A stretch of DNA of 64,000 bases from Nitrospirales bacterium (GTDB lineage Bacteria; Nitrospirota; Nitrospiria; Nitrospirales; UBA8639): assembly GCA_022828225.1 (NCBI GenBank), contig JAJEJG010000013.1:1-64000 (forward strand), written 5' to 3'. The notes under the pieces are model-generated. The model was not told the origin of the DNA. It was given only the letters and a program-made list of their open reading frames with translations, and did no database searches. This document shows positions 1 through 64,000 of this stretch, piece after piece. Each line of letters starts with the position of its first letter. Position 1 is the first letter of the stretch. Made by a program: the position numbers and the translations under genes.

Positions 1-240
1 CCCGGTCCCGAACCCCCCTGGCCCCCCTTCTCAGGGGGGAGCCGTTCGCGGTTGTCCCCCTGAGAAGGGGGAGTGAGGGGGGTGTCTGACAAAGGCGGGG
101 CAGGAAAGGAGAAATGGTCAACCAATGACTGCACACAGACAAGGATGCCCGAACCGAAAAATTAAAGACCCTGGATCCCCGATCAGGTCGGGGATGACAG
201 AGAGGGTCGTGCGGGGCCGAAACCCCGCAAAGTTATTTCA
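1..240. repeat. Repeat block: B, A and G elements
   Basis: Bases 1-127 are a family B repeat (C-rich and G-rich arms around a CCCCTGAGAAGGGG core). They recur almost exactly, inverted, at 9395-9523. Bases 165-203 are one arm of a family A element (CTGGATCCCCGATCAGG, then GGGGATGACAG), and 211-230 is a family G hairpin. The stretch around 88-230 also resembles 25861-26005. No credible coding sequence is seen; the open frame at 125-475 is repeat sequence without a ribosome-binding site. Confidence 0.8.
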
Positions 241-421
241 CTGTTTTGCATTCGTACTTACGCCGCCGTACTTACACCCGCCCTTTCCCCCCTCCAATAC
301 CGGAATGGTCATTCCCAATAACGATCCGCACCCACAACCTTCAGTCCACCCGCACCCGCCCGCACCCATCAATCAACAAACCCACCAACCAAAAAACAAT
401 AAAAAAAGAAATACAAAGGGC

Positions 422-450
422 TTGACTTACGCATTCGTCAAACGTAGAAT
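422..450 (+). promoter_or_regulatory. Sigma70-type promoter P1 of the lipoprotein-Slam locus
   Basis: The -35 box TTGACT (422-427) and the -10 box TAGAAT (445-450) are separated by exactly 17 bp, close to consensus. Transcription would start near 457, giving a leader of about 175 nt before the lipoprotein start codon. In the duplicated copy the -35 box reads TCTACT. Confidence 0.7.
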
Positions 451-532
451 CCGACACAGTTTTACGGTCTTGTAGCATTCAAGTTCTTTCCAACTACCAA
501 CAAAACAAAAGGGATTAACCAGAGAGGAAGGC

Positions 533-561
533 TTGACTTACCCACCCGCCGAAAGTAGAAT
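533..561 (+). promoter_or_regulatory. Sigma70-type promoter P2 of the lipoprotein-Slam locus
   Basis: This is a second TTGACT (533-538) and TAGAAT (556-561) pair, again with a 17-bp spacer. It lies 111 bp downstream of P1 and its flanks resemble those of P1, so the two promoters may derive from a local duplication. It is fully conserved in the copy at 23312-23340. Confidence 0.7.
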
Positions 562-631
562 CGTGCGAAACACGTAAATAGCATACTTGACCTACTCTCT
601 ATAACTCATCAATCAAAGGAGACAAGACAAC

Positions 632-2323
632 ATGGACACGAAACGATTCTTCTTGTACTTCATCGTGATAACCGCGTTGGCGTTGGCCGGGTGTGGCGGC
701 GGCGGTGGCGGTGGGATGGCTGGCACACCCACGGAACCGACGCAACCGACGGAGCCCACGCAACCCCCAGGCCCCACGCCTGAAGAAATGGCATTGAAGG
801 ACGCGCAGGACGCGGCCATGGCGGCCTACATGATGGCCATGGGCTACGTGAACGGCGCGAAGGACTACATAGCCATGGGGAACGCAATGAAGTACGCTGA
901 CATGGCCAAGAACGCCTCCGACATGGCGGCAGCGGCCACGACGTCGGCGATGGCCGAAGAGTACCAGATGAAGGCCGAGATGTACCGCGACGACGCGAAG
1001 GAAGCGGCCATGATGCGCGGCTTGGGAATCACCAAGCTGGCGAACATGACGGTTAACCAGCAGCAGATAGAAAACGCCGAACTTGAGGGAAGGCCCGCCG
1101 TCATGCCGCGCGTCAACGCAACAAGGGTTGCACCGGAGATGAAGGCGGCGGCCGAGAGAACCGCTGTTGTTACCGATGCAACAAGTAGCGTTTCTCAGGG
1201 ATCGTCAGGCACAGCTGCCGACAATTTGGGCAGTGCAACGGTAACACGCGATAACATGGGAAAATTCACGTATACGGTAACGCGAGGTACGGGAGGCTTG
1301 CTGCGCGGCGAAAATCCGACGGACCTGAAAAGCAGAGGGGATTGGCCGGGGACCCAGCTCGTGAGGACGGACGCTCCGGCTGGTGCTACCAATCGGGCGG
1401 GGATGACGTACGCCAACGTTTACTCGGACATTCAAGCGCCGACGCAGGCTTATGAGGCTGATGCTACCACTACTGCGTTTACAGTGGGTACGAGTGTGAT
1501 CGTGGCGGGCGATGTTGCGACTGACGGAAGTAATTTCGCGGCGACATTGAACGTCAACCCTGGGGATAATCAGGCACCGATCATGGGGCAGTTTCGGTGT
1601 ATTACGGCTCCGTGTTCGATCAGCGTGGATGCCGATGGAGAGATTGTAGCGAATACAGGCTATACCTTCCATGTGGGAACCGGTATCGCCAGGCAGGATT
1701 CCGACTATCTGGCATGGGGCGTCTGGTTGACAGTTCCGGGTGCGGTCATAGCTACCGGGGAATTTCAAGGTACTACGACTACCGGCGTATTTGCGAGCGG
1801 CAACGATGTGTTCGCAGTCAATGCAGCCCTCAAGGGCAAGGCGACGTATAACGGGGTCGCGACCGGCCTGTATTCGGCGGGCGGCATGGTCGAGAACTTT
1901 GACGCGGACGTCATGCTTGAAGCCAACTTCGGCGGAATCGTCGGGGCTGATTCCGTTACCACTGATGCTACAGCCAACGATGGGTTGCTCCTGGGCGTCG
2001 TCACCGGAATGGTCTCCAACATCAACGCCGGCGGCATGGCCGTGGACGGATCTCTGTCACTGTTGAGAGCCCCTGTCTTGACGGAAACCGGGGACAACGC
2101 CACTCCTAGTATATCCGGCTTTCTTGGGAGTACCGACGGTATCTTGGGTGGCGTGACCTACCGTGGCGCTTGGGGTGGCCAGTTCTACGGTCCCAATGCG
2201 CCGGCCGGCAGCTCGGCGGCGAGAATGCAGACCACATTCCCCACGACCGCCGCGGGAACCTTCGGCGCTGCGGCCGAGAATGGGGCGAGCCTCATCGGTG
2301 CCTTCGGCTCGTGGAAGCAGTAA
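632..2323 (+). CDS. Surface lipoprotein, Slam-substrate type (TbpB-like barrel)
   Basis: A 563-residue predicted lipoprotein. The signal peptide ends in the lipobox ALAGC with the acceptor Cys at residue 21, followed by seven glycines and a Pro/Thr/Glu linker. Poly-Gly after the lipid Cys is typical of Slam-exported proteins such as TbpB. Residues about 52-150 are Met/Ala-rich and probably helical. The rest is Gly/Thr/Ala-rich beta sequence ending in a TbpB-barrel-like signature (GVTYRGAWGGQFYGPNA, then AAGTFGAAAENGASLIGAFG). An AAAGGAG ribosome-binding site precedes the ATG. It heads a locus with a second lipoprotein and a Slam-like gene and is served by two tandem promoters. The ligand is unknown; transferrin or haem binding must not be assumed. 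The assignment rests on architecture, signature and context. Confidence 0.8.
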   Translation: MDTKRFFLYFIVITALALAGCGGGGGGGMAGTPTEPTQPTEPTQPPGPTPEEMALKDAQDAAMAAYMMAMGYVNGAKDYIAMGNAMKYADMAKNASDMAAAATTSAMAEEYQMKAEMYRDDAKEAAMMRGLGITKLANMTVNQQQIENAELEGRPAVMPRVNATRVAPEMKAAAERTAVVTDATSSVSQGSSGTAADNLGSATVTRDNMGKFTYTVTRGTGGLLRGENPTDLKSRGDWPGTQLVRTDAPAGATNRAGMTYANVYSDIQAPTQAYEADATTTAFTVGTSVIVAGDVATDGSNFAATLNVNPGDNQAPIMGQFRCITAPCSISVDADGEIVANTGYTFHVGTGIARQDSDYLAWGVWLTVPGAVIATGEFQGTTTTGVFASGNDVFAVNAALKGKATYNGVATGLYSAGGMVENFDADVMLEANFGGIVGADSVTTDATANDGLLLGVVTGMVSNINAGGMAVDGSLSLLRAPVLTETGDNATPSISGFLGSTDGILGGVTYRGAWGGQFYGPNAPAGSSAARMQTTFPTTAAGTFGAAAENGASLIGAFGSWKQ

Positions 2324-2334
2324 AGAGATAGACA

Positions 2335-2393
2335 GTGCCTTCGGGCACACAGGGCCTACCCCGGGCTGTTATGCAGCTTGGGGTAGGAGCCCT
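2335..2393 (+). other. Intercistronic hairpins between the two lipoprotein genes
   Basis: There are two consecutive stem-loops. The first, GTGCC-TTCG-GGCAC (2335-2348), has a stable UUCG tetraloop. The second (2351-2393) pairs CTACCCCGGGCTG with CAGCTTGGGGTAG through two G-U wobbles, with an outer AGGGC/GCCCT stem. No U-tract follows, so an mRNA-stabilising or processing role is more likely than termination. Confidence 0.6.
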
Positions 2394-2464
2394 CCTTGTG
2401 AAGAATGCTTCGCCTGCCCCCAGTTTTTTTCTTGTTCAGCAGAAAATATAAGGGAGATAGAAAA

Positions 2465-4129
2465 ATGTTCAGATCTCTGGGTTCGGTGTTGTGTACGGTG
2501 GTGATGGCGGCATTCGTTTTCGGTTGCGGCGGCGGTGGCGGCGGCGGTGGCGGCGGCACTGCTCAGCCGCCGGGTCCGCCTCCTCCGACCCCGCCGACCG
2601 ATGCGGAACAGATAAACCAAGCGAGGCAAATGGTCGCGACTATCCTTTCGAACGCTCAAACGCGAGCGGGGGCGGCAAGCTCGACGGCGAGTGCGCTGGG
2701 GACCAATCAAGACGCCACGGCCGATCAAATCGCAAGCGCTGGCGATCAAAATACAGCGGTGCAAGCCGCCCTGGCGGATATCGTAAGTGCGAACACCGCT
2801 GCGCTTGCGGCCACGACGCCGGCCGCGGCGCAAGCGGCGCAGACGGCCGCGACAACGGCTCAAAACACTCTGAACATAGCCGCAGATGCGATAGGTGCCA
2901 TCCAAAGGGCCGTGCAGGCGGTCACGGACGCTCGCACACGACGCGAAATGGACCAGATCGCTTTGACGAACAACTCCTCGCTCATCCAGCACCTGAGGGA
3001 CAACAAGCTTCTCTCCGACGCCGTGTTGGGCGCAGCGGGCGCCAACCTGACAGCGGCAAGCATTGTCGTAGGCCCGACCGGCGCGACGAATCGCGCCGAG
3101 GCTGATACCGAGACCTGCATTGCGCCATGTGCCATATTCCCTGGGGATACCGGGACGGGCGCAACAAGGGTTACTGGACAGCGGACGGTTCTGCTGCCGC
3201 CGACTGGTACGATTACATCAGACAGTACGACGCCTGCACTCAGCGGAACGGGCCGCCTCCCCCATGGATTTGATATGAAAAACGCCGACGGCAGCGTCTT
3301 CGTCAACGCCTACACGAACATTTCCAAAACGAGACTCAACGTAAGAACAAGAACGGCTATCGTGAATGACGATCCAGATACGGGAGGCGACCAGCGTTAT
3401 GAAAATAGAGATTTCGAAGACACCGACTATCTTCTCGCCGGTATCTGGATGACGGTGGACAACGCAAATCTGAGTGCTTCCAGGATAACCGCATTCGCGT
3501 ACGGGAGCCAGCCAATCCCAGCCTCTGATAATTTCTGTGTTGGAATTGAAAATGTTAATAATGAAGATGGAACACTTGACAGATCATGCGGAGAGACTAC
3601 TGGATTAAACAGCATCAGCACTTTTGTGGATGACGGTAAAGATTTCACGGCCACCTACAAGGGAGATGCGAACGGCGCCTACCTCGCGGGAGGGGATTCG
3701 AGCTATTTCACCGGGGACGTTACGCTCACCGCCGAGTTCAAGAATCCGACAGGCACTGGAACTGACGGCTCGGGCAGCATCGAGGGCGCGGTCACGAACA
3801 TCGTCGCTGGTGGACAGTCCATGGCGGGCAGCATTGAATTACAGAAACACACCTTTGCAGATGCCATAGGAGCGGCCTTTGGGGATGATGCCGTCGGTGT
3901 GGTTGATGGCAAATCCTTCAGCGGTAACTGGACGGGCCAGTTTTTCGGAACGAGAGTAACAAGGAGTTCAAGAGACGTACCGGCGGCGAATGGCACCCGA
4001 AGAAGAACAATCACAACTACGTATTCGGCAGAGGCTCCCGGTTCGGTCGCGGGCACCTTTTACGCCACCCAGCAGAGCAATCCGGCGGGAAGCGCCGCCT
4101 TCATCGGGGCATTCGGCGCGGAGCGGTAA
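2465..4129 (+). CDS. Second surface lipoprotein, Slam-substrate type
   Basis: A 554-residue predicted lipoprotein. The ATG at 2465 was chosen over an upstream in-frame ATG at 2405 because it follows AAGGGAG and begins a proper signal peptide ending in AFVFGC. The Cys is followed by ten glycines, then a Pro-rich linker and a long Ala/Thr/Gln-rich, probably helical segment (residues about 40-180). The C-terminal part is beta-rich and ends with a GNWTGQFFG motif and AGTFYATQQS...AAFIGAFGA, the same barrel signature as the upstream lipoprotein. It differs greatly from that protein outside the ends, suggesting diversification of a surface antigen family. The next gene is the Slam-like translocator, beyond a strong terminator hairpin. 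The ligand is unknown. Confidence 0.8.
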   Translation: MFRSLGSVLCTVVMAAFVFGCGGGGGGGGGGTAQPPGPPPPTPPTDAEQINQARQMVATILSNAQTRAGAASSTASALGTNQDATADQIASAGDQNTAVQAALADIVSANTAALAATTPAAAQAAQTAATTAQNTLNIAADAIGAIQRAVQAVTDARTRREMDQIALTNNSSLIQHLRDNKLLSDAVLGAAGANLTAASIVVGPTGATNRAEADTETCIAPCAIFPGDTGTGATRVTGQRTVLLPPTGTITSDSTTPALSGTGRLPHGFDMKNADGSVFVNAYTNISKTRLNVRTRTAIVNDDPDTGGDQRYENRDFEDTDYLLAGIWMTVDNANLSASRITAFAYGSQPIPASDNFCVGIENVNNEDGTLDRSCGETTGLNSISTFVDDGKDFTATYKGDANGAYLAGGDSSYFTGDVTLTAEFKNPTGTGTDGSGSIEGAVTNIVAGGQSMAGSIELQKHTFADAIGAAFGDDAVGVVDGKSFSGNWTGQFFGTRVTRSSRDVPAANGTRRRTITTTYSAEAPGSVAGTFYATQQSNPAGSAAFIGAFGAER

Positions 4130-4172
4130 GTCACGTATAGGCCCGCGTAGCGGACCGTTTTACAGTCAGACC

Positions 4173-4207
4173 AAAGAAGGGCAGCCAGTTGGCTGCCCTT
4201 CTTTTTT
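4173..4207 (+). terminator. Rho-independent terminator or attenuator ahead of Slam
   Basis: A perfect 15-bp stem (AAAGAAGGGCAGCCA against TGGCTGCCCTTCTTT) with a 2-nt loop is followed by a T-run. It lies between the lipoprotein stop and the Slam start at 4218. The second Slam locus has an equivalent hairpin at the same place, so partial read-through probably sets a low translocator-to-cargo ratio. Confidence 0.85.
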
Positions 4208-4217
4208 GCTATGCCGT

Positions 4218-5801
4218 ATGATAGTCGCAATCCTGTTCCCGCTCCTCTATGTGCTCCTGCTTGCTGTACCGCCGGCCTTGGCTGCGGACGGGGCAGCTTC
4301 CGACTCCGCATCGGGCGCACAGCCGAAGACGTCTTCCGCCTTGACGCCTGAGACGCCACCGGCAGCCTGCCGGGACTGCGCGGGGGTGCAATATTTTCGC
4401 CCTTCTTCCCCCCTCACTCCGGCTTCCCCCCTCACCCCAGCCCTCTCCCGCCAGGGGAGAGGGGGTGAAAAGGGTCAGGGGAGAGGGTTGTCTGGGGCTC
4501 CGGCGTCTCCCGGGCAGTCGCATTTGTCCTCCGATCCGCGCGTCAGGACCGCGCGCATCCTGGTCGGACGCAACCGTTTCCCCGAAGCCTTGGAGATTCT
4601 GCGGCCGCTGGCTCCGGACCATCCGGACCAGACCGACGTGCGATTCCTCCTGGGTTTGGCTGCGAGCCGGTGGTCCCAGGTACCCGGCCTCGAGGATGAA
4701 AAACGGCTCGCGCTCCTGGACGAGGCCATCGCGGCGTTCCGGTCCATCCTGATCCGGCGGCCGGATCTGGTGCGCGTGCGCCTTGAACTGGCCCTGGCCT
4801 TTTATCTGAAGGAAGATGACTCCCTGGCCCGCGAGCATTTCGAGCGGGCCCTGGTGGGGAAACCGCCCGCGGCCCTGGCCGCCAACGTCCAACGGTTTCT
4901 GACCATCATGCGGGCCCGGAAACGCTGGAACGGGTATTTCGGGTTCTCCGTTTCCCCCGATACCAATATCAATGCCGCGTCCGATGCGGAGATCATCTAT
5001 ATCCAGGGTCTGCCGTTCCGCCGGGGGCAGGAGGGCCGCATCAGTTCCGGTCTCGGCCTTGTGGGCTGGGGGGGCGGTGAATACCAGTACCCGCTGGCCG
5101 AACGCTGGCGCCTGCGCACGGGGCTCAACCTCAACCACCGGGAGTATAAGGGGAGCCAGTTCGACCAGACGTTTGTGGGCGGCTACGTGGGGCCGCGCTG
5201 GTTGTTCAGCCGCAATACCGAGATGAGCCTGCTGGCCACCGCCAGCCAGCGCTGGTTCGGTCAATACAGCTTCAACTATGATTACGGCGCGCGCCTGGAA
5301 GTCCTGCACCGGGTCTACGCGGGCCTGCAACTAAACGGCCGGGCCTTGTGGAGCGACCGCAAATACCAGCAGCAGAAGTTCCTGGAAGGGCCGCTCATGG
5401 TGTTCTCCCTGGGCGCGTCCTACGTGCCCTTCCCGATTATGCAGGTCAACGCCCTGGTCGGCTATCAGCAGCAGGAGGCGGTGGCGGATCGCTGGGACAG
5501 CACCGGGTACTGGACGCAGGTGGGCACGAACGTGGCCTTGCCGTGGGGCTTTACCGTGGGCGCCAGCGCCGAGTTCCGGTGGACGGATTACAAAGCCGGG
5601 TGGTTCCCGTTCCTGGGCGATAACACGACCCCCCGCGAGGACCAGACCCGCATCCTGTCGGCCACGCTGCTCAATCGCGCGATCACGGTGTTCGGCTTCA
5701 GCCCCCAAGTCGCGTTTTCCAACCAGGTCCGCACCTCCAACGCCCAACTCTGGGACTTCAAACGCAACCTGGTAGAAATGCGCTGGGTAAGGCAGTTCTA
5801 A
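4218..5801 (+). CDS. Slam-like surface lipoprotein assembly modifier (DUF560)
   Basis: A 527-residue outer-membrane protein expected to move the two upstream lipoproteins to the cell surface. It has a signal peptide ending near PPALAAD and a low-complexity linker. A TPR-like helical periplasmic domain occupies residues about 100-230 (repeated motif FPEALEILRPLAPDHPDQTD). The C-terminal barrel of about 290 residues starts at GYFGFSVSPDTNINAASD and ends VEMRWVRQF, with the terminal Phe typical of outer-membrane barrels. It is closely related to the Slam at 19881-21479. The ATG at 4218 lacks a clear ribosome-binding site; TTG at 4206 is an alternative. The linker is partly encoded by a family F repeat (about 4404-4497) that the paralogue lacks. 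Confidence 0.8.
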   Translation: MIVAILFPLLYVLLLAVPPALAADGAASDSASGAQPKTSSALTPETPPAACRDCAGVQYFRPSSPLTPASPLTPALSRQGRGGEKGQGRGLSGAPASPGQSHLSSDPRVRTARILVGRNRFPEALEILRPLAPDHPDQTDVRFLLGLAASRWSQVPGLEDEKRLALLDEAIAAFRSILIRRPDLVRVRLELALAFYLKEDDSLAREHFERALVGKPPAALAANVQRFLTIMRARKRWNGYFGFSVSPDTNINAASDAEIIYIQGLPFRRGQEGRISSGLGLVGWGGGEYQYPLAERWRLRTGLNLNHREYKGSQFDQTFVGGYVGPRWLFSRNTEMSLLATASQRWFGQYSFNYDYGARLEVLHRVYAGLQLNGRALWSDRKYQQQKFLEGPLMVFSLGASYVPFPIMQVNALVGYQQQEAVADRWDSTGYWTQVGTNVALPWGFTVGASAEFRWTDYKAGWFPFLGDNTTPREDQTRILSATLLNRAITVFGFSPQVAFSNQVRTSNAQLWDFKRNLVEMRWVRQF

Positions 5802-6126
5802 AGGCTGGCGCTATGCGGGGTTTCGTCCCCCGCCCTCTCTGTCATGCCCGACGCTTGTCCCCGACTTGATCGGGGATCCAGGCGATCCATGGCATCCAGC
5901 GTCTTTGCTTTTCCTCATTTTGTGAAAAAACAACTCTGGATCCTCGCGTTCGCAAGGATGACAGCAAAAGGCATCCAGTGTCTTTGATCTTTTTCCTTTG
6001 TCTTTTCCTGCATCTGTGAAGACAACGACACTGGATTCCCGCTAAAAACATGCGGGAATGACAGCAAAGAACCCTCGCCCCCGGTGGGAGAGGGAGAGAA
6101 AGGGCGGGAATGACAGACGGGGAAGA
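5802..6126. repeat. Intergenic block of family A, F and G repeats
   Basis: A family G hairpin (GCGGGGTTTCGTCCCCCGC near 5817) is followed by several family A arms (TGTCATGCCCGACG, ATCCAGTGTCTTT, GACACTGGATTCCCGC) and a family F-like stretch at 6069-6100. No gene is seen. Confidence 0.75.
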
Positions 6127-6927
6127 TCAAGACAGGCGGCGCAGTTTCAGGAGGGCCAGGGCAGTCACGGGAACGTAGAGCGCACAACCAACTAGCCCCA
6201 GCAGCCATTCGCCGATCCAGAACGTCATGACCAGGTTGAACAGCAAGACCAGGTAATACAACCCGCAGCCCGGCAGAACGTCCTTGACCGGTATCGCATG
6301 AGGAAACGCGGGCAATATCCCGCTCCGGTCGAGCAGCCGGTAGCCCGTCATCGCGATCAATCCCACCACGAACCACCCGGCGAAGTTGGCCGGCGGCACG
6401 CCGAAATACACGCCGGGATCGGGATAGCCGTAAATGAGCCCCAAATACCAGCGGTCGCCCCGGAGCGCCACCGGATCGATCACGACGTCGATCAACATGA
6501 AGAGCAGACACGTCAGACCGATGACCGGCCAGGACAGCAGGGCACAACGATCGTGGTGCTCTGCGCGCGTCAGGAACCGATAACCGGATGCCGCCGACTC
6601 GGGTTGGACGGGCAAACGGAACCAGAGAGCCAGGGAGTAACTCGCGTACAACAGGAACGTGAACGACAGCGAATCCATGAACGGGACGTTCGCCAAATAC
6701 AACTCCTCACCCACGGTCGACCCCGTGTAATAGTAATCGCCGAAGGGAAAGCCGATTCGGGTCGAGGACAGTTCACACACGAACGCGGTGAGCCACGTCA
6801 CGCCGAACAGCGCGCCGGTGCGCTTCCAGCCCAGGAAACGCGACGCGGCGAACAGCGCTACGGCCAAAAAGAAGAAGACGTAGGGCCGGAGCAGGAGGGT
6901 CTTCCAAAGCAGGAGGGGAACGTCCAT
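6127..6927 (-). CDS. CruF-like carotenoid biosynthesis protein (DUF422)
   Basis: A 266-residue polytopic membrane protein with about seven hydrophobic segments. It carries the DUF422 hallmark ELSSTRIGFPFGDYYYT early on and the polar pocket motif LIDVVIDPVA in the middle. Characterised relatives are carotenoid 1',2'-hydratases (CruF) and bisanhydrobacterioruberin hydratases (CruF/CrtR-like). The substrate here is unknown; a carotenoid is the best guess. The gene lies near polyprenyl synthase and HpnA genes in the same orientation, which fits an isoprenoid cluster, although about 400 bp of repeats separates them. Confidence 0.75.
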   Translation of the reverse strand: MDVPLLLWKTLLLRPYVFFFLAVALFAASRFLGWKRTGALFGVTWLTAFVCELSSTRIGFPFGDYYYTGSTVGEELYLANVPFMDSLSFTFLLYASYSLALWFRLPVQPESAASGYRFLTRAEHHDRCALLSWPVIGLTCLLFMLIDVVIDPVALRGDRWYLGLIYGYPDPGVYFGVPPANFAGWFVVGLIAMTGYRLLDRSGILPAFPHAIPVKDVLPGCGLYYLVLLFNLVMTFWIGEWLLGLVGCALYVPVTALALLKLRRLS

Positions 6928-7329
6928 GGGTTGGGGTCTTTCGGTTAGCTTTTTCCCACTCTGTCATTCCTGTTTTTTCTTTCTGTCATTCCTGCGAAAG
7001 CAGGAATCCAGTGTCTTTATCTTGACGAACGAAGGAAAAAGCAAAGACGCTGGATTCCCGATTAAAAATGTCGGGAATGACAGACAAAGACAAGAAAGAA
7101 GCGCCATCCCATAGCGCCATGCCTCGGCGCCTGCGGGCGTGGCTGCGCCCCGGTCCCGCAAATTCTAATTTGGGGCGAGGACTGTCTGAGCGAAGCGAGT
7201 TCCGCAGCCCAAATAACCGGGACCTGGGCAAAGGGACCCGAAGGGCCATGCCCGGGCGCCAATGGTTTTGGGGCCTTTTGCCGAAACAAAAGGACCTCGT
7301 CGTGCGGGGGCGAAACCCCGCATGACTAT
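6928..7329. repeat. Intergenic block: family A pair, family D, family G
   Basis: One nearly complete family A element (6981-7083) has arms CTGTCATTCCTGCG and GGGAATGACAG around a short AT-richer spacer. A family D unit follows (7125-7290: GCGCCTGCGGGCGTGGCTG, then ACTGTCTGAGCGAAGCGAG). The block ends with a family G hairpin (7303-7322) next to the stop of the next gene. No coding sequence is supported. Confidence 0.75.
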
Positions 7330-8316
7330 CTACGCGTACCCGTGATCCCGAAACCAGCGCACAGCCTTTTCCAGGGCCACTTCGGGTGGCGTCTGGGGCA
7401 GGTCCAGGTCCCGGACGGCTTTGGAACTGTCGTAGTGCATCACGTACTTGGCCATGCGGACGCCGTCGAGCGGGATGCGCGGGGTGCGATGCGTCACGTA
7501 ATCCGCCAGCCACTTGTTGACGTGGGCGAGGGGCAGCACCAAGCCCCGGGGGAGTTTCACTTTGGGCGCCTTCACGCCCGTCAACCGGCCAAGGATCTCG
7601 AACACTTCTTTCAGCGTCAGGTTCCGGCAACCCAGGATATACCGCTCGCCGATGTGCCCGCGCTCCATGGCCCGGAGGTGACCCACGGCCACGTCGTCCA
7701 CGTCGATGAGATTCATGCCGGTCTCCACGTACGCCACCATGCGCCCCTTCATGAAATCGACCACGATCTGCCCCGTCGGAGTCGGCTTCACGTCGCACAC
7801 GCCCACCGGCGCCGAAGGATTCACGATCACCACGGGCAAGCCCGCGTTTGCCGCTTTCCGGACCTCCTGCTCGGCCAGATACTTGGACCGTTTATAATCC
7901 CCGGTCATCTGCGAGAGAGACACCGGGGTCGCTTCGGTTCCCGGCCCGCCGCCTTCGGGCAACCCGATCGCGCCGATCGTACTCGTGTATACAACCCGGT
8001 CGACGCCCGTCTCGCGCGCCGCGTCCAGTAACGTCCGCGTGCCGTCGACGTTCACCTTGTAGAACACCGACGGATCGCGCGCCCACAAGGCATAATGCGC
8101 CGCCACGTGATACACCTGCCGGCAGCCGCGCAGGGCCGAGCGAAGCGACGCCGCGTCGGTCAAATCGCCGGTGACGGTTTCCATCGCCAACCCGTCCAGG
8201 GCCCGCCGGTCCGCGCCCGGCCGGACCAGCCCCCGAACCTCCGTGCCCGCCTGGAGCAACGCACGCGCCACGGCGGACCCGATGAACCCCGTGACCCCTG
8301 TGACCAAGGCTTTCAT
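7330..8316 (-). CDS. hpnA: HpnA-type NAD-dependent sugar epimerase/dehydratase
   Basis: A 328-residue extended short-chain dehydrogenase. The Rossmann glycine motif GVTGFIGS is at residues 7-14 and the YxxxK-type active site is in MTGDYKRSKYLAEQ. The variant sequence between the two, with HVAAHYALWARDP and NLIDVDDVAVGHL, is typical of hopanoid-associated sugar epimerases. Known HpnA proteins are linked to hopanoid side-chain metabolism. The start was set at the ATG at 8316, where the Rossmann fold begins, rather than ten codons upstream. It lies 42 bp after the polyprenyl synthase gene and was probably co-transcribed with it. No squalene-hopene cyclase is in the window, so the hopanoid role is inferred from family resemblance. 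Confidence 0.75.
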   Translation of the reverse strand: MKALVTGVTGFIGSAVARALLQAGTEVRGLVRPGADRRALDGLAMETVTGDLTDAASLRSALRGCRQVYHVAAHYALWARDPSVFYKVNVDGTRTLLDAARETGVDRVVYTSTIGAIGLPEGGGPGTEATPVSLSQMTGDYKRSKYLAEQEVRKAANAGLPVVIVNPSAPVGVCDVKPTPTGQIVVDFMKGRMVAYVETGMNLIDVDDVAVGHLRAMERGHIGERYILGCRNLTLKEVFEILGRLTGVKAPKVKLPRGLVLPLAHVNKWLADYVTHRTPRIPLDGVRMAKYVMHYDSSKAVRDLDLPQTPPEVALEKAVRWFRDHGYA

Positions 8317-8358
8317 GATGAGGTTCCATGAAAAAGGAACCGGCAAGGAGGCGAATGG

Positions 8359-9255
8359 CTAATTCTTGCGGTCCACAATGTACCGGGCGATCCCGCGCAA
8401 CGGATCGGCTTTGTCGTCAAACCCGTCGAGACGGCCGATGGCCCGGGCGGCGCAGTCCTGCGCGAGCTGTTGCGCGCCTTCGAGTCCATAAATCGCGGGA
8501 TACGTCTGTTTGCCCCGTTCATCATCCGTGCCGGCGTCCTTGCCCAACTCCTCCCGCGTCCCCGTGACGTTCAACACGTCATCCGCAATTTGAAACGCCA
8601 GCCCGATATCCTCGGCATACCCGGTGAGGCGCTCGAACTGCGTCATACCGGCTCCGGCGAGCAACGCCCCGACCCGCACCGCGGCGCGAATCAGCTTGCC
8701 CGTCTTGTGTACGTGAATCTGTTGCAGTTCCGCCAAATCCACCTGCCGGTTTTCGGCCTGGATATCCAGCACCTGTCCGCCCACCATGCCCGCGTGCCCG
8801 GCCCCCAGGGCCAGTTCCGCGATAATCTGGACTTGGCACTGCGGATTCAGATCGGTGACGAGATCGGCCCGGCTGCACCATTCAAACGCCATGGCGTGCA
8901 ACCCGTCGCCGGCCAGAATCGCCATGGCTTCGCCATAGACCTTATGGTTCGTGGGTCGTCCCCGGCGAAAATCATCGTTATCCATCGACGGCAAGTCGTC
9001 GTGAATCAATGAATACGTATGGATAAATTCGAACGCGCAGGCCACGGGCAACAGCGATGCCGGGCACGGCCCGATCGCCTCCGCCGTGGCAATCGTGAGG
9101 ATGGGCCGGACCCGTTTCCCCCCGCCCAACAGGCTGTACCGGATCGCCTCATGCAAACCCGCCGGCGGCGTCTGCGGATCAGGCAGATGCGCTTCCAGAT
9201 ACCGGTCGACGATGTTCCGTTTTTCCTCGAGATAGGTCTTGATATCCATGGACAT
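8359..9255 (-). CDS. ispA: Polyprenyl synthetase (farnesyl/geranylgeranyl diphosphate synthase)
   Basis: A 298-residue trans-isoprenyl diphosphate synthase that condenses isopentenyl diphosphate with allylic diphosphates. The first aspartate-rich motif, with the chain-length region, reads IHTYSLIHDDLPSMDNDD. The second is FQIADDVLNVTG. GGGKRVRP supplies the substrate-binding Lys/Arg. Spacing and length fit the bacterial IspA subgroup (C15 product), but C20 cannot be excluded. It precedes hpnA on the same strand, consistent with supplying farnesyl units for squalene/hopanoid or carotenoid synthesis. The start could also be the Met at codon 3. Confidence 0.88.
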   Translation of the reverse strand: MSMDIKTYLEEKRNIVDRYLEAHLPDPQTPPAGLHEAIRYSLLGGGKRVRPILTIATAEAIGPCPASLLPVACAFEFIHTYSLIHDDLPSMDNDDFRRGRPTNHKVYGEAMAILAGDGLHAMAFEWCSRADLVTDLNPQCQVQIIAELALGAGHAGMVGGQVLDIQAENRQVDLAELQQIHVHKTGKLIRAAVRVGALLAGAGMTQFERLTGYAEDIGLAFQIADDVLNVTGTREELGKDAGTDDERGKQTYPAIYGLEGAQQLAQDCAARAIGRLDGFDDKADPLRGIARYIVDRKN

Positions 9256-9728
9256 ATAGTGCCTTGCCCTGCACTGATTCTCCAGGTTCAGAACCTAACA
9301 AAGGCCCCGAAGGGTGTCAAACGAAGGGGGGTATGATTGCGGGGTTTCGGCCCCACACAACGAGGCTCTTTTGTTTCGGCAAAAGGACCCAAGACCATTG
9401 GTTGACCATTTCTCCTTTCCTGCCCCGCCTTTGTCAGACAACCCCCTCACTCCCCCTTCTCAGGGGGACAACAGCGAACGGCTCCCCCCCTGAGAAGGGG
9501 GGCTAGGGGGGTTCGGGACCGGGGCGCAGCCACGCCCGCAGGCGCCGGCCCTTTTGTCATGCCCGGCTCGATCGGGCATCCAGGGTCTTTGGGGTTGTCG
9601 GTTGTCGCGCGGGGGCGAAACCCCGCATGAGAAAAAGCAAAGACACTGGATTCCCGATCAGGTCGGGAATGACAGGAAGGGTTCAGATATTTGTAATTCC
9701 CTCGATCCTCCGGCTATACTCCTTGGCC
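9256..9728. repeat. Intergenic block: G, B, D and A repeats
   Basis: It contains a family G arm (9335-9350), the inverted copy (9395-9523) of the family B repeat that opens the window, a family D fragment (9524-9552), another G hairpin (9606-9627) and family A arms (9557-9675). No gene is recognised; open frames through it spell repeat-derived peptides. Confidence 0.75.
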
Positions 9729-9959
9729 ATGAGTATTCGGAAAGGCGCGGGCGAATGGGAACCGCTGTTGTTGGGCATCGAGCCGGAACACTGCGGGGTG
9801 TGCAATCAGGTCCTGTATCGCAACACCACCATGCTCAGGGGAGGATGGGAGCGCTGCTCCGTGTGCAACCGGTTCGTCTGCTATGCCTGTCTCGCCGGCG
9901 GCAAGTTCCTCTTTTTCAAACGACGGCCCCGCGTGTGTCTCAACTGCGAGCAGGAATAA
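9729..9959 (+). CDS. Small zinc-ribbon protein with four CxxC motifs
   Basis: A 76-residue protein starting at the ATG at 9729; upstream in-frame codons are repeat-derived. It contains CGVC, CSVC, CYAC and CLNC, enough ligands for two zinc sites in a cross-brace or double-ribbon arrangement. A basic stretch FFKRRPR lies before the last knuckle. No catalytic motif is seen and the function is unknown. A small membrane protein follows 46 bp downstream and may be co-transcribed. Confidence 0.65.
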   Translation: MSIRKGAGEWEPLLLGIEPEHCGVCNQVLYRNTTMLRGGWERCSVCNRFVCYACLAGGKFLFFKRRPRVCLNCEQE

Positions 9960-10005
9960 CCCCCCTCACCCCAGCCCTCTCCCGCCGGGGGAGAGGGAAT
10001 CACCG

Positions 10006-10335
10006 GTGAACGCCATCGCTCCAGAAACAGGATTCGGGAAGCTGCCCCTGTCCGCCATCGTCAACCTCGTGCTGGCCGTGCTCCTCTCCGCATGGAGCGG
10101 CTTTTTCACGATGGACTTCCTGCTCAGCGGGATCTATACGTGGCCCCGGTCGAGTCGCGTCGTAACCCTCACCGCGGCAGTCATCATCCTGGTTTACGAA
10201 TTCATCTACAAAGAGCATCACGCCCGTCATGCAGCCGTCACGGGCATCCCCCCGCTCAAGCTGGTCGTGTACACGTGCATGATCCCCTACATGCTCGGCA
10301 CGCTGGTCCTGCTGGCCCTCATCAATCGCGTGTGA
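10006..10335 (+). CDS. Small integral membrane protein, function unknown
   Basis: A 109-residue protein with about three hydrophobic segments: around LSAIVNLVLAVLLSAWSGFF, VVTLTAAVIILVYEFIY and VVYTCMIPYMLGTLVLLALI. The start is proposed as GTG at 10006, because the frame upstream is a family F repeat. The purine-rich GGGGAGAGGGA of that repeat sits where the ribosome-binding site should be, so the repeat seems to supply translation initiation. The family was not recognised. Confidence 0.55.
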   Translation: MNAIAPETGFGKLPLSAIVNLVLAVLLSAWSGFFTMDFLLSGIYTWPRSSRVVTLTAAVIILVYEFIYKEHHARHAAVTGIPPLKLVVYTCMIPYMLGTLVLLALINRV

Positions 10336-10609
10336 GTTAGCGCGGCATCTTCATTCTCTTTCTGTCATTCCCGCATGTCTTTAGCGGGAATCCAGTGTCT
10401 TTGTCGTTTTCTTTCTGTCATCCTTGCGAACGCGAGGATCCAGGGTTGTTGTTTTTTGCAAAGAAAGGACAAAGTAAAGACACTGGATTCCCGATCAGGT
10501 CGGGAATGACAGGAAGAAGACAAATGCAAAGACACTGGATGCCATGGATCGTCTGGATCCCCGATCAAGTCGGGGACAAGCGTCGGGCATGACAGTCTGG
10601 CGTTGGTCC
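10336..10609. repeat. Intergenic family A repeats
   Basis: At least two nested family A inverted repeats (10362-10510 and 10525-10592), with CTGTCATTCCCGC arms and GACACTGGATTCCCG arms, fill the gap between convergent genes. No coding sequence is seen. Confidence 0.75.
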
Positions 10610-13111
10610 CTACGCGTCGTCGCGGAGTACTTGCGCGGTCCAGGAGGTGCCGGACTTGATCAATGCGGCGGGGGGGCCTTCATCGACGATTTGTCCGCCG
10701 GCGTTGCCGCCGTCCGGACCCAGGTCCACGATCCAGTCCGCGTTGCGGATCACGTCCAGGTTGTGTTCGATCACGAGCACGGTGTTGCCGTGTTCCACCA
10801 GGCGGTTCAGCACGTCGAGCAGGCGTTGCACGTCCGCGAAATGCAGCCCGGTGGTCGGCTCGTCCAACAGGTAGAGCGTGCGGCCCGTGGCCCGCTTGGA
10901 CAGCTCGCGGCTCAACTTCACGCGTTGCGCCTCGCCGCCGGACAACGTCGTCGCGGACTGCCCCAGCTTGACGTAGTGCAAACCCACGTCCGCCAAGGTC
11001 TGCAACTTCCTCGCGATCGCCGGGATGTGCTCGAAGAAATCCAGGGCCTCGGCCACGGTCATGTCCAGCACGTCCGCGATCGTCTTGCCCTTATGCCGCA
11101 CGTCCAGGGTTTCCCGGTTGTACCGCCGGCCCTTGCAGGCTTCGCAGGTCACGTACACGTCGGGCAGGAAATGCATTTCGATCTTGATCAGTCCCCCGCC
11201 CTGGCACGTCTCGCACCGGCCGCCCTTCACGTTGAAACTGTAGCGCCCGGGCCGGTACCCGCGCACGCGCGACTCCGGCAGCCCGGCGAACAGGTCACGG
11301 ATAAACGTGAACACGCCCGTATACGTGGCGGGATTGGAGCGCGGCGTGCGGCCGATGGGCGACTGGTCGATATCGATCACCTTGTCCAGGGCATCGGCGC
11401 CCTTGAGCGTCTTGCAGCCCTCCATCCGCGATTTCCGGTGATACAACAACGACGACAGCGACGGGAACAGGACCTCCAGCATCAGGGTACTCTTGCCGGA
11501 CCCGGACACGCCGGTGACGCACGTCAACAGCCCCAGCGGGAACTTCGCATTCACATCTTTCAGATTATGCTTGCCGGCGCCCACGACGGTCAGAAACCCT
11601 TTGGGCCGCCGCGTGCGCGCCGGCAGCGTCACCCGTTTCTCCCCGCGCAGATATTGCCCGGTCAACGAGTCGGGATGACGCATGATGTCCGCGGGCGTAC
11701 CCTGCGCCACGATGGACCCGCCATACACCCCGGCGCCGGGTCCCATGTCCACGATATGATCCGCCACACGCATGGTCGCGGCATCGTGCTCCACCACCAG
11801 CACGGTATTCCCCAGGTCGCGCAGCCGCAGCAGCGTTTGCAGCAGCCGGTGATTGTCGCGCTGGTGCAGGCCGATACTCGGCTCGTCCAGGATATACAAC
11901 ACGCCCACCAGCCCCGACCCGATCTGGGTCGCCAGCCGGATGCGCTGCCCCTCCCCGCCCGACAGCGTCGCGGCCGCCCGGTCCAACGTCAGATAATCCA
12001 AGCCCACGTTCAGCAAAAACTCCAAGCGTTCCCGGATCTCCTTCAGGATGCGCTGGCCGATCGTCCGCTCGCGTTCGTTCAGGTCCAGACACTCGAAGAA
12101 CGACCCGGCCTCGCGGATCGAGAGTTGCGTGACCTCGGCAATGGATTGCCCGCCCACCTTCACCGCCAGGCTCTCGGCCTTCAGCCGCGTCCCCCGGCAC
12201 ACCGGGCACAGGTAGTGTTCGGAATACTCCTGCCCCTCCGGACAGGCGGCCACCTCGTACCCGATGCCGTCACACGCGGGACACGCGCCGTGGGGGCTGT
12301 TGAATGAAAACACCCGGGGCGCCAGTTCCGGATAACTCACCCCGCACGTGATGCACGCCAATTGCTCACTGTAGAGCGTGACCGTATCCTCGTCCGTCAA
12401 TACCCCGACCAGACCCTGCGTCAGTTTCAACGCCGTCTCCACCGAATCCGCCAACCGCCGCTGCAACGACTCCTCGTCCTTCATCACCAAGCGGTCCACC
12501 ACGATCTCGATCGTATGCTTCCGCTGCTTGTCCAGCGAGATAGCTTCGTCCAACCCGACGATCGCGCCGTCGATGCGGGCGCGCACGTACCCCGCGCGGC
12601 GGGCGTCCGCCAACTCCTTGCGATATTCCCCCTTGCGACCGCGCACGATCGGGGCCAGGACCTGAAACCGCGAGCCCACGGGCAACGCGCCGATGGCATC
12701 CACCATCTGCTGCACGGTCTGCGCCGTAATCGGCTCCCCGCAGCTCACGCAAAACGGCTGGCCCACCCGGGCGAACAGCAGGCGCAGGTAATCGTAAATC
12801 TCCGTGACCGTCCCGACCGTGGACCGGGGATTGTGACTGGTCGTCTTCTGCTCGATGGAAATGGCGGGCGAAAGGCCCTCGATGGAATCCACGTCGGGTT
12901 TGCCCATCTGTTCGAGAAACTGGCGCGCGTAGGCCGACAACGACTCCACGTACCGCCGCTGACCCTCGGCATAAATCGTGTCGAAATTCAACGACGACTT
13001 GCCGGACCCGCTCAGCCCGGTCACCACCACCAACCGGTCGCGCGGCAGCACCACGTCGAGGTTCTTCAGGTTATGCTCCCGCGCCCCTTTGATATGAATC
13101 GTCTGGCTCAT
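10610..13111 (-). CDS. uvrA: Excinuclease ABC subunit A lacking the insertion domain
   Basis: An 833-residue ABC ATPase of nucleotide excision repair, shorter than the usual 920-960. Both nucleotide-binding domains are complete: Walker [10 protein letters not shown] and GVSGSGKST, signatures LSGGEGQR and LSGGEAQR, Walker B LYILDEPS and LYLLDEPT. The UvrB-binding region (around residues 118-245) and the C-terminal zinc finger (CETCQGGG...CEACKG) are present. Between ACPACDGIG (about residue 280) and [10 protein letters not shown] (about residue 300) there are only some 20 residues, where E. coli UvrA has about 110. The missing part corresponds to the DNA-binding insertion domain. Repeats flank the gene, which appears monocistronic. 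Confidence 0.93.
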
Positions 13112-13505
13112 AAAACGGTAGAGTATACCACGGCACTTTGATCTGTCATGCCTGCCCCCTCTCTGTCATGCCCGACCCCGATCGGGCATCCAGTGTCTTT
13201 CGCCTTCACAACCTGAGGAAAAGCAAAGACGCTGGATTCTTATAGATTGTCTGGATCCCCGATCAAGTCGGGGACAAGCGTCGGGAATGACAGCAGGAGG
13301 GGTCGGGAATGACAGACAAAGGAAAGGCCAAACAGCAGAGATCCTGAATCCTTTTTTTGTCATTCCTGCGAAAGTAGGAATCCAGTGTCTTTATTCTTCA
13401 CACAGGAGGAAAAAGCAAAGACGCTGGATTCCCGATTACGAATGTCGGGAATGACAGAAGACGTAGGAAGGGGCCGTAAGAAAGTTCTGAGGGAGGACTG
13501 TTTGT
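13112..13505. repeat. Intergenic block of family A repeats
   Basis: Several family A arms in both orientations: CTGTCATGCCCGACC near 13163, CCCCGATCAAGTCGGGG near 13257, a complete element with an AT-richer centre at 13358-13458, and a partial copy near 13290. No gene is supported. Confidence 0.75.
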
Positions 13506-13799
13506 CTACAGCAACTGTTCATACAAATCGCGCCAATAGGCATTGCGTTCTTCGATTAATGCCAGCTTCCATTGCCGTTTCCATTTTTTGAGCTGCTTTT
13601 CGCGCTGGATGGCTGCTTCAATGTTCTCCGTTTGTTCCCAATAAACCAATTTGTGGACGCGATATTTGTGGGTGAACCCCTCGACCAAATTATTTTTGTG
13701 CTCATACACCCGGCGGATCAGATCATTGGTGACACCGATATACAAAGTGCCATTGCGTCTACCGGCCATGATGTACACATAGTAGGTTTGCTGGTTCAT
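13506..13799 (-). CDS. GIY-YIG nuclease-family protein (UPF0213-like)
   Basis: A 97-residue single-domain protein. The YVYIM...GTLYIGVT segment at residues 7-24 supplies the paired Tyr motifs of the GIY-YIG fold. Arg in RRVYEHK and Glu in IQREKQLKKWKR fit the conserved catalytic Arg and metal-binding Glu. Small stand-alone members are common in bacteria and their physiological role is unclear. The codon choice is more AT-rich than in neighbouring genes, and repeats lie on both sides, suggesting a mobile or recently acquired gene. Confidence 0.85.
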   Translation of the reverse strand: MNQQTYYVYIMAGRRNGTLYIGVTNDLIRRVYEHKNNLVEGFTHKYRVHKLVYWEQTENIEAAIQREKQLKKWKRQWKLALIEERNAYWRDLYEQLL

Positions 13800-14063
13800 G
13801 GGACGGCGCCGGATTTTTCCCTGCAGATATTATTGCTTTTTTGTCATTCCTGCGAAAGCAGGAATCCAGTGTCTTTCGCCTTTATTGACGGTGAAAAAAG
13901 CAAAGACGCTGGATCCCCGATTACTAATGTCGAGGATGACAGAAAAAGACTAAAACCAAAGACACTGGATGCCCGAGCGGGGTCGGGCATGACAAGACAG
14001 AGTAGCGGCGGGATCTCATGCCGCTACTTCCCGGCGCCTGCGGGCGTGGCTGCGCTTGAGGCA
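13800..14063. repeat. Intergenic A and D repeats before the toxin promoter
   Basis: One full family A element (13839-13943) and an additional arm pair (13955-13995) are followed by a family D fragment (14033-14055), which ends directly before a palindromic promoter. No coding sequence is supported. Confidence 0.7.
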
Positions 14064-14099
14064 GACGCCATTGACGCCGGCGTCAATGGCGTCTACACT
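14064..14099 (+). promoter_or_regulatory. Palindromic operator overlapping a toxin-antitoxin promoter
   Basis: A perfect 30-bp palindrome (half-site GACGCCATTGACGCC, 14064-14093) contains the -35 box TTGACG (14071-14076). After a 17-bp spacer comes TACACT (14094-14099) as -10 box. Binding of the downstream antitoxin would cover the -35 box and spacer, which is classic toxin-antitoxin autoregulation. Transcription would start near 14106, on the toxin ATG itself, implying a leaderless mRNA. Confidence 0.7.
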
Positions 14100-14105
14100 G
14101 GTGTC

Positions 14106-14455
14106 ATGGGCAGGCGGCCACACACCGTCGTCGAGACACCGGCATATCTCACGGCGGCTCACGGTGTTCTGTCCGAGGCCGAGCGCGTCGAAGTTGTCAC
14201 CATGGCGGCCGAGAATCCAGAGGCGGGAGTGCCGCTCGGAGGCGGGATCCGGAAAATGAGGATCGCCCGCCCAGGACGAGGTAAACGGGGCGGGGCGGGG
14301 CGCGTGTCGTGTTTCTCTTTGCCGGCGAAGACATTCCGGTGTTTTTGCTCACCGTCTTCGCCAAGAACGAGAAGACGGATCTCAGCGCCAGGGAACGAAC
14401 CGCGTTGGTCGCTGCCGCGAAGCAAATGGTGGAGGATTACAGGAGACGCCAATGA
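14106..14455 (+). pseudogene. RelE/HigB-type toxin gene, frameshifted
   Basis: The first frame encodes an N-terminal part (HTVVETPAYLTAAHGVLSEA ... KMRIARPGRGKRGG) typical of RelE/HigB-like mRNA interferases. The expected C-terminal part (VFLFAGEDIPVFLLTVFAKN ... MVEDYRRRQ) follows in another frame. The shift coincides with three tandem GGGGC units at 14287-14301; two units would restore one 114-residue frame. The stop overlaps the antitoxin start as ATGA. The toxin is probably inactive in this sequence, unless the extra unit is a sequencing error or a phase-variable state. Confidence 0.75.
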
Positions 14456-14745
14456 CAAAGCCATTCAAGAAAGTCATGACCGGACTTGAGGATGCCCGGT
14501 CCTACCTGAAAGGCGCGCGCGATGGGTTCGCGGTGCATGAAGTGGAGGTGCCCGAGCCGAACGTCGTGGCAATCCGAGGCAGGACGGGATTGTCACAACC
14601 GGCCTTTGCCAAAAGCATCGGCGTACCGCTGGGAACGCTCAAGAATTGGGAGCAGGGTCGGCGGCGGCCCGAGGGACCCGCCCGCGTGCTGCTGGCGCTG
14701 ATCGAAAAACGGCCGTCGCTCGTGCAGGACGAACTCGTTCGCTAA
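14452..14745 (+). CDS. HigA-like XRE-family antitoxin
   Basis: A 97-residue DNA-binding protein. The helix-turn-helix lies in the C-terminal half (TGLSQPAFAKSIGVPLGTLK, then NWEQGRRRPEGPARVLLALI). The gene order of toxin first and antitoxin second, with overlapping start and stop, matches HigBA/RelE-type operons. It should neutralise the toxin and repress the palindromic promoter at 14064. It remains intact although the toxin upstream is frameshifted, consistent with selection to keep the antitoxin or very recent toxin loss. Confidence 0.85.
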   Translation: MTKPFKKVMTGLEDARSYLKGARDGFAVHEVEVPEPNVVAIRGRTGLSQPAFAKSIGVPLGTLKNWEQGRRRPEGPARVLLALIEKRPSLVQDELVR

Positions 14746-15279
14746 TTCATGAGACTCATCCCCCTCACCCCGGCTCCTTCGACCCTTCGACAAGCTCAGG
14801 GCTCAGGACAGGCTCTCTCCCACCGGGGGCGAGGGTGAAAGACTAAAACCCAAAGACACTGGATGCCCGATCAAGCCGGGCATGACAGAAGGGGAGGATT
14901 CGGGAAGGACCAAGGGAGTCATTGCGCCGATCACCGCGCCGGAGGCTAGACCATTTGCTTATGCGCAGGCCGTTCGTTACAATCACAGTAATGTAGCGTC
15001 GGCTACAAGTGTAAAAGAGACACTGGATTCCCTCCTGGTCTGTCATTCCTGCGAAAGCAGGAATCCAGTGTCTTTCGTCGTCACAAACGGAGAACAACCA
15101 AAGACACTGGATCCCCGATTACTAACGTCGGGGATGACAGATAAAGACAAGAAAAAAAGCAAAGACGCTGGATTCCCGATCAAGCCGGGAATGACAGAAG
15201 GAGTAAGCGGGCATGATGGAAACATTCCCGTGCTTCACGCAAGAGAGCGTCGTTTATCAGACTGGGGGAGGAGAATTTC
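14746..15279. repeat. Intergenic block: F, E and A repeats
   Basis: A family F repeat (14759-14843) is interrupted by a family E fragment (CCTTCGACAAGCTCAGGGC, 14780-14810). A family A arm pair (14850-14890) and two family A elements (15040-15196) follow. About 100 bp around 14900-15030 looks unique, but no supported gene is seen. Confidence 0.7.
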
Positions 15280-15813
15280 ATGCGCAGATTGTCACTGATT
15301 GTGTTGGCCGTGTTGGTGGGCGTCGGAGGCGCCATGACCACCACCGACGCCGTGGCCAAGACCAAGAAATACGAACTCACGAGGAACAACGTGCAAAAAC
15401 CCGATGAAGTCGACAGCACCACCGTGTCCCTGTACGGCGTCCGGTTGGGGGACCCGGAAATCGACGCCGTGGAAATGCTGGTCAACGAGAAAATTTCCGG
15501 GGTCCGTGCCGAGCAGGAAGGCGTCTTCGTGCTGCTGTGGGATCAATCGAACCCCACCGGCGCCATGGCCGGCGTCCAGATCCTGGACGGCCGCGTCGCG
15601 TTGATCTTCATCAACAACCGGTTCGTGCATAAGACCCGGGGCATTTTCCGGCGCGTCCTCACGGCCCAGAGCGCGAAGGAAATCCGTGAACTGCTGGGCC
15701 CCGAAGACTTCGGGGACGAAAACGTCATGGGAGCCATGTTGAACTACCAGAATCAAGGCTTTCTCGTGAACTTCCTGGGACGGGACATCAACGTCGAATT
15801 CACGCTCCCGTAA
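15280..15813 (+). CDS. Secreted protein of unknown function
   Basis: A 177-residue protein with a Sec signal peptide ([16 protein letters not shown], probable cleavage after DAVA near residue 26). It is preceded by GGGGGAGGAG at a good distance. The mature part alternates beta and alpha segments and includes [20 protein letters not shown] and [16 protein letters not shown]. The latter resembles small periplasmic BLIP/SmpA-type repeats only in general layout, so no family is claimed. ruvB follows after a family E inverted repeat. Confidence 0.65.
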
Positions 15814-15822
15814 CATCCCCTT

Positions 15823-15912
15823 CGACTTCGCTCCGCTACGCTCAGGATGAACGGGGGGATAATCCGTTCACCCTGAGCGTAAGGCGCCCGCGCCTGGAGT
15901 CGAAGGGCGCCG
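15823..15912. repeat. Family E inverted repeat
   Basis: Two arms face each other: CCTTCGACTTCGCTCCGCTA (15821-15840) and CGCCTGGAGTCGAAGGGCG (about 15890-15910). The core CGCTCAGGATGAACGGG/TCCGTTCACCCTGAGCG forms a long stem. It sits between the secreted-protein gene and ruvB and could act as an RNA hairpin. Confidence 0.7.
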
Positions 15913-15935
15913 TCCCAAGTCCAGAAGATCCCCGC

Positions 15936-16949
15936 ATGGAAGACCGCGTCGTCACCGACCACCTCCTGGAAGAAGAACAACAAACCGAAGGCACCCTGCG
16001 CCCGCAAACCCTGGAGGACTACACCGGCCAGGCGCGCATGAAAGAATCGTTGCGGGTCTGCATCGAGGCGGCCCAGGGCCGCGGCGAACCCCTGGACCAC
16101 GCCATCTTCTACGGCCCGCCCGGCCTGGGCAAGACCACCATCGCCCACGTCATCGCCAGGGAAATGGGCGGCGGCATCCGCTCGACCTCCGGGCTCGTGC
16201 TGAACCACGCCGGAGACCTCGCCGCGATCCTGGCGAACCTCCAAGCCCACGACGTGCTGTTCATCGACGAAATCCACCGCCTGCCCGCGTCCGTGGAAGA
16301 AGCCCTGTATCCCGCGATGGAGGATTTCCAGATCGACCTCGTCATCGGCCAGGGTCCGGCCACCCGCACCATGAAACTGGACCTGCCCCCGTTCACCCTG
16401 GTGGGCGCCACCACCAAAGCCGGCGCGCTCACCTCCCCGTTGCGTGAACGCTTCGGGCTGGTGTACCGGCTGGACTTCTACACGGCGGAGGAACTGGAAG
16501 CCATCGTCAACCGGTCGGCCCGCCTGCTGAACGTGGCCATCGAACCCGGCGGCGCGTCCGAAATCAGCCGCCGCGCGCGCGGGACCCCGCGCATCGCCAA
16601 CCGGCTCATCCGGCGGGTGCGGGACTTCGCCGACGTCAAGGCGCAAGGCGTCATCACCCAACAAGTGGCGAAGGACGCCCTGCATTGGCTGGGCGTGGAC
16701 GAGGCGGGCTTCGACGAAATGGACCGCAAGATCCTCCTGACCATCCTGGAAAAATTCAACGGCGGCCCGGTCGGCGCCGAAGCCCTGGCAACCGCGGTCC
16801 GCGAAGAAAAAGCCACGCTCGAAGACGTGTACGAACCCTTCCTCCTCCAGGCCGGCTACCTCGACCGCACCGCCCGAGGCCGCCAACTCACCGCCAAAGC
16901 CTTCGAACACTTCGGCCGCAGCAAGGGCAACCCCGATCTGTTCGGGTAA
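15936..16949 (+). CDS. ruvB: Holliday junction branch migration ATPase RuvB
   Basis: A 337-residue AAA+ motor that, with RuvA, drives branch migration of Holliday junctions. It has the N-terminal [12 protein letters not shown] motif, Walker [10 protein letters not shown], Walker [10 protein letters not shown], sensor 1 GATTKAG, the arginine-finger region SPLRERFG, sensor 2 [10 protein letters not shown] and a C-terminal winged helix ending in LFG. Length and motifs are complete. RuvA and RuvC are not adjacent in the window, so the usual ruvABC clustering is absent here. Confidence 0.96.
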
Positions 16950-17523
16950 AGGCTGCGGGGTTTCGGCGCCGGGATCTTGCGGCATGGGATGCCAGCGCTA
17001 CAGATGCAAGAAAGGGAACAACCCTGAATTCTCGCGTGCGCGAGGATGACGACCTTTTCTGTCATGCCCGGCTCGATCGGGCATCCAGTGTCTTGGCTTT
17101 TTTCGTTTGTACAGAAGAAGGAAGGCAAAGGCGAAAACCAAAGACGCTGGATGCCCGATTACTAATGTCGGGCATGACAGGAGGAAACGTCGAGGATGAC
17201 AGAAAAGGCAGGTGGTCGTGTTGTTTTCCTCCCCTTTGTAAGGGGAGGTCAGGTGGGGTAGAGCCCGATCGTCGGATGACGACAAATGCCTCTACCTCCC
17301 CTTGCCCCTCCTTACAAAAGAGGGGAATGAAAAAGCAAAGCCGCTGGATGCCCGATCAAGCCTGGAATCCAGTTCTTGTTGCCGCGGAGGACAAGAAAAA
17401 AAGATGGTGAAATAAACCAGTCCAAGGGGCCTGAGCGAAGCCTTGACAAAGGGACAACCGCATGAATAATGAGACTGGTTGGTCGTTCGGATGAGTCAGT
17501 GAGAGGCATGAAGGAGGCAAGCC
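16950..17523. repeat. Intergenic block: G, A and C repeats
   Basis: A family G arm follows the ruvB stop (16956-16970). Family A arms occupy 17025-17185, and two facing family C units lie at 17225-17262 and 17293-17330. A partial family A arm ends near 17372. The last 120 bp before the HicB-like gene look unique and contain its ribosome-binding site (AAGGAGG at 17511-17517). Confidence 0.7.
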
Positions 17524-17892
17524 ATGAAGAAACCGGCAACCGTCACACTAAACGTCCTGGGCGTTCACGAGGACGAGATGTGGTGCGCGATTGCACTGGA
17601 GATGAGTTTGCGAGGGTATGGCGAAACGTTTGAAAAAGCGCTTGAGGATTTAAAGGAAACGATCATGGCTCAAGTGACGTATGCCATGGACCATCATCAG
17701 ACGATCGATCACATTTTCATTCCGGCCGAACCGCACTATTTTGAACGGTATGCCCTAGCAAAACGCGACGCGCTGAAAAACCGGTTCCTGAACCGCAGAC
17801 AAACTAAAGCTACGGATTATCGAATCGAACATCTCCCCATTCCTCAATTAAAACGTTCATCCTCCAAGCTTGCACTTGAACCTGTTTCATAA
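17524..17892 (+). CDS. HicB-like antitoxin
   Basis: A 122-residue protein with an N-terminal HicB-type fold (VLGVHEDEMWCAIALEMSLR, then GYGETFEKALEDLKETIM) that resembles a degraded RNase H domain. The C-terminal tail is basic and lacks an obvious helix-turn-helix. A strong AAGGAGG ribosome-binding site lies at ideal distance. The downstream HicA-like gene starts 8 bp after the stop. The antitoxin precedes the toxin, the reverse of the commonest hicAB order. Codon use is AT-richer than in surrounding housekeeping genes. Confidence 0.7.
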   Translation: MKKPATVTLNVLGVHEDEMWCAIALEMSLRGYGETFEKALEDLKETIMAQVTYAMDHHQTIDHIFIPAEPHYFERYALAKRDALKNRFLNRRQTKATDYRIEHLPIPQLKRSSSKLALEPVS

Positions 17893-17900
17893 AGAGGTTC

Positions 17901-18128
17901 ATGGGAAAAGGATTAACCTATAAAGAGGTTGTTGCCGCTTTAAAAGAACATGATCCTCTTTTTGTAATGGACAAAATTCTGGGCAAAGGCAGTCATCGCA
18001 TGGTGACACACCCAAAGACCAGACAACACTACCCACTTCCCTATCATGGGTCCAAGACGATCATTCCTCAGGGAATGCAACGGGATCTTATCCGGATTTT
18101 CGACCTTCCGTCCGATATTTTTTCATAA
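17901..18128 (+). CDS. HicA-like mRNA interferase toxin
   Basis: A 75-residue protein of the HicA (YcfA-like) double-stranded-RNA-binding fold. The key motif KGSHRMVTHP contains the catalytic His, and LPYHGSKTIIPQGMQRDLIR supplies the conserved second strand and helix. Known members cleave mRNA and are neutralised by HicB. It follows the HicB-like gene by 8 bp in one transcription unit. The low GC content compared with its neighbours suggests horizontal gain. Confidence 0.78.
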   Translation: MGKGLTYKEVVAALKEHDPLFVMDKILGKGSHRMVTHPKTRQHYPLPYHGSKTIIPQGMQRDLIRIFDLPSDIFS

Positions 18129-18156
18129 CACATCTGCGGCAGAGGCATCCCCTTCG

Positions 18157-18712
18157 CCCTGCCCTCTCCGTTGTTGTAGCCGCCGCATCTTATGCGGCGC
18201 GGAGAGGCCGTCACTAAAGAAGCGCCATAAGATGGCGCGGCTAGGAAGGCCTCTACCTCCCCTTCGCCCCTCCTTACAAAGGAGGGGAATGAAGAATCCA
18301 AGACGCTGGATGCCGTTTACCCCTTGCTGTCATTCCCGGCTTGACCGGGAATCCAGTGTCGTTCGTCTTCACGAACGAAGATCAAAAATCAAAGACGCTG
18401 GATGCCCGATCGGGGTCGGGCATGACAGAAGGAGGGGGCCTGCGGGCGGGGCTGCGCCCCGGTCCCGCAAATTCTATGTGGGGGCGAGGACTGTCTGAGC
18501 GTAGCGAGTTCCGCAGCCCAAACAACCGGGACTGGGGCTTTGCATTTGTCTGTCATTCCCGACATTTTTAATCGGGAATCCAGTGTCTTTCGCCTTCACA
18601 ACCAGAAGAAAATTCAAAGCCGCTGGATGCCCGATCGGGGTCGGGCATGACAGAGGTGGAGGGGGCGAGGGAGGAAGCTAGAACTGCCGGACCCAGCGCA
18701 TTTCCACGAGGC
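18157..18712. repeat. 0.55-kb direct repeat, copy 1
   Basis: This composite of repeats (an inverted GCCGCATCTTATGCGGC element, family C, two family A elements and a family D unit) ends in 35 bp of Slam 3' end. The same ordered series recurs in the same orientation at 19325-19915, where it runs into the complete Slam gene. The two copies flank the DUF4160/DUF2442 gene pair, so the block is a segmental duplication rather than chance co-occurrence of single repeats. Confidence 0.8.
18678..18712 (-). pseudogene. Slam C-terminal remnant
   Basis: Read on the minus strand this encodes SLVEMRWVRQF and a stop, the exact terminus of both full Slam proteins. Homology ends upstream at about 18712, where it becomes unrelated sequence. 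This is a third, deleted Slam or a by-product of the segmental duplication that includes 19881-19915. Confidence 0.75.
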
Positions 18713-18732
18713 TGTTGATGGTGAAGGGCCTG

Positions 18733-18981
18733 TCAGCGCATGATTTGACCATTGCGCCATAACTCATATTCACTGATATCGATATCCTTGTTCCATACCA
18801 CGGCATAACCGCCTTGCTCCACTTGAGCGGACTTGAATAACGCAGGGTTTCTCAAAGGAGCAAACATTTCCTTTTCCAGCAATGGAGTCACGTCATAGGT
18901 TTTGATTTGCGTATTATCAAACGTGACCAAGAGCGTATGATCATCAAGAGCTTCGACGGACTGTACCTTGGGATAGGGCAT
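18733..18981 (-). CDS. DUF2442-family protein
   Basis: An 82-residue protein starting at the ATG at 18981, two bases after the DUF4160 stop; a longer frame to 19062 would overlap that gene. It has the DUF2442 pattern: VQSVEALDDHTLLVTFDN, a KTYDVTPLL strand, then GGYAVVWNKDIDISEYELW. Such proteins are frequently coded next to DUF4160 and are suspected toxin-antitoxin partners, but no biochemical role is established. Its position between two direct repeats suggests a mobile cassette. Confidence 0.8.
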   Translation of the reverse strand: MPYPKVQSVEALDDHTLLVTFDNTQIKTYDVTPLLEKEMFAPLRNPALFKSAQVEQGGYAVVWNKDIDISEYELWRNGQIMR

Positions 18982-18983
18982 GA

Positions 18984-19232
18984 CTACTCCAACGGGGGTA
19001 ATGGACGGAATGTCTGAGAAGTCCACATTTCGTTCAATTCGCTTCTGTGCAACGTTCCCCATTCAACAACAAGCTTTTTGGCTCTTTTCGGTAGATCGCC
19101 TTCTATCATTTCCAAGGTATTGATATGAAACAACCCCACATGTTCACCATAAACCGCATGGAAATGTGGGGGTGGATGATCACCAAAGAACAGTTTTATA
19201 ACAATTCCGTAAAATCTCGCAATTTCAGGCAT
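18984..19232 (-). CDS. DUF4160-family protein
   Basis: An 82-residue protein with the DUF4160 signature DHPPPHFHAVYGEH and an N-terminal FYGIVIKLFF strand. It lies immediately upstream of the DUF2442 gene with a 2-bp gap, the canonical pairing. The His-rich motif could bind metal or serve catalysis, but the function is undefined. The pair is AT-richer than the surrounding DNA and is bracketed by 0.55-kb direct repeats. Confidence 0.85.
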   Translation of the reverse strand: MPEIARFYGIVIKLFFGDHPPPHFHAVYGEHVGLFHINTLEMIEGDLPKRAKKLVVEWGTLHRSELNEMWTSQTFRPLPPLE

Positions 19233-19324
19233 ATCGTATCTCGAATAGATGTTGTAACAATCTTCCGACAGCGTAAAGGATGGGAGAGATTACCACCTTG
19301 ACGCTAAGAGGGAAAGCCCCCTCA

Positions 19325-19915
19325 CCCTGCCCTCTCCGTTGTTGTAGCCGCCGCATCTTATGCGGCGCGGAGAGGCCGTCAAGAAAAACCCAAACAGCGC
19401 CATAAGATGGCGCGGCTAGGAAGGCCTCTACCTCCCCTTCGCCCCTCCTTACAAAGGAGGGGAATGAAGACTCCAAGAGGCTGGATGCCGTTTACCCCTT
19501 GCTGTCATTCCCGGCTTGACCGGGAATCCAGTGTCGTTCGTCTTCACGAACGAAGATCAAAAATCAAAGACGCTGGATGCCCGATCGGGTCGGGCATGAC
19601 AACAAGTGCAAATGCTTTGTCCTGGCGCCTGCGGGCGTGGCTGCGCCCCGGTCCCGCTTTTCTATTTGGGGGCGAGGACTGTCTTAGCGAAGCGAGTTCC
19701 GCAGCCCAAGTAACCGGGACTGGGGCTTTGCATTTGTCTGTCATTCCCGACATTTTTAATCGGGAATCCAGCGTCTTTCGCCTTCACAACCAGAAGAAAA
19801 TTCAAAGCCACTGGATGCCCGATCGAGCCGGGCATGACAGAAGGAGGGGGCGGGGGCGAAACCCCGCATAGCGCCGGCGCTTAGAACTGCCGGACCCAGC
19901 GCATTTCCACGAGGT
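19325..19915. repeat. 0.55-kb direct repeat, copy 2
   Basis: It has the same order of elements as 18157-18712, including the GCCGCATCTTATGCGGC palindrome, family C, two family A elements and family D. It ends within the Slam 3' end; a family G hairpin (19855-19873) is added just downstream of the Slam stop. The shared termini define the duplication boundaries. No independent gene is seen in 19233-19880. Confidence 0.8.
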
Positions 19916-21479
19916 TGCGTTTAAAGTCCAGCAGTTGTGCGTTGGATTCGCGGACCTGGTTGGAGAATGCGACCTGGGGACTGAACCCGAACACCGTGAT
20001 CGCCCGGTTCAGCAGCGTGGCCCCGAGGATGCGGGTGTGGTCCTCACGGGGCACCGAGTTATCCGGGATGAACGGAAACCACCCGTTCCCGTAATCCGTC
20101 CACCGGAACTCGGCGCTGAGGCCTACGGTAAATCCCCACGGCAACGCCACGTTCGTCCCCACCCGCGTCCAGTACCCGGTACTATCCCAGTTCTGCGCTT
20201 GCGCAGCCTGCAGCGAATAACCCACCAGGGCGTTGACCTGCACGGTCGGGAAGAGCACGTAGTTCGCGCCCAGGGAAAACACGCTGAGCGATCCTGTCAG
20301 GCCACGCTGCTGCTGGTATTTGCGGTCGCTCCACAAGGCCCGGCCGCTGACCTGCAAGCCGGCGAAGACCCGGTGCAGCACTTCCAGGCGCGCGCCATAG
20401 TCGTAGTTGAAGCTGTATTGACCGAACCAGCGCTGGCTGGCGGTGGCCAGCAGGCTCATCTCGGTAGTACGGCTAAACAACCAGCGCGGCCCCACATAGA
20501 TCCCGGCGTACGTTTGGTCAAAATTCTTCCCTTTATATTCCCGGTGGTTGAGATCGAACCCCGAGCGCAGGCGCCAGCGGTCGGCCAAGGGATACTGGTA
20601 TTCAGCCCCGCCCCAGCCCACCACGCCGATATCCGAACTGGCTCGCTGACCAGCCCCCCGGCGGAACGGCAGGCCGTTGATATAGATGATCTCTGCGTCC
20701 GACGCGGCGTTGATGTTCGTGTCCGGGGCCAGGGAGAAGCCGAAATACCCGCGCCAGCGGCGCCGGCCCCGCATGATGCTCAAAAACCTGGTGACGTTCT
20801 CGACCAAGACCTCCGGCGGCCTTCCCACCAAGGCCCGCTCGAAATGCTCGCGGGCAAGGCCGTCGTCCTGCTTCAGATAGAAGGCCAGGCCCAGTTCCAG
20901 GCGAACCCGCACGAGATCCGGCCGGCGGATCAGGATGGACCGGAAGGCCGCAATGGCCTCGTCCAGGAGCGCCTCCCGTTGCTCGTCATTGAGCCCGCGC
21001 GTCTGGGACCCCCGCACGGCGGCCAAACCCAGCAGAAACCGAACGTCCGTCTGGTCAGGATGCTCCGACACAACGAGTGGCCGCAGGATCTTCAGAGCCT
21101 CGGCAAAGCGGTTACGTTGAACCAGCGCCCGCGCGGTATTGACTCGCGGGTCGGAGGACAGGTGAGACGGTTCGGTCGGGCTCTCCGTTTTGAGTTCGGC
21201 TGGCCCGCCGGAGGTGGCCTTGGGCTGTTTCGCCGCAGAGGCTTTCCGTGGCGGAGCGGCATCAGAAGCCGCTGGCTCTTCGGCTGAAGTACCTTCCGGC
21301 TGGGTAGTGGACGGACGAAAATATTGCAACCCGCAGTCCCGGCACGCCTTAGGCGGAGTATTGGGCGTGAGAGAGGACGGGGTATCCGGCGGAGCCGCTG
21401 ACGCGCCGCCGGACGCAGCCACGCTCGGCGTGACAGAAAGCAGAAGCATGAAGATGAGTGCGCAAAGAGTCGCCAACAT
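19881..21479 (-). CDS. Slam-like surface lipoprotein assembly modifier, second copy
   Basis: A 532-residue paralogue of the Slam at 4218-5801. It has a signal peptide (LCALIFMLLLSVTPSVAASG) and a CRDCGLQYFRP motif shared with the paralogue. A Pro/Ala/Lys linker is followed by the TPR-like domain (RFAEALKILRPL) and a barrel starting at GYFGFSLAPDTNINAASDAE and ending VEMRWVRQF. Its linker (residues about 75-120) is ordinary charged sequence where the paralogue has repeat-derived sequence. The start was set at 21479, just after a terminator hairpin; an upstream ATG at 21527 lies inside that hairpin. It follows the truncated lipoprotein gene on the same strand. Confidence 0.8.
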   Translation of the reverse strand: MLATLCALIFMLLLSVTPSVAASGGASAAPPDTPSSLTPNTPPKACRDCGLQYFRPSTTQPEGTSAEEPAASDAAPPRKASAAKQPKATSGGPAELKTESPTEPSHLSSDPRVNTARALVQRNRFAEALKILRPLVVSEHPDQTDVRFLLGLAAVRGSQTRGLNDEQREALLDEAIAAFRSILIRRPDLVRVRLELGLAFYLKQDDGLAREHFERALVGRPPEVLVENVTRFLSIMRGRRRWRGYFGFSLAPDTNINAASDAEIIYINGLPFRRGAGQRASSDIGVVGWGGAEYQYPLADRWRLRSGFDLNHREYKGKNFDQTYAGIYVGPRWLFSRTTEMSLLATASQRWFGQYSFNYDYGARLEVLHRVFAGLQVSGRALWSDRKYQQQRGLTGSLSVFSLGANYVLFPTVQVNALVGYSLQAAQAQNWDSTGYWTRVGTNVALPWGFTVGLSAEFRWTDYGNGWFPFIPDNSVPREDHTRILGATLLNRAITVFGFSPQVAFSNQVRESNAQLLDFKRNLVEMRWVRQF

Positions 21480-21488
21480 GACAAGGGC

Positions 21489-21524
21489 AAAAAAGAAGGG
21501 CAGCCGGTGAGGCTGCCCTTCTTT
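21489..21524 (-). terminator. Terminator or attenuator between lipoprotein and Slam, locus 2
   Basis: On the minus strand AAAGAAGGGCAGCC and GGCTGCCCTTCTTT pair around a 4- to 5-nt loop and are followed by a T-run. This is the counterpart of the hairpin at 4173-4207, with the same stem core but a different loop. The position relative to the Slam start is conserved. Confidence 0.85.
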
Positions 21525-21572
21525 CATCCATACAGTCCGCTAGGCTACGCGGACTTTTGATAGGCCTAGACG

Positions 21573-22877
21573 TTACTGCTTCCGTGCGCCGAAGCCGCCG
21601 GCCACCGAGCCATTCGAGAAGACGGAGTTGAACTCGCCAACCACGGAACCCGGGGCAACTCTGGTGCTGCCATCGCCGGTGGACGTGGTTTCAGGCGTTG
21701 GACCGTGATATGTGCCGCTCAACGAGCCCATACTTCCGGCTACGCCGCCGCTGGCCGTGCCGGTGAACGTGTTAGCGCCGGTCGCGCGAGTACCCCTGAG
21801 GGCCACGGACCACCCGTTCGCCTCGCCGCCAGACAACACGAAGTCGGAGATGGTGCCGGTGATGGTGTTCAGCAGGTTGGGTGCAAGCCGACCTGATTCA
21901 TCAACACCTGTGGTAGTGGTATCATCCACCGTCTGCCCGAAATACGCCGTCAGATTGACGTCGGCTCTGAAGTGGCCGGAGGTGGCCGATGCTTCAGTCG
22001 CGTCCGGGTTGACTACGCTATGGACATACACACCCGTGGCGCCGCCGGAGTAAGTCGCCGAGCCCGTGACGACGTCGAGTTCGCTCCCTGTGGAAGCCGC
22101 AACCGACGAACCGGCGAAGGTTTCGACCTCGTTGTAGGTGAGCACGCCATTGCTGTCCGTCGTTCTCTTCAGCCAGAAACCGTAATGCAGGTAGTCGGCA
22201 TCGTCCACATCGGAGGTGGCGCCCGCATTGGGAGTGAAGGTCCAGACATCACCTGCCATCGCCGACACCACGCCCTTGTCGTTGACCGTGGCGCTGCAGG
22301 CACCAGTACCGGTGCAGACGTACGTGCCAGGCGCACCATTGTAGGTACCCGTGAATCTTCGTTCGTTCACGTCCGCCGTTCCCGAATCGTCCGTATACGT
22401 GATGGTTTGCACACCCCCGTCAGCGGCGGCGGCTGGTCCGCGAATATTCATCAAGCTAAGAGTATTTGTAATGGGGCTGCCGGTACCGTCGTCACCTTGG
22501 CCACTGGTATCTAAGGCATTGCTTGTGATTATCCGCAAAGACCTGTAGTCCGTGCCACCAGTGGTCGCAGGGTTCTCGTTCAACACTTGGTTTGCTACTC
22601 GCGTGAACATCGTGGCCTTGGGCGCTTCGATGTCGGTGGTGACCATCACGACTTCCTCCTCCACGTTGCCGTCGGAGTCCGCTGCCATCGTGCGGGTGTG
22701 CATGGTGGTGCCGCCACCCAAGTCCATGGCCTGCGTGAATTTCGGATCGTCCATACCTGCCATGGCGGGGTCGGTGATCTTGATCTCCGTGCCGTCCCGA
22801 TCGCGCGAGATCGCCAGACCGTACACGTCGTCACTAGCGTCGGTGGATGTGGTTTGACCATCTGATTGAGGAGTCAA
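21573..22877 (-). CDS. Surface lipoprotein of Slam type, 5'-truncated
   Basis: The open frame gives 434 residues from a TTG at 22877. It has no signal peptide or lipobox, unlike the two related proteins at 632 and 2465. The beta-rich body and its end (GSLSGTYHGPTPE ... GSVVGEFNSVFSNGSVAGGF) match the TbpB-like barrel signature of the other two. The region upstream, to 23130, shows no similarity to the missing N-terminus, so the 5' end has probably been lost by rearrangement. An AGGAG 13-17 bp before the TTG could allow translation, but the product would stay in the cytoplasm. It may serve only as a recombination donor. Confidence 0.65.
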   Translation of the reverse strand: MTPQSDGQTTSTDASDDVYGLAISRDRDGTEIKITDPAMAGMDDPKFTQAMDLGGGTTMHTRTMAADSDGNVEEEVVMVTTDIEAPKATMFTRVANQVLNENPATTGGTDYRSLRIITSNALDTSGQGDDGTGSPITNTLSLMNIRGPAAAADGGVQTITYTDDSGTADVNERRFTGTYNGAPGTYVCTGTGACSATVNDKGVVSAMAGDVWTFTPNAGATSDVDDADYLHYGFWLKRTTDSNGVLTYNEVETFAGSSVAASTGSELDVVTGSATYSGGATGVYVHSVVNPDATEASATSGHFRADVNLTAYFGQTVDDTTTTGVDESGRLAPNLLNTITGTISDFVLSGGEANGWSVALRGTRATGANTFTGTASGGVAGSMGSLSGTYHGPTPETTSTGDGSTRVAPGSVVGEFNSVFSNGSVAGGFGARKQ

Positions 22878-23129
22878 GAGAAACGCGAATCTCCTGTATT
22901 CATGGGTGTTTTACAAGATCGATGATTTTTCATTGCCACACAATTGCCACCGGCCACAACAGAAAGAGAACAGCCTCGTGGCATCCCAGAAGCAAGACGG
23001 GGCCTTCCGGCTAGATGATGGAAATTTAACAGGAGATTCGATCATGCCGGTTATCGAATCTCCTGAGAGGTGGCTCGACTATTTTGAACAGTTTGCGGGC
23101 TGTCGATAAGTGGCTCTCCACGTGTGACC
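22878..23129. other. Junction sequence with a 12-bp inverted repeat
   Basis: This lies between the truncated lipoprotein and the duplicated promoter region. AGGAGATTCGAT (23031-23042) and ATCGAATCTCCT (23053-23064) form a perfect inverted repeat with a 10-nt loop. The loop contains an ATG (23044) opening a 21-codon frame, and the stem sequesters its AGGAG. AGGAGATTCG also occurs inverted at 22889-22898. GGTGGCAATTGTGTGGCAAT (minus strand, about 22930-22952) resembles GTGGTAATTTGGTGGTAACA just before the integrase. No confident gene is seen. Confidence 0.5.
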
Positions 23130-23403
23130 GCGCCCGCCCGCACCGCACAATCGACAAACCCACCAACAAAAAAAATAAGAAAAAAAGAAATACAAAGGGC
23201 TCTACTTACGCATTCGTCAAACGTAGAATCCGACACAGTTTGACGGTCTTGTAGTATTCAAGTTCTTTCCAACAACCAACAAAACAAAAGGAATGAACCA
23301 GAGAGGAAGGCTTGACTTACCCACCCGCCGAAAGTAGAATCGTGCGACACTCGCAAATTGTATTTGTATACTTGACCTACTCTCTATAACTCATCAATCA
23401 AAG
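23130..23403 (+). repeat. Lipoprotein promoter region, copy 2, abutting integrase
   Basis: A near-identical, same-orientation copy of 350-618. Promoter P2 (TTGACT 23312-23317, TAGAAT 23335-23340) is unchanged, while the P1 -35 box is TCTACT. After AATCAAAG (23396-23403), where locus 1 continues into its ribosome-binding site and lipoprotein gene, unrelated sequence begins and leads to the integrase. The copy was probably severed from its lipoprotein gene by insertion. Confidence 0.85.
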
Positions 23404-23574
23404 CCGCCACCCGTAATCCTACGTAGTCCACGTCGTTCCATTAAATTCCATAAAACGCTAGTGTTCATAGGTCTTTTGTGAGATTTTGTGCCTTGCATTT
23501 TCTCTTAGGCTCCTGTATGATCCCTGAAATAAAGTGGTAATTTGGTGGTAACATTTACAGGGAGAGATTGCCGC

Positions 23575-24759
23575 ATGGGGCACTTGACGGAGGCCAAAAT
23601 CAAGTCCATTCAAAAGGCGGGCCGGTATCGTGACGGCGATTGTTTGTTTCTGAACGTGAGGGAGTCCGGCACCAAAAGTTGGGTGGTTCGCGTGAAAATC
23701 CGACGCGGTCCCCGCCGGGATTTAGGCATCGGCCCGTACCCCTTGCTGGGCCTGAAAGAGGCGCGCCTTCGCGCCTGGGAGTTGCGCAAACAAGTCTTCA
23801 ACGGCGTGGACCCGTTAGGCGAGCGAAAGCAAGCTGCCATGCCGACCTTTCAGCACGTCGCGCGGCAGTACTATGAGACAAACAAACCCCGCTGGAAACC
23901 GGGGCGGGCTGCCGATCAGTGGTTACGGGTGGTCGAGAAATACGCCGTCCCGGTCTTCGGCCACAAGCCGGTGGACCGGCTCGACCAGGACGATATGCTC
24001 GCCGTGCTCCGGCCGATCTGGACGACGATCCCGGAAGCGGCCCGGATACTGCGGCAACGGCTGCGGTTGATTCTCAAATGGTGTCAAGCGCACCGGTACG
24101 TCACGGAGAACGTGGCCGGCGAAGTGATTGACGGGGCCCTCGCACCCATGCCGGCTATCCGAGCCCATCATCGCAGCCTCCCGTATGAGGCCGTCGGCGC
24201 GGCCCTGGACACGATTGACGCGAGCACGTCCTGCTTGTCGGCCAAATTGTGCCTCCGGTTTCTCATCTTGACGGCCACCCGCAGCCAGGAAGCCCGGGGC
24301 ACGCGATGGCAGGAGATTGACACGGAGAAACGACTCTGGACCATTCCCGCGTCCCGCATGAAGACGAACCACGAGCATCACGTGCCCTTGTCGGATGAGG
24401 CGGTGCGGGTGTTGGACCGCGCGCGAGGCCTTGAGGATGGCAGTGGATTCGTCTTTCCGTCGCCGAGGAAGAAAGGCGAAGCGTTATCCGTGGTGACCCT
24501 GACGTGGCTGCTCGACACGGCGGGCCTGTTAGACCAAACCGTGGTGCATGGCTTTCGGTCGTCCTTCAGGACCTGGAGTGAAGAACAGACGACGGCCGAC
24601 TTTGCCGTGAAAGAACAAGCCTTGGCGCATCAGGTGGGGTCGGCCGTCGAACGCGCCTATACCCGCACGGACCTGTTAGCCAAACGGCGAGTCCTCATGC
24701 AACGCTGGAGTGACTACCTCACCAGGAACACCCCGGCCCAGGTCATCAATCTCCGGTAA
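23575..24759 (+). CDS. Tyrosine recombinase/integrase (DUF4102 N-terminus)
   Basis: A 394-residue phage/island integrase. It has an N-terminal DUF4102-like arm-binding domain (LTEAKIKSIQKAGRYRDGDC; LGIGPYPLLGLKEAR), a core-binding helical domain and a catalytic domain. The catalytic domain carries the Arg (TATRSQEARG), the HGFR box, a His in ALAHQVG and the nucleophile Tyr in AYTRTDLL. The start was set at the ATG at 23575 after GGGAGAG. It should catalyse site-specific insertion and excision, and a HigBA pair lies directly downstream as cargo. The sequence GTCCACGTCGTTCCATTAAA, then TTCCATAAAACG (23425-23459), could be part of an attachment site. No tRNA is adjacent. Confidence 0.93.
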   Translation: MGHLTEAKIKSIQKAGRYRDGDCLFLNVRESGTKSWVVRVKIRRGPRRDLGIGPYPLLGLKEARLRAWELRKQVFNGVDPLGERKQAAMPTFQHVARQYYETNKPRWKPGRAADQWLRVVEKYAVPVFGHKPVDRLDQDDMLAVLRPIWTTIPEAARILRQRLRLILKWCQAHRYVTENVAGEVIDGALAPMPAIRAHHRSLPYEAVGAALDTIDASTSCLSAKLCLRFLILTATRSQEARGTRWQEIDTEKRLWTIPASRMKTNHEHHVPLSDEAVRVLDRARGLEDGSGFVFPSPRKKGEALSVVTLTWLLDTAGLLDQTVVHGFRSSFRTWSEEQTTADFAVKEQALAHQVGSAVERAYTRTDLLAKRRVLMQRWSDYLTRNTPAQVINLR

Positions 24760-24926
24760 GGGTTCCCTCTCGACAACACGACCAAGGAGGGCGTGCCGGT
24801 TCCTGGCTGTTCCGACGGAGCCGTCGGATCGTCTTCGTCTGCGCACATGGAGAGGGAGGGGCATCAAGAAAGGGGGTGCTCGCTCCCCTGCCGTGGCGCG
24901 AGGATCCCCTGCCGTCATCCGGAAAC

Positions 24927-24955
24927 TTGATCCCAATATGGGACCATGCTAAGAT
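24927..24955 (+). promoter_or_regulatory. Promoter and operator-like dyad of higBA
   Basis: TTGATC (24927-24932) and TAAGAT (24950-24955) are separated by 17 bp. The dyad TCCCA-ATA-TGGGA (24931-24943) overlaps the -35 box and spacer and is a likely antitoxin operator. Transcription would start around 24961-24963, on the toxin ATG, so the message appears leaderless. The 24760-24926 stretch before it shows no feature. Confidence 0.6.
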
Positions 24956-24962
24956 TCCGGTG

Positions 24963-25265
24963 ATGAGGATCATCGCGTTGGCGACCCTGAAGGCGTTCCT
25001 TGACGCCAAGCCCGCTCACGCAGAGGCCCGAGAGCCGATGATGGCGTGGTATCGACAGGTCAAAGCTGCTGACTGGGCGAGTCCGGCCGACGTCAAACGG
25101 GACATTCGGAGCGCGAGTATTCTCAAGGACGGCCGCGTGGTCTTCAACGTGGCAGGCAATGTGTACCGCATCGTGGTATGGATCAACTATCCCTACCGGG
25201 TCGTGTACATCCGGTTCGTCGGCTCCCATCGGATGTACGACGCCATTGATGCACAGACGATTTGA
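24963..25265 (+). CDS. higB: HigB-family mRNA interferase toxin
   Basis: A 100-residue RelE-fold toxin. The pattern MMAWYRQVKAADWASPADVK, then VFNVAGNVYRIVVWINYPYR and VYIRFVGSHRMYDAID, is characteristic of the HigB family, which cleaves mRNA on the ribosome. The conserved basic and aromatic residues of the C-terminal strand are present. The ATG at 24963 is favoured because it follows the promoter; no ribosome-binding site is seen. The antitoxin starts 10 bp downstream. The location next to an integrase suggests an addiction module of an integrated element. Confidence 0.88.
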   Translation: MRIIALATLKAFLDAKPAHAEAREPMMAWYRQVKAADWASPADVKRDIRSASILKDGRVVFNVAGNVYRIVVWINYPYRVVYIRFVGSHRMYDAIDAQTI

Positions 25266-25275
25266 GGGACCAGCC

Positions 25276-25656
25276 ATGGACATCGCACCCATCAAGACCA
25301 AACGGGACTACCGCCGCACGCTCAAGGAAATCGAAGGCCTGATGACGGCCCGCCGCAACACGCCGGAGGGTGACCGTCTCGACGTCCTGGTGACGTTGGT
25401 GGAGGCTTGGGAAGCCAAGCACTACCCGCTGGATTTCCCCGACCCGGTCGCCGCGATCCGCCACCACATGGAGCAGCACGGCTTGGCGCCGAAGGGCCTG
25501 ATTCCCTACCTGGGAAGCCGCAACCGGGTTTACGAAGTGTTGAACCGTAAGCGGACGCTGACGCTGAAGATGATCTGGCGCCTGCACAACGGCTTGGGAA
25601 TTCCAGCTGAATCTCTCATCAAGATCGACGACGGCGTCTCGGTCCGGAGACCGTAG
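25276..25656 (+). CDS. higA: HigA-family antitoxin with XRE domain
   Basis: A 126-residue antitoxin. The N-terminal helical part (IAPIKTKRDYRRTLKEIEGL and VLVTLVEAWEAKHYPLDFPD) is typical of HigA proteins that carry toxin-binding helices first. The C-terminal helix-turn-helix is GLAPKGLIPYLGSRNRVYEV followed by LNRKRTLTLKMIWRLHNGLG. It should bind HigB and the dyad at 24931. It is the second gene of the pair next to the integrase. Confidence 0.88.
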   Translation: MDIAPIKTKRDYRRTLKEIEGLMTARRNTPEGDRLDVLVTLVEAWEAKHYPLDFPDPVAAIRHHMEQHGLAPKGLIPYLGSRNRVYEVLNRKRTLTLKMIWRLHNGLGIPAESLIKIDDGVSVRRP

Positions 25657-26143
25657 GTCGGGGGAGCGAAGCGTAACCCGACAGAATACGTCTCGTTCTG
25701 TACGCCTCGACTGTCGGCAACGCCGGCCCCAGCGCCAACAGTGCGCTGGGGCTGGCGTGAGTGACAGGTGTGGAGAGCGGGAGGCCCCTGTATAGAACTG
25801 TCTGTCCATGGGGCTCTCAGGCCTCTACCTCCCCTCGCCCCTCCTTACAAAGGAGGGGAAAAAGGCGGGCAGGAAATTGTCAACGAATGACTGAACACAT
25901 ACAGGAATGACAGATAAAGACAAAACAAAACCCAAAGACACTGGATGTCCGATCGAGCCGGGCATGACAGAGAGAGTCGTGCGGGGCCGAAACCCCGCAA
26001 CCCTCCCCGCAACCCCCGAATCAAGGCTTGTATGAAACCGGCAGCCCGAGTAAGATGTACGTACATGCCCCTTCACGATGTACCCATTTCCCTGAACGAT
26101 GGATGACGATTTCCTTCCCCCTACCGTTCAACATTAAACACTG
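25657..26143. repeat. Intergenic block with hairpin, C and A repeats
   Basis: A 10-bp hairpin (GCCCCAGCGC 25726-25735 with GCGCTGGGGC 25743-25752) may end the higBA transcript. A family C unit (25820-25862) and a stretch (25861-26005) similar to 88-230, with a family A arm pair and a family G hairpin, follow. The last 130 bp upstream of the cytochrome gene look unique. No gene is seen. Confidence 0.65.
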
Positions 26144-27229
26144 ATGTCTGCAGGCATAAAAAAAATCGCGGTGGCTATCGTGCTGGCCGTTGCGGCGTGG
26201 TTCGGGAGCGGGGCCCTGGGCTTTCCCCACGTGTTCCAGGCAATGTTTGTGGCGTATGTCGCCCTGGGTTTGGTCGTGTTCCTCCTGTTGGATGCCCCGC
26301 CCATGAAGAGGCTGTCGGGGTGGACGGCCGTGCCGGCCCTCGTGGGGTTCTATCTCGTGCTGTCCGCGATTTATATCGGGGGAGCGTCGTCGTTGCCCCA
26401 ATACGATCCGGAGATCGAAAAGGGGAAGATCGAAAAGGTTCTGAAACGCAGGCGTGCCCTGGTCATGGCCGAGCAAGGTCAGGTGGACGCGTTACTCGAA
26501 CGGGTCAAGGTGCTCCAGGATGGTTCGCAAACCGTGATGGCGCGATTGGGCCGGTTCGCTCCAGCCGCTGCGGTGACGGAGGCTCCTGAAGAGCAGGGCG
26601 CCCTCACGGTGGTGGAGCGCGGGGCCGAGGTCTATGATTTGTACGAGTGCTATAACTGCCACAAGATCGGCGGCAAGGGGAGCGTCAAGAAACGGGGGCC
26701 GATCCTGGACAATATCGGCAGTTTTCTGACGGTCAACGACATCAAGCGGAAAATTTTCGATCCGACGTATCTGTATGCGGAGGGCTTCGAGAAAGAGCAC
26801 AAGAAAGGCCGGATGCCGGACAAATACAAGGATTTGATGACGGAGGAAGAGGTGACGACGCTCGCCACGTATTTGTCCACGCTGAAGGACCCCACGGCCG
26901 AGACCCCGAAACCCGTGTTCGTGAAGGCCAACGTGGAGCATGGGTTCACGGTGTTCGGGTACGTGCGGGACGCCTCGGGCCGGGCCTTGCCCGGGACTGA
27001 GGTGCATGCCATGCCCCAGGTCAAGGGCGGACATGGGGCCTCCGGCAAGACCAACGAGGCCGGGTATTATGAAATTTTTCTGCACATGCATAATGAAAAC
27101 GCCGGCGCGACGGTCGAAGTCTCGGCTCAAGGCGTGAAGAAAACGTTTGTGGCCGACTATGATCCGAGTGATACAATCACCAGGCGGCAACAGTCCCTGG
27201 ATTTGACGGTGGCCGCACCAAAGGGATAA
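26144..27229 (+). CDS. Membrane-anchored mono-haem cytochrome c with C-terminal Ig-like domain
   Basis: A 361-residue protein with about three N-terminal transmembrane segments (residues 7-85). A charged helical linker (EKGKIEKVLKRRRALVMAEQ) leads to a class I cytochrome c domain. The haem motif CYNCH is at residues 169-173 and the probable axial Met224 is in GRMPDKYKD. The last 95 residues (VFGYVRDASGRALPGTEVHA; GKTNEAGYYEIFLHMH) look like a carboxypeptidase-regulatory beta-sandwich. The domain combination suggests a periplasmic electron-transfer subunit anchored in the inner membrane. The partner complex is not in the window. The start of the signal-anchor is clear, but no strong ribosome-binding site is visible. 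Confidence 0.75.
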   Translation: MSAGIKKIAVAIVLAVAAWFGSGALGFPHVFQAMFVAYVALGLVVFLLLDAPPMKRLSGWTAVPALVGFYLVLSAIYIGGASSLPQYDPEIEKGKIEKVLKRRRALVMAEQGQVDALLERVKVLQDGSQTVMARLGRFAPAAAVTEAPEEQGALTVVERGAEVYDLYECYNCHKIGGKGSVKKRGPILDNIGSFLTVNDIKRKIFDPTYLYAEGFEKEHKKGRMPDKYKDLMTEEEVTTLATYLSTLKDPTAETPKPVFVKANVEHGFTVFGYVRDASGRALPGTEVHAMPQVKGGHGASGKTNEAGYYEIFLHMHNENAGATVEVSAQGVKKTFVADYDPSDTITRRQQSLDLTVAAPKG

Positions 27230-27250
27230 GGCTGGGCTGGAGATGCGCGT

Positions 27251-27652
27251 ATGAGAGGGTTTGTTCTTCGCTTTATCGTCACGGGGGTCGCGGTGGTTGT
27301 CGCGGCACAGATTATTCCGGGCGTGACCATCGATTCGTTCGCCGCGGGCGTGGTCGGCGTGCTGGTCCTGGCAATCCTGAATGCCGTGGTCCGGCCGCTC
27401 CTGTACTTGCTCTCGGCGCCCTTCATCGTCGTGACGCTCGGTTTGTTCATGATCGCGATCAATGCCTTCCTGTTGAACGTGGTCGCTGCCCTGGTCAAAG
27501 GGTTTCACGTGGCCGGATTCTGGCCCGCGGTCGGCGGGGCCGTGTTGATCAGCCTCGTCAGCGTCGTTGCGAACATGGTCGTGGCCGATCGCGGCCACGT
27601 GCAGGTGGTCGTGTCTCCGTCCCGGTCACGAAAGATTCGGCATATCAATTGA
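27251..27652 (+). CDS. Phage holin family 4-TM membrane protein (PF04020-like)
   Basis: A 133-residue protein with four hydrophobic segments and the typical GVTIDSFAAGVVGVLVLAIL and NAVVRPLLYLLSAPFIVVTL stretches, ending in a basic tail. Members are annotated as phage-holin superfamily IV but are mostly chromosomal proteins of unknown role. It lies 21 bp after the cytochrome gene and is probably co-transcribed. Confidence 0.8.
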   Translation: MRGFVLRFIVTGVAVVVAAQIIPGVTIDSFAAGVVGVLVLAILNAVVRPLLYLLSAPFIVVTLGLFMIAINAFLLNVVAALVKGFHVAGFWPAVGGAVLISLVSVVANMVVADRGHVQVVVSPSRSRKIRHIN

Positions 27653-27831
27653 AGTCATTCGTTTTTTCATGCGGGGGCGAACCCCTCTGGCCCCCAACCC
27701 CCCTGCCCCCTTATCAGGGGGCGAGAGGATTCTGTCTTGTCCCCCTGATAAGGGGGAATGAGGGGGTTGGGGATCGAGGGGGTTGTCTGACACAGATTTG
27801 AACATACACGGACTCTTCAACGGTTCTGACC
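27653..27831. repeat. Intergenic family G/B repeats
   Basis: A partial family G hairpin (27670-27685) is followed by a family B inverted repeat (27690-27782: CCCCCTTATCAGGGGG and CCCCCTGATAAGGGGG arms). No coding sequence is supported. Confidence 0.75.
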
Positions 27832-29625
27832 ATGACTAGAAAGAAAACGCCGGAGGCGGTTCGGTCTTCGAAGCAGACGACGCTACAGCGCATTTTGACC
27901 ACGACGGTCAATGACCTGGGCATGGATGCGACGGTGGCTATCATGACTCAACCCAAGGGGCCGCTGGTGTCACAGGTATCCAAAGGGTTTTCGGCCCGTG
28001 AGGTTCGCGCCGTCGTCCGGACCCTGTCCGGTGGAAACGGCCAGCCCAACGGTCTGCTCGGGAATGCCGGGCAGGAAGAAGGGCACAGGGCGATCGAACT
28101 GCGCATGGTGACGCCCGGGTCCAAGAATCTGTTGGCGAAACTCCTCCGCGAAGGGAAAGTGACGTATGGGGCGCTGGTTGTGGGCAAACAGGAACGGCGG
28201 CCGTTTACGAAGCGGGAAAAAACCACCATCGACGCGACCGGCCAGCGGATCACCGAGCAATTGCGGGAAGCGAAGCTCTTCGATCATTCCGTGCTCCTGG
28301 CGCGTCCCTGGATTCAACAGGAACCCGCCACCGAAGAGCCCGCGGAGACCGGCGACGTGACGACGCGGACGTATACGTCGCCCCAGGTGCAGCAGCGGGT
28401 CGCCGAGTGTTTGACCGAGGCGCAGTCCCTGGTCCCGTTCGATCGGGGATGGGTTACCTTGTATGATCCGTTAGCCGCGTCCCTGGAAGTGTTGGGTTGT
28501 CTGGCCGGGCATAAGAAAGAACTGCTGCCGGGGCACCGCTTGTCGTTGAACGAATCCGCGGCGGGGTGGACGGTGCGGCATCGCAAGCCCCGGATCGATC
28601 AGAATTTGGCCTCAACGCAGGGGCGCTTTCAGGATTACAAACAATTGTACCGCGACCGGTTCCGGTGCACGCTCGTGGTGCCGTTTTTTGTCAGGGGCCG
28701 CGTCGCCGGGACGATCACCTTGGCGTCCAAGACGGCGGCGCAATACGAACACACGGAAGCCGAGTCCGGAAAACTCGCACCGGTGACGACGCAATTGGCG
28801 CAAGTGTTTGATGAACCGTCCCTGAATCTCCAGGCATCGCCGGCTGCGGCGACCCCGTCGACACCGGAGGCGGCGGCAGCCGGCGTCTCGGAACCGGTCA
28901 TCCGGCGCCAGGAACGTCAAACGGCGTTGAATGAAGTCAGTTCGTTTCTCGCCACCGAGGTTCGTGAACCCATGGGCTACATCCGGGCGCAATTGGAGGA
29001 AGTGACGGGTGACGGGACGCTCGACTTCGAAACCCAAACCTCCATCGAAGCGGCCATGCGGGATCTCATGCGGATGGAAAGTATGTTGAACGATATTCTG
29101 GATTTCGCCAAGCCCCTCCAATTGGACCGGCGGCCGTGCAGCGTCACCGCCTTGATCGAAGACGGGCTGGCGTTGGTCGCCACGGATTTGCGGGTCAACC
29201 GAATCGAAGTCGCCAAGGAATTTCCCTCGCGTCTGGGCCAGGTGCGATGGGACCGGGAGAAGATCCAGCACGTCTTCCTCAGTATTTTTACGAATGCCCT
29301 GGAAGCCATGTCGCCGGGGGGGAATTTGCGAATCTCCGTGTCGCAGAAACGCGGGCGCCAGCCGGAATTGGTTATTCGGATCCACAACGACGGCGCGCCG
29401 ATTCCCGAGGAATTGAGCGAGAAAATTTTTGAGCCCTATTTCACCACGAAACGGTCCGGCACGGGGTTGGGCCTAGCCATGGTGAAAAAAATCGTGGACG
29501 AACACGAAGGCCACATTGCGATCGACAGCCGTCCCCAGGAAGGGACGCTGGTCACCATCACCCTGCCGGCCATGCGCCCCAGGCGGCCTTACCGGGGGAA
29601 AGGGCGTCCGCCCAGGCGGCGCTAG
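27832..29625 (+). CDS. GAF-domain sensor histidine-kinase-like protein with altered H-box
   Basis: A 597-residue soluble sensor. It has an N-terminal GAF-like region (about 20-150), a clear GAF domain (about 190-330: LVPFDRGWVTLYDP; CTLVVPFFVRGRVAGTITLA), a dimerisation/H-box helix pair (about 360-435) and a HATPase domain (about 455-585). The latter has an N-box with TNALEAMSPGG, G1 RIHNDGAPI, F-box FEPYFTTK and G2 GTGLGLAM. At the H-box the sequence is FLATEVREPMGYI, so the usual phosphoacceptor His is Thr375. The ATP site looks intact. It may be a pseudokinase, or it may phosphorylate another site or protein. No response regulator is adjacent. Confidence 0.8.
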   Translation: MTRKKTPEAVRSSKQTTLQRILTTTVNDLGMDATVAIMTQPKGPLVSQVSKGFSAREVRAVVRTLSGGNGQPNGLLGNAGQEEGHRAIELRMVTPGSKNLLAKLLREGKVTYGALVVGKQERRPFTKREKTTIDATGQRITEQLREAKLFDHSVLLARPWIQQEPATEEPAETGDVTTRTYTSPQVQQRVAECLTEAQSLVPFDRGWVTLYDPLAASLEVLGCLAGHKKELLPGHRLSLNESAAGWTVRHRKPRIDQNLASTQGRFQDYKQLYRDRFRCTLVVPFFVRGRVAGTITLASKTAAQYEHTEAESGKLAPVTTQLAQVFDEPSLNLQASPAAATPSTPEAAAAGVSEPVIRRQERQTALNEVSSFLATEVREPMGYIRAQLEEVTGDGTLDFETQTSIEAAMRDLMRMESMLNDILDFAKPLQLDRRPCSVTALIEDGLALVATDLRVNRIEVAKEFPSRLGQVRWDREKIQHVFLSIFTNALEAMSPGGNLRISVSQKRGRQPELVIRIHNDGAPIPEELSEKIFEPYFTTKRSGTGLGLAMVKKIVDEHEGHIAIDSRPQEGTLVTITLPAMRPRRPYRGKGRPPRRR

Positions 29626-29687
29626 GAACGGGCTCCGAGCCGGCCTGAGAGGAGGTCAGGGTCCCCTTGCCCCGGGTGTACTCGTGC

Positions 29688-29716
29688 TTGACACCTCCGC
29701 ATGAAACGAATAAGAT
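29688..29716 (+). promoter_or_regulatory. Strong sigma70-type promoter
   Basis: A consensus -35 box TTGACA (29688-29693), a 17-bp spacer and TAAGAT (29711-29716) lie about 85 bp ahead of a small secreted-protein gene. Together with the terminator at 30184 this defines a monocistronic unit. Confidence 0.75.
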
Positions 29717-29801
29717 TATCCCTCTTTCTCCAAGGAAACAGTTGATTCGGCAATGCATGTCTTTATCGTCCATAACCTGTTTTAACAAAAGGAGCGGAAT
29801 T

Positions 29802-30158
29802 ATGAAGAGTATTCGCCTTCTTCTTATTGCGGTCGCGGGTACTGCCTTTATGGCGTCAATGGCGTATGCGAATCCTGGGATGCTGCCTGCGCATCCTGGT
29901 TATCCTGCTGCGGACACCAAGTCTCCGGTCGACGGAACGCGGACCAGCCATGATGCCGGTCAAGGAAATGCCACGGGTGACAAAGCCGCGATGGCCGCAT
30001 CGTCCACCGCTGATGGCGCTGCCATGAACAATACGAGCGACCAAAATCGTGCGCGGGTTACGAAATCTCAAGGCGCCGGGCGTTTGCCGGAAGTTGAAGG
30101 GGCCTTGAACAAGGTGGACATCAACCCGGGCGGTGCCACGTCGACGGTTATTAAGTAA
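29802..30158 (+). CDS. Small secreted protein of unknown function
   Basis: A 118-residue protein with a Sec signal peptide (IRLLLIAVAGTAFMASMAYA, cleavage after about residue 23). The mature part is rich in Ala, Asp, Ser, Thr and Gly, without cysteine, and is probably disordered. An AAAAGGAG ribosome-binding site lies at optimal distance. A consensus promoter and a strong terminator frame the gene, suggesting high, independent expression. The family was not recognised. Confidence 0.75.
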   Translation: MKSIRLLLIAVAGTAFMASMAYANPGMLPAHPGYPAADTKSPVDGTRTSHDAGQGNATGDKAAMAASSTADGAAMNNTSDQNRARVTKSQGAGRLPEVEGALNKVDINPGGATSTVIK

Positions 30159-30183
30159 CCAATTTTCGAATCGACGAAATGAC

Positions 30184-30218
30184 AAGGGAGGCTATCGGAA
30201 CGATAGCCTCCCTTTTTT
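30184..30218 (+). terminator. Rho-independent terminator
   Basis: AAGGGAGGCTATCG and CGATAGCCTCCCTT form a near-perfect stem with a GAA loop, followed by TTTTTT. It lies 26 bp after the stop of the small secreted-protein gene. Confidence 0.9.
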
Positions 30219-30580
30219 ATTGCCTTCGCAGCCATGCGATTGCGTGACGTTCTTTCCCGGCGCCTCCGGGCGTGGCTGCGCCACGGTCCCGAGAATTCTA
30301 TTGAGGGGCGAGGACTGTCTGAGCGAAGCGAGTTCCGCAGCCCAAACAAAAGGGACCGGGGTAAAGGCACCCGAAGGGCCACGCCCGGGCGCCAATGGTT
30401 TTGGGTCCTTTTGCCGAAACAAAAGGACCTCGGCGTGTGGGGGCGAACCCCCACGTCCTTCCCCTCGTCGCGCGTGGGCGAAACCCCGCAGAAAAAAGCC
30501 AAGACACTGGATGCCCGATCGGGGTCGGGCATGACAGAGAGGGTCGTGTGGGGACGAAACCCCACAATCCTCTGCGTATC
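30219..30580. repeat. Intergenic block: D, A and G repeats
   Basis: A family D unit (30258-30430) is closely similar to 7128-7320, including the ACTGTCTGAGCGAAGCGAG core and the GGTTTTGGG...CCGAAACAAAAGGACC tail. A G hairpin arm (30470-30490), a family A arm pair (30497-30540) and a second G hairpin (30545-30567) follow, up to the glutaredoxin stop. No gene is seen. Confidence 0.75.
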
Positions 30581-30910
30581 TTAGCCTTCCGGCTGAAAGG
30601 TTTTTTCCAGGAGGGGCTTCAGTTCCCCTTTGGACTGCATGGGTCCGAGGACGTCGGTGTCGCCGTAGAATTGGCCGTTGATGAACACCTTGGGCAGGGT
30701 CGGCCAGTTGGTCATCTGTGTGAGGACTTCCCGCTTTTCCGGATTTTCCAACACGTTGATAATTTCGTAGGGATATCCGAATTGATTGAAAAACTCCATG
30801 GTTTCGACGGTAAAGCCGCATTGGGGCGCGGTCTTGGTCCCTTTGCCGTAAATCAGGATTTTGTGTTGTTGCAATTCCTGTTGAATCTCTTCCTCGATGG
30901 GATGTGCCAT
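30581..30910 (-). CDS. grxD: Monothiol glutaredoxin (Grx4/GrxD family)
   Basis: A 109-residue CGFS-like glutaredoxin in which the active motif reads CGFT, with the single Cys that ligates a [2Fe-2S] cluster with glutathione. TAPQCGFTVETMEFF, NWPTLPKVFINGQFYGDTDV and the Gly-Asp pair that binds glutathione are conserved. The start is at 30910 behind AGGAGG. It is coded 13 bp after a BolA gene; BolA-Grx4 complexes carry and deliver Fe-S clusters and sense iron. Thr for Ser in the motif is a mild variation. Confidence 0.88.
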   Translation of the reverse strand: MAHPIEEEIQQELQQHKILIYGKGTKTAPQCGFTVETMEFFNQFGYPYEIINVLENPEKREVLTQMTNWPTLPKVFINGQFYGDTDVLGPMQSKGELKPLLEKTFQPEG

Positions 30911-30923
30911 ACTGTTTGTCCTC

Positions 30924-31163
30924 CTATGAGCCATCCGTTGTTTCTGCCGTCAGTTCCAGCGCATGGATGCGTCCGTCTTTCAGCGGCTCGTCCAATGCTT
31001 GATAAATGAGACGGTGCCGATCCAATAAATTTTTTCCCTTGAACCCATCCGACACCACCCGGACGTTCAAGTGATCCATGGTTCCCGTGCGGTCCGTGAC
31101 GGTGACCTGGGCATCGTTCAGGACTTGCCGGACATAGTCCGTGATGGTTTGCGGCGTAATCAT
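30924..31163 (-). CDS. bolA: BolA-family protein
   Basis: A 79-residue protein with the BolA class II-KH-like fold: DAQVTVTDRTGTMDHLNVRV, then LLDRHRLIYQALDEPLKDGR and IHALELTAET. The conserved His in DRHRLIY is present and would act as cluster ligand in the complex with the CGFT glutaredoxin encoded next. The ATG at 31163 was chosen because upstream in-frame sequence is repeat D and B material. Co-transcription with the glutaredoxin is very likely. Confidence 0.88.
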   Translation of the reverse strand: MITPQTITDYVRQVLNDAQVTVTDRTGTMDHLNVRVVSDGFKGKNLLDRHRLIYQALDEPLKDGRIHALELTAETTDGS

Positions 31164-31402
31164 GATGGGTCTTGCCTCATACCGAGGCGCGAACACAACT
31201 GGGCACATGATACTGAAGGCCGCGCCTTCGCGCAACGACGCCCGCTCCCGGCGCCTGCGGGCGTGGCTGCGCCGCAGGCCCGAACCCCCCTGCCCCCCCT
31301 TCTCAGGGGGGAGAGAGGATTCTGTCTTGTCCCCCTGATAAGGGGGATTGAGGGGGTTGTCTTCCAAAGGCGAGGAAGGAAAAGCAGTTCCACAGCCCCG
31401 AC
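31164..31402. repeat. Intergenic D and B repeats
   Basis: A family D fragment (31247-31272) and a family B inverted repeat (31283-31362, with CCCCCCTTCTCAGGGGGG and CCCCCTGATAAGGGGG) precede the hydrolase stop. No coding sequence is supported. Confidence 0.75.
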
Positions 31403-32113
31403 CTACGTTTTCTGGGAAGCGCACGCATCACTCACAAACCGGCCGAGTTGTTCCAGGACCGAGAGAGAGATCTCGTGACCTCCTCGAAATTCGTGCCAGG
31501 TCACGGGGAGCCCGTGCGCGAGGAGGGAGTCCTTGAGCTGTCTCGCCGTGTCGTGCGGGAGTAGGGGGTCGTCCGTGCCATGACTCTGAAACACGCGGAG
31601 CCCTTTGCGGGCGGGCCATCGTTCTTCCCATTCGCGTTGGGCAATGATGCTGCCCGACATGATGATGAGTCCGGCAAACGTGCGGGAACTGCGAAGCGCC
31701 GTATCGCAGGCCAACATGGCGCCTTGCGAAAACCCGCCGATGAAGACGTGATCCTGGGGAAGGCCCTCATGCCGGTCGAAATCGTCCAGCATGGCCGACA
31801 CTCGCTCGCGGGCCGCGGTCAGCCCGTCAGGCACTTCCTCGATATTCCGCGGGAGTCCGCGAGCGATCCGGTCCATGTCCAGCATCCACCATGCCCGCCC
31901 GTCGGGCAGGCCGTCGTCCAGCTTCAGCGGGCCAACGGGAAACACGAACCGCACGTCGTCCGGAACCGGTAACATCCGCCACAGGGAAACCAGGTCGTCA
32001 CCGGGTGCGCCGAACCCATGCAGCAGAATGACCACGGGCCCGTTCCCTCCGCCCTCGCGGTCCGGTCCTCCCGCGATCGAGACGTCGAGCCCTCCATACG
32101 TGTGCATGCGCAT
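31403..32113 (-). CDS. Alpha/beta hydrolase, phospholipase/carboxylesterase family
   Basis: A 236-residue serine hydrolase of the Abhydrolase_2 (YpfH-like) group. The oxyanion strand LLHGFGAPGDDLVSLW is followed by the nucleophile elbow GFSQGA, the Asp in HGTDDPLLP and the His in GGHEIS, which complete the triad. There is no signal peptide, so it is probably cytoplasmic. Relatives hydrolyse short acyl esters or deacylate lipids or proteins; the substrate here is unknown. A small zinc-ribbon gene lies 35 bp upstream on the same strand. Confidence 0.85.
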   Translation of the reverse strand: MRMHTYGGLDVSIAGGPDREGGGNGPVVILLHGFGAPGDDLVSLWRMLPVPDDVRFVFPVGPLKLDDGLPDGRAWWMLDMDRIARGLPRNIEEVPDGLTAARERVSAMLDDFDRHEGLPQDHVFIGGFSQGAMLACDTALRSSRTFAGLIIMSGSIIAQREWEERWPARKGLRVFQSHGTDDPLLPHDTARQLKDSLLAHGLPVTWHEFRGGHEISLSVLEQLGRFVSDACASQKT

Positions 32114-32148
32114 CGGAATCCAATCCCCGGGAATGCAAGAGGCCGGGC

Positions 32149-32328
32149 TTAATGCCCCATCTTCGGCGCGCCGGCGTTGTCGCCTTCGGTCACGAGCGGG
32201 ATGCGCAGTACCTGCCGGCAGTGCGTACAGGTGACGCGCAGAATATCCTGGTCTGAACGGTCGATGTCCTGTTCTTTGATCCAGAACAGTTTTTCACATT
32301 TGGGACATTTTCTGACGAGCATGGGCAT
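32149..32328 (-). CDS. Small zinc-ribbon protein
   Basis: A 59-residue protein with two knuckles, CPKC at residues 8-11 and CTHC near residues 34-37, forming one probable zinc site. The start at 32328 follows GGAAAG. No further domain is seen. It may be co-expressed with the downstream hydrolase, but its function is unknown. Confidence 0.65.
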   Translation of the reverse strand: MPMLVRKCPKCEKLFWIKEQDIDRSDQDILRVTCTHCRQVLRIPLVTEGDNAGAPKMGH

Positions 32329-32698
32329 GGTGACTTTCCTGCCTGATAGGGGTTTGTATGATTTCACTAATTCGTTGACAATTTCTGCCTTCTCCTTCCC
32401 CTCCTTTGTAAGGAGGGGCGAGGGGAGGTAGAGTCTGAGATTTTGTCGCTCTCCCCGTGCTTCTCGGACGGTTGGTTCTACCCCACCTGACCTCCCCTTA
32501 CAAAGGGGAGGGAAAAACGCGGTCGCCTCGTTCAGTCTTACCATTCTGTCAACGCCTGTCCTGAGCGTAGCGAAGCGCAGTCGAAGGGAATGACGGAACA
32601 TATACACGCGTTGACAACCGCCCGCAGCGATGGCTGTTCGGTCTCTGCTGGTAATTGCAACGGATTTAGTGTAATACAAACAGGCCGCCACTCGCTAC
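32329..32698. repeat. Intergenic C and E repeats
   Basis: Two facing family C units (32397-32438 and 32476-32516) and a family E unit (32557-32590) occupy most of the gap between divergent genes. The 100 bp before the GNAT gene look unique but show no consensus promoter. Confidence 0.7.
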
Positions 32699-33121
32699 AT
32701 GATCACCTATACCGACCATAAGGATTTTGCTCCCGCCGCGTTATTGCCCCTGTTTGAGCAAGCGCCCTGGGCCCACGGGCGGACCGTGATCGAGACGGCG
32801 GAAATGCTCCGGCAGACCGATCTGTTCATCACGGCGTGGGACGACAACCGGGTCATCGGGTGCGGACGGGTCCTGACCGATTACGTGTATCGCGCCTCCA
32901 TCTGGGACGTCATCGTGGATGCGGCGTACCAAGGCCAGGACGTGGGCACGGAAATCATGCATCGGATCCTGAACCATCCGGCCCTTCACCGCGTCGAACT
33001 GTTCTGGCTCTGTACGCGCGACAAACACGCATTCTATGAAAATCTGGGCTTCAGTGCCAAGGAACAGACCGGCATGGTCTGGGATCGACGGCAACGTCCC
33101 GCTTCCTCCCGCGACGAATAA
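32699..33121 (+). CDS. GNAT-family N-acetyltransferase
   Basis: A 140-residue acetyltransferase-fold protein. The central strand DVIVDAAYQGQDVGTEIMHR holds the acetyl-CoA pyrophosphate loop motif QGQDVG (Q/R-x-x-G-x-G/A-like). The C-terminal FWLCTRDKHAFYENLGF is the conserved last segment. The substrate is unknown; small single-domain members often modify amines or protein N-termini. Repeats separate it from its neighbours, so context does not help. Confidence 0.85.
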   Translation: MITYTDHKDFAPAALLPLFEQAPWAHGRTVIETAEMLRQTDLFITAWDDNRVIGCGRVLTDYVYRASIWDVIVDAAYQGQDVGTEIMHRILNHPALHRVELFWLCTRDKHAFYENLGFSAKEQTGMVWDRRQRPASSRDE

Positions 33122-33159
33122 GGGCTGTGCCCGGTCGCCGGCCGCTTCTCCACCATGTT

Positions 33160-36100
33160 TTATTCTACTTTTAGATTCTTGCGCACCCAATGTCGAGAAA
33201 ACCAAGGGTACAGTGCCGGGATCACCAGCAAGGTCAGCAGGGTACTGGACACCAATCCACCGACGACCACGGTTGCCATGGGGCGCTGAATTTCCGACCC
33301 GACGCCGGTTGCGAGTAACAAGGGGATCAACCCCAACGCGGTGGTTAATGCGGTCATGAGTACGGGTCTCAGTCGAGAGTGCGCGCCTTCCTCAATGGCT
33401 TGCCTGAGCATCCTGTTCTCGGTGAAACGCCGGTTGATGGACGTGACCATCACGACCCCGTTCAGTACCGCCACACCAAACAGCGCGATAAACCCTATTG
33501 AACTGGGCACCGATAAATACAGTTCTGAGGACCAGAGCGCGATAATGCCGCCGATTAACGCCAGAGGGACGTTGATCATGATCAGGGCGGCCTGGCCCAA
33601 CGAACCGAAGGCGAAGTACAGCAACAGAAAGATCATCGCGAGTGACGTGGGCACCACGATCATGAGTCGCGCCTGTGCCCGTTGCTGGCTTTTGTATTGA
33701 CCGTCGAATATCACGCTGTAGCCGTTGGGCAGGTCGATGTCGCGGCTGATCCGTTCCTTCAGTTCGTTCACCAGGCCGCCCATGTCGCGGCCATCCACGT
33801 TGGATAGGACCACGACGCGGCGTTGCACGTTGTCGCGGCGAATTTGCGGAGGCCCGGTTTCGATTTCGACGCTGGCCACTTCACCCAAACGCACCCACGC
33901 GCCGTTGGGCGATTCGATCAACAGGTCGCGAATGGCGTCGACGCTCCGGCGGACGGATTTCTCCAGCCGCACGTAGATATCGTAACGCTCGTTGCCCGTG
34001 ATGACTTGCCCGGCGGACACGCCGCCGATCCCGTTCGACACCAGCGAGACGATTTCCTCCACCGCCATCCCGTAGCGCGCCAGCGCCTCGCGGTCGGGGC
34101 GCACCACGAGCTGGGCTTCGCCGGCGATTTTTTCCAAGGCTACGCCGCGCGTGCCCCTGACCTGCTTGACCAACGACTCGATCTCCCTGCCTTTACTCGC
34201 CAGCACGTCCAGGTCGGGGCCGAATAATTTGACGGCGAGTTGGGCGTCCACGCCCGACAGCAATTCATCCACCCGGGTGGCGATGGGTTGGGAAAAGGAA
34301 AACAACAGCCCCGGATGCACGGACAGTTTCTCTTCCATCAGGGCTTGCAGTTCATGGCGGTTGCCGGCGGACGTCCATTCCGCCGGCGGCTTCAACCCGA
34401 CGTAGGTTTCAATATTGGAAACCGGCTCGGGGTCTCCGCCGAGATCGGGGCGGCCGATGTGACTCAGGACCGTGGTGACTTCCGGAAACTCCATCAGGAT
34501 TGCTTCGAGCTTGGGGGCGAGGGCCACGGACGTCTGCAGGCTCGATGACGGCGCCAGGGTCGTGCGGATGTTCAACGTCCCTTCTTCCAGTTCCGGCACG
34601 AACTCGGTGCCCAGTTGCGTCATGATCGCCATGGACAGGACGAACAGGGTCGCCGCCGAACCGACGACAAGCGTACTTTGCTTCAGGGCCCGGTGCAACA
34701 CGTAACGATACACCCGTGTGATGGGCGGCAGGATCGGGCTTTCCCTGTGTCGCGGCGCTTGTTGGAAGACAAAGCTTGCCAAAGCGGGGATCACCACCAG
34801 CGCGACCAGCAACGAGGCCAGCATCGCCACGATGATGGAAATGGCCATCGGCATGAATAATTTGCTTTCGACCCCTTCCAGGGTAAACAAGGGGAAAAAG
34901 ACCACGGCAATAATCATGACGGCAAAAAATACCGGGCTGGTCACTTCGTGGGTGGCCGCTTGAATGATCAAGTTCATGCGTCGCTTCCGGCTTTCCACAA
35001 CGCCCAGATAAGCCTCGGCAGGGACCGTATCGGGCTTGGTCAGATGAGAGAAGATGTTTTCCATGACCACCACCGTGCCGTCCACCATCATCCCGATGGC
35101 GATCGCCAGGCCGCCCAACGACATCAGGTTGGCCGAAATCTCCCAATAAGCCATGACGGTGAGGGCCAGTCCGATCGACAGCGGGATGGACAGCAACACC
35201 AACACCGTGGCGCGCAGGTTCATCAGGAAGATCGCCAGCACGATGATGATCAGGACGAATGCCAGCAACAGCGCGTCGGTCACCATGGCGACGGCCTTGT
35301 TGACCAGGTCGGCCTGGTCATAGTAGGGATACAACGTCACGCCGTCGGGCAGGGCCTGCGCGATCAGCGGCAGCCGGTCGTAGACGCCTTCGATGGTGGT
35401 ATTGGTATTGGCTCCTATGCGTTTGAACACGATGCCCGCCATGACCTCACCGCGCGATTGCGGCCGGCCTTGAGCGTCGCGGTCGCTCATGGTGACGGCG
35501 CCTTGGCGGATTTCGCCACCCAATTCCAGTCGTGCGAGGTCTTTTACCTTGACCACGACGCCGTCGACTTCCTTGACCGGAATGTTGCCGATGTCCGTGA
35601 GCCCGTCGGTGCCGCTATGTACCCAGCCGACCGCGCGCAGGACCAATTGCTCGTCGCCGCGGTTGACGTACCAGCCGCCCGCGTTGCGGTTGTTGGCCTC
35701 GATCGCTTCAATGATCCGGCTGGCGGACAGGTGGTAACTGAGCAGGCGGGCCGGGTCCAATTGCACCTGGTACTGCAACACGTCGCCGCCGAACGACAGG
35801 ACGTCGGTCACGCCGTCGATCGGCAGCAACAGCAACTTGACCACCCAATCGTTCAGGCTGCGTAGTTGCATGGCGTCGATGTTGCTGTCTTCGTCGGCCA
35901 GCAGCACGTACTGGAACACCATACCCAGCCCCGAGGTGTTGATCCCCATCTCGGGCGTGCCGACGCCTTCGGGAATGTTCTCGCGCGCGGCTTGCAGTCG
36001 CTCGAATACCAGTTGCCGGGCGAAGTAGATATCGGTCCCGTCCTTGAAGACGACCGTCACCACGGACAAGCCCGTCTTGGAAATCGAGCGGACTTGTGCC

Positions 36101-36336
36101 ACGTCGGGCAGTGAGTACATCACGGCCTCGATGGGATAGGTGATCAGTTGTTCGACTTCCTCGGCCGCAAGCCCCGGCGCTTCGGTCTGCACGTCCACGT
36201 CGACGTTCGTCACTTCCGGAAAGGCATCGACGTTCAGTTTCTGTAACGAGAAGACCGAGCCGGCCAGGGCGGCGATCAAACCCAGCACCACGAGCAGGCG
36301 GTTCCGCACCGCCCAATCCACCATTGCATTCAACAT
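33160..36336 (-). CDS. czcA: Heavy-metal RND efflux permease (CzcA/CusA family)
   Basis: A 1058-residue inner-membrane pump with twelve transmembrane segments in the RND layout and two large periplasmic loops. The N-terminus reads RNRLLVVLGLIAALAGSVFS. TM4 has GLAIAIGMMVDGTVVVMEN, with the conserved Asp. It therefore lacks the DFGxxVDGA motif of zinc/cobalt/cadmium CzcA and the copper CusA motif, so the exported ion is uncertain. It is third in a compact operon after the outer-membrane factor and membrane-fusion genes (14-bp gap). Zinc handling genes beside it favour zinc or another divalent cation. Confidence 0.9.
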   Translation of the reverse strand: MLNAMVDWAVRNRLLVVLGLIAALAGSVFSLQKLNVDAFPEVTNVDVDVQTEAPGLAAEEVEQLITYPIEAVMYSLPDVAQVRSISKTGLSVVTVVFKDGTDIYFARQLVFERLQAARENIPEGVGTPEMGINTSGLGMVFQYVLLADEDSNIDAMQLRSLNDWVVKLLLLPIDGVTDVLSFGGDVLQYQVQLDPARLLSYHLSASRIIEAIEANNRNAGGWYVNRGDEQLVLRAVGWVHSGTDGLTDIGNIPVKEVDGVVVKVKDLARLELGGEIRQGAVTMSDRDAQGRPQSRGEVMAGIVFKRIGANTNTTIEGVYDRLPLIAQALPDGVTLYPYYDQADLVNKAVAMVTDALLLAFVLIIIVLAIFLMNLRATVLVLLSIPLSIGLALTVMAYWEISANLMSLGGLAIAIGMMVDGTVVVMENIFSHLTKPDTVPAEAYLGVVESRKRRMNLIIQAATHEVTSPVFFAVMIIAVVFFPLFTLEGVESKLFMPMAISIIVAMLASLLVALVVIPALASFVFQQAPRHRESPILPPITRVYRYVLHRALKQSTLVVGSAATLFVLSMAIMTQLGTEFVPELEEGTLNIRTTLAPSSSLQTSVALAPKLEAILMEFPEVTTVLSHIGRPDLGGDPEPVSNIETYVGLKPPAEWTSAGNRHELQALMEEKLSVHPGLLFSFSQPIATRVDELLSGVDAQLAVKLFGPDLDVLASKGREIESLVKQVRGTRGVALEKIAGEAQLVVRPDREALARYGMAVEEIVSLVSNGIGGVSAGQVITGNERYDIYVRLEKSVRRSVDAIRDLLIESPNGAWVRLGEVASVEIETGPPQIRRDNVQRRVVVLSNVDGRDMGGLVNELKERISRDIDLPNGYSVIFDGQYKSQQRAQARLMIVVPTSLAMIFLLLYFAFGSLGQAALIMINVPLALIGGIIALWSSELYLSVPSSIGFIALFGVAVLNGVVMVTSINRRFTENRMLRQAIEEGAHSRLRPVLMTALTTALGLIPLLLATGVGSEIQRPMATVVVGGLVSSTLLTLLVIPALYPWFSRHWVRKNLKVE

Positions 36337-36350
36337 GGCTCTTCGATGGC

Positions 36351-37607
36351 TTAATGGCTGTGAATCTCGAAGCCGCTCTTGGCGAGTTCGGCTCCCAGGT
36401 AAAACGCTCCCTCCGTTACGACCGGCGTGCCTTCCGCAATCCCTGAAATGGAGATTTTTTTACCGCGTGTCGTGCCCCGGCGAATGCGGGTCTGCTTGAA
36501 ATGACCGGGGTTGAGCTCGACGAACACCGTCCAGTTGCCTTCGTCGTCCTGCACCAGGGCCGATTCGGGCACCGCCAACGTCGGTTCTGCGTGGCCGGCA
36601 TCCGCGGCGATGGCGACCTGAACGAACTCGCCGGCGTGATGGTGCTCGCCATGCGGCGTGACTGCGATCCGCACCCGGACGGTTCGCGTCTGCTCATCGA
36701 GCAAGTGATGCTTCTGGATGACTCTCCCCTCATGCCAATGTCCGCCGATATTGACCTGTGCCGGCACGCCGATCTCGATATGATCGGCCTGAACGGGGGG
36801 CAGGTTGGCTTCCACCCAAACCCGGCGTTCATCGGCGATCAGGAACAGGCTGTGGCCCGCTTTGATGCGTTGGCCGACGCGAAACTCGTCACGCAGCACC
36901 GTCCCGGACACCGGGGCATTGAGTTGAAACTGTCCCAGCGCGACTTTCATCCTGCGAGTGACGACGGCGTTGATCTGTTTGTTGTCCAGGCCGTAGGCGC
37001 TCAACTTCAGCCGGCCTTGCTCATAGGCCACCCGGGCTTGGACAAAGCGTTTCGCGCTCACGACTCCTCTGCCCAGCCTGCGCACGCGCTGCCACTCGTT
37101 TGCCACGATCCTGAGTTCACCTTGGGCCGCGGCCACCTCGATACTGGCCAGGGTGATCAGGGGTTGGCCGGCTTTGACCTCGTCACCGAGCCGGGCATGC
37201 CGCTTGACGACCACGGCGTCGATCAAGGGTGTCACCTCGGCACTGCGGTATTGGTCGAGTCGGATTTCACCCGGTGCGGAAATGACTTCAGGCAGTAATT
37301 CCGATTTGAGTGCGGTGACGTGGATGTCCGCGGCCTGGATGGATTCGGCGGAAAGTTCGACGACCCCTCCCTCGGCTTCTTCCTCATGGTCTTCATGCTC
37401 GTCGTGTCTTGCTTCACGGGCTCCCACCCCGGATGGGGTTTCCTCAGGGTCTGTATGGTCCTCCTGTCTGGCTTCATGGCTGTCTCCATGATCGCTCTCG
37501 TCGTGGGTGTGTTGCCCGGTCGCGTCCAACGACGTGAGTGCGGCTATCACGAGGACGGCGGCGCCGAACCCAAGCGTCGACAACGGGACTGCGCGACAAC
37601 GCGTCAT
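36351..37607 (-). CDS. czcB: Metal efflux membrane-fusion protein (CzcB family)
   Basis: A 418-residue periplasmic adaptor with one N-terminal hydrophobic segment (LGFGAAVLVIAALTSLD). A His/Asp/Glu-rich stretch (residues about 30-75, for example HTHDESDHGDSHEA) probably buffers metal. The lipoyl/barrel-sandwich halves include ADIHVTALKSELLPEVISAP and FQLNAPVSGTVLRDEFRVGQ, and beta-barrel and membrane-proximal domains follow. The start at 37607 lies 16 bp after the stop of the outer-membrane factor gene; a longer frame would overlap that gene. The protein connects the RND pump to the outer-membrane channel. Confidence 0.88.
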   Translation of the reverse strand: MTRCRAVPLSTLGFGAAVLVIAALTSLDATGQHTHDESDHGDSHEARQEDHTDPEETPSGVGAREARHDEHEDHEEEAEGGVVELSAESIQAADIHVTALKSELLPEVISAPGEIRLDQYRSAEVTPLIDAVVVKRHARLGDEVKAGQPLITLASIEVAAAQGELRIVANEWQRVRRLGRGVVSAKRFVQARVAYEQGRLKLSAYGLDNKQINAVVTRRMKVALGQFQLNAPVSGTVLRDEFRVGQRIKAGHSLFLIADERRVWVEANLPPVQADHIEIGVPAQVNIGGHWHEGRVIQKHHLLDEQTRTVRVRIAVTPHGEHHHAGEFVQVAIAADAGHAEPTLAVPESALVQDDEGNWTVFVELNPGHFKQTRIRRGTTRGKKISISGIAEGTPVVTEGAFYLGAELAKSGFEIHSH

Positions 37608-37623
37608 TGGTCGTCTCGCCGGA

Positions 37624-38922
37624 TCAGTCAGGGGTGCCGTACGTTTTCGCATAGCTGCCGACGTTGAGCCATTCATCCACTTTTCCGGATGCGACCAGCC
37701 ATTCGAACCACGCGAGCCACAGCGCCTGGCGCAGTTGAAGGGCGCTGTCCTGGCTGTCGATGGTCCGGCTGGTTTGCACCAGGAATTCCGTGGCGTTGAG
37801 TTCGCCGGATTGCCACAGGCGACGGAGATGGTCTGTCTGTTGCTGCGCGCTGGACGGCCCGATGCGCTGCCAATCCTGCCAGGCGTCGTGGGCGATACTG
37901 TACCGCTCGAACGCATTGACGAGGCGGGCGCGGGCGCGCCGCATGACGTCGTTGACCGTCTGTTGCGCCTGCTGATATTGCCGGTAGGCAGCCGTCACTT
38001 CATATCTGAAGGGATTGCGAAGGGGGAGGGGGAGGGTCAGGTTTACCCCGATCAGCGGCTCACCGCCTTCGTCGCCATGTGTGACGCCGACGGTCGGATC
38101 GAGGACTTTTTGGCGCTTCCGTAACGCGATCACTGCCTTGGCGGAATCGACTCGACGCTGCGCCGCTTTCACCTCCGGTAACGCCATCAACAAGAATTCC
38201 AGGTCATTTGGGGCCGGCAGAGCGGGGAGTCCTGCCGCCAACGTGGGCCAGGGCGTGGTGATATCCGGAGGGATGAGGTTGGTCACCTGTTGCCGGGCAT
38301 CGATCAGCGTGGTTTTCACGGTGGCGTGTCTCATCCGGGCGTCGGCAAAGACCAGAATCGCCAGGTTGAATTCGACCCGGGCCATATCCCCGGCCTCAAA
38401 GCGTCTCTTCGTCAGCGCGGCGAAGTCCTGCATCAAACGTACGCGCTTGGTCGCGAGGGCGTCGCGTTCGACGCCCGTCTGATAGCCGGCCAGACCCGAT
38501 AACAGGTCCGCGGTGACGGCCCGGCGCGTGAAGATATAGTCGGCGTGAACGGCAAGGCGGTCCGCAGCCGCGACCGCGGTGCGGGCCGAACGTTTGTCGA
38601 CCAGGTCGATCCTCTGCTGTAATCCCAGGTAGTGCCTGTTTTCATGGGCATGTTGCGCCTCGATCGAAAAACTCGGGTTGTAGAGGGGTCTTGATGCGGC
38701 CGCCTGAAAGGCCCCCCTCGCTCTCAACGCCGAGCGCGCCGCCCGGACACGCGGGTTGGACGGAACGACTTGTCGTACAAATTCAATCAGTTCTGGGCTG
38801 GAGGCCGGTAGGGCCAACACCGTATTCTTCCCGTGGGACGGCTCGGCCGCCTGGCCGCCGCCGACCAGACTTCCGAGAAGCAAGGCAGTGAGAACAGCTT
38901 TTTGAGGTTTCAATCGACACAT
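37624..38922 (-). CDS. czcC: Outer-membrane efflux factor (CzcC/TolC family)
   Basis: A 432-residue TolC-like protein with a signal peptide (KAVLTALLLGSLVGGGQA). It carries two OEP repeats dominated by long amphipathic helices; PSNPRVRAARSALRARGAFQ begins the first and ALPEVKAAQRRVDSAKAVIA the second. Length and layout fit CzcC. It is the first gene of the czcCBA-type operon. On the minus strand upstream, TTGAAA and TATAAA lie about 20 bp apart, a spacing seen in MerR-family-controlled promoters, but no regulator gene is nearby, so this is only suggestive. Confidence 0.87.
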   Translation of the reverse strand: MCRLKPQKAVLTALLLGSLVGGGQAAEPSHGKNTVLALPASSPELIEFVRQVVPSNPRVRAARSALRARGAFQAAASRPLYNPSFSIEAQHAHENRHYLGLQQRIDLVDKRSARTAVAAADRLAVHADYIFTRRAVTADLLSGLAGYQTGVERDALATKRVRLMQDFAALTKRRFEAGDMARVEFNLAILVFADARMRHATVKTTLIDARQQVTNLIPPDITTPWPTLAAGLPALPAPNDLEFLLMALPEVKAAQRRVDSAKAVIALRKRQKVLDPTVGVTHGDEGGEPLIGVNLTLPLPLRNPFRYEVTAAYRQYQQAQQTVNDVMRRARARLVNAFERYSIAHDAWQDWQRIGPSSAQQQTDHLRRLWQSGELNATEFLVQTSRTIDSQDSALQLRQALWLAWFEWLVASGKVDEWLNVGSYAKTYGTPD

Positions 38923-39058
38923 GGTGAGTCGCCATCCGTAGAAATCGTTTCCTTTATAATGAATCTCCCTTAAGTTTCTTTCAAGTGCCTCACTATTGGA
39001 AACAAATCCGGATCACGGTTCCCGGCCATAGGATCGCGTGAAACCGCCCACCGCCGAA

Positions 39059-39916
39059 TCAATGGAGGCCGGCGGGTTCGAGGTAGTGAAGCATGTAGGC
39101 GAGGCCGATTCCCGCGAAGAACGCCAGCGTGAGCTTGGTGCGGTCATGGCTGTGGAAATGAACTTCCGGGAGCAGGTCGCTCAGGGCTATACACAATAAC
39201 GCCCCGGCCGCGAAAGCCAACGCGGCGCCGACAACGTATGCCTCCCACTGGCCGAGTAGTCCCACGCCCCAGAACGTCAACAAAGCCGCCGCCGGGCAGA
39301 CCAGGGAAAAGAGGACGTTGGCCAAGACACGCCGGTATTTTCCGAAACCCGCGGCCCGCATCGTGCCGATGATGGAGAGGGCATCAAGGGGTTTATGGAG
39401 CACGATCGCCAGAAACACGCTGAGACTGAGGCCTATCGCACCGTCGGACTCACCGGCCCGGATGCTGGTGCCCAACGTCACCCCTTCCGTCATCGTGTGC
39501 AGCCCGAGGCCCATGGTGATCCCCACCCAACTCATCGGATGCAATGAGATGTGATCATGTTCGTGGTGATCGTGGGAATGGTCGCGGGCATGATCGTGAG
39601 TGTCGTGATCTTCATGACTGAAGTCATGCTGGTGAAAGGAAAACACGCGCAACAGCACCACCATGAGGACGGTGCCCACCAGCATCCACCACACGGCTGT
39701 TTCGGCGGAGTGCTCGCCGGGGAGTTCTATCATCGCGTGAGGCAGGAGATAATACAGGGCGACGCAGAGAATCACGCCCGCGACGAAACTCGTCACCATC
39801 TGGGTGCGGGTGTGAGTCAGCCGGAAGATGGACGGCAGCCATCCACCGAACAAGGAGGCGGCTATGATGACGACGCAGTAGCCCGCCAGGAGCAGCAGGG
39901 AGTTAGAAGGGTCCAT
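39059..39916 (-). CDS. ZIP-family metal transporter
   Basis: A 285-residue membrane protein with eight predicted segments. The cytoplasmic loop after TM3 is His-rich (HQHDFSHEDHDTHDHARDHS). The metal-site motifs are GLGLHTMTEGVTLGTSI in TM4 and VLHKPLDALSII in TM5, the second matching the ZIP HKxPE-type site with Leu for Glu at one position. ZIP proteins usually import zinc, iron or manganese. Its neighbours are exporters, so the cluster would cover both directions of zinc flow. No regulator is seen. Confidence 0.85.
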   Translation of the reverse strand: MDPSNSLLLLAGYCVVIIAASLFGGWLPSIFRLTHTRTQMVTSFVAGVILCVALYYLLPHAMIELPGEHSAETAVWWMLVGTVLMVVLLRVFSFHQHDFSHEDHDTHDHARDHSHDHHEHDHISLHPMSWVGITMGLGLHTMTEGVTLGTSIRAGESDGAIGLSLSVFLAIVLHKPLDALSIIGTMRAAGFGKYRRVLANVLFSLVCPAAALLTFWGVGLLGQWEAYVVGAALAFAAGALLCIALSDLLPEVHFHSHDRTKLTLAFFAGIGLAYMLHYLEPAGLH

Positions 39917-39988
39917 GATGGCTGACGATGCTCCTCATAGTCGCTTGCCGTTTCGCTCCGACCGTCCCGGAAGGGTTGTTTCGCTTTG

Positions 39989-40026
39989 AAAAAACGGAGA
40001 GCCGCTGAAACGGAACAGCGGCTCTC
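39989..40026 (-). terminator. Terminator of the His-rich protein gene
   Basis: Read on the minus strand, GAGAGCCGCTG and CAGCGGCTCTC pair around an 8-nt loop and are followed by CCG and six T. It lies about 40 bp after the stop of the His-rich protein gene. Confidence 0.85.
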
Positions 40027-40065
40027 TCGATGACCGGGACTCAGCCAATGGACTGGCCCTCAGAT

Positions 40066-40407
40066 CTACACCTTTCCGTGGTCGTCGCAGTGCTCACCGT
40101 GCGGATGATGCAGGTGACCGGCGACGAGGTAGTCCGTGTGATCCCCGTGCGGAACGGCTTCGTGGCCGCAATCGGCGCCGTGTTGATGCCCGGCGTCGTG
40201 GTCGCTGCATGCATGATCGGGCGTGCAGGCGTCGGGGTTCTGGCTCGTGACGCCTATTGCATGTTCGTCATGATGATCTCCATGCTGGTGGTGCAGGTGA
40301 CCGTCGTGCAAATAATCGGTGTGACCTTCGTGCTGGATCGCGGTATGGCCGCAATCGGGACCATGCTCATGATCTCCGTGGTCGTGAGTTTTGCAATTGT
40401 CAGTCAT
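40066..40407 (-). CDS. Histidine-rich metal-binding protein with internal duplication
   Basis: A 113-residue soluble protein with very high His and Asp content. Two halves of about 35 residues repeat the pattern HG-DCGH-A---H--HTDYL--GHLHH-HG-H-D-H, at residues 15-49 and 75-110. Each half could form a metal-chelating unit with Cys and His. No signal peptide is seen. Similar small proteins are found beside cation-diffusion facilitators, and one is encoded just upstream here. A buffering or chaperone role for zinc, nickel or cobalt is likely but unproven. The stretch 40408-40625 upstream has no recognised gene. Confidence 0.8.
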   Translation of the reverse strand: MTDNCKTHDHGDHEHGPDCGHTAIQHEGHTDYLHDGHLHHQHGDHHDEHAIGVTSQNPDACTPDHACSDHDAGHQHGADCGHEAVPHGDHTDYLVAGHLHHPHGEHCDDHGKV

Positions 40408-40625
40408 GGGTTGTTTCTCCTTATGGTTGACGCCAACGTCTCACCGGTCTGCGCCGGCGTGTGGTGAAAAATGAATGGGGCCAACGAGGTGCCGGCCTGC
40501 GAATGAACAAATTCAGCACGCCTACTTGGGCTTCGATGTCATGCACTCGTCCCGGCGTCACCCATCGACGAACACGAACCGCAGTCCCGTGGGATGTTCG
40601 CGACAACGGGGGCGGTCATTCCGGT

Positions 40626-41723
40626 TCAGCTAGGCGACGGACGCGCATGGGCGAGCAGATGATCAACGTGATGGTCTTCGGTGCATCCTTTCTTTGATGT
40701 TTCCAACTGGAGCGTAATGTGATTGATACCGAAGTCACGGGAGACAATATTCCGCAGGCGGTGGCGCAAAGCCTCAAGGTCACCTTGGTAATCGGGATCG
40801 ATGAGGATGTGCGCGGTAAGCGCCTCGTACTCCGGAGCGATGGTCCAGACGTGGATGTCGTGGATCAGGGTCACGCCTTCCACCTCCTCGATCTTGGAGC
40901 AAAGTTTATACACGTCAATATGTTCGGGGGTACCCTCGAGCAGCACGTGGACGACTTTGGTAAGGAGACGCCAGGTGCTTAAGAGGATAAGGATGCCGAT
41001 ACCCACGCTGATGATAGGATCGGCAAGCGTCCACCCGAAGGCCCAGATGAGGATACCGGAAATGACGACGCCGACGGATCCCATCAGGTCGGCCATGACG
41101 TGCTGGAAGGCGCCTTCGACGTTGACGCTGTGCTCCGCGGAACGGTGGAGGATCCAGGCCGCGGCGACGTTGACGAAAAGACCAATCACGCCGACGGTCA
41201 GCATCAGCCCGCCTTCCACGTCGGGCACGTCCCGGAAGCGGTGGAAGGCTTCCATGGCCACCCATGCCGCAATCAACCAGAGCGAGAGAGCATTGATCAA
41301 GGCCGCCAGGATCTCAAGACGATGGAAGCCGAACGTGCGTTCTGCGGTCGCACGGCGAGAGGCGAACTGCATGGCGACCAGAGCAAGGGCGATGGATGCC
41401 GCATCGGTCAGCATGTGCCCCGCGTCGGCAAGCAACGCCAGACTGCCGGACAGGATGCCGCCGATGACCTCGGCGAACATGTACCCGACAATCAGGACGA
41501 AAGCAGAGATTAAGCTGGTCTTACTCGCATTGCGCAATTCGTGGGAATGGTCATGTCCGCCAAAACCATGATGATGGTGATGATGCCCGTGGCCGTGATC
41601 ATGCCCATGCTCATGCCCGTGATCATGCCCGTGATCATGCCCATGCTCATGCCCGTGCTCGTGGCCGTGCTCGTGGCCGTGTCCGTGCTCATGCCCGGCA
41701 TGTTTGTCTGGGGGAGAATTCAC
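40626..41723 (-). CDS. Cation diffusion facilitator (CzcD/ZitB-like zinc exporter)
   Basis: A 365-residue antiporter. The first 60 residues are an extreme His tail (repeats of HGHEHGHDHGHDH). Six transmembrane segments follow. The TM2 site LLADAGHMLTDAASIAL provides the zinc-type HD-D ligands, and TM5 has HVMADLMGSVGVVISGIL with the second H-D pair. The C-terminal cytoplasmic domain ends VSRDFGINHITLQLE. HD in TM2/TM5 favours zinc over iron or manganese. It heads the ZIP-side cluster behind an AT-rich promoter. Confidence 0.9.
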   Translation of the reverse strand: MNSPPDKHAGHEHGHGHEHGHEHGHEHGHDHGHDHGHEHGHDHGHGHHHHHHGFGGHDHSHELRNASKTSLISAFVLIVGYMFAEVIGGILSGSLALLADAGHMLTDAASIALALVAMQFASRRATAERTFGFHRLEILAALINALSLWLIAAWVAMEAFHRFRDVPDVEGGLMLTVGVIGLFVNVAAAWILHRSAEHSVNVEGAFQHVMADLMGSVGVVISGILIWAFGWTLADPIISVGIGILILLSTWRLLTKVVHVLLEGTPEHIDVYKLCSKIEEVEGVTLIHDIHVWTIAPEYEALTAHILIDPDYQGDLEALRHRLRNIVSRDFGINHITLQLETSKKGCTEDHHVDHLLAHARPSPS

Positions 41724-41765
41724 AAGCGCTATACAATAGTATAAATTATATTATTGAAGACGCCG
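41724..41765 (-). promoter_or_regulatory. AT-rich palindromic promoter region of the CDF gene
   Basis: The palindrome TATAC-AATA-GTATA (41730-41743) is followed by AAATTATATTATTG, all within 45 bp upstream of the cation-diffusion-facilitator start. A TATAAT on the minus strand could be the -10 box. The arrangement suggests a regulator site, possibly for a metal sensor of the Fur/Zur or ArsR type, but no consensus was matched. Confidence 0.4.
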
Positions 41766-42113
41766 AATTGTATTCCTTAAGTAGTTACAGGTCAAGAACT
41801 TTAGCTGCGTGCAACACCATTCTATAAGACTTTTAAGTCAATTCATTGGACGATTCGGGCAATTCGTGTGAGTTGCCGCTGATACGATACTACGCCGCGT
41901 CCCGGCCCAACCTGTGGCCGCCGGACGGGGCATGTGTGAACGGCTCTCGTCCTTGAGCATGGCGCACGACTTCAACCGCTTCAGACGATCCATGCCACTC
42001 TTGGCGGTATCATTCACCGCCCGAGTGCAGTATGATTTGATGCGCGGGCCTGAAGCTGTACCATACGCTTCCCGGTCTTTGAAAGGAAAGAGCCGGGAGG
42101 CCGGAGAATCGTC
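41766..42113. other. Intergenic region without a recognised feature
   Basis: About 350 bp between divergent genes. No repeat family is present, which is unusual here. An open frame (41914-42117) lacks a ribosome-binding site and similarity and is not accepted. CCGGTCTTTGAAAGGAAAGAGCCGG-like pairing (42071-42094) could form a hairpin just before anmK. Confidence 0.5.
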
Positions 42114-43274
42114 ATGAAATGCCTTGGGTTGATGTCGGGGACCTCGATGGACGGCGTGGATTGCGCCGTCATCGACGTGAGACCAGGCCGTTCTGCATTA
42201 CGGATTACACTGCTTGCTCACCGGACTGATCCGTACCCGCCTGCGATTCGGGAGCAACTCCTTTCTCTTGTCCGAACCGGCACGGTGGAAGCGGTCTGCC
42301 GGCTGCACGTGGCCGTGGGAGAGGTGTTCGCCCGCGTGGCCAACCGGACCATCAGGCAGGCGAAGCTGTCGGCCAAGGACGTTGCCGTGATCGGTTCGCA
42401 CGGACAGACCGTGTGGCACAGCCCCGCGCGGGTGCCGATGCCGGGGATCGGATCGGTCCGGTCCTCGTTGCAGATCGGCGATCCGTCGGTCATTGCCGAG
42501 CGCACGGGTATCATGACGGTTGCCGATTTTCGCGCCCGGGATCTTGCGGCAGGCGGAGAAGGGGCGCCGTTGACGCCGTACGTGCATCATCATGTGTTCC
42601 GGTCCCGCCACGCGTCGCGGCTGATTGTCAACCTGGGCGGGATTGCGAACGTCACCTGGTTGCCGCGGGGAGGCGGCCTGGAGGACGTGGGCGCGTTTGA
42701 CGTGGGGCCCTGTAACCTGTTGTTGGACGGATTGCTGGCGCAAGCCACGCGCGGACAACAGTCGATGGACCGGAACGGGGCGTTGGCTTCCCGCGGGCGT
42801 CCGCAAGGCGTGCTCGTCAACGAAATCCTGCGCCATCCGTTTTTTGCCCGCCGTTCTCCGAAATCCACGGGGCGCGAGGAATTCGGCGAAGGCTACATCC
42901 GGGACGTCCGGCGGGTCGCCGCGCGACACCGGCTTTCGTTGGAAGATACGCTGGCGTCGAGTTGTGTCGCGATTGCGCGAACGATTCGCCGGTCCGGGTC
43001 GTGGGCGGTGGATGAGGTGATTGCCGGCGGGGGCGGAATCCGGAATCTCGGTCTTCGGCGAGCTTTAAAGCAGGAATTTGCGCCGGGCGACGTCATGTCC
43101 ATGGAACAAGCCGGTGTGAAGAGCAAGGCACTGGAAGCCATGGCCTTTGCGGTGTTGGCCCATGAGACCATCCGGGGCGTGCCGGCCAACTTGCCTCGGG
43201 TCACCGGCGCCGCGTCGCCGGTCGTGCTGGGCACGGTGACCCCGGGCCGCAAGCCACTCGTTCTCACAAGATAG
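42114..43274 (+). CDS. anmK: Anhydro-N-acetylmuramic acid kinase
   Basis: A 386-residue sugar kinase that phosphorylates 1,6-anhydro-N-acetylmuramate in peptidoglycan recycling. It has the ATP/phosphate loop GLMSGTSMDGVDCAV near the start. The motifs GSHGQTVWHSP, VADFRARDLAAGGEGAPLTP, NLGGIANVTWLP, DVGPCNLLLD and AGGGGIRN are all typical of AnmK, and the length is normal. No other peptidoglycan recycling gene is adjacent. It is followed by a DUF2726 gene 16 bp downstream. Confidence 0.95.
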   Translation: MKCLGLMSGTSMDGVDCAVIDVRPGRSALRITLLAHRTDPYPPAIREQLLSLVRTGTVEAVCRLHVAVGEVFARVANRTIRQAKLSAKDVAVIGSHGQTVWHSPARVPMPGIGSVRSSLQIGDPSVIAERTGIMTVADFRARDLAAGGEGAPLTPYVHHHVFRSRHASRLIVNLGGIANVTWLPRGGGLEDVGAFDVGPCNLLLDGLLAQATRGQQSMDRNGALASRGRPQGVLVNEILRHPFFARRSPKSTGREEFGEGYIRDVRRVAARHRLSLEDTLASSCVAIARTIRRSGSWAVDEVIAGGGGIRNLGLRRALKQEFAPGDVMSMEQAGVKSKALEAMAFAVLAHETIRGVPANLPRVTGAASPVVLGTVTPGRKPLVLTR

Positions 43275-43290
43275 CGTCATCGGAGCCAGT

Positions 43291-43881
43291 ATGGATTTTT
43301 TCGAGAAAATGCTTGAGAGCCTGACGGAATGGCTTCCGTTGGCTTCTCACCCCCCGCTTTCCCAGCTCCTCGTGGTCGGGCTGATCATTGTGACGGGTTT
43401 GGTGCTTGTTCTGCTGTTCCGGCCTCGGAGACGTGGAGGCGGGCCTGTTTCCGACGCATGGATCGACGGGCTTGAAGAACGGGTTACGGTCAAGGCCCAA
43501 CGACTCATGAACGGGCCGGAGGTTGCGGTGTTCAACCTCTTGCTTCTGGCGGTGCGCGATCACTTCCTGTTGTTGTCGAAAGTTCCCTTGCGAAGCCTCC
43601 TGCAACTGCGCGTCGAGGATGATTCCTCCAAACGAACCGTGGCTCAGGCTCTACGAAACGTGACGGTGGATTTTGTCCTCGTCCATCCGGGAACCCGGCT
43701 GGCCGTCAAAGCCGTGTTTCTCGAGAAACCGGGTGGGGATGCCACGGTTTCGCATGCACGGGAATGGTTGGTGGAGGCCTTGTTGCTGAAGGCCGGGATC
43801 GAGGTGATCTGGCTCGATCAGGACGCCCGGTACAGCGTGGAACAATTGATCCATCTATTGGGGCTGGACGAAGAAATGTGA
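43291..43881 (+). CDS. DUF2726-family membrane-anchored protein
   Basis: A 196-residue protein with one N-terminal transmembrane segment (LLVVGLIIVTGLVLVLLFRP) and a cytoplasmic DUF2726 domain. The family hallmark LMNGPEVAVFNLLLLAVRDH is present, and WLVEALLLKAGIEVIWLDQ fits a degenerate restriction-endonuclease-like fold. DUF2726 proteins have no established function but are suspected nucleases. It is 16 bp from anmK, probably in the same transcript. Confidence 0.8.
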   Translation: MDFFEKMLESLTEWLPLASHPPLSQLLVVGLIIVTGLVLVLLFRPRRRGGGPVSDAWIDGLEERVTVKAQRLMNGPEVAVFNLLLLAVRDHFLLLSKVPLRSLLQLRVEDDSSKRTVAQALRNVTVDFVLVHPGTRLAVKAVFLEKPGGDATVSHAREWLVEALLLKAGIEVIWLDQDARYSVEQLIHLLGLDEEM

Positions 43882-43931
43882 ACCGGGGAAGCCCGTCAGA
43901 GGTGCCTCTGGTCTACAAAGACACCTCTGGT

Positions 43932-44540
43932 TCATTCGGTTATGACAGGCAATATGGCCCGTAGAGCTTGGTGCGCCAGGTGATGCGCTTCACCGTTTTG
44001 GACGGCGGGGTCGCTGAACGGAACGAATCGAGCCAGTTTGAAGAAAGGTCGATTGGCCAACACGGCCGCCGCCTCGGAAGATCGTTCCCGGGTCAGGTCC
44101 AGCGTGTAGCCGGGGCCCTGTTTCCATTCCCATAACGAATGGCTCAAACAGAGGCGGATATCCCGGTCCGCCACGGAGGGAAAGCGGTTGATGAGGTTTT
44201 CCTTGTACCGCCGGAGATGGCCGCCTTCCAGGATGAGGGCAAAGACCATGTGGTGACCCCACCAGACGAGAGAACGAAAGGAAAATTTGACGTCTTTTGT
44301 AAAAAAACGAGGGTAATCCAGGTATTGATACGGAAAATCCTCCAGGTGTTCTCCCTTGACGAACTGGCTGGCTTCCGGGTCGAAGCCGTCGGGAACCAGG
44401 AGGCGATGGCCCGTGAGTTCACGTCGGAAGGATTCATGGATCCGTTCCAACAGGTGCCGGATCTTCGGGGAGACGTGGGCCTTGGCTGCAAAGAACTCGG
44501 TGTCGGAAAGCAGGGTAATGTCTTTGGCGGTGAAATTCAT
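43932..44540 (-). CDS. Conserved hypothetical protein
   Basis: A 202-residue soluble protein, mainly helical, with many aromatic and charged residues (YQYLDYPRFFTKDVKFSFRS, WWGHHMVFALILEGGHLRRY). No known domain was recognised. The AT-to-GC and codon profile match the host. It stands alone between convergent and divergent neighbours. Real coding status is supported by length and composition. Confidence 0.6.
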   Translation of the reverse strand: MNFTAKDITLLSDTEFFAAKAHVSPKIRHLLERIHESFRRELTGHRLLVPDGFDPEASQFVKGEHLEDFPYQYLDYPRFFTKDVKFSFRSLVWWGHHMVFALILEGGHLRRYKENLINRFPSVADRDIRLCLSHSLWEWKQGPGYTLDLTRERSSEAAAVLANRPFFKLARFVPFSDPAVQNGEAHHLAHQALRAILPVITE

Positions 44541-44618
44541 GAGTCACAACGAGGTGCCGATGACACACGGGCATCCTGACACGGGCCGGGAAACGGCTGC
44601 AAGCGCGGGAGCGGGTTC

Positions 44619-45392
44619 ATGAAGGTGGCGACGTTCAACGTGAATTCGGTCCGGAAGCGGTTGCCCGTGGTGAAACGGTGGTTGAAAAACCATGAGCCGG
44701 ACGTGCTGTGTCTCCAGGAAACGAAGGTGCAGGACTCGGAGTTTCCGGTCAAAGACTTTGCCTCCACCGGATATCACGTGCGGTTTTGCGGGATGAAAGG
44801 CTACAACGGGGTGGCGCTCTTCACCCGGCGTGAACCCGAGTGGGTTTCATATGGGTTGGGCAAAGGGCCCGCCGGGGACGGGCCGCGTCTGCTTCACGCC
44901 GTGGTGGACGGCATTCCGATCGTCAACACGTATATCCCGCAGGGTTTCCGCATCGACCATCCCAAGTATCAATACAAGTTGGCTTGGTTCAAACGGCTAC
45001 GCCGGTATTTCAGCCGTCACCTGTCCCCGGATGAGCCCGCGATCTGGTGCGGGGACATGAACGTGGCTCCGGAACCGCGTGACGTGCATCACCCGGACAA
45101 ACACTTTACCCACGTCTGTTTTCATTACGAGGCCCGGAGAGCCTACCGGCACGTGGTCGAGTGGGGGTTCGAGGATGTGTTCCGGCGCCTGTACCCGGAC
45201 CGGCAACAGTTTACGTTTTGGGATTACCGGCGCCCCGATGCCCTCAAGGCGAACCGGGGATGGCGGGTGGATCACATCCTGGCGACAGGGTCATTGGCCC
45301 GGCGCTGTACGGCCGTCGAAGTCGACATCAGGCCCAGGCAGGGGAAAACTCCGTCTGATCATACCGTCCTCTGGGCGGAATTTTCCTTGTAG
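44619..45392 (+). CDS. xth: Exodeoxyribonuclease III
   Basis: A 257-residue AP endonuclease/exonuclease of the EEP family. It has KVATFNVNSVRKRLPVV at the N-terminus (Asn metal ligand), LCLQETKVQD with the catalytic Glu, the GYNGVALFTR strand, WCGDMNVAPEPRDVH with the Asp-Asn pair, FTFWDYR, WRVDHILAT and the terminal SDHTVLWAEF with the catalytic His. The gene is complete. Repeats of 21 bp follow its stop. Confidence 0.95.
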   Translation: MKVATFNVNSVRKRLPVVKRWLKNHEPDVLCLQETKVQDSEFPVKDFASTGYHVRFCGMKGYNGVALFTRREPEWVSYGLGKGPAGDGPRLLHAVVDGIPIVNTYIPQGFRIDHPKYQYKLAWFKRLRRYFSRHLSPDEPAIWCGDMNVAPEPRDVHHPDKHFTHVCFHYEARRAYRHVVEWGFEDVFRRLYPDRQQFTFWDYRRPDALKANRGWRVDHILATGSLARRCTAVEVDIRPRQGKTPSDHTVLWAEFSL

Positions 45393-45398
45393 CTTTTC

Positions 45399-45546
45399 TG
45401 CTATATCTTGCTATGCCTAGTGCTATGTTTTGCTATGAAACTGCTATGCCTTGCGATGTTCTTGCTATATCATGCTATGTTTTTGCTATGAATTCGCGAT
45501 TTCCTGCTATGTTTTGCTATGATATTGCTATGTTCCCGATTGCAGT
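45399..45546. repeat. 21-bp tandem repeat array with about 10.5-bp sub-period
   Basis: Units beginning TGCTAT at 45421, 45442, 45463, 45484, 45505 and 45526 are exactly 21 bp apart, with an earlier unit at 45399. Each unit holds two GCTAT/GCGAT motifs, giving 13 motifs (45400-45531) spaced alternately 10 and 11 bp. It lies between the convergent xth and arginine decarboxylase genes. One frame gives imperfect heptads such as AMFCYET and AMPCDVL, but no ribosome-binding site precedes it. Confidence 0.85.
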
Positions 45547-46133
45547 TATTTGCGGGTCCGTCGTTTCTTCGCAACGGGGGGAATGTTTTCAGGCGGGATG
45601 AACACGGCGAGGGCCACCACGGTGCTCCACATCCCGGGTTTGCCGATCGCCGACTGGGTGATGTTTTGGGTCCGAACGATTTTCCCGCCCATTTTGAAGA
45701 CCTGTTCCCGTTCCTTCCAGGCCACGTCCGGATCGAAGTCGATCCCTAACGCCGCAGCCAGCATCTGGGCGGCCAGGTCTTCCGTGTACTCGCCGGCTTC
45801 TTCGTCGGTTTCCCCGTACGCGTGATGTTCGGACAGATAGCCGTAGGTCTTGTGCCGGCCCTGGGGAATCGCCACGCCGATGGAGGCCGAGATCAACCGG
45901 TTGCGTTCGTTGGTTTCACTCCTGGCCATGACGCAGTGGGTAATCTCCCCGGGATTCAACAGGCTTTCGCCCCGCTTTCGTGGAATGATCTTGCAATTCG
46001 GCGGCAGGATGGACGACACACTGACCAGGTTGCAGTAGGCCACACCGGCGCTACGCAAGGCTTCTTCAAACGAAGCCAGTTTTTCCCGATGGACGCCGAC
46101 CCCCCGGGTCAGAAAAACATGCGTGGGAACCAT
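45546..46133 (-). CDS. pdaD: Pyruvoyl-dependent arginine decarboxylase
   Basis: A 195-residue proenzyme that self-cleaves between Ser40 and Ser41 in NLVSVSSILPP to generate the pyruvoyl cofactor and makes agmatine from arginine. The following PPNCKIIPR, GVAIPQGRHKTYGYLSEHHA and the Glu in TEDLAAQML motifs match the PvlArgDC family. Its length is typical. A deoxyhypusine/homospermidine-synthase-like gene lies 2.6 kb away, supporting a polyamine role. No agmatinase is in the window. Confidence 0.9.
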   Translation of the reverse strand: MVPTHVFLTRGVGVHREKLASFEEALRSAGVAYCNLVSVSSILPPNCKIIPRKRGESLLNPGEITHCVMARSETNERNRLISASIGVAIPQGRHKTYGYLSEHHAYGETDEEAGEYTEDLAAQMLAAALGIDFDPDVAWKEREQVFKMGGKIVRTQNITQSAIGKPGMWSTVVALAVFIPPENIPPVAKKRRTRK

Positions 46134-46283
46134 CTCTCCTCCCGATCCTCAAAACAGGACGTGCCCGTGTATGGACAAAACGAGCGCTATAGTGACAAAT
46201 CTTTACGGGAAACTGCAAGACCTCTACCCCACCTGCCCTCCCCTTACAAAGGGGAGGAACAAGACGCCGAAAAAGGACAGGGC
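46134..46283. repeat. Intergenic family C repeat
   Basis: One family C unit (46213-46258: CTCTACCCCACCTGCCCTC, then CCTTACAAAGGGGAGG). Nothing else is recognised in the gap. Confidence 0.7.
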
Positions 46284-47717
46284 TTATTGCGACAAGTGCA
46301 GGACCAGCAGCTTTTGGTCGGAGAGTTCCTGGACCGCGTATTTGACGCCTTCGCGTCCCAGCCCGGAATCTTTTACCCCGCCGTACGGCATGTGGTCGGC
46401 CCGGAACGTCGGGATTTCATTGGCCAGCACCGTGCCCACGTCCAGCGCCTGATAGGCACGGAAAATCGAATCCACGTTGCGGGTGAAAATACCGGCCTGG
46501 AGTCCGTAGGGGGAGTCGTTCACCATGTCGAAGGCCTGTTCGAGATGCTGATACTTGGAGAGGGTGATGACCGGCCCGAAGACTTCTTCGCAGGAAATCT
46601 TCATCCGTCGGTCAACGTCGGTCAGGACCGCGGGGCGGATCAACGATTTATCGCGGGTTCCTCCGGTCTTGAGCGCGGCGCCCTGCCGGACCGCTTCCCG
46701 GATCCAGGTTTCCACCCGGACGGCCGCGCGTTCGTCGATCAACGGCCCGACGACCGTGGCGTCCTCGGCAGGGTTCCCGGCCGGCAGGGCTTCCACGAGC
46801 GGGATCAATTGGTCGAGAAAGGCGTCATACACGTCGTCGTGCAGGTAAATGCGCTGGACGGAAATGCAGGTCTGTCCGGAATACGCGAATCCGCCCGCGA
46901 CGCATCGTTGGGCGGCCAGGTGCAGGTCGGCGTCGGGTTCGACGATGACCGCGGCATTGCCTCCCAGTTCGAGCAGGACCCGTTTCTTTCCGGCTTTGTC
47001 TTTCAAGCTCCAGCCCACGGCGGCGCTGCCCGTGAAACTCAAGGCTTGGATTCTCGGATCGCAGACCATGGATTCCGCCAGCGCGTTTTCGCACGGCAGG
47101 ACGCTCAAGGTGCCTTCCGGGAGATCCAACTCCTGAAACAACCGTCCCAACCGCAGAGCGGTGAGCGGGGTCTGCGGCGCCGGTTTCAGCAGGATGGGAT
47201 TGCCCACGGCGAGGCACGGGGCTACCTTATGCGCGACCAGGTTCAGGGGAAAGTTGAACGGCGTGATACACAGGACCGGCCCGATCGGCACGCGTTGCCC
47301 GAGACCCAGGTGGTGTTCCATGCCCGGGCTGCTATCCATCGGGATGACTTCTCCCGGTATCCGTTTGGCTTCCTCGCTTGCGATCGAAAACGTTTGAATG
47401 GCCCGGTCCACTTCACGCCGCGCATCGGTGATGGGTTTGCCCGCTTCCCGGCAGATGGTTCTGGCGAAGTCTTCCTTTTGTTCCTTCAGTTTGACGGCGA
47501 CGTGTTGGAGGGCCGTAGCCCGGGTATGGGACGAAGAGCGCGCGAGCTTGACAAAGGCTTGCAGGCTGAGCGTGACGGCCTCCTCGACGTCTTCCTGTCG
47601 GGCGAGGCAGACTTCTGCAATGGGGTTGCCGGTAAACGGGTTGGTCACGGCCTGGCGCGTGGGCGTTTCACGCCATTCGGAACCGACCAGGATAGGAGCG
47701 ATGGTTTCCACGGACAC
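46284..47717 (-). CDS. Aldehyde dehydrogenase family protein
   Basis: A 477-residue NAD(P)-dependent aldehyde dehydrogenase. It has the cofactor motifs PFNFPLNLVAHKVAP and FTGSAAVGW, the catalytic Glu in ELGGNAAVIV and the nucleophile Cys in SGQTCISVQR. The EEVFGPV and PYGGVKDSGLGREG segments are typical. The absence of a longer N-terminus and the GQTCISVQ context resemble lactaldehyde or non-phosphorylating glyceraldehyde-3-phosphate dehydrogenases. The exact substrate is not defined. It lies 62 bp from the DsbA-like gene. Confidence 0.92.
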   Translation of the reverse strand: MSVETIAPILVGSEWRETPTRQAVTNPFTGNPIAEVCLARQEDVEEAVTLSLQAFVKLARSSSHTRATALQHVAVKLKEQKEDFARTICREAGKPITDARREVDRAIQTFSIASEEAKRIPGEVIPMDSSPGMEHHLGLGQRVPIGPVLCITPFNFPLNLVAHKVAPCLAVGNPILLKPAPQTPLTALRLGRLFQELDLPEGTLSVLPCENALAESMVCDPRIQALSFTGSAAVGWSLKDKAGKKRVLLELGGNAAVIVEPDADLHLAAQRCVAGGFAYSGQTCISVQRIYLHDDVYDAFLDQLIPLVEALPAGNPAEDATVVGPLIDERAAVRVETWIREAVRQGAALKTGGTRDKSLIRPAVLTDVDRRMKISCEEVFGPVITLSKYQHLEQAFDMVNDSPYGLQAGIFTRNVDSIFRAYQALDVGTVLANEIPTFRADHMPYGGVKDSGLGREGVKYAVQELSDQKLLVLHLSQ

Positions 47718-47778
47718 GGCAGGAAATCAGACGCAACGTTGAACGTTCAACCGTACTCGCATGCTTAGCGTGAGCATC

Positions 47779-48462
47779 TTAGAGGGGTTCGGATGAAACT
47801 TTTGGTGAAGACACCGTTTGCAGCAGCTTGTCGATCTCTTCCTTGAATACCTCGTAGGGAAAGGCGCCGGGGATTGCGACGGCTTCCTGAGGATCATCCG
47901 TGGCGTACAAAATGAAATGCGGGGTGCCCCGGATGCCCAGTTCGCCTCCCTCCATGCGGTCCTTGAAAATGTCCTGGGTATAGCGGGACCCCTCGAAACA
48001 TGAAGCGAATTGCCGGGCATCGAGCTTGAGCGCTTCAGCCTGCTGCCGGAGTTGGGCCGTTGAAAATTTGTCGCTGCTGGAGAATAACCGGTCGTGCATG
48101 GCCCAGTACTGTCCCTGTTCTCCGGCACAGCGTGCGGCCAGAGCGGTATCCACGCTTGCCCCGCTGGGGGCCCGCGGGAAATCACGATACACCAGGCGCA
48201 CTTTGCCGGTGTCGATGTATTCGGAAAACAGGATCGGCCAGGTTTCCTCGAAAAATTTCTCGCAGTACCCGCACGTGAAATCCGAATATTCCAACAACGT
48301 CAGCGGGGCTTGGGGATTGCCGCGAACCCGGTCATCTTCCTCGGTAAAGCCTTGGGCCGCGTAGGCCCCGAACGCGAGTCCGAGGCTCAGTGCCGTGATG
48401 GCCAGCCCTGCTGCAACGTTCGAACGACCGGATATATTTGCCGATGGTGAAGGAATTTTCAT
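47779..48462 (-). CDS. DsbA-family thiol oxidoreductase, secreted
   Basis: A 227-residue periplasmic protein with a signal sequence (AAGLAITALSLGLAFGAYAA). The thioredoxin fold has the active site TCGYCEKFF, an inserted helical region and a cis-Pro loop GIRGTPHFIL. FTCGYC differs from the CPHC of classical DsbA. The protein could be a DsbA/DsbG-like oxidase or isomerase; DsbB/VKOR and DsbD partners are not in the window. The same-strand aldehyde dehydrogenase gene follows. Confidence 0.87.
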   Translation of the reverse strand: MKIPSPSANISGRSNVAAGLAITALSLGLAFGAYAAQGFTEEDDRVRGNPQAPLTLLEYSDFTCGYCEKFFEETWPILFSEYIDTGKVRLVYRDFPRAPSGASVDTALAARCAGEQGQYWAMHDRLFSSSDKFSTAQLRQQAEALKLDARQFASCFEGSRYTQDIFKDRMEGGELGIRGTPHFILYATDDPQEAVAIPGAFPYEVFKEEIDKLLQTVSSPKVSSEPL

Positions 48463-48734
48463 CGTGTCTCCTCATTGATGTGGAAAGCGATTTCTCCTTT
48501 ACAGTGTGGGGTGCCGAAGCGCTTCTGTCAAGCCGGGACGGCAAGGGGCCATGCCCCTGAGAAGGGGGAGAGGGGCTTTAAAGTCCCCCTGATAAGGGGG
48601 AATGAGGGGGTTGTCTGACAAAGACGGAGCTGCTTCTTCTCGGGGCTTCGGCTCTGGTTGTTGGCGGTGGGGTGTCGGAAGAGCAAAACCCCCCTGGCCC
48701 CCCTTCTCAGGGGGGAAATACGCGGGGCCGTCCC
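48463..48734. repeat. Intergenic family B repeats
   Basis: One family B inverted repeat (48552-48618, CCCCTGAGAAGGGGG and CCCCCTGATAAGGGGG) and a second partial copy (48690-48720) fill most of the gap. The 80 bp next to the DsbA-like start are non-repeated and may hold its promoter. Confidence 0.7.
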
Positions 48735-49826
48735 CTATCCCGATGAAGCGGAAGAGCCTTCGAGCAAGGCCATGATCAGCAGCGGCCAGACCACGGTCGC
48801 GTCGCTCAAGACCTCGGCGAATCGTCCGCCTTCTTCAGGCGGCACGAATTTCCCCCATGAAATGCCTTCCTGGTAGGTGCAGCCGCTCAGCCCGCCCCAG
48901 TAGTCGGGTTCCGGGCAAATGCGGACGCCGTAATGGAACCGGGGCGGGGTGATGGTCGTGCCCATCCGCATGTTCAGGATTTCGATGTACGGCGGAACCT
49001 GTTGCGCCCAGTTGCGGGGCACGCCGCCGCCGATGGTAAAGACGCCCAGTTTTCTGGCGCCCAAAAGGTTGCGGGTATAACTGTTGAGATCCAGAAACGG
49101 ATTGAACGCGGGCCGACGCTGTTGCAGTCGGTCCCAAATCGTTTGGCTATCGCCGGGTTTCGTGTCCGGCGTTGCCTGTCCCTGCTTTTTCATGGCCCAA
49201 ATGGACGTATCGAGGCCCAGTTCGGAATCCGTGAACGCGGGGACGTAGACCGGCACGCCTTGCAGGAAGGCGCTTTTGAGGATGCCCGGACCGGAGTAGT
49301 GTTCGGCCAGCGTGCGCCCCAGTTCCCGGTTCAGGATTTCCGATGAGAGCGGTTCGTCGGGACCGAGCCGGTTCAGGGTGGTGGCGGCCACTTCCTCCAC
49401 GTGGTTCAGGTTCAATTCCATTTCGAGCGTGTCATAGACCCGGTTGTATCCTTTTTCAAAGAGTTCGACGTCGTCCATGGCCGGCTGGTATTTGTAATGC
49501 GTCTGCCCGACGGCTTCACTCATGCCATGGGCCATCAACGCCCCGGTGGAGACGATGGCCTGGACCATCCCCCGGTCCAGCATGGCACAGATGATTTTTC
49601 CCATCTTGGCGATGGTCATGGCCCCGGACAGCGTCATGACCACGAAACAATCGGGGTCCTCGATCATGACCTTGAGCACCTCGAAGGCTTCCCCGAGCCG
49701 CCGGCCGCCGAACGCGGTTTTTTTCATCGCGGCCAGCAGATCCGAGAAGGAATGAATGCGCGCGGGATCAAGCGCTTCCAGGGCCTCGAGCCCGTCGTCC
49801 GCCCCGTCATGAAAAGCTCGCGTCAT
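48735..49826 (-). CDS. Deoxyhypusine-synthase-like enzyme
   Basis: A 363-residue NAD-dependent spermidine-cleaving family member. LSGAMTIAKMGKIICAMLDR is followed by STGALMAHGM, and the C-terminal GCTYQEGISWGKFVPPEEGG contains the SWGK whose Lys forms the enzyme-imine intermediate in deoxyhypusine synthase. Bacteria lack hypusine-carrying eIF5A, so bacterial members are thought to act in polyamine metabolism, for instance as homospermidine synthases. Pyruvoyl arginine decarboxylase nearby fits that. The specific product is not predictable. Confidence 0.85.
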   Translation of the reverse strand: MTRAFHDGADDGLEALEALDPARIHSFSDLLAAMKKTAFGGRRLGEAFEVLKVMIEDPDCFVVMTLSGAMTIAKMGKIICAMLDRGMVQAIVSTGALMAHGMSEAVGQTHYKYQPAMDDVELFEKGYNRVYDTLEMELNLNHVEEVAATTLNRLGPDEPLSSEILNRELGRTLAEHYSGPGILKSAFLQGVPVYVPAFTDSELGLDTSIWAMKKQGQATPDTKPGDSQTIWDRLQQRRPAFNPFLDLNSYTRNLLGARKLGVFTIGGGVPRNWAQQVPPYIEILNMRMGTTITPPRFHYGVRICPEPDYWGGLSGCTYQEGISWGKFVPPEEGGRFAEVLSDATVVWPLLIMALLEGSSASSG

Positions 49827-49966
49827 CGGATTTTCCGGTTGCGATGTTGCCCGACACGAAGTTGGGGCATGGGGAAAAAGATCGAGGCGGGATCGGCAAC
49901 AGTCTTGCCCATCTCAAAGGACATGAGAAAAAGGCCGGTTGTCATGTGGACATCGGGAGCGGGAAC

Positions 49967-50044
49967 TGGTGGTCCCAACGGGATTTGAACCCGTGTCTGC
50001 ACCTTGAGAGGGTGCCGTCCTGGGCCAAGCTAGACGATGGGACC
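49967..50044 (-). tRNA. tRNA-Glu (anticodon CTC)
   Basis: On the minus strand GGTCCCA (5' end at 50044) pairs with TGGGACC, followed by A and an encoded CCA. The anticodon arm is GCACC-CTCTCAA-GGTGC with anticodon CTC. The T arm is CGGGTTCAAATCCCG. The D arm (ATCGTCTAGCTTGGCCCAGGA region) is typical for tRNA-Glu. No integrated element is seen at either end. Confidence 0.92.
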
Positions 50045-50215
50045 AGCCTATAGTTATGCAGTCGTTGTCGTTTCGCGGAAACGGCAGCACTCTACCATTA
50101 CCGAATCACGCCGCGCAATCCGAGGCCGGGGTTGCGACGTATTGAAAAATAGCCGGACAGCATGTATTACACTGAAGAATACGGACTAGCGAATATGGAG
50201 TATGGAGGATGTAGC

Positions 50216-50461
50216 GTGGCGTCTCTTCGTTTGAATAAGGAATTGGAAAACAGGTTGGACCGGTTGGCGGAAACAACCGGAAGAACCAAGACGTTTTACA
50301 TTCGCCAACTCATCGAAGACCATATCGATGAATTAGAAGATCGTTACCTTGCCGAGTCCAGACTTGAAAATCCTGCCGGTCGCCTGACGAGCAAAAACAT
50401 GAGGCAAAACCTTGGGCTTGGTCATCCGCCCCGGAGCAAAACATATAAAAAACCGGTGTAG
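50216..50461 (+). CDS. Ribbon-helix-helix antitoxin-like protein, orphan
   Basis: An 81-residue RelB/CopG-like protein. A GTG at 50216 follows GGAGG; an in-frame ATG at 50195 is an alternative. The N-terminal strand VASLRLNKELENRLDRLAET leads into TGRTKTFYIRQLIEDHIDEL, the classic ribbon-helix-helix. The C-terminal tail would bind a toxin, but no toxin gene follows (the next gene is on the other strand). TTGAAA-17-TATTAC upstream (50145-50173) is a possible promoter. Confidence 0.75.
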   Translation: MASLRLNKELENRLDRLAETTGRTKTFYIRQLIEDHIDELEDRYLAESRLENPAGRLTSKNMRQNLGLGHPPRSKTYKKPV

Positions 50462-50481
50462 ATCGCAGATCGGGAAACCGG

Positions 50482-51189
50482 TCAGGAAGGGTTGTGTTTG
50501 ATTTGCACGCCGTCGGGCGAGCCGATGATGAGCGTGGAGGTTTGGTTGACGAAGAGGCCGTTTTCCACGACGCCGGGTATGCGATTGATACGCGCTTCGA
50601 GTTGAACGGGGTCCGGGATCGAGTCCACCAGCCAGTCGAGAATGTAATGGCCTCCGTCGGTCTCGAATACCTTTCCCTGTTTTTCCCTGAGCGTGGGGAC
50701 GCCGCCCAATGCCTCAAGCTGTTTGGCGGACTGCGGCCAGCCGAACGGGATCACTTCCACGGGAACCGGCATGGGTTTGCCCAATACCGGCACGCATTTC
50801 GTGTGATCGACCAGGACGACGAACGTGCGCGCGGCCGCGGCCACGATTTTTTCCCGCAGTAAGGCCCCCCCGCCGCCCTTGATCAACTGAAAGTGGAGAT
50901 CCACCTGATCCGCGCCGTCCACGGCGACGTCCAATTCCCACTCGCCCTGCTCCGGGAGCAGCGGGATATGCAGTTGCGTGGCCAATTCCGCGGTGTCGCG
51001 AGACGTGGGCACGCCGTGCACCCGCAGCCCGGCCTTCACGCGTTCGCCGAGGGCCAGCAAAAAATATTTCACGGTGGAGCCGGTCCCCAATCCCACGAGC
51101 GCCCCGTCTTGAATGAATTCCAACGCGGCTTCGCCGGCCGCGCGCTTGCCGGATTCCTGTTGGTCTGGCGATGGCGGGGACTGCGTCAT
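50482..51189 (-). CDS. rpiA: Ribose-5-phosphate isomerase A
   Basis: A 235-residue enzyme interconverting ribose-5-phosphate and ribulose-5-phosphate in the pentose phosphate pathway. It has VGLGTGSTVKYFLLALGER for phosphate binding, DVAVDGADQVD with the catalytic Asp, KGGGGALLREKIVAAAA and the DHTKCVPVLG motif. Length is typical. The glucokinase gene ends 7 bp upstream on the same strand, so both sugar-phosphate genes are probably co-transcribed. Confidence 0.95.
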   Translation of the reverse strand: MTQSPPSPDQQESGKRAAGEAALEFIQDGALVGLGTGSTVKYFLLALGERVKAGLRVHGVPTSRDTAELATQLHIPLLPEQGEWELDVAVDGADQVDLHFQLIKGGGGALLREKIVAAAARTFVVLVDHTKCVPVLGKPMPVPVEVIPFGWPQSAKQLEALGGVPTLREKQGKVFETDGGHYILDWLVDSIPDPVQLEARINRIPGVVENGLFVNQTSTLIIGSPDGVQIKHNPS

Positions 51190-51196
51190 GAATGGT

Positions 51197-52252
51197 TTAC
51201 GATTCCGCGTCCATGCTTGCGGCCACGGACGCCGCGCCGAGCAGGGCGGTTTTATCGTTCAGGATGACGTGGACCGGAATCGATGAGAGCAGCCGCTTGT
51301 ACCGGCCTTTGCTGACGAATGCCTGGGGAAAACGTTGATCGCGCAGCTTGTCGATGATTTTCGGCGGGATTCCCCCGCCGATGTACACCCCGCCCCGTGC
51401 CAGTGTGTTCAGGGCGCAATTCCCGGCCTCCGCGGCCAGGACGGACACGAACAGGTCGAGCGCCTGGACGCAAATGTCGGGCTTGCCCGCGAGCCCGGCT
51501 TCGGCGATCAGCGCCGGCGGGTCCCCGGTGGGAAGGCGTTCGGCAAACCACGTGGGTTCATTCCTCTTGGTGTCACGGAGAAACTGATAGATGCCGTGCA
51601 GGCCGGTTCCCGACAGCACGCGTTCGTAACTGACGTGCAGAAAACTCGTGCGCAAGTACCGGAGCAGGTCGATCTCGAGATCACTGTTCGGGGCAAAGCT
51701 GGCGTGCCCGCCTTCGGTCGGCAGCGCGTGATACCGTTCCCCGTCCCAGTACAGCACGGCTTCGCCCAGTCCGGTGCCCGGCGCGACCAGGACTTTGGTT
51801 CCGTCTTCCTGCGGTTCGCCGTTGACCACTTCGGTTTCTTCCGGTTCGAGGACCAGTACGCCGTGAGCCATGGCTTCGACGTCGTTGAGTAAGCGCACGG
51901 TTGAGGTGTTCAAGGTGTCGGTCAGGGCGTTTCCGTCGATGGTCCAGGGGAGGTTCGTCGCGCGACAGCGGTTGTCGACCACCGGGCCGGCCACGCCGAA
52001 ACAAGCTCCCCTGAGGGGCATGCTTGGCGAAATCTCGACCGCCTCCTTCTCATCGCCCGCGTCTTCGGCTTCTTCTCCGTCGCCCTCGTCGGCAGGGGCC
52101 GGGGGTTGCAGAAATTCTTCAAGAATTTCCTCGAACGACTCGAAGTCCGCGTTCCAGAATTTTTCCTCCCGGATGGGAGCGACGCGGGACTCCTGCCAAT
52201 CAAACAAGCCCAGGTAGGTTTTGGTTCCGCCAATGTCTCCGGCTACAATCAT
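51197..52252 (-). CDS. glk: Glucokinase
   Basis: A 351-residue sugar kinase of the Glk (PF02685) class. The phosphate loop AGDIGGTKTYLGLFD is at the N-terminus. NLPWTIDGNAL, LNDVEAMAHGVL, APGTGLGEAVLYW and LPTEGGHASFAPN are the substrate and ATP motifs, and GGVYIGGGIPPKI follows. An acidic stretch (ADEGDGEEAEDAGDEKEAVE, about residues 54-73) interrupts the first lobe and is not typical. rpiA follows by 7 bp. Confidence 0.92.
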   Translation of the reverse strand: MIVAGDIGGTKTYLGLFDWQESRVAPIREEKFWNADFESFEEILEEFLQPPAPADEGDGEEAEDAGDEKEAVEISPSMPLRGACFGVAGPVVDNRCRATNLPWTIDGNALTDTLNTSTVRLLNDVEAMAHGVLVLEPEETEVVNGEPQEDGTKVLVAPGTGLGEAVLYWDGERYHALPTEGGHASFAPNSDLEIDLLRYLRTSFLHVSYERVLSGTGLHGIYQFLRDTKRNEPTWFAERLPTGDPPALIAEAGLAGKPDICVQALDLFVSVLAAEAGNCALNTLARGGVYIGGGIPPKIIDKLRDQRFPQAFVSKGRYKRLLSSIPVHVILNDKTALLGAASVAASMDAES

Positions 52253-52435
52253 GGTGCTCCCTTTTCGTTATCTTATGCGTTCATGACTTCGTTGCCTCCC
52301 TTCCCCTCCTTTGTAAGGAGGGGTGAGGGGAGGTAGAGAGTTGTGAGGGCTGTCAAGACGATACTTGTTGTACACCAGCCACCATAAAAGAAGCAGATGA
52401 CCCTTTGCAACGAGTGCCGGGTGGGGCCACTTTTC
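52253..52435. repeat. Intergenic family C repeat
   Basis: One family C unit (52303-52337). The rest (52340-52435) is unique and shows no gene. Confidence 0.65.
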
Positions 52436-52918
52436 TTATTTTTCAGGGAGTGGGTGCCAGTGTGAAAACGTTGCGGCCTGCCCCTGGACGGTCCCGTGGT
52501 CGTCGAGGATGTTCCAGACCGTGGCCTGTTTGACGAGAAACCGCCGGCCCGTTCGTGAAATGCGGATCCCCTGGTAATCGGTAATGAATCCGTGTGTCGC
52601 CACCTGCCCGAGCATCCGGGCCCGCTCGGGTTGATTCACGGGTTCTGCGGTTAATCGGGAAGGGATTCCGGTAAATTCCTCCCAGGTCCCTTCCCATAAT
52701 TCAAGGGCCTGTCGATTCCCGTAATTCAGGATGGGATCTTCCGCCCCGGTGTGGGAGGCCACCACAAACGGCGAAACAAAGAGCCGTTCGCTTTGTTCCT
52801 CCAGCGTGCCCGTCCGGTCGATGAGTTCGCGCTTCAACCAGAACGCATAGCTGTCCAACAGCCACCTGATCCAGGTGAGGTCCATGGGCGGCAGATGCTC
52901 TGGGGACTCCGTGTTCAT
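52436..52918 (-). CDS. MEKHLA-domain protein
   Basis: A 160-residue PAS-like protein. The motif ILNYGNRQALELWEGTWEEF, then IPSRLTAEPVNQPERARMLG, and the C-terminal RRFLVKQATVWNILDDHGTV match the MEKHLA domain, which in plants occurs at the C-terminus of homeodomain proteins and in bacteria stands alone. The ligand and function are unknown. It is 39 bp from the shikimate kinase stop region on the same strand. Confidence 0.85.
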   Translation of the reverse strand: MNTESPEHLPPMDLTWIRWLLDSYAFWLKRELIDRTGTLEEQSERLFVSPFVVASHTGAEDPILNYGNRQALELWEGTWEEFTGIPSRLTAEPVNQPERARMLGQVATHGFITDYQGIRISRTGRRFLVKQATVWNILDDHGTVQGQAATFSHWHPLPEK

Positions 52919-52957
52919 CGTCCTGTCAATGCGGAATCACCGATGCGGCTAGCACGA

Positions 52958-53476
52958 TCAATCGAGACCGTGGCTGCGGGCAATGGTCAGAATCCGGGAG
53001 GCAATCTCCTCCGGTGAGAGGTCGTCGGTCGCAATGGTATGATCCGCCGCCGCCTGATATTTCGGCGTCCGTTCGGTCAGGACTTCCCGGATTTCCTCGA
53101 CGAACGTCTTCCCCGCGGTGAGCGCCGGGCGTTGCGTGTCATCCGCGATCCTTCGGGTAATCGTCGGGACCGTGGCAGTCAGCCAGAAGATCAGGCTATT
53201 GGGCTTTAACGCTTCCACGTTCTCCGGTCGCAGGATCAGTCCCCCGCCGGTATCGATGACCAACCGGTCCCGGTCTTTGAGCGCGAGGCATACCTCCGTT
53301 TCGAGACTACGAAAGTGTTCCCATCCGTCGCTCGCCACAATGTCGGGAATCGGGCGTTGCGCCTGTTCGACAATCTGCGCGTCCGTGGAAATTGCCTCCC
53401 ATCCGAGCTTTGTCGCGAGGAGTTCCGCCACGGTGCTTTTCCCCGTGCCCCGGTAACCGATGAGCACCAGATTCAT
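52958..53476 (-). CDS. aroK: Shikimate kinase
   Basis: A 172-residue P-loop kinase making shikimate-3-phosphate. Walker A is GYRGTGKST, the substrate motif STDAQIVEQAQ replaces the usual DxD with DAQ, and DTGGGLIL is the glycine-rich loop. The lid Arg lies in DDTQRPAL. The start at 53476 overlaps the aroE stop by 4 bp (ATGA), so the two shikimate-pathway genes are translationally coupled. Confidence 0.93.
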   Translation of the reverse strand: MNLVLIGYRGTGKSTVAELLATKLGWEAISTDAQIVEQAQRPIPDIVASDGWEHFRSLETEVCLALKDRDRLVIDTGGGLILRPENVEALKPNSLIFWLTATVPTITRRIADDTQRPALTAGKTFVEEIREVLTERTPKYQAAADHTIATDDLSPEEIASRILTIARSHGLD

Positions 53477-54327
53477 GAAAAGTGGGACTCCAGGACCTGA
53501 CGCATGACGGGGACCGGTGCGGGTTGGCCCGTCCACAACTCGAATTGGGCGACGGCTTGATGCAGGAACATTTCCAGGCCCCGGATCGTGGGGGCTCCGG
53601 CGTTCCGCGCTTCCTTCAGCAATCGCGTATCCAGGGGGTTGTAGACGATGTCCATGACCGTCAGGTCGGGATGGAAAAATTGTTGAGGCACGCAGGTCTG
53701 GTCGACGTGGGGATCCATCCCCACGGGGGTGCAGTGAATCAAGACCTGCGCCTGGTCCAGGGCCGGTTCCAGGGTGTCCGCGTTGAGCGTGTGGTCCTCG
53801 ACGTGAAGCGTCGTGCCTTCGCGAAGGTTGCGGGCCAGGGTCCGGCGTTCTTCTTCTTCGATGCCCAGGATCGTGAGCCGGCCGGCGGAGGTTTCCAGCG
53901 CGAGCCCGAAGGCAATGGCCCGTGCGGCTCCGCCCGATCCGATCATGACCACGTGTTTGCCGGCGAGCTCGACGCCCGCGTGTCGTAGAGCCAGGAGGGC
54001 GCCGGAGGCGTCCGTATTGTAGCCGGACAGGGTCCGGTCCTCTTTCACGATGGTATTGACGGCCCCGATGTGCCGGGCCGTGGGCTCGATCGTATCCAGG
54101 TGGGCCATGACCGACACTTTATGCGGGATCGTGACGCTGAACCCCCTGAGGTTGCCCAACGCGCGGATTCCGTCAAGGGCATGAGGCACGTCCTCAACCG
54201 GAAACGCGAGGTAGACGTAATTCAGCCCCAGGTGCTGAAACGCGGCATTGTGAATGGCCGGGGACAGAGAGTGCTTCACCGGATGGCCGAGAACGCCGCA
54301 CAATTGCGTGTCGGTATTGATTTCCAT
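53473..54327 (-). CDS. aroE: Shikimate 5-dehydrogenase
   Basis: A 284-residue NADPH-dependent dehydroshikimate reductase. The N-terminal LCGVLGHPVKHSLSPAIHNA binds shikimate, VTIPHK holds the catalytic Lys, NTDASGALLAL follows, and the NADPH fold is IGSGGAARAIAFGL. The conserved VYNPLDTRLLKEA is present near the C-terminus. The ATG at 54327 follows AGGAG; the open frame extends to 54591 through a family C repeat but that extension is not credible. It overlaps aroK. Confidence 0.94.
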   Translation of the reverse strand: MEINTDTQLCGVLGHPVKHSLSPAIHNAAFQHLGLNYVYLAFPVEDVPHALDGIRALGNLRGFSVTIPHKVSVMAHLDTIEPTARHIGAVNTIVKEDRTLSGYNTDASGALLALRHAGVELAGKHVVMIGSGGAARAIAFGLALETSAGRLTILGIEEEERRTLARNLREGTTLHVEDHTLNADTLEPALDQAQVLIHCTPVGMDPHVDQTCVPQQFFHPDLTVMDIVYNPLDTRLLKEARNAGAPTIRGLEMFLHQAVAQFELWTGQPAPVPVMRQVLESHFS

Positions 54328-54662
54328 CAAGGCTCCTACATGTTTCGCCTGCCCGCGTTCCGGCCAAGGACAGGCCGACTGCCGCCTGTTCCCCTCCTTT
54401 GTAAGGAGGGGTAAGGGGAGGTAGAGAGGTCGCCCGGAAGGCTGAACCGCGCAGGGTTGATTCTTCTGTGCCCGGAAGTACCCGTAGGACTCTACCCCAC
54501 CTTCGCCTCCCCTTACAAAGGGGAGGAAAAAGGCAATGTCTCTGATCAGAGGCTGGGACGTGTCTCCTGCCACGGGGTGTGTAGTTATCACATAATGGCT
54601 GTCCCGAACTCAACGGACGGGACGAACCGAGACAGGAAGCCTGCCCTGAGTCTGTCGAAGGG
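54328..54662. repeat. Intergenic C and E repeats
   Basis: Two facing family C units (54389-54425 and 54490-54530) and a family E fragment (54641-54662) lie here. The latter runs into the stop of the FadL-type gene. No gene is seen. Confidence 0.7.
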
Positions 54663-56093
54663 TCAGAACGACCGGGGTGCGTCGAAATTCGCGCGGAGAG
54701 TCAATGAAGCCACGTGGATGGTGGTGTCCCATACTCCGTGGACCCGAGGATCCTGATTGTTTGAAATGCCCCGTGATTGGTAGAAAATGCCCTTATAGGC
54801 CAAGTCGAATCCCAGGGCGGCCAGACCGAAGCCTTCCTGACCGGTGCCGCAAGGAATCACGCCGAGAAAGGTCCCGCCGCGCCGGCATAGAAAGCCGATG
54901 CCGGCCGAGTATGAATGAGAATCGGCATCCGGAACGTCGGGTTTGAACGTCCGTTCCGGCACCGGGCTGTCGGCAAACACGTACCCGCCCCGAATGGCGA
55001 TGTCCCAGAACGGCAACAGCGCCGGGCTGATGAATTTGTATTCTGTGCCGGCCATCACGACGTACGAGTCTTGCCAGTTTCGCGGGTTGGGAAGCACCGC
55101 GCCATTGGATAGGGTCACGTCCAGGTGATCGAACGATGCCCAATCCGCGTAATCCACGTCGACTTCCAGCTTCCACTCGCGCCGGGTATCCCTTACGGGC
55201 CACACCGCGAGGCCGGCCGTGACGACTTGGGGCAGGTTCAGATCAGCCTTGGCTCCCAACGCAAACCCTCGATTCCTGTTCAAGAACTGTCCCTTCAAGT
55301 TCAACGTCGCACGGCTGCGATAGACCAACGCGACATTGACCAACGGTTGTCCCTGCTCATTGCGCAGAGGCGTAAAGAGCAACCCGGCATGATACCCGAG
55401 GGCCGTGTCCCTGCCGTTCAGTTCGATGCCGTCATCGGGGGCAAAGGGGAACCCGGCGCGCGCCAGGTCCGCGGCGGTTTGCTGAATCTCAACGTGGCCC
55501 TCCCCGAACAGGTCGGAAAACGTATAAATGTCCAACCCGGCGCCGAGCGCCAACATGGAATTTGTCCTGAACGCGACGGTCGGGGTTATGTCCAGAATCG
55601 GAGAAGCCGCTCTTGTGAGGATAGGGGCGATGCCGGAAGATTGGGGATAGCGCGTCATGTTGCCGAAGGGCGCGTAGACTCCCAGCCCCAATGTCCAAGG
55701 CTCGAACGAAGGAGACAGCAAATCGCCCAGCCTGGCGCTCACGAAGAAACTGCTTGGCGGAGGATTGGCAAACGTGCCGCCGAAATCCCCTTCAATGGCC
55801 GGTCCGGAGGATGGTCTGAAATCAATGTCTCCGTTCACGAGCAGCGTTCCCGCCGTCATTTGCAGGCCCGGCAGATCCGTGATGGCAGCCGGATTGTAAT
55901 GCACGGCCGACGGGTCATCGGCCTGAGCGGCGAACGCTCCGCCCTGAGCCGTGGCTGCCGCGCTTTGGTCCAGGATTCGGAAGCCTTCGCCAAAGGCCGG
56001 GCGAGAAAAGCTTGCCGCCATGACGAGTGTCAACAAGGCTCCAAGAAGAGGGACGAAAAAAGAAAAGCGGGAATGGTCGGTGTGCTGAATCAT
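54663..56093 (-). CDS. FadL/OmpP1-family outer-membrane transport protein
   Basis: A 476-residue beta-barrel porin for hydrophobic compounds. It has a signal peptide (LLGALLTLVMAASFSRPAFG) and the N-terminal hatch motif SAAATAQGGAFAAQADDPSA, then VHYNPAAITDLPG, a FadL/TodX hallmark. Alternating beta strands end in RANFDAPRSF with a terminal Phe. The substrate could be fatty acids or hydrocarbons; nothing adjacent defines it. Confidence 0.92.
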   Translation of the reverse strand: MIQHTDHSRFSFFVPLLGALLTLVMAASFSRPAFGEGFRILDQSAAATAQGGAFAAQADDPSAVHYNPAAITDLPGLQMTAGTLLVNGDIDFRPSSGPAIEGDFGGTFANPPPSSFFVSARLGDLLSPSFEPWTLGLGVYAPFGNMTRYPQSSGIAPILTRAASPILDITPTVAFRTNSMLALGAGLDIYTFSDLFGEGHVEIQQTAADLARAGFPFAPDDGIELNGRDTALGYHAGLLFTPLRNEQGQPLVNVALVYRSRATLNLKGQFLNRNRGFALGAKADLNLPQVVTAGLAVWPVRDTRREWKLEVDVDYADWASFDHLDVTLSNGAVLPNPRNWQDSYVVMAGTEYKFISPALLPFWDIAIRGGYVFADSPVPERTFKPDVPDADSHSYSAGIGFLCRRGGTFLGVIPCGTGQEGFGLAALGFDLAYKGIFYQSRGISNNQDPRVHGVWDTTIHVASLTLRANFDAPRSF

Positions 56094-56319
56094 GGGAAAC
56101 AGCGGAGTGCGGTTCGCTTCTGCAGGTTATTGTATCGTTCGATCTATTTTACTTTGCGTCGCTGGAAAAGAAAAGACAATATTGTTGGGCGCCGTGAGGT
56201 TCAGTACAATACCGTTGTAGAGGTGGCAACCTTCATTCCCCTCCTTTGTAAGGAGGGGCTAAGGGGAGGTAGAAAAGGGGAGGAAAAGGGCAAGGTCTCT
56301 GGTCGGAGCAAGACAGACG
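56094..56319. repeat. Intergenic family C repeat
   Basis: One family C unit (56237-56273) precedes the glyoxalase gene. The rest (56094-56220) is unique and may hold divergent promoters, without a clear consensus. Confidence 0.65.
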
Positions 56320-56718
56320 ATGATCGTCAAGAAATTACTCCACACACGCATGCGCGTGAGTGACATGGATGCCGCCATCGCGTTCTACACGGACGTGTTG
56401 GGGTTGGAAGTGCTGGAACGCAAGGTGTCGCCGCGCGGTTCGCATTTGGCTTTTCTCGCGGTTCCCAACAGCGAGGAACTCATTGAACTGTGCAGTTTCC
56501 CGGCGAGCGGGCCCGTCAAGGTGCAGGAAGATCTGGTCCATCTCGCGTTCGAGGTCGAGAACCTGGATCGGACGATGGATCAGTTGAAGGCCAAGCACGT
56601 GCCCATCACGGACGGTCCGACTCGCACGGCGTCGGGGAGCCGGTTTATTTTCATCGATGCCCCGGATGGCTATGAAGTGGAGTTGATCGAACGACCGCCG
56701 GGCACGGCGATCGTGTAA
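56320..56718 (+). CDS. Glyoxalase I (lactoylglutathione lyase) family protein
   Basis: A 132-residue VOC-fold protein. The paired beta-alpha-beta-beta-beta modules supply metal ligands in KLLHTRMRVSD (His), LIELCSF (Glu), VHLAFEVEN (His) and YEVELIER (Glu). The order H-E-H-E and LRV-like motifs match bacterial GloA, which converts the methylglyoxal-glutathione adduct. The gene precedes uvrC by 12 bp and may be co-transcribed. Substrate specificity is inferred only. Confidence 0.85.
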   Translation: MIVKKLLHTRMRVSDMDAAIAFYTDVLGLEVLERKVSPRGSHLAFLAVPNSEELIELCSFPASGPVKVQEDLVHLAFEVENLDRTMDQLKAKHVPITDGPTRTASGSRFIFIDAPDGYEVELIERPPGTAIV

Positions 56719-56730
56719 CGGGCTGCATCC

Positions 56731-58461
56731 GTGACCAACCCCCACCCGAGCATCCTGAGCGTAGCGAAGCGGAGTCGAAGGGCTCTCGATTCGATTCTGT
56801 TACACCTGCCCAACCAGCCCGGCGTGTACCTCTTCAAAGGCAAAGGCGGCGAAATCCTTTACATCGGGAAAGCCCGGGTGCTGGCGGACCGGGTGCGTTC
56901 GTATTTTCAGAAAGGTCACGACCCGAGCCCCAAGACCCGCGTGTTGACGTCGCTCGTTCGGGACATCGAAACGATCGTCACGCGCTCCGAATTGGAAGCC
57001 CTCTTACTTGAAAGCAACCTGGTCAAGCGCCATCGTCCCCGGTTCAACGTCGTGCTCCGCGATGACAAGCACTATCCGTTCCTCCGCCTGCCGGTGAAGG
57101 AAAATTTTCCCCGTCTCTCGATCGTGCGTCGCGTGAAGAACGACGGGGCGCTGTATTTCGGACCCTACGTGCCCGCGGGCGCGCTACGGGAAACCCTGAA
57201 GATCATCAAGAAGGTGTTCCCGCTGGCCACGTGCAAGATCGACATCGACGGGACAGCCGAGCGCGCCTGTCTGGAATTTGAAATCAAACGCTGCATGGCG
57301 CCCTGTACCGGCAACCAGTCGCAGGAAGACTATCATCGCATCGTCGACCAGGTCCGCTGTTTTCTGGAAGGGCGGGACAGGGAATTGCTGGACGGGTTGC
57401 GCAAGGAGATGGAAGCGGCCGCCGATGGCGAAGAATTTGAAGAAGCGGCCCGGCTGCGGGATCGTATGACGAGCATTTCCAGAACGTTGGAAAAACAGCG
57501 CGTGGCGCAAATCGGACCCATGGATCAGGATATCATCGGCTTGGCCAGGATGGGGCCGGCCGCGGACCTGCAACTGTTGTTCGTGCGCGGCGGCCTGTTG
57601 ATCGGCCGCAAGGACTTTTTCTGGGCGGATACGAGAGAGGCGGCCGATGAGGAGTTGATCCGCTCGGCCATCGAGCAGTTCTACAATAAGGACACCTTGC
57701 CCCCCAAGGAATTGTTGGTCTCCGAAGCGCTGTCCGACCGCGAATTGCTTCAACGCTGGTTGAGTCAAAAGAAAGGCCGGCGGGTGCGGATCTTGACGCC
57801 CGAGCGAGGAACGAAACGTCAACTCCTCCAACTGGCCGAAGAAAATGCCGCCGCGGCCATCGCGGAGCACTTGCGTAACACCGCGGTGGAACACAAGGAG
57901 GCCGAGGAGTTGCAGCGACTCCTCGGGTTGCCCAAGACGCCGGGCCGGGTGGAAGGGTTTGACATTTCCAACACCATGGGCACCGACTCCGTAGCCTCGA
58001 TGGTGGTGTGGGAAGACGGCAAAATGAAAAAGTCGGATTACCGGCGATTCCGCATCAGGACCGTCGAGGGGGCGAACGACTTTGCGAGCATGGAAGAAGT
58101 CGTGACGCGCCGGTACGGCGGGACCCTCGGCGCCAAAGCCAATAAGGCGTTGCCTCTTCCCGACCTCATCCTGATCGACGGGGGAGTCGGGCAATTGGGC
58201 GCCGCGATGGACGCCTTGCGCGCTGTCGGTCTCGGTCACCTCCCCATCGTCGGATTAGCCAAGGCCAAAGGCGAGAAAGAAGAACGGATCTACGCACCCG
58301 GTCGTCGCGATCCGGTCATCCTGTCTCCCACGTCGCACGTCTCCCGTTTGGTCCAGCGCATCCGTGACGAAGCCCATCGCTTCGCCATCGCCTACCATCG
58401 AAAACTCCGCGGCCAGGCCTTCGTCATGCCGCAGTCGAAATCGGGCAAAGTCCGCAGGTGA
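56731..58461 (+). CDS. uvrC: Excinuclease ABC subunit C lacking the C-terminal HhH domain
   Basis: A 576-residue nuclease of nucleotide excision repair that starts at a GTG at 56731. The GIY-YIG domain (GVYLFKGKGGEILYIGKARV) cuts 3' and is followed by the Cys cluster (ACLEFEIKRCMAPCTG), a UVR segment (DRMTSISRTLEKQR) and the RNase-H-like domain with GFDISN, LILIDGGVGQLGAA and the His in DEAHRFAIAYH for the 5' cut. The protein ends only about 20 residues after that His, where the tandem helix-hairpin-helix domain of typical UvrC should follow. The first 20 codons come from a family E repeat. A HigA-like gene begins 15 bp downstream. Confidence 0.92.
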   Translation: MTNPHPSILSVAKRSRRALDSILLHLPNQPGVYLFKGKGGEILYIGKARVLADRVRSYFQKGHDPSPKTRVLTSLVRDIETIVTRSELEALLLESNLVKRHRPRFNVVLRDDKHYPFLRLPVKENFPRLSIVRRVKNDGALYFGPYVPAGALRETLKIIKKVFPLATCKIDIDGTAERACLEFEIKRCMAPCTGNQSQEDYHRIVDQVRCFLEGRDRELLDGLRKEMEAAADGEEFEEAARLRDRMTSISRTLEKQRVAQIGPMDQDIIGLARMGPAADLQLLFVRGGLLIGRKDFFWADTREAADEELIRSAIEQFYNKDTLPPKELLVSEALSDRELLQRWLSQKKGRRVRILTPERGTKRQLLQLAEENAAAAIAEHLRNTAVEHKEAEELQRLLGLPKTPGRVEGFDISNTMGTDSVASMVVWEDGKMKKSDYRRFRIRTVEGANDFASMEEVVTRRYGGTLGAKANKALPLPDLILIDGGVGQLGAAMDALRAVGLGHLPIVGLAKAKGEKEERIYAPGRRDPVILSPTSHVSRLVQRIRDEAHRFAIAYHRKLRGQAFVMPQSKSGKVRR

Positions 58462-58476
58462 AAGAACTAAAAATCC

Positions 58477-58746
58477 GTGGACAAACAACCGAAAAATCCT
58501 TTTCATCCGGGCGAGATGCTGCTGGAAGAATTTCTTGAGCCCATGGGAATGAGCCAGGCGGCTTTTGCACAAAAGATCGGCTGGAGCCGAGCGCGTCTGA
58601 ATGAGGTGATACGAGGCAAGCGAGGCGTCACCGCCGAGGCGGCGCTTGATCTGGCCGAGACCCTGGGGACCTCACCGAAGCTTTGGCTGAACTTGCAGGC
58701 GACGTTTGATTTGGCCAAGGCTGTCGAGGCAAGACGGGTGGCGTAA
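58477..58746 (+). CDS. HigA-family antitoxin, orphan
   Basis: An 89-residue VapI/HigA-like protein from a GTG at 58477. It contains NPFHPGEMLLEEFLEPMGMS and the helix-turn-helix QAAFAQKIGWSRARLNEVIR, then GKRGVTAEAALDLAETLG, typical of HigA that pairs with RelE/GraT toxins. No toxin gene lies upstream (uvrC is there) or downstream, so it appears to be an orphan. It follows the truncated uvrC by 15 bp. Confidence 0.85.
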   Translation: MDKQPKNPFHPGEMLLEEFLEPMGMSQAAFAQKIGWSRARLNEVIRGKRGVTAEAALDLAETLGTSPKLWLNLQATFDLAKAVEARRVA

Positions 58747-58984
58747 ATCACTTGTTCTCTGCCAACGCGTAGTACTCATTGCCATCGTCCTTTTCGTTTC
58801 ACCCCAATCGACATGGTGCCGACTTTCGCCTCCGTTATCACCCCGCCCCGTTCGTAGACAAAACGATTTATTGCCCAGCTATAGACTGTAGCGTCTGATT
58901 TGTATTCTTCCATTGTATTTATGTATCTTAAATGATATATAAAAACATATTGAAATATTATTTTGATATAGAATAAATAATCTC
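58747..58984. promoter_or_regulatory. AT-rich intergenic region with likely hipBA promoter
   Basis: The last 70 bp (58910-58980) are strongly AT-rich, unlike the flanking DNA, with elements such as TTGTAT...TATATA (17-bp spacing) and TTGAAA. This is the probable promoter and operator zone of hipBA. The part 58747-58900 shows nothing recognisable. Confidence 0.5.
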
Positions 58985-59590
58985 ATGAATTACGAAACGG
59001 AACATCTAGCCGGCACGTTGCGTATCGCCCGTGAGGCCAGAGGCCTCAGCCAGCGTGAGTTGAGCGTCACATCAGGGGTGCCGCAGGGCCATATCTCGAA
59101 GATTGAGAACGGTGCTGTCGATCTCAGGGTTTCGAGTCTGGTTGCGCTCGCCCGTGCCCTTGATCTTGAGCCGATGCTGGTGCCCCACAAGTCTGTTCCG
59201 GCGGTTCAGTCGATGGCAAGCAGCGCCCCAGCCAGTGCTCTGCAGGAAGGCAAAGCTGCCCGGCGGGCACTAAGGGAATTGGTACGTCTGCAAAATGCGA
59301 TTCACAATCTCCCGACCGACTTTTTCCCCGAAGGCGAACTGGAATGGTTTCAGCGCCACGTACGCGGGCTTTCGTACTTTCGACCCTCCCTACTTGAAGT
59401 CCGGACCATCCGGGATGCCAATCGGGCGATCAAGGCGTTTGGCCACAGCACCCATGATCCGAATGCTATCCGTCAATCCTTACTCCGGCTTCGAGATCTG
59501 CGAAACGCGCTGGCTCATGGCCGAATCGCAAGCGATGAAACCGAGTCCGTGCGTCCGGCCTACAGCCTAGACGAGGACGATCATGGCTGA
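58985..59590 (+). CDS. hipB: HipB-like antitoxin fused to a HEPN-like C-terminal region
   Basis: A 201-residue protein, about twice the size of HipB. The XRE domain occupies residues 8-60 (LRIAREARGLSQRELSVTSG, then VPQGHISKIENGAVDLRVSS). The C-terminal 110 residues are helical and contain LRDLRNALAHGRI, with Arg173 and His178 forming an Rx4H motif as in HEPN ribonucleases. The gene overlaps hipA by 8 bp. It should repress the operon and neutralise HipA. Whether the HEPN-like part is an RNase or a structural extension is unknown. Confidence 0.75.
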   Translation: MNYETEHLAGTLRIAREARGLSQRELSVTSGVPQGHISKIENGAVDLRVSSLVALARALDLEPMLVPHKSVPAVQSMASSAPASALQEGKAARRALRELVRLQNAIHNLPTDFFPEGELEWFQRHVRGLSYFRPSLLEVRTIRDANRAIKAFGHSTHDPNAIRQSLLRLRDLRNALAHGRIASDETESVRPAYSLDEDDHG

Positions 59591-60806
59591 TGTCAACGTT
59601 CTCGACGTCCTGCTTCATGACAAGCCCATCGGCACGCTCATTCGCGTTGACGACGATCGGATTCTCTTTGCGTTCAAGGATGCCTATGTCGCGGATAAGG
59701 ATCGGCCTGCGCTCGGCTTGGCGTTCAAGGACCAGCTCGGCGAACTGATCACCGCTTTTAGGCCTACCCGGACACGGCTCATGCCGTTCTTCTCGAATCT
59801 GCTGCCCGAAGGGCATATGCGCGCTTATCTTGCTGAACGCGCGGGAGTGAAGCCCGTACGGGAGTTTTTTCTGCTCTGGGTACTCGGCATGGATCTGCCG
59901 GGCGCTATCACAGTCAGACCAGCAGATGGCGAAGCGTGGCCGCCTAATGAGCGTGGCACCGCCGAAGATGGGGATTATGATGATTGCCGCAGTAACGCCT
60001 TGCGTTTTTCTTTGGCCGGTGTGCAACTCAAATTCTCGGCCATTGACGAGATCAGCAGCGGGTTGACCATCCCGGCCAAGGGCATCGGCGGCTCGTGGAT
60101 TGTCAAGCTGCCCTCGCGCGAATTTGCTGGTGTCCCCGAAAACGAATTCTCGATGATGACCTTGGCCCGGTTGATTGGTATGGACGTGCCCATGATGCGG
60201 CTTGTCAACGTCGATGCCATCCGGAATCTACCGGACGGTATCGGGACTCTCAAAGGGCAGGCGCTTGCGATCGAGCGTTTCGACCGGTTACCGGACGGCG
60301 GTGCCGTTCACATGGAGGATTTCGCGCAAATATTTGATATCTATCCCGAGGAAAAATACGAGAACGCCAGCGCGCGCAGCATTGGCAGGGTTATCGGCGC
60401 CGAGGGCAGCGAAGCGGACGTTGCTGAATTTATTCGACGGCTGACCTTCAACGTGCTGATCGGCAATGCCGATATGCATTTGAAAAACTGGTCGCTGATC
60501 TATCCCGACCGGCGACATGCCGCCCTGGCGCCGGCCTATGACTTTGTTTCCACGATTGCCTACATCACGGATGACAAGTCCGCCTTGAATTTCAGCCGGA
60601 CCCGGCGTTTCACCGAATATTCAGAAGACGAGCTATCCCATCTTGCCGCCAAGGCGCGACTACCGGAAAGACTCGTTCTCGATACCGCCCGTGAAACCGT
60701 CGCGCTGTTTCACCAGCACTGGCACGCTGAGAAGGCAAACCTGCCGTTCGCTGCCGAAGTCGTTCAGGCCGTTGAAGCCCATGTGAAGACGATACCCATC
60801 GCTTGA
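59583..60806 (+). CDS. hipA: HipA-family serine/threonine kinase toxin
   Basis: A 407-residue toxin kinase. It has an N-terminal HipA_N region (LLHDKPIGTLIRVDDDRILF, FFSNLLPEGHMRAYLAERAG), the substrate/ATP loop SLAGVQLKFSAI, the catalytic segment NVLIGNADMHLKNWSLIY (equivalent to the HGNxDxHxKN motif) and the metal-binding APAYDFVST. Homologues phosphorylate glutamyl-tRNA synthetase or other tRNA synthetases and induce dormancy. The gene overlaps the HipB-like gene and is followed by leuS after 216 bp. Confidence 0.9.
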   Translation: MADVNVLDVLLHDKPIGTLIRVDDDRILFAFKDAYVADKDRPALGLAFKDQLGELITAFRPTRTRLMPFFSNLLPEGHMRAYLAERAGVKPVREFFLLWVLGMDLPGAITVRPADGEAWPPNERGTAEDGDYDDCRSNALRFSLAGVQLKFSAIDEISSGLTIPAKGIGGSWIVKLPSREFAGVPENEFSMMTLARLIGMDVPMMRLVNVDAIRNLPDGIGTLKGQALAIERFDRLPDGGAVHMEDFAQIFDIYPEEKYENASARSIGRVIGAEGSEADVAEFIRRLTFNVLIGNADMHLKNWSLIYPDRRHAALAPAYDFVSTIAYITDDKSALNFSRTRRFTEYSEDELSHLAAKARLPERLVLDTARETVALFHQHWHAEKANLPFAAEVVQAVEAHVKTIPIA

Positions 60807-61022
60807 ATAGGGCTCACCTGTACCATCAAGCAGCTTGGCCGACACCGCCAATTGCGCCCGTTTATCTCAAAAGGTGAACATAACAGAGTCCCCAATATAC
60901 CAAGGGCCGATGACCTCTACGGTTGCGGGCAACGCTTATCTTGTCGCCTGTCTGTCGCTGTGGTACATTTTTTCTTCATTTAGGCGCGGGGCGAACCTCG
61001 CCTGACCGCGTTTATCCGGCCC
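60807..61022. other. Intergenic region before leuS
   Basis: Nothing is recognised, apart from a possible promoter zone near 60940-60980. No repeat family occurs. There is no T-box-like structure visible. Confidence 0.4.
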
Positions 61023-63710
61023 ATGTCCAAATTCTACGATCACCAGGCCATCGAACAGAAATGGCAGGCTTACTGGCGCGAGCACCAGCCTTTTCGTTCT
61101 GAGATCGACCCGGCCAAGCCCAAGTTTTATGTTCTCGATATGTTCCCGTATCCGTCGGGAGCCGGACTCCACGTGGGTCATCCCAAGGGCTATATCGCGA
61201 CCGATATCATTGCCCGCTACAAGCGGATGCGGGGCTGGAACGTACTGCATCCCATGGGATGGGACGCCTTCGGCCTGCCCGCGGAACAATACGCGATTAA
61301 GACCGGGACCCATCCGCGCGAGACCACCAAACGGAACATCGAAAACTTCAAGCGCCAATTTCAGGCCTTGGGCATGGATTACGACTGGTCACGGGAAATC
61401 AATACCACGGACCCCCGATACGTGCGATGGACGCAATGGATCTTTCGGAAACTCTATGAAAAGGGGTTGGCCTATCTGGCGGAGGTTCCGGTGAATTGGT
61501 GCCCGGCCCTGGGCACCGTGCTGGCCAACGAGGAAGTGATCGACGGCAAAAGCGAGATAGGCGGGCATCCGGTGAAGCGGGTGCCCATGCGGCAGTGGAT
61601 GCTGCGCATCACGGCCTATGCCGAGCGGTTGATCGACGACCTGGAGTTGGTAGATTGGCCGGAGTCCATCAAGCGGATGCAGCGGGAGTGGGTCGGTCGT
61701 TCGGAAGGCGCGAAGATTTTCTTCGAGGTCGCGGGACATGCGCCACGATCCATCGAGGTGTTCACCACCCGTCCCGACACCCTGTTCGGAGCCACCTACA
61801 TGGTCCTTGCCCCTGAACATTCATTGGTCACGGCCATCACGACACCCGAGCAACGTCCGGCGGTGGAGGCCTACGTTGCAGAAGCGTCACGCCGGAGCGA
61901 ACGGGCGCGCGTGGCCGAACTGGGTGAGAAGACCGGAGTCTTCACCGGAGCGTTTACCGTGCATCCGGTCACGGGCAAGCCCATTCCGGTCTGGATAGCG
62001 GATTACGTGTTGGCGACTTACGGAACCGGCGCGATCATGGCGGTTCCGGGGCATGATACGCGGGACTATGCCTTTGCAAAACAGTTTCACTTGCCGATTG
62101 TCGAAGTCGTCTCCGGCGGCGATGTTTCCGCCGATGCGTATACGGGCGACGGCACGAACGTGAATTCCGAATTCCTGGACGGTTTGGCCACTCCCGAAGC
62201 CAAGACCCGCATGTGCGACTGGCTGGCGCAACACGGCAAGGGCGAGAAGACCGTGAACTACAAACTGCGCGATTGGCTCTTCAGCCGGCAGCGGTATTGG
62301 GGAGAACCGTTTCCCGTGCTGCACCTTGAAGACGGTACGTCGAAACTCATCCCGGAATCGGAGTTGCCGGTACTGCTGCCCGAGTTGGAGGATTTTCGCC
62401 CGAGCGGGGAGTTTGAAACTCCCCAGCAGGTCCATGATTGGAATGTGAATGATCCAGTGGATCAGCCGTTGCGGTCGTGGTTTACCTCCCCCCTGGCTCG
62501 TGTGCGCGATTGGGTGGAAGTGACGGATCCCGAGACCCGGCGGAAAGCCCTGCGTGACACCAACACCATGCCGCAGTGGGCCGGCAGTTGTTGGTATTAC
62601 CTCCGTTTTTGCGATCCCCGGAACGACCGGGAACCGTGGTCCAAAGACGCCGAACAGTATTGGATGCCGGTGGACTTGTACGTGGGCGGAGCCGAGCACG
62701 CGGTCCTGCACCTGCTCTATTCACGGTTTTGGCATAAGGTGCTATATGACCTCGGGCTGGTGCACACGCCCGAACCGTTTCAGAAATTGCTCAACCCGGG
62801 CATGATCCTGGGACACAGCTATCGCTACTTCGACAACAATCTTTCCGATGATCCCGCCTTCGCGACGCATGCGTATCCCGCGTCGGAGGTGCGTTTCGAC
62901 CATGAAACCCCGGTCCACGAAAAGACGGGGGAGGAAGTCAAAGCCCGGTGGGTGGCTTCCCAGGACGTGCGGTGGGAAGGGGGGGCGCCGTTGCATCCGA
63001 CGCTGGACGGGTTGGTGTTGGAAGAAGTCACGGAGAAGATGTCGAAGAGCCGCGGCAACGTGGTGAATCCGGACGAGATTATTGCCGAGTACGGGACCGA
63101 TGCGTTGCGGCTGTATGAAATGTTCATGGGGCCGTTGGAAAAGGGCGCACCCTGGTCGTCCGAGTCCATCCCGGGCGTGGCGCGGCTCCTGCAGCGAGCC
63201 TATCGTCTCGTGGCGGGTGAAGACGAAATCGTCGAAGGCAATGGAACGCCCGAGCAGGCGAGGCTTACGGCCAGGACGATTCAGGGGGTGACGCAGGACC
63301 TCGAGGAGATGAGTTTCAATACGGCCATTTCGAAACTGATGGTCTTTGTGCGGGATATTACCAAAGACGGCCCCCTGCCGCGTGCGTCGGCGGAATCCTT
63401 TGTCCTGTTGCTGTCGCCGTTCGCCCCGCATTTGGCCGAGGAATTATGGGAAGATTTGGGGCATGCGCCGAGTCTCGCGCACCAGGCTTGGCCGGCGTTC
63501 GATCTCGCGCTGGTGGCGCACGAGGAATTGACCATCCCTCTTCAGGTCAACGGCAAGTTGCGCAGCAAGATTCAGGTGCGGGCCGACGCGCAGAAAGACG
63601 AGATTCTCGAACTGGCGCACGCGGACAAGAAATTGGGTGAATGGTTGCAGGGGAGCACGCCCCGAAAAGTGATTTACGTCGAAAAGAAGTTGGTCAATTT
63701 CGTGGTCTGA
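61023..63710 (+). CDS. leuS: Leucyl-tRNA synthetase
   Basis: An 895-residue class I aminoacyl-tRNA synthetase. The HIGH-type motif lies in [20 protein letters not shown], the connective CP1 editing domain includes [19 protein letters not shown] (Thr-rich editing site), and the KMSKS loop lies in [17 protein letters not shown]. The anticodon-binding and C-terminal domains are complete. The product charges tRNA-Leu. The lipoprotein gene lptE follows 15 bp downstream, an order seen in many genomes. Confidence 0.97.
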
Positions 63711-63725
63711 AAGGAAACCCTTCCG

Positions 63726-64000
63726 ATGAAGGCCCTAGTTTGCGTTCTGCTGTTGCTCATCGTTCTCCCGGGTTGCGGTTACCGGTTTTCCGTGGAAGGG
63801 CCGGGCCCGCGGATCGGAGGAGGGTCTGTTTCCGAACAGGAAGGACCGCCGGTACGGTTGGTCATTCGGGATTTGCGCAACAGCACCTTTCAGAGCAATT
63901 TGGAATTTGCGTATACCCGGTACATGCGTGAGCAGTTTGCCGTCAGCAGCGGGGCGCAAGTCGTGGCGGAGGACGCGCAAGCCGATTACGTCATGACGGG
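63726..64000 (+). CDS. lptE: LptE-like LPS-assembly lipoprotein, cut by window end
   Basis: The first 91 residues of a lipoprotein. The signal peptide ends in the lipobox LPGC with Cys at residue 17, followed by GYRFSVEG. The segment VRLVIRDLRNSTFQSNLEFA and YTRYMREQF matches the LptE beginning, in which LptE plugs the LptD barrel for LPS export. The position after leuS supports this. The 3' part is beyond the window. Confidence 0.75.
   Translation, partial: MKALVCVLLLLIVLPGCGYRFSVEGPGPRIGGGSVSEQEGPPVRLVIRDLRNSTFQSNLEFAYTRYMREQFAVSSGAQVVAEDAQADYVMT

Follow-up and report, generated by a model that had tools for sequence, protein, structure and literature searches.

Three consecutive genes at positions 632-5801 of the DNA analysed here raise the question of whether a Slam-type system for displaying lipoproteins exists outside the Proteobacteria and, if so, what it would do there. 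Surveys have found the family, also termed the type 11 secretion system (T11SS), throughout the Proteobacteria, with the characterised members coming from animal-associated bacteria (PMC8406197, PMC12282271, PMC5449769). The window, by which we mean the whole 64,000-nucleotide stretch, belongs to a 2.36-Mb genome of the Nitrospirota genus bin75, so that the original prediction of a non-proteobacterial organism was correct. The same prediction had called the organism environmental, which is misleading, because the genus, named Ca. Nitrosymbion, comprises nitrite-oxidising Nitrospirales whose main known habitat is marine sponges, although of its 12 metagenome-assembled genomes (MAGs) two were recovered from cold seeps and one from a coral (PMC11812461). 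These bacteria were dense in the larvae of one sponge, and their genomes average 2.36 Mb with a GC content of 56.9% (PMC11812461). The system is therefore found once more in a largely host-associated bacterium.

A Slam translocon adjoining two lipoprotein genes

The third gene, Slam1 (4218-5801, + strand), lies in an open reading frame of 3990-5801, and its signal-peptide start is the ATG at 4218. The signal peptide is followed by a Cys-containing linker, a TPR region and a DUF560/SlipAM barrel. Slam1 matched the Pfam family SlipAM (PF04575) over residues 237-522 with 78.5 bits (E 7.9e-22), where the curated cut-off is 22. The N-terminal repeats matched TPR_16, TPR_19 and TPR_14 at cut-off; the TPR_Slam profile, at 25.8 bits, fell short of the 35.2 required. 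Most Slams of the genus have, between the signal peptide and a variable linker, a two-Cys CRDCG(L/V)QYFRPS-like motif, which lies at 4362-4400 in the window.

The two genes upstream encode putative lipoproteins. Cargo 1 (632-2323, + strand; 563 amino acids) starts with an SPII signal peptide ending in the lipobox LAGC (Cys21), followed by seven Gly, a helical N-terminal region and a TbpB-type barrel encoded at about 1835-2320. Cargo 2 (open reading frame 2405-4129, + strand; probable start 2465) carries the lipobox VFGC (Cys21), then ten Gly, long helices and a C-terminal TbpB-type barrel encoded at about 3644-4126. The lipoboxes were read from the sequence; they agree with the lipid Cys and poly-Gly stretch described earlier. 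Near-identical intergenic repeats of the form ctggatgcccgatcgggtcgggcatgacag were numerous at 17000-19900 and 5820-6120, often as pairs in opposite orientation.

Searches of the PDB by sequence with the Slam or the cargos gave no useful match, and no Pfam profile, TbpB_B_D included, nor the slam_lipo profile (NCBIfam NF041636) matched either window cargo. Among 30 related cargos, two matched slam_lipo (best 3.4e-9) and two matched TbpB_B_D (best 3.1e-4). AlphaFold2 models, built from 30-row alignments of related cargos, predicted with high pLDDT that both proteins end in a beta barrel and left much of the N-terminal half at low confidence. In cargo 1, the strands are predicted at residues 402-416, 419-433, 455-466, 473-485, 494-505, 508-519, 539-548 and 553-562. 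Its only three Foldseek matches in the PDB with E < 0.001 were fHbp (5nqx), NHBA (6cuj) and the C-lobe of TbpB (5kkx), each with probability 1.0. For cargo 2, the top two were NHBA (6cuj, 0.99) and TbpB (4qq1, 0.96), which were modest matches with E of about 0.01. Models and Foldseek together point to an eight-stranded C-terminal barrel in both cargos, with ten strand segments between residues 394 and 553 in the model of cargo 2. The two-lobe architecture of TbpB was absent from the models, each cargo having one barrel. Surface display of the lipoproteins TbpB, fHbp and NHBA depends on Slam (PMC12282271; PMC7857515), and the C-terminal barrel is the domain common to T11SS cargos (PMC12282271).

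An ordinary porin as the third gene, with the lipoproteins remaining inside and facing the periplasm, can be regarded as highly improbable. Other barrel families did score on it, weakly (OMP_b-brl_3, E 0.032), but SlipAM lies far over its cut-off, TPRs stand in front of the barrel and the adjoining genes have the predicted fold of Slam cargo. Profile searches and structure prediction, which were used to check what could have overturned the original prediction, neither assigned the third gene to another outer membrane protein family nor lacked a TbpB-type barrel in the lipoproteins. Sequence, predicted fold and gene order identify Slam1 as a genuine Slam/T11SS translocon, and the earlier reading of a Slam-type locus with TbpB-like terminal barrels holds.

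Helices were predicted at the N-termini of both cargos with low to moderate confidence (cargo 1, several within residues 50-137; cargo 2, residues 46-161), in line with the Ala-rich helical regions noted before. From these it had been proposed that both ligand and role may be new. The part on the ligand stands; a new role does not follow from the helices alone, because proteobacterial T11SS cargos also have such regions (PMC12282271).

Promoter-like sites, a terminator-like hairpin and the expression of Slam1

Two promoter-like sequences precede cargo 1 on the + strand. A consensus scan found P1 (422-450; TTGACT-17-TAGAAT), whose leader is partly conserved in the genus, and P2 (533-561; TTGACT-17-TAGAAT), which is nearly unchanged in several loci of the genus and in a second copy of the leader described below. 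Between cargo and Slam lies a terminator-like hairpin with a T tract (4173-4207, + strand). Of 47 loci compared, 43 had a hairpin and T tract in this position, whereas simple shuffling of the bases predicts 5.7. Since the T tract ends 10 nt ahead of the Slam1 ATG, there is no room after it for a separate promoter, and Slam1 is thus probably made by read-through of the hairpin. Alternatively, transcription may start at a promoter within the cargo gene and read through the hairpin from there. The hairpin as a feature unique to sponge loci was rejected: one or two of seven plasmid T11SS reference loci were similar, with a clear terminator-like site in Acinetobacter and a site inside the coding region in Sagittula.

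A second locus and orphan cargos

A second Slam and cargo locus, missed in the first reading, was found in the same window at 19881-22877 (- strand). It comprises Slam2 (19881-21527), which is 75% identical to Slam1, and a cargo gene (21573-22877) that is probably a remnant, having neither a signal peptide nor the N-terminal stretch that its relative in L024/L040 keeps. In both window loci and in many relatives, a cargo gene adjoins the translocon in the order cargo, then Slam. Beside the locus-2 cargo, and inverted relative to it, lies a second copy of the cargo-1 leader (23128-23403, + strand; 90% identical), which points toward a phage-type integrase gene (23542-24759). Locus 2 looks rearranged and, as it stands, probably cannot display its own cargo. 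The region 22870-23403 is possibly the site of a past inversion; no full second copy of the locus-2 spacer was found in the genome. In this spacer, next to the integrase gene, CGAATCTCCTG recurs as short copies of either orientation.

Profile searches of the same genome found orphan cargos on contigs 22, 16 and 12. The orphan on contig 22 (L130:5420-6784) has one in-frame TAA where a relative has Gln. This interrupted gene, taken with the locus-2 remnant, suggests that members of the cargo repertoire are decaying.

Whether the lipoproteins act like TbpB and haemophilin, capturing metal or haem and passing it on to a TonB-dependent receptor, can be examined in the same genome. Known functions of T11SS cargos include those of TbpB, LbpB and haemophilins (PMC12282271), and a profile search found eight plug-domain matches in the genome, of which one, on contig 12, neighbours a weakly matching orphan cargo. 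However, none of the eight falls in the window, the nearest on the contig being at 389 kb, and cargos 1 and 2 are single-barrelled, in contrast to the two lobes of TbpB. We regard capture as unlikely, and as less probable than the contact role proposed below.

Distribution in the genus and across phyla

Genome-wide counts were obtained from profile searches. High-scoring PF04575 matches were found in 10 of 14 genomes of the genus, which include MPMZ (bin75, Aplysina aerophoba), WTGX, VXOF, JAPPLK and OX638327. The cargo profile matched 13 of the 14 and none of 27 other genomes of the family and order. Two genomes of the genus (G006 and G008) have cargo genes with no detected Slam, perhaps due to broken assemblies. 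That PF04575 is unique to bin75 within the Nitrospirota was rejected, as further, mostly weaker matches raised the count to 49 of 296 Nitrospirota genomes. Cargo genes are multicopy: all 11 genomes taken from several lineages had cargo matches, 1 to 19 each, although two matches may come from a single protein.

We scanned 84,980 species with a Slam alignment, seeding with two genus-conserved peptides and keeping the best 80 of 153 matches; the scan is therefore biased to close kin. These best 80 matches represent 78 distinct loci, mostly from sponge-microbiome MAGs, many of them by inferred origin, and cover Nitrospirota, Nitrospinota, Gamma-, Alpha- and Deltaproteobacteria, Binatota and Ca. 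Synechococcus spongiarum. In most of these relatives, the Slam adjoins genes for highly variable surface lipoproteins. Within the same best 80 of 153, 22 of the 78 loci carry the jk18x prefix, as for Ircinia MAGs (PMC9531527), four are from Aplysina bins (PMC5649159) and one is from Ca. Synechococcus spongiarum; 25 carry RHO, APA, CAR or COS prefixes, which fit the demosponge species of another study (PMC8163846), and 21 carry p16x, CO36 or SB0662 prefixes. For the latter 46 loci, the sponge origin was inferred from the name prefixes, and five of the 78 were left unassigned.

The pattern might then reflect the sampling of numerous sponge MAGs combined with proteobacterial contigs placed in the bins of other phyla. 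The biased seed, the retention of the best 80 of 153 matches and the origins inferred from prefixes fit such an explanation. So do four loci that appear misplaced, three labelled Chloroflexota and one Acidobacteriota (L061, L066, L078 and L084), yet grouping with proteobacterial sequences, L084 being close to L079 of the Rhodospirillales. Membership of Chloroflexota and of short-contig Acidobacteriota was not accepted, with misbinning probable and some short-contig phylum labels unreliable. Against this explanation, the system occurs in Nitrospirota (OX638327), Gammaproteobacteria (OY282433 and OY282378) and Binatota (OY282432) in records whose titles denote whole chromosomes, host not named, and a 267-kb Nitrospinota contig from Aplysina also has it. 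At both cyanobacterial loci (L098, Ca. Synechococcus spongiarum; L112, a Prochlorococcaceae MAG), clpP lies near the Slam, and among the family's 251 genomes just 7 had a Slam, these two MAGs included. Sampling and misbinning thus seem rather improbable as the source of the pattern as a whole.

Possible ancient spread of the translocon and divergence of the cargos

In an 86-row tree, the Slams of Nitrospirota (support 100), Nitrospinota (100), deltaproteobacteria (99) and Cyanobacteriota (100) each formed one group, and those of Proteobacteria were scattered. With two divergent Slams of a second type and two very long sequences omitted, 84 rows split from eight references with an SH-aLRT of 99; these references are few and distant, and nearer non-sponge kin may exist. 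Because the Slams of each of the four lineages group together, the sequences fit better with ancient spread followed by mostly vertical descent. Rampant recent transfer between phyla as the main picture was rejected, since each lineage forms one well-supported group.

The cargos changed much more than their leaders. In eight cargos of the genus compared with cargo 1, conservation was 41-80% in the upstream DNA and 59-92% over the 66 bases that open the coding region, but only 26-33% for the mature protein and 29-38% for its final 165 residues. Slams of the genus are 53-76% identical. Close relatives of the locus-2 cargo were found in Nitrospinota and in Gamma-, Alpha- and Deltaproteobacteria, with E down to 2e-101. 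A long N-terminal tandem repeat, GRPDTDLTLAEITALM-like, was seen in a cargo (L046:5581-7623) of the Nitrospirales chromosome OX638327.

Comparison with known systems and proposed function

The locus resembles the Slam1 and Slam2 systems of Neisseria and Moraxella (T11SS cluster 1), in which a TPR and DUF560 translocon likewise accompanies eight-stranded-barrel lipoproteins (TbpB, fHbp and NHBA). It differs from them in its phylum, in having a single barrel behind a long helical region and in that no TonB receptor adjoins it, and the identity to the Slam-like region of Neisseria gonorrhoeae is about 22% by tblastn. By description, Pls-like T11SS cargos are similar, with a helical or disordered N-terminal region and then a C-terminal barrel, but they have been described from Proteobacteria only (PMC12282271). 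Among plasmid records, the nearest Slam, with 31.8% identity over 78%, is that of Novosphingobium pentaromativorans (NZ_CP009292; listed source, mud sediment). There, a 'Transferrin-binding protein-like solute binding protein' and the Slam have the identical gene order, whereas the cargo was missed by our cargo profile, the gap is one base and the terminator is absent. The system is thus new in taxonomic and ecological range, not in kind.

We consider it very likely that the locus is a Slam/type 11 secretion system displaying lipoproteins in the following way. Behind tandem sigma-70-like promoters, cargo 1 would be transcribed together with a hairpin terminator just before the Slam start that passes only part of the transcripts, so that one translocon could serve many cargo molecules. 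The two lipoproteins would be made with SPII signal peptides, exported via Sec, acylated on Cys21 and carried by Lol to the outer membrane. Slam1 would recognise the C-terminal barrel and transfer the cargo over the outer membrane, leaving it lipid-anchored outside with its variable N-terminal part exposed. The translocation step is inferred by analogy with work on Neisseria, Moraxella and Xenorhabdus; Slam1 as the translocon for TbpB has been shown in a reconstituted in vitro system (PMC9090332).

From the surface position, variability and habitat, we judge it about even, or slightly less likely than not, that the variable ectodomains make contact with the sponge, with neighbours or with phages. 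Few sponge-symbiont lineages encode known secretion-system genes, and most carry eukaryote-like proteins (Robbins et al., PMC8163846); in the literature searched, we found no paper linking T11SS to sponge symbionts. More tentatively, and with somewhat less assurance than for such contact, one translocon clade may long ago have reached the various phyla that now live together in sponges, with a large, fast-changing lipoprotein repertoire in each lineage serving as a common 'symbiont coat' by which host, neighbours or phages recognise the cell, and in which leaders and translocon stay constant and ectodomains are exchangeable. If true, Nitrospirota, Nitrospinota, Binatota, sponge cyanobacteria and Proteobacteria would have a means of surface display in common, and with it a concrete, testable candidate for the way in which they encounter their host.
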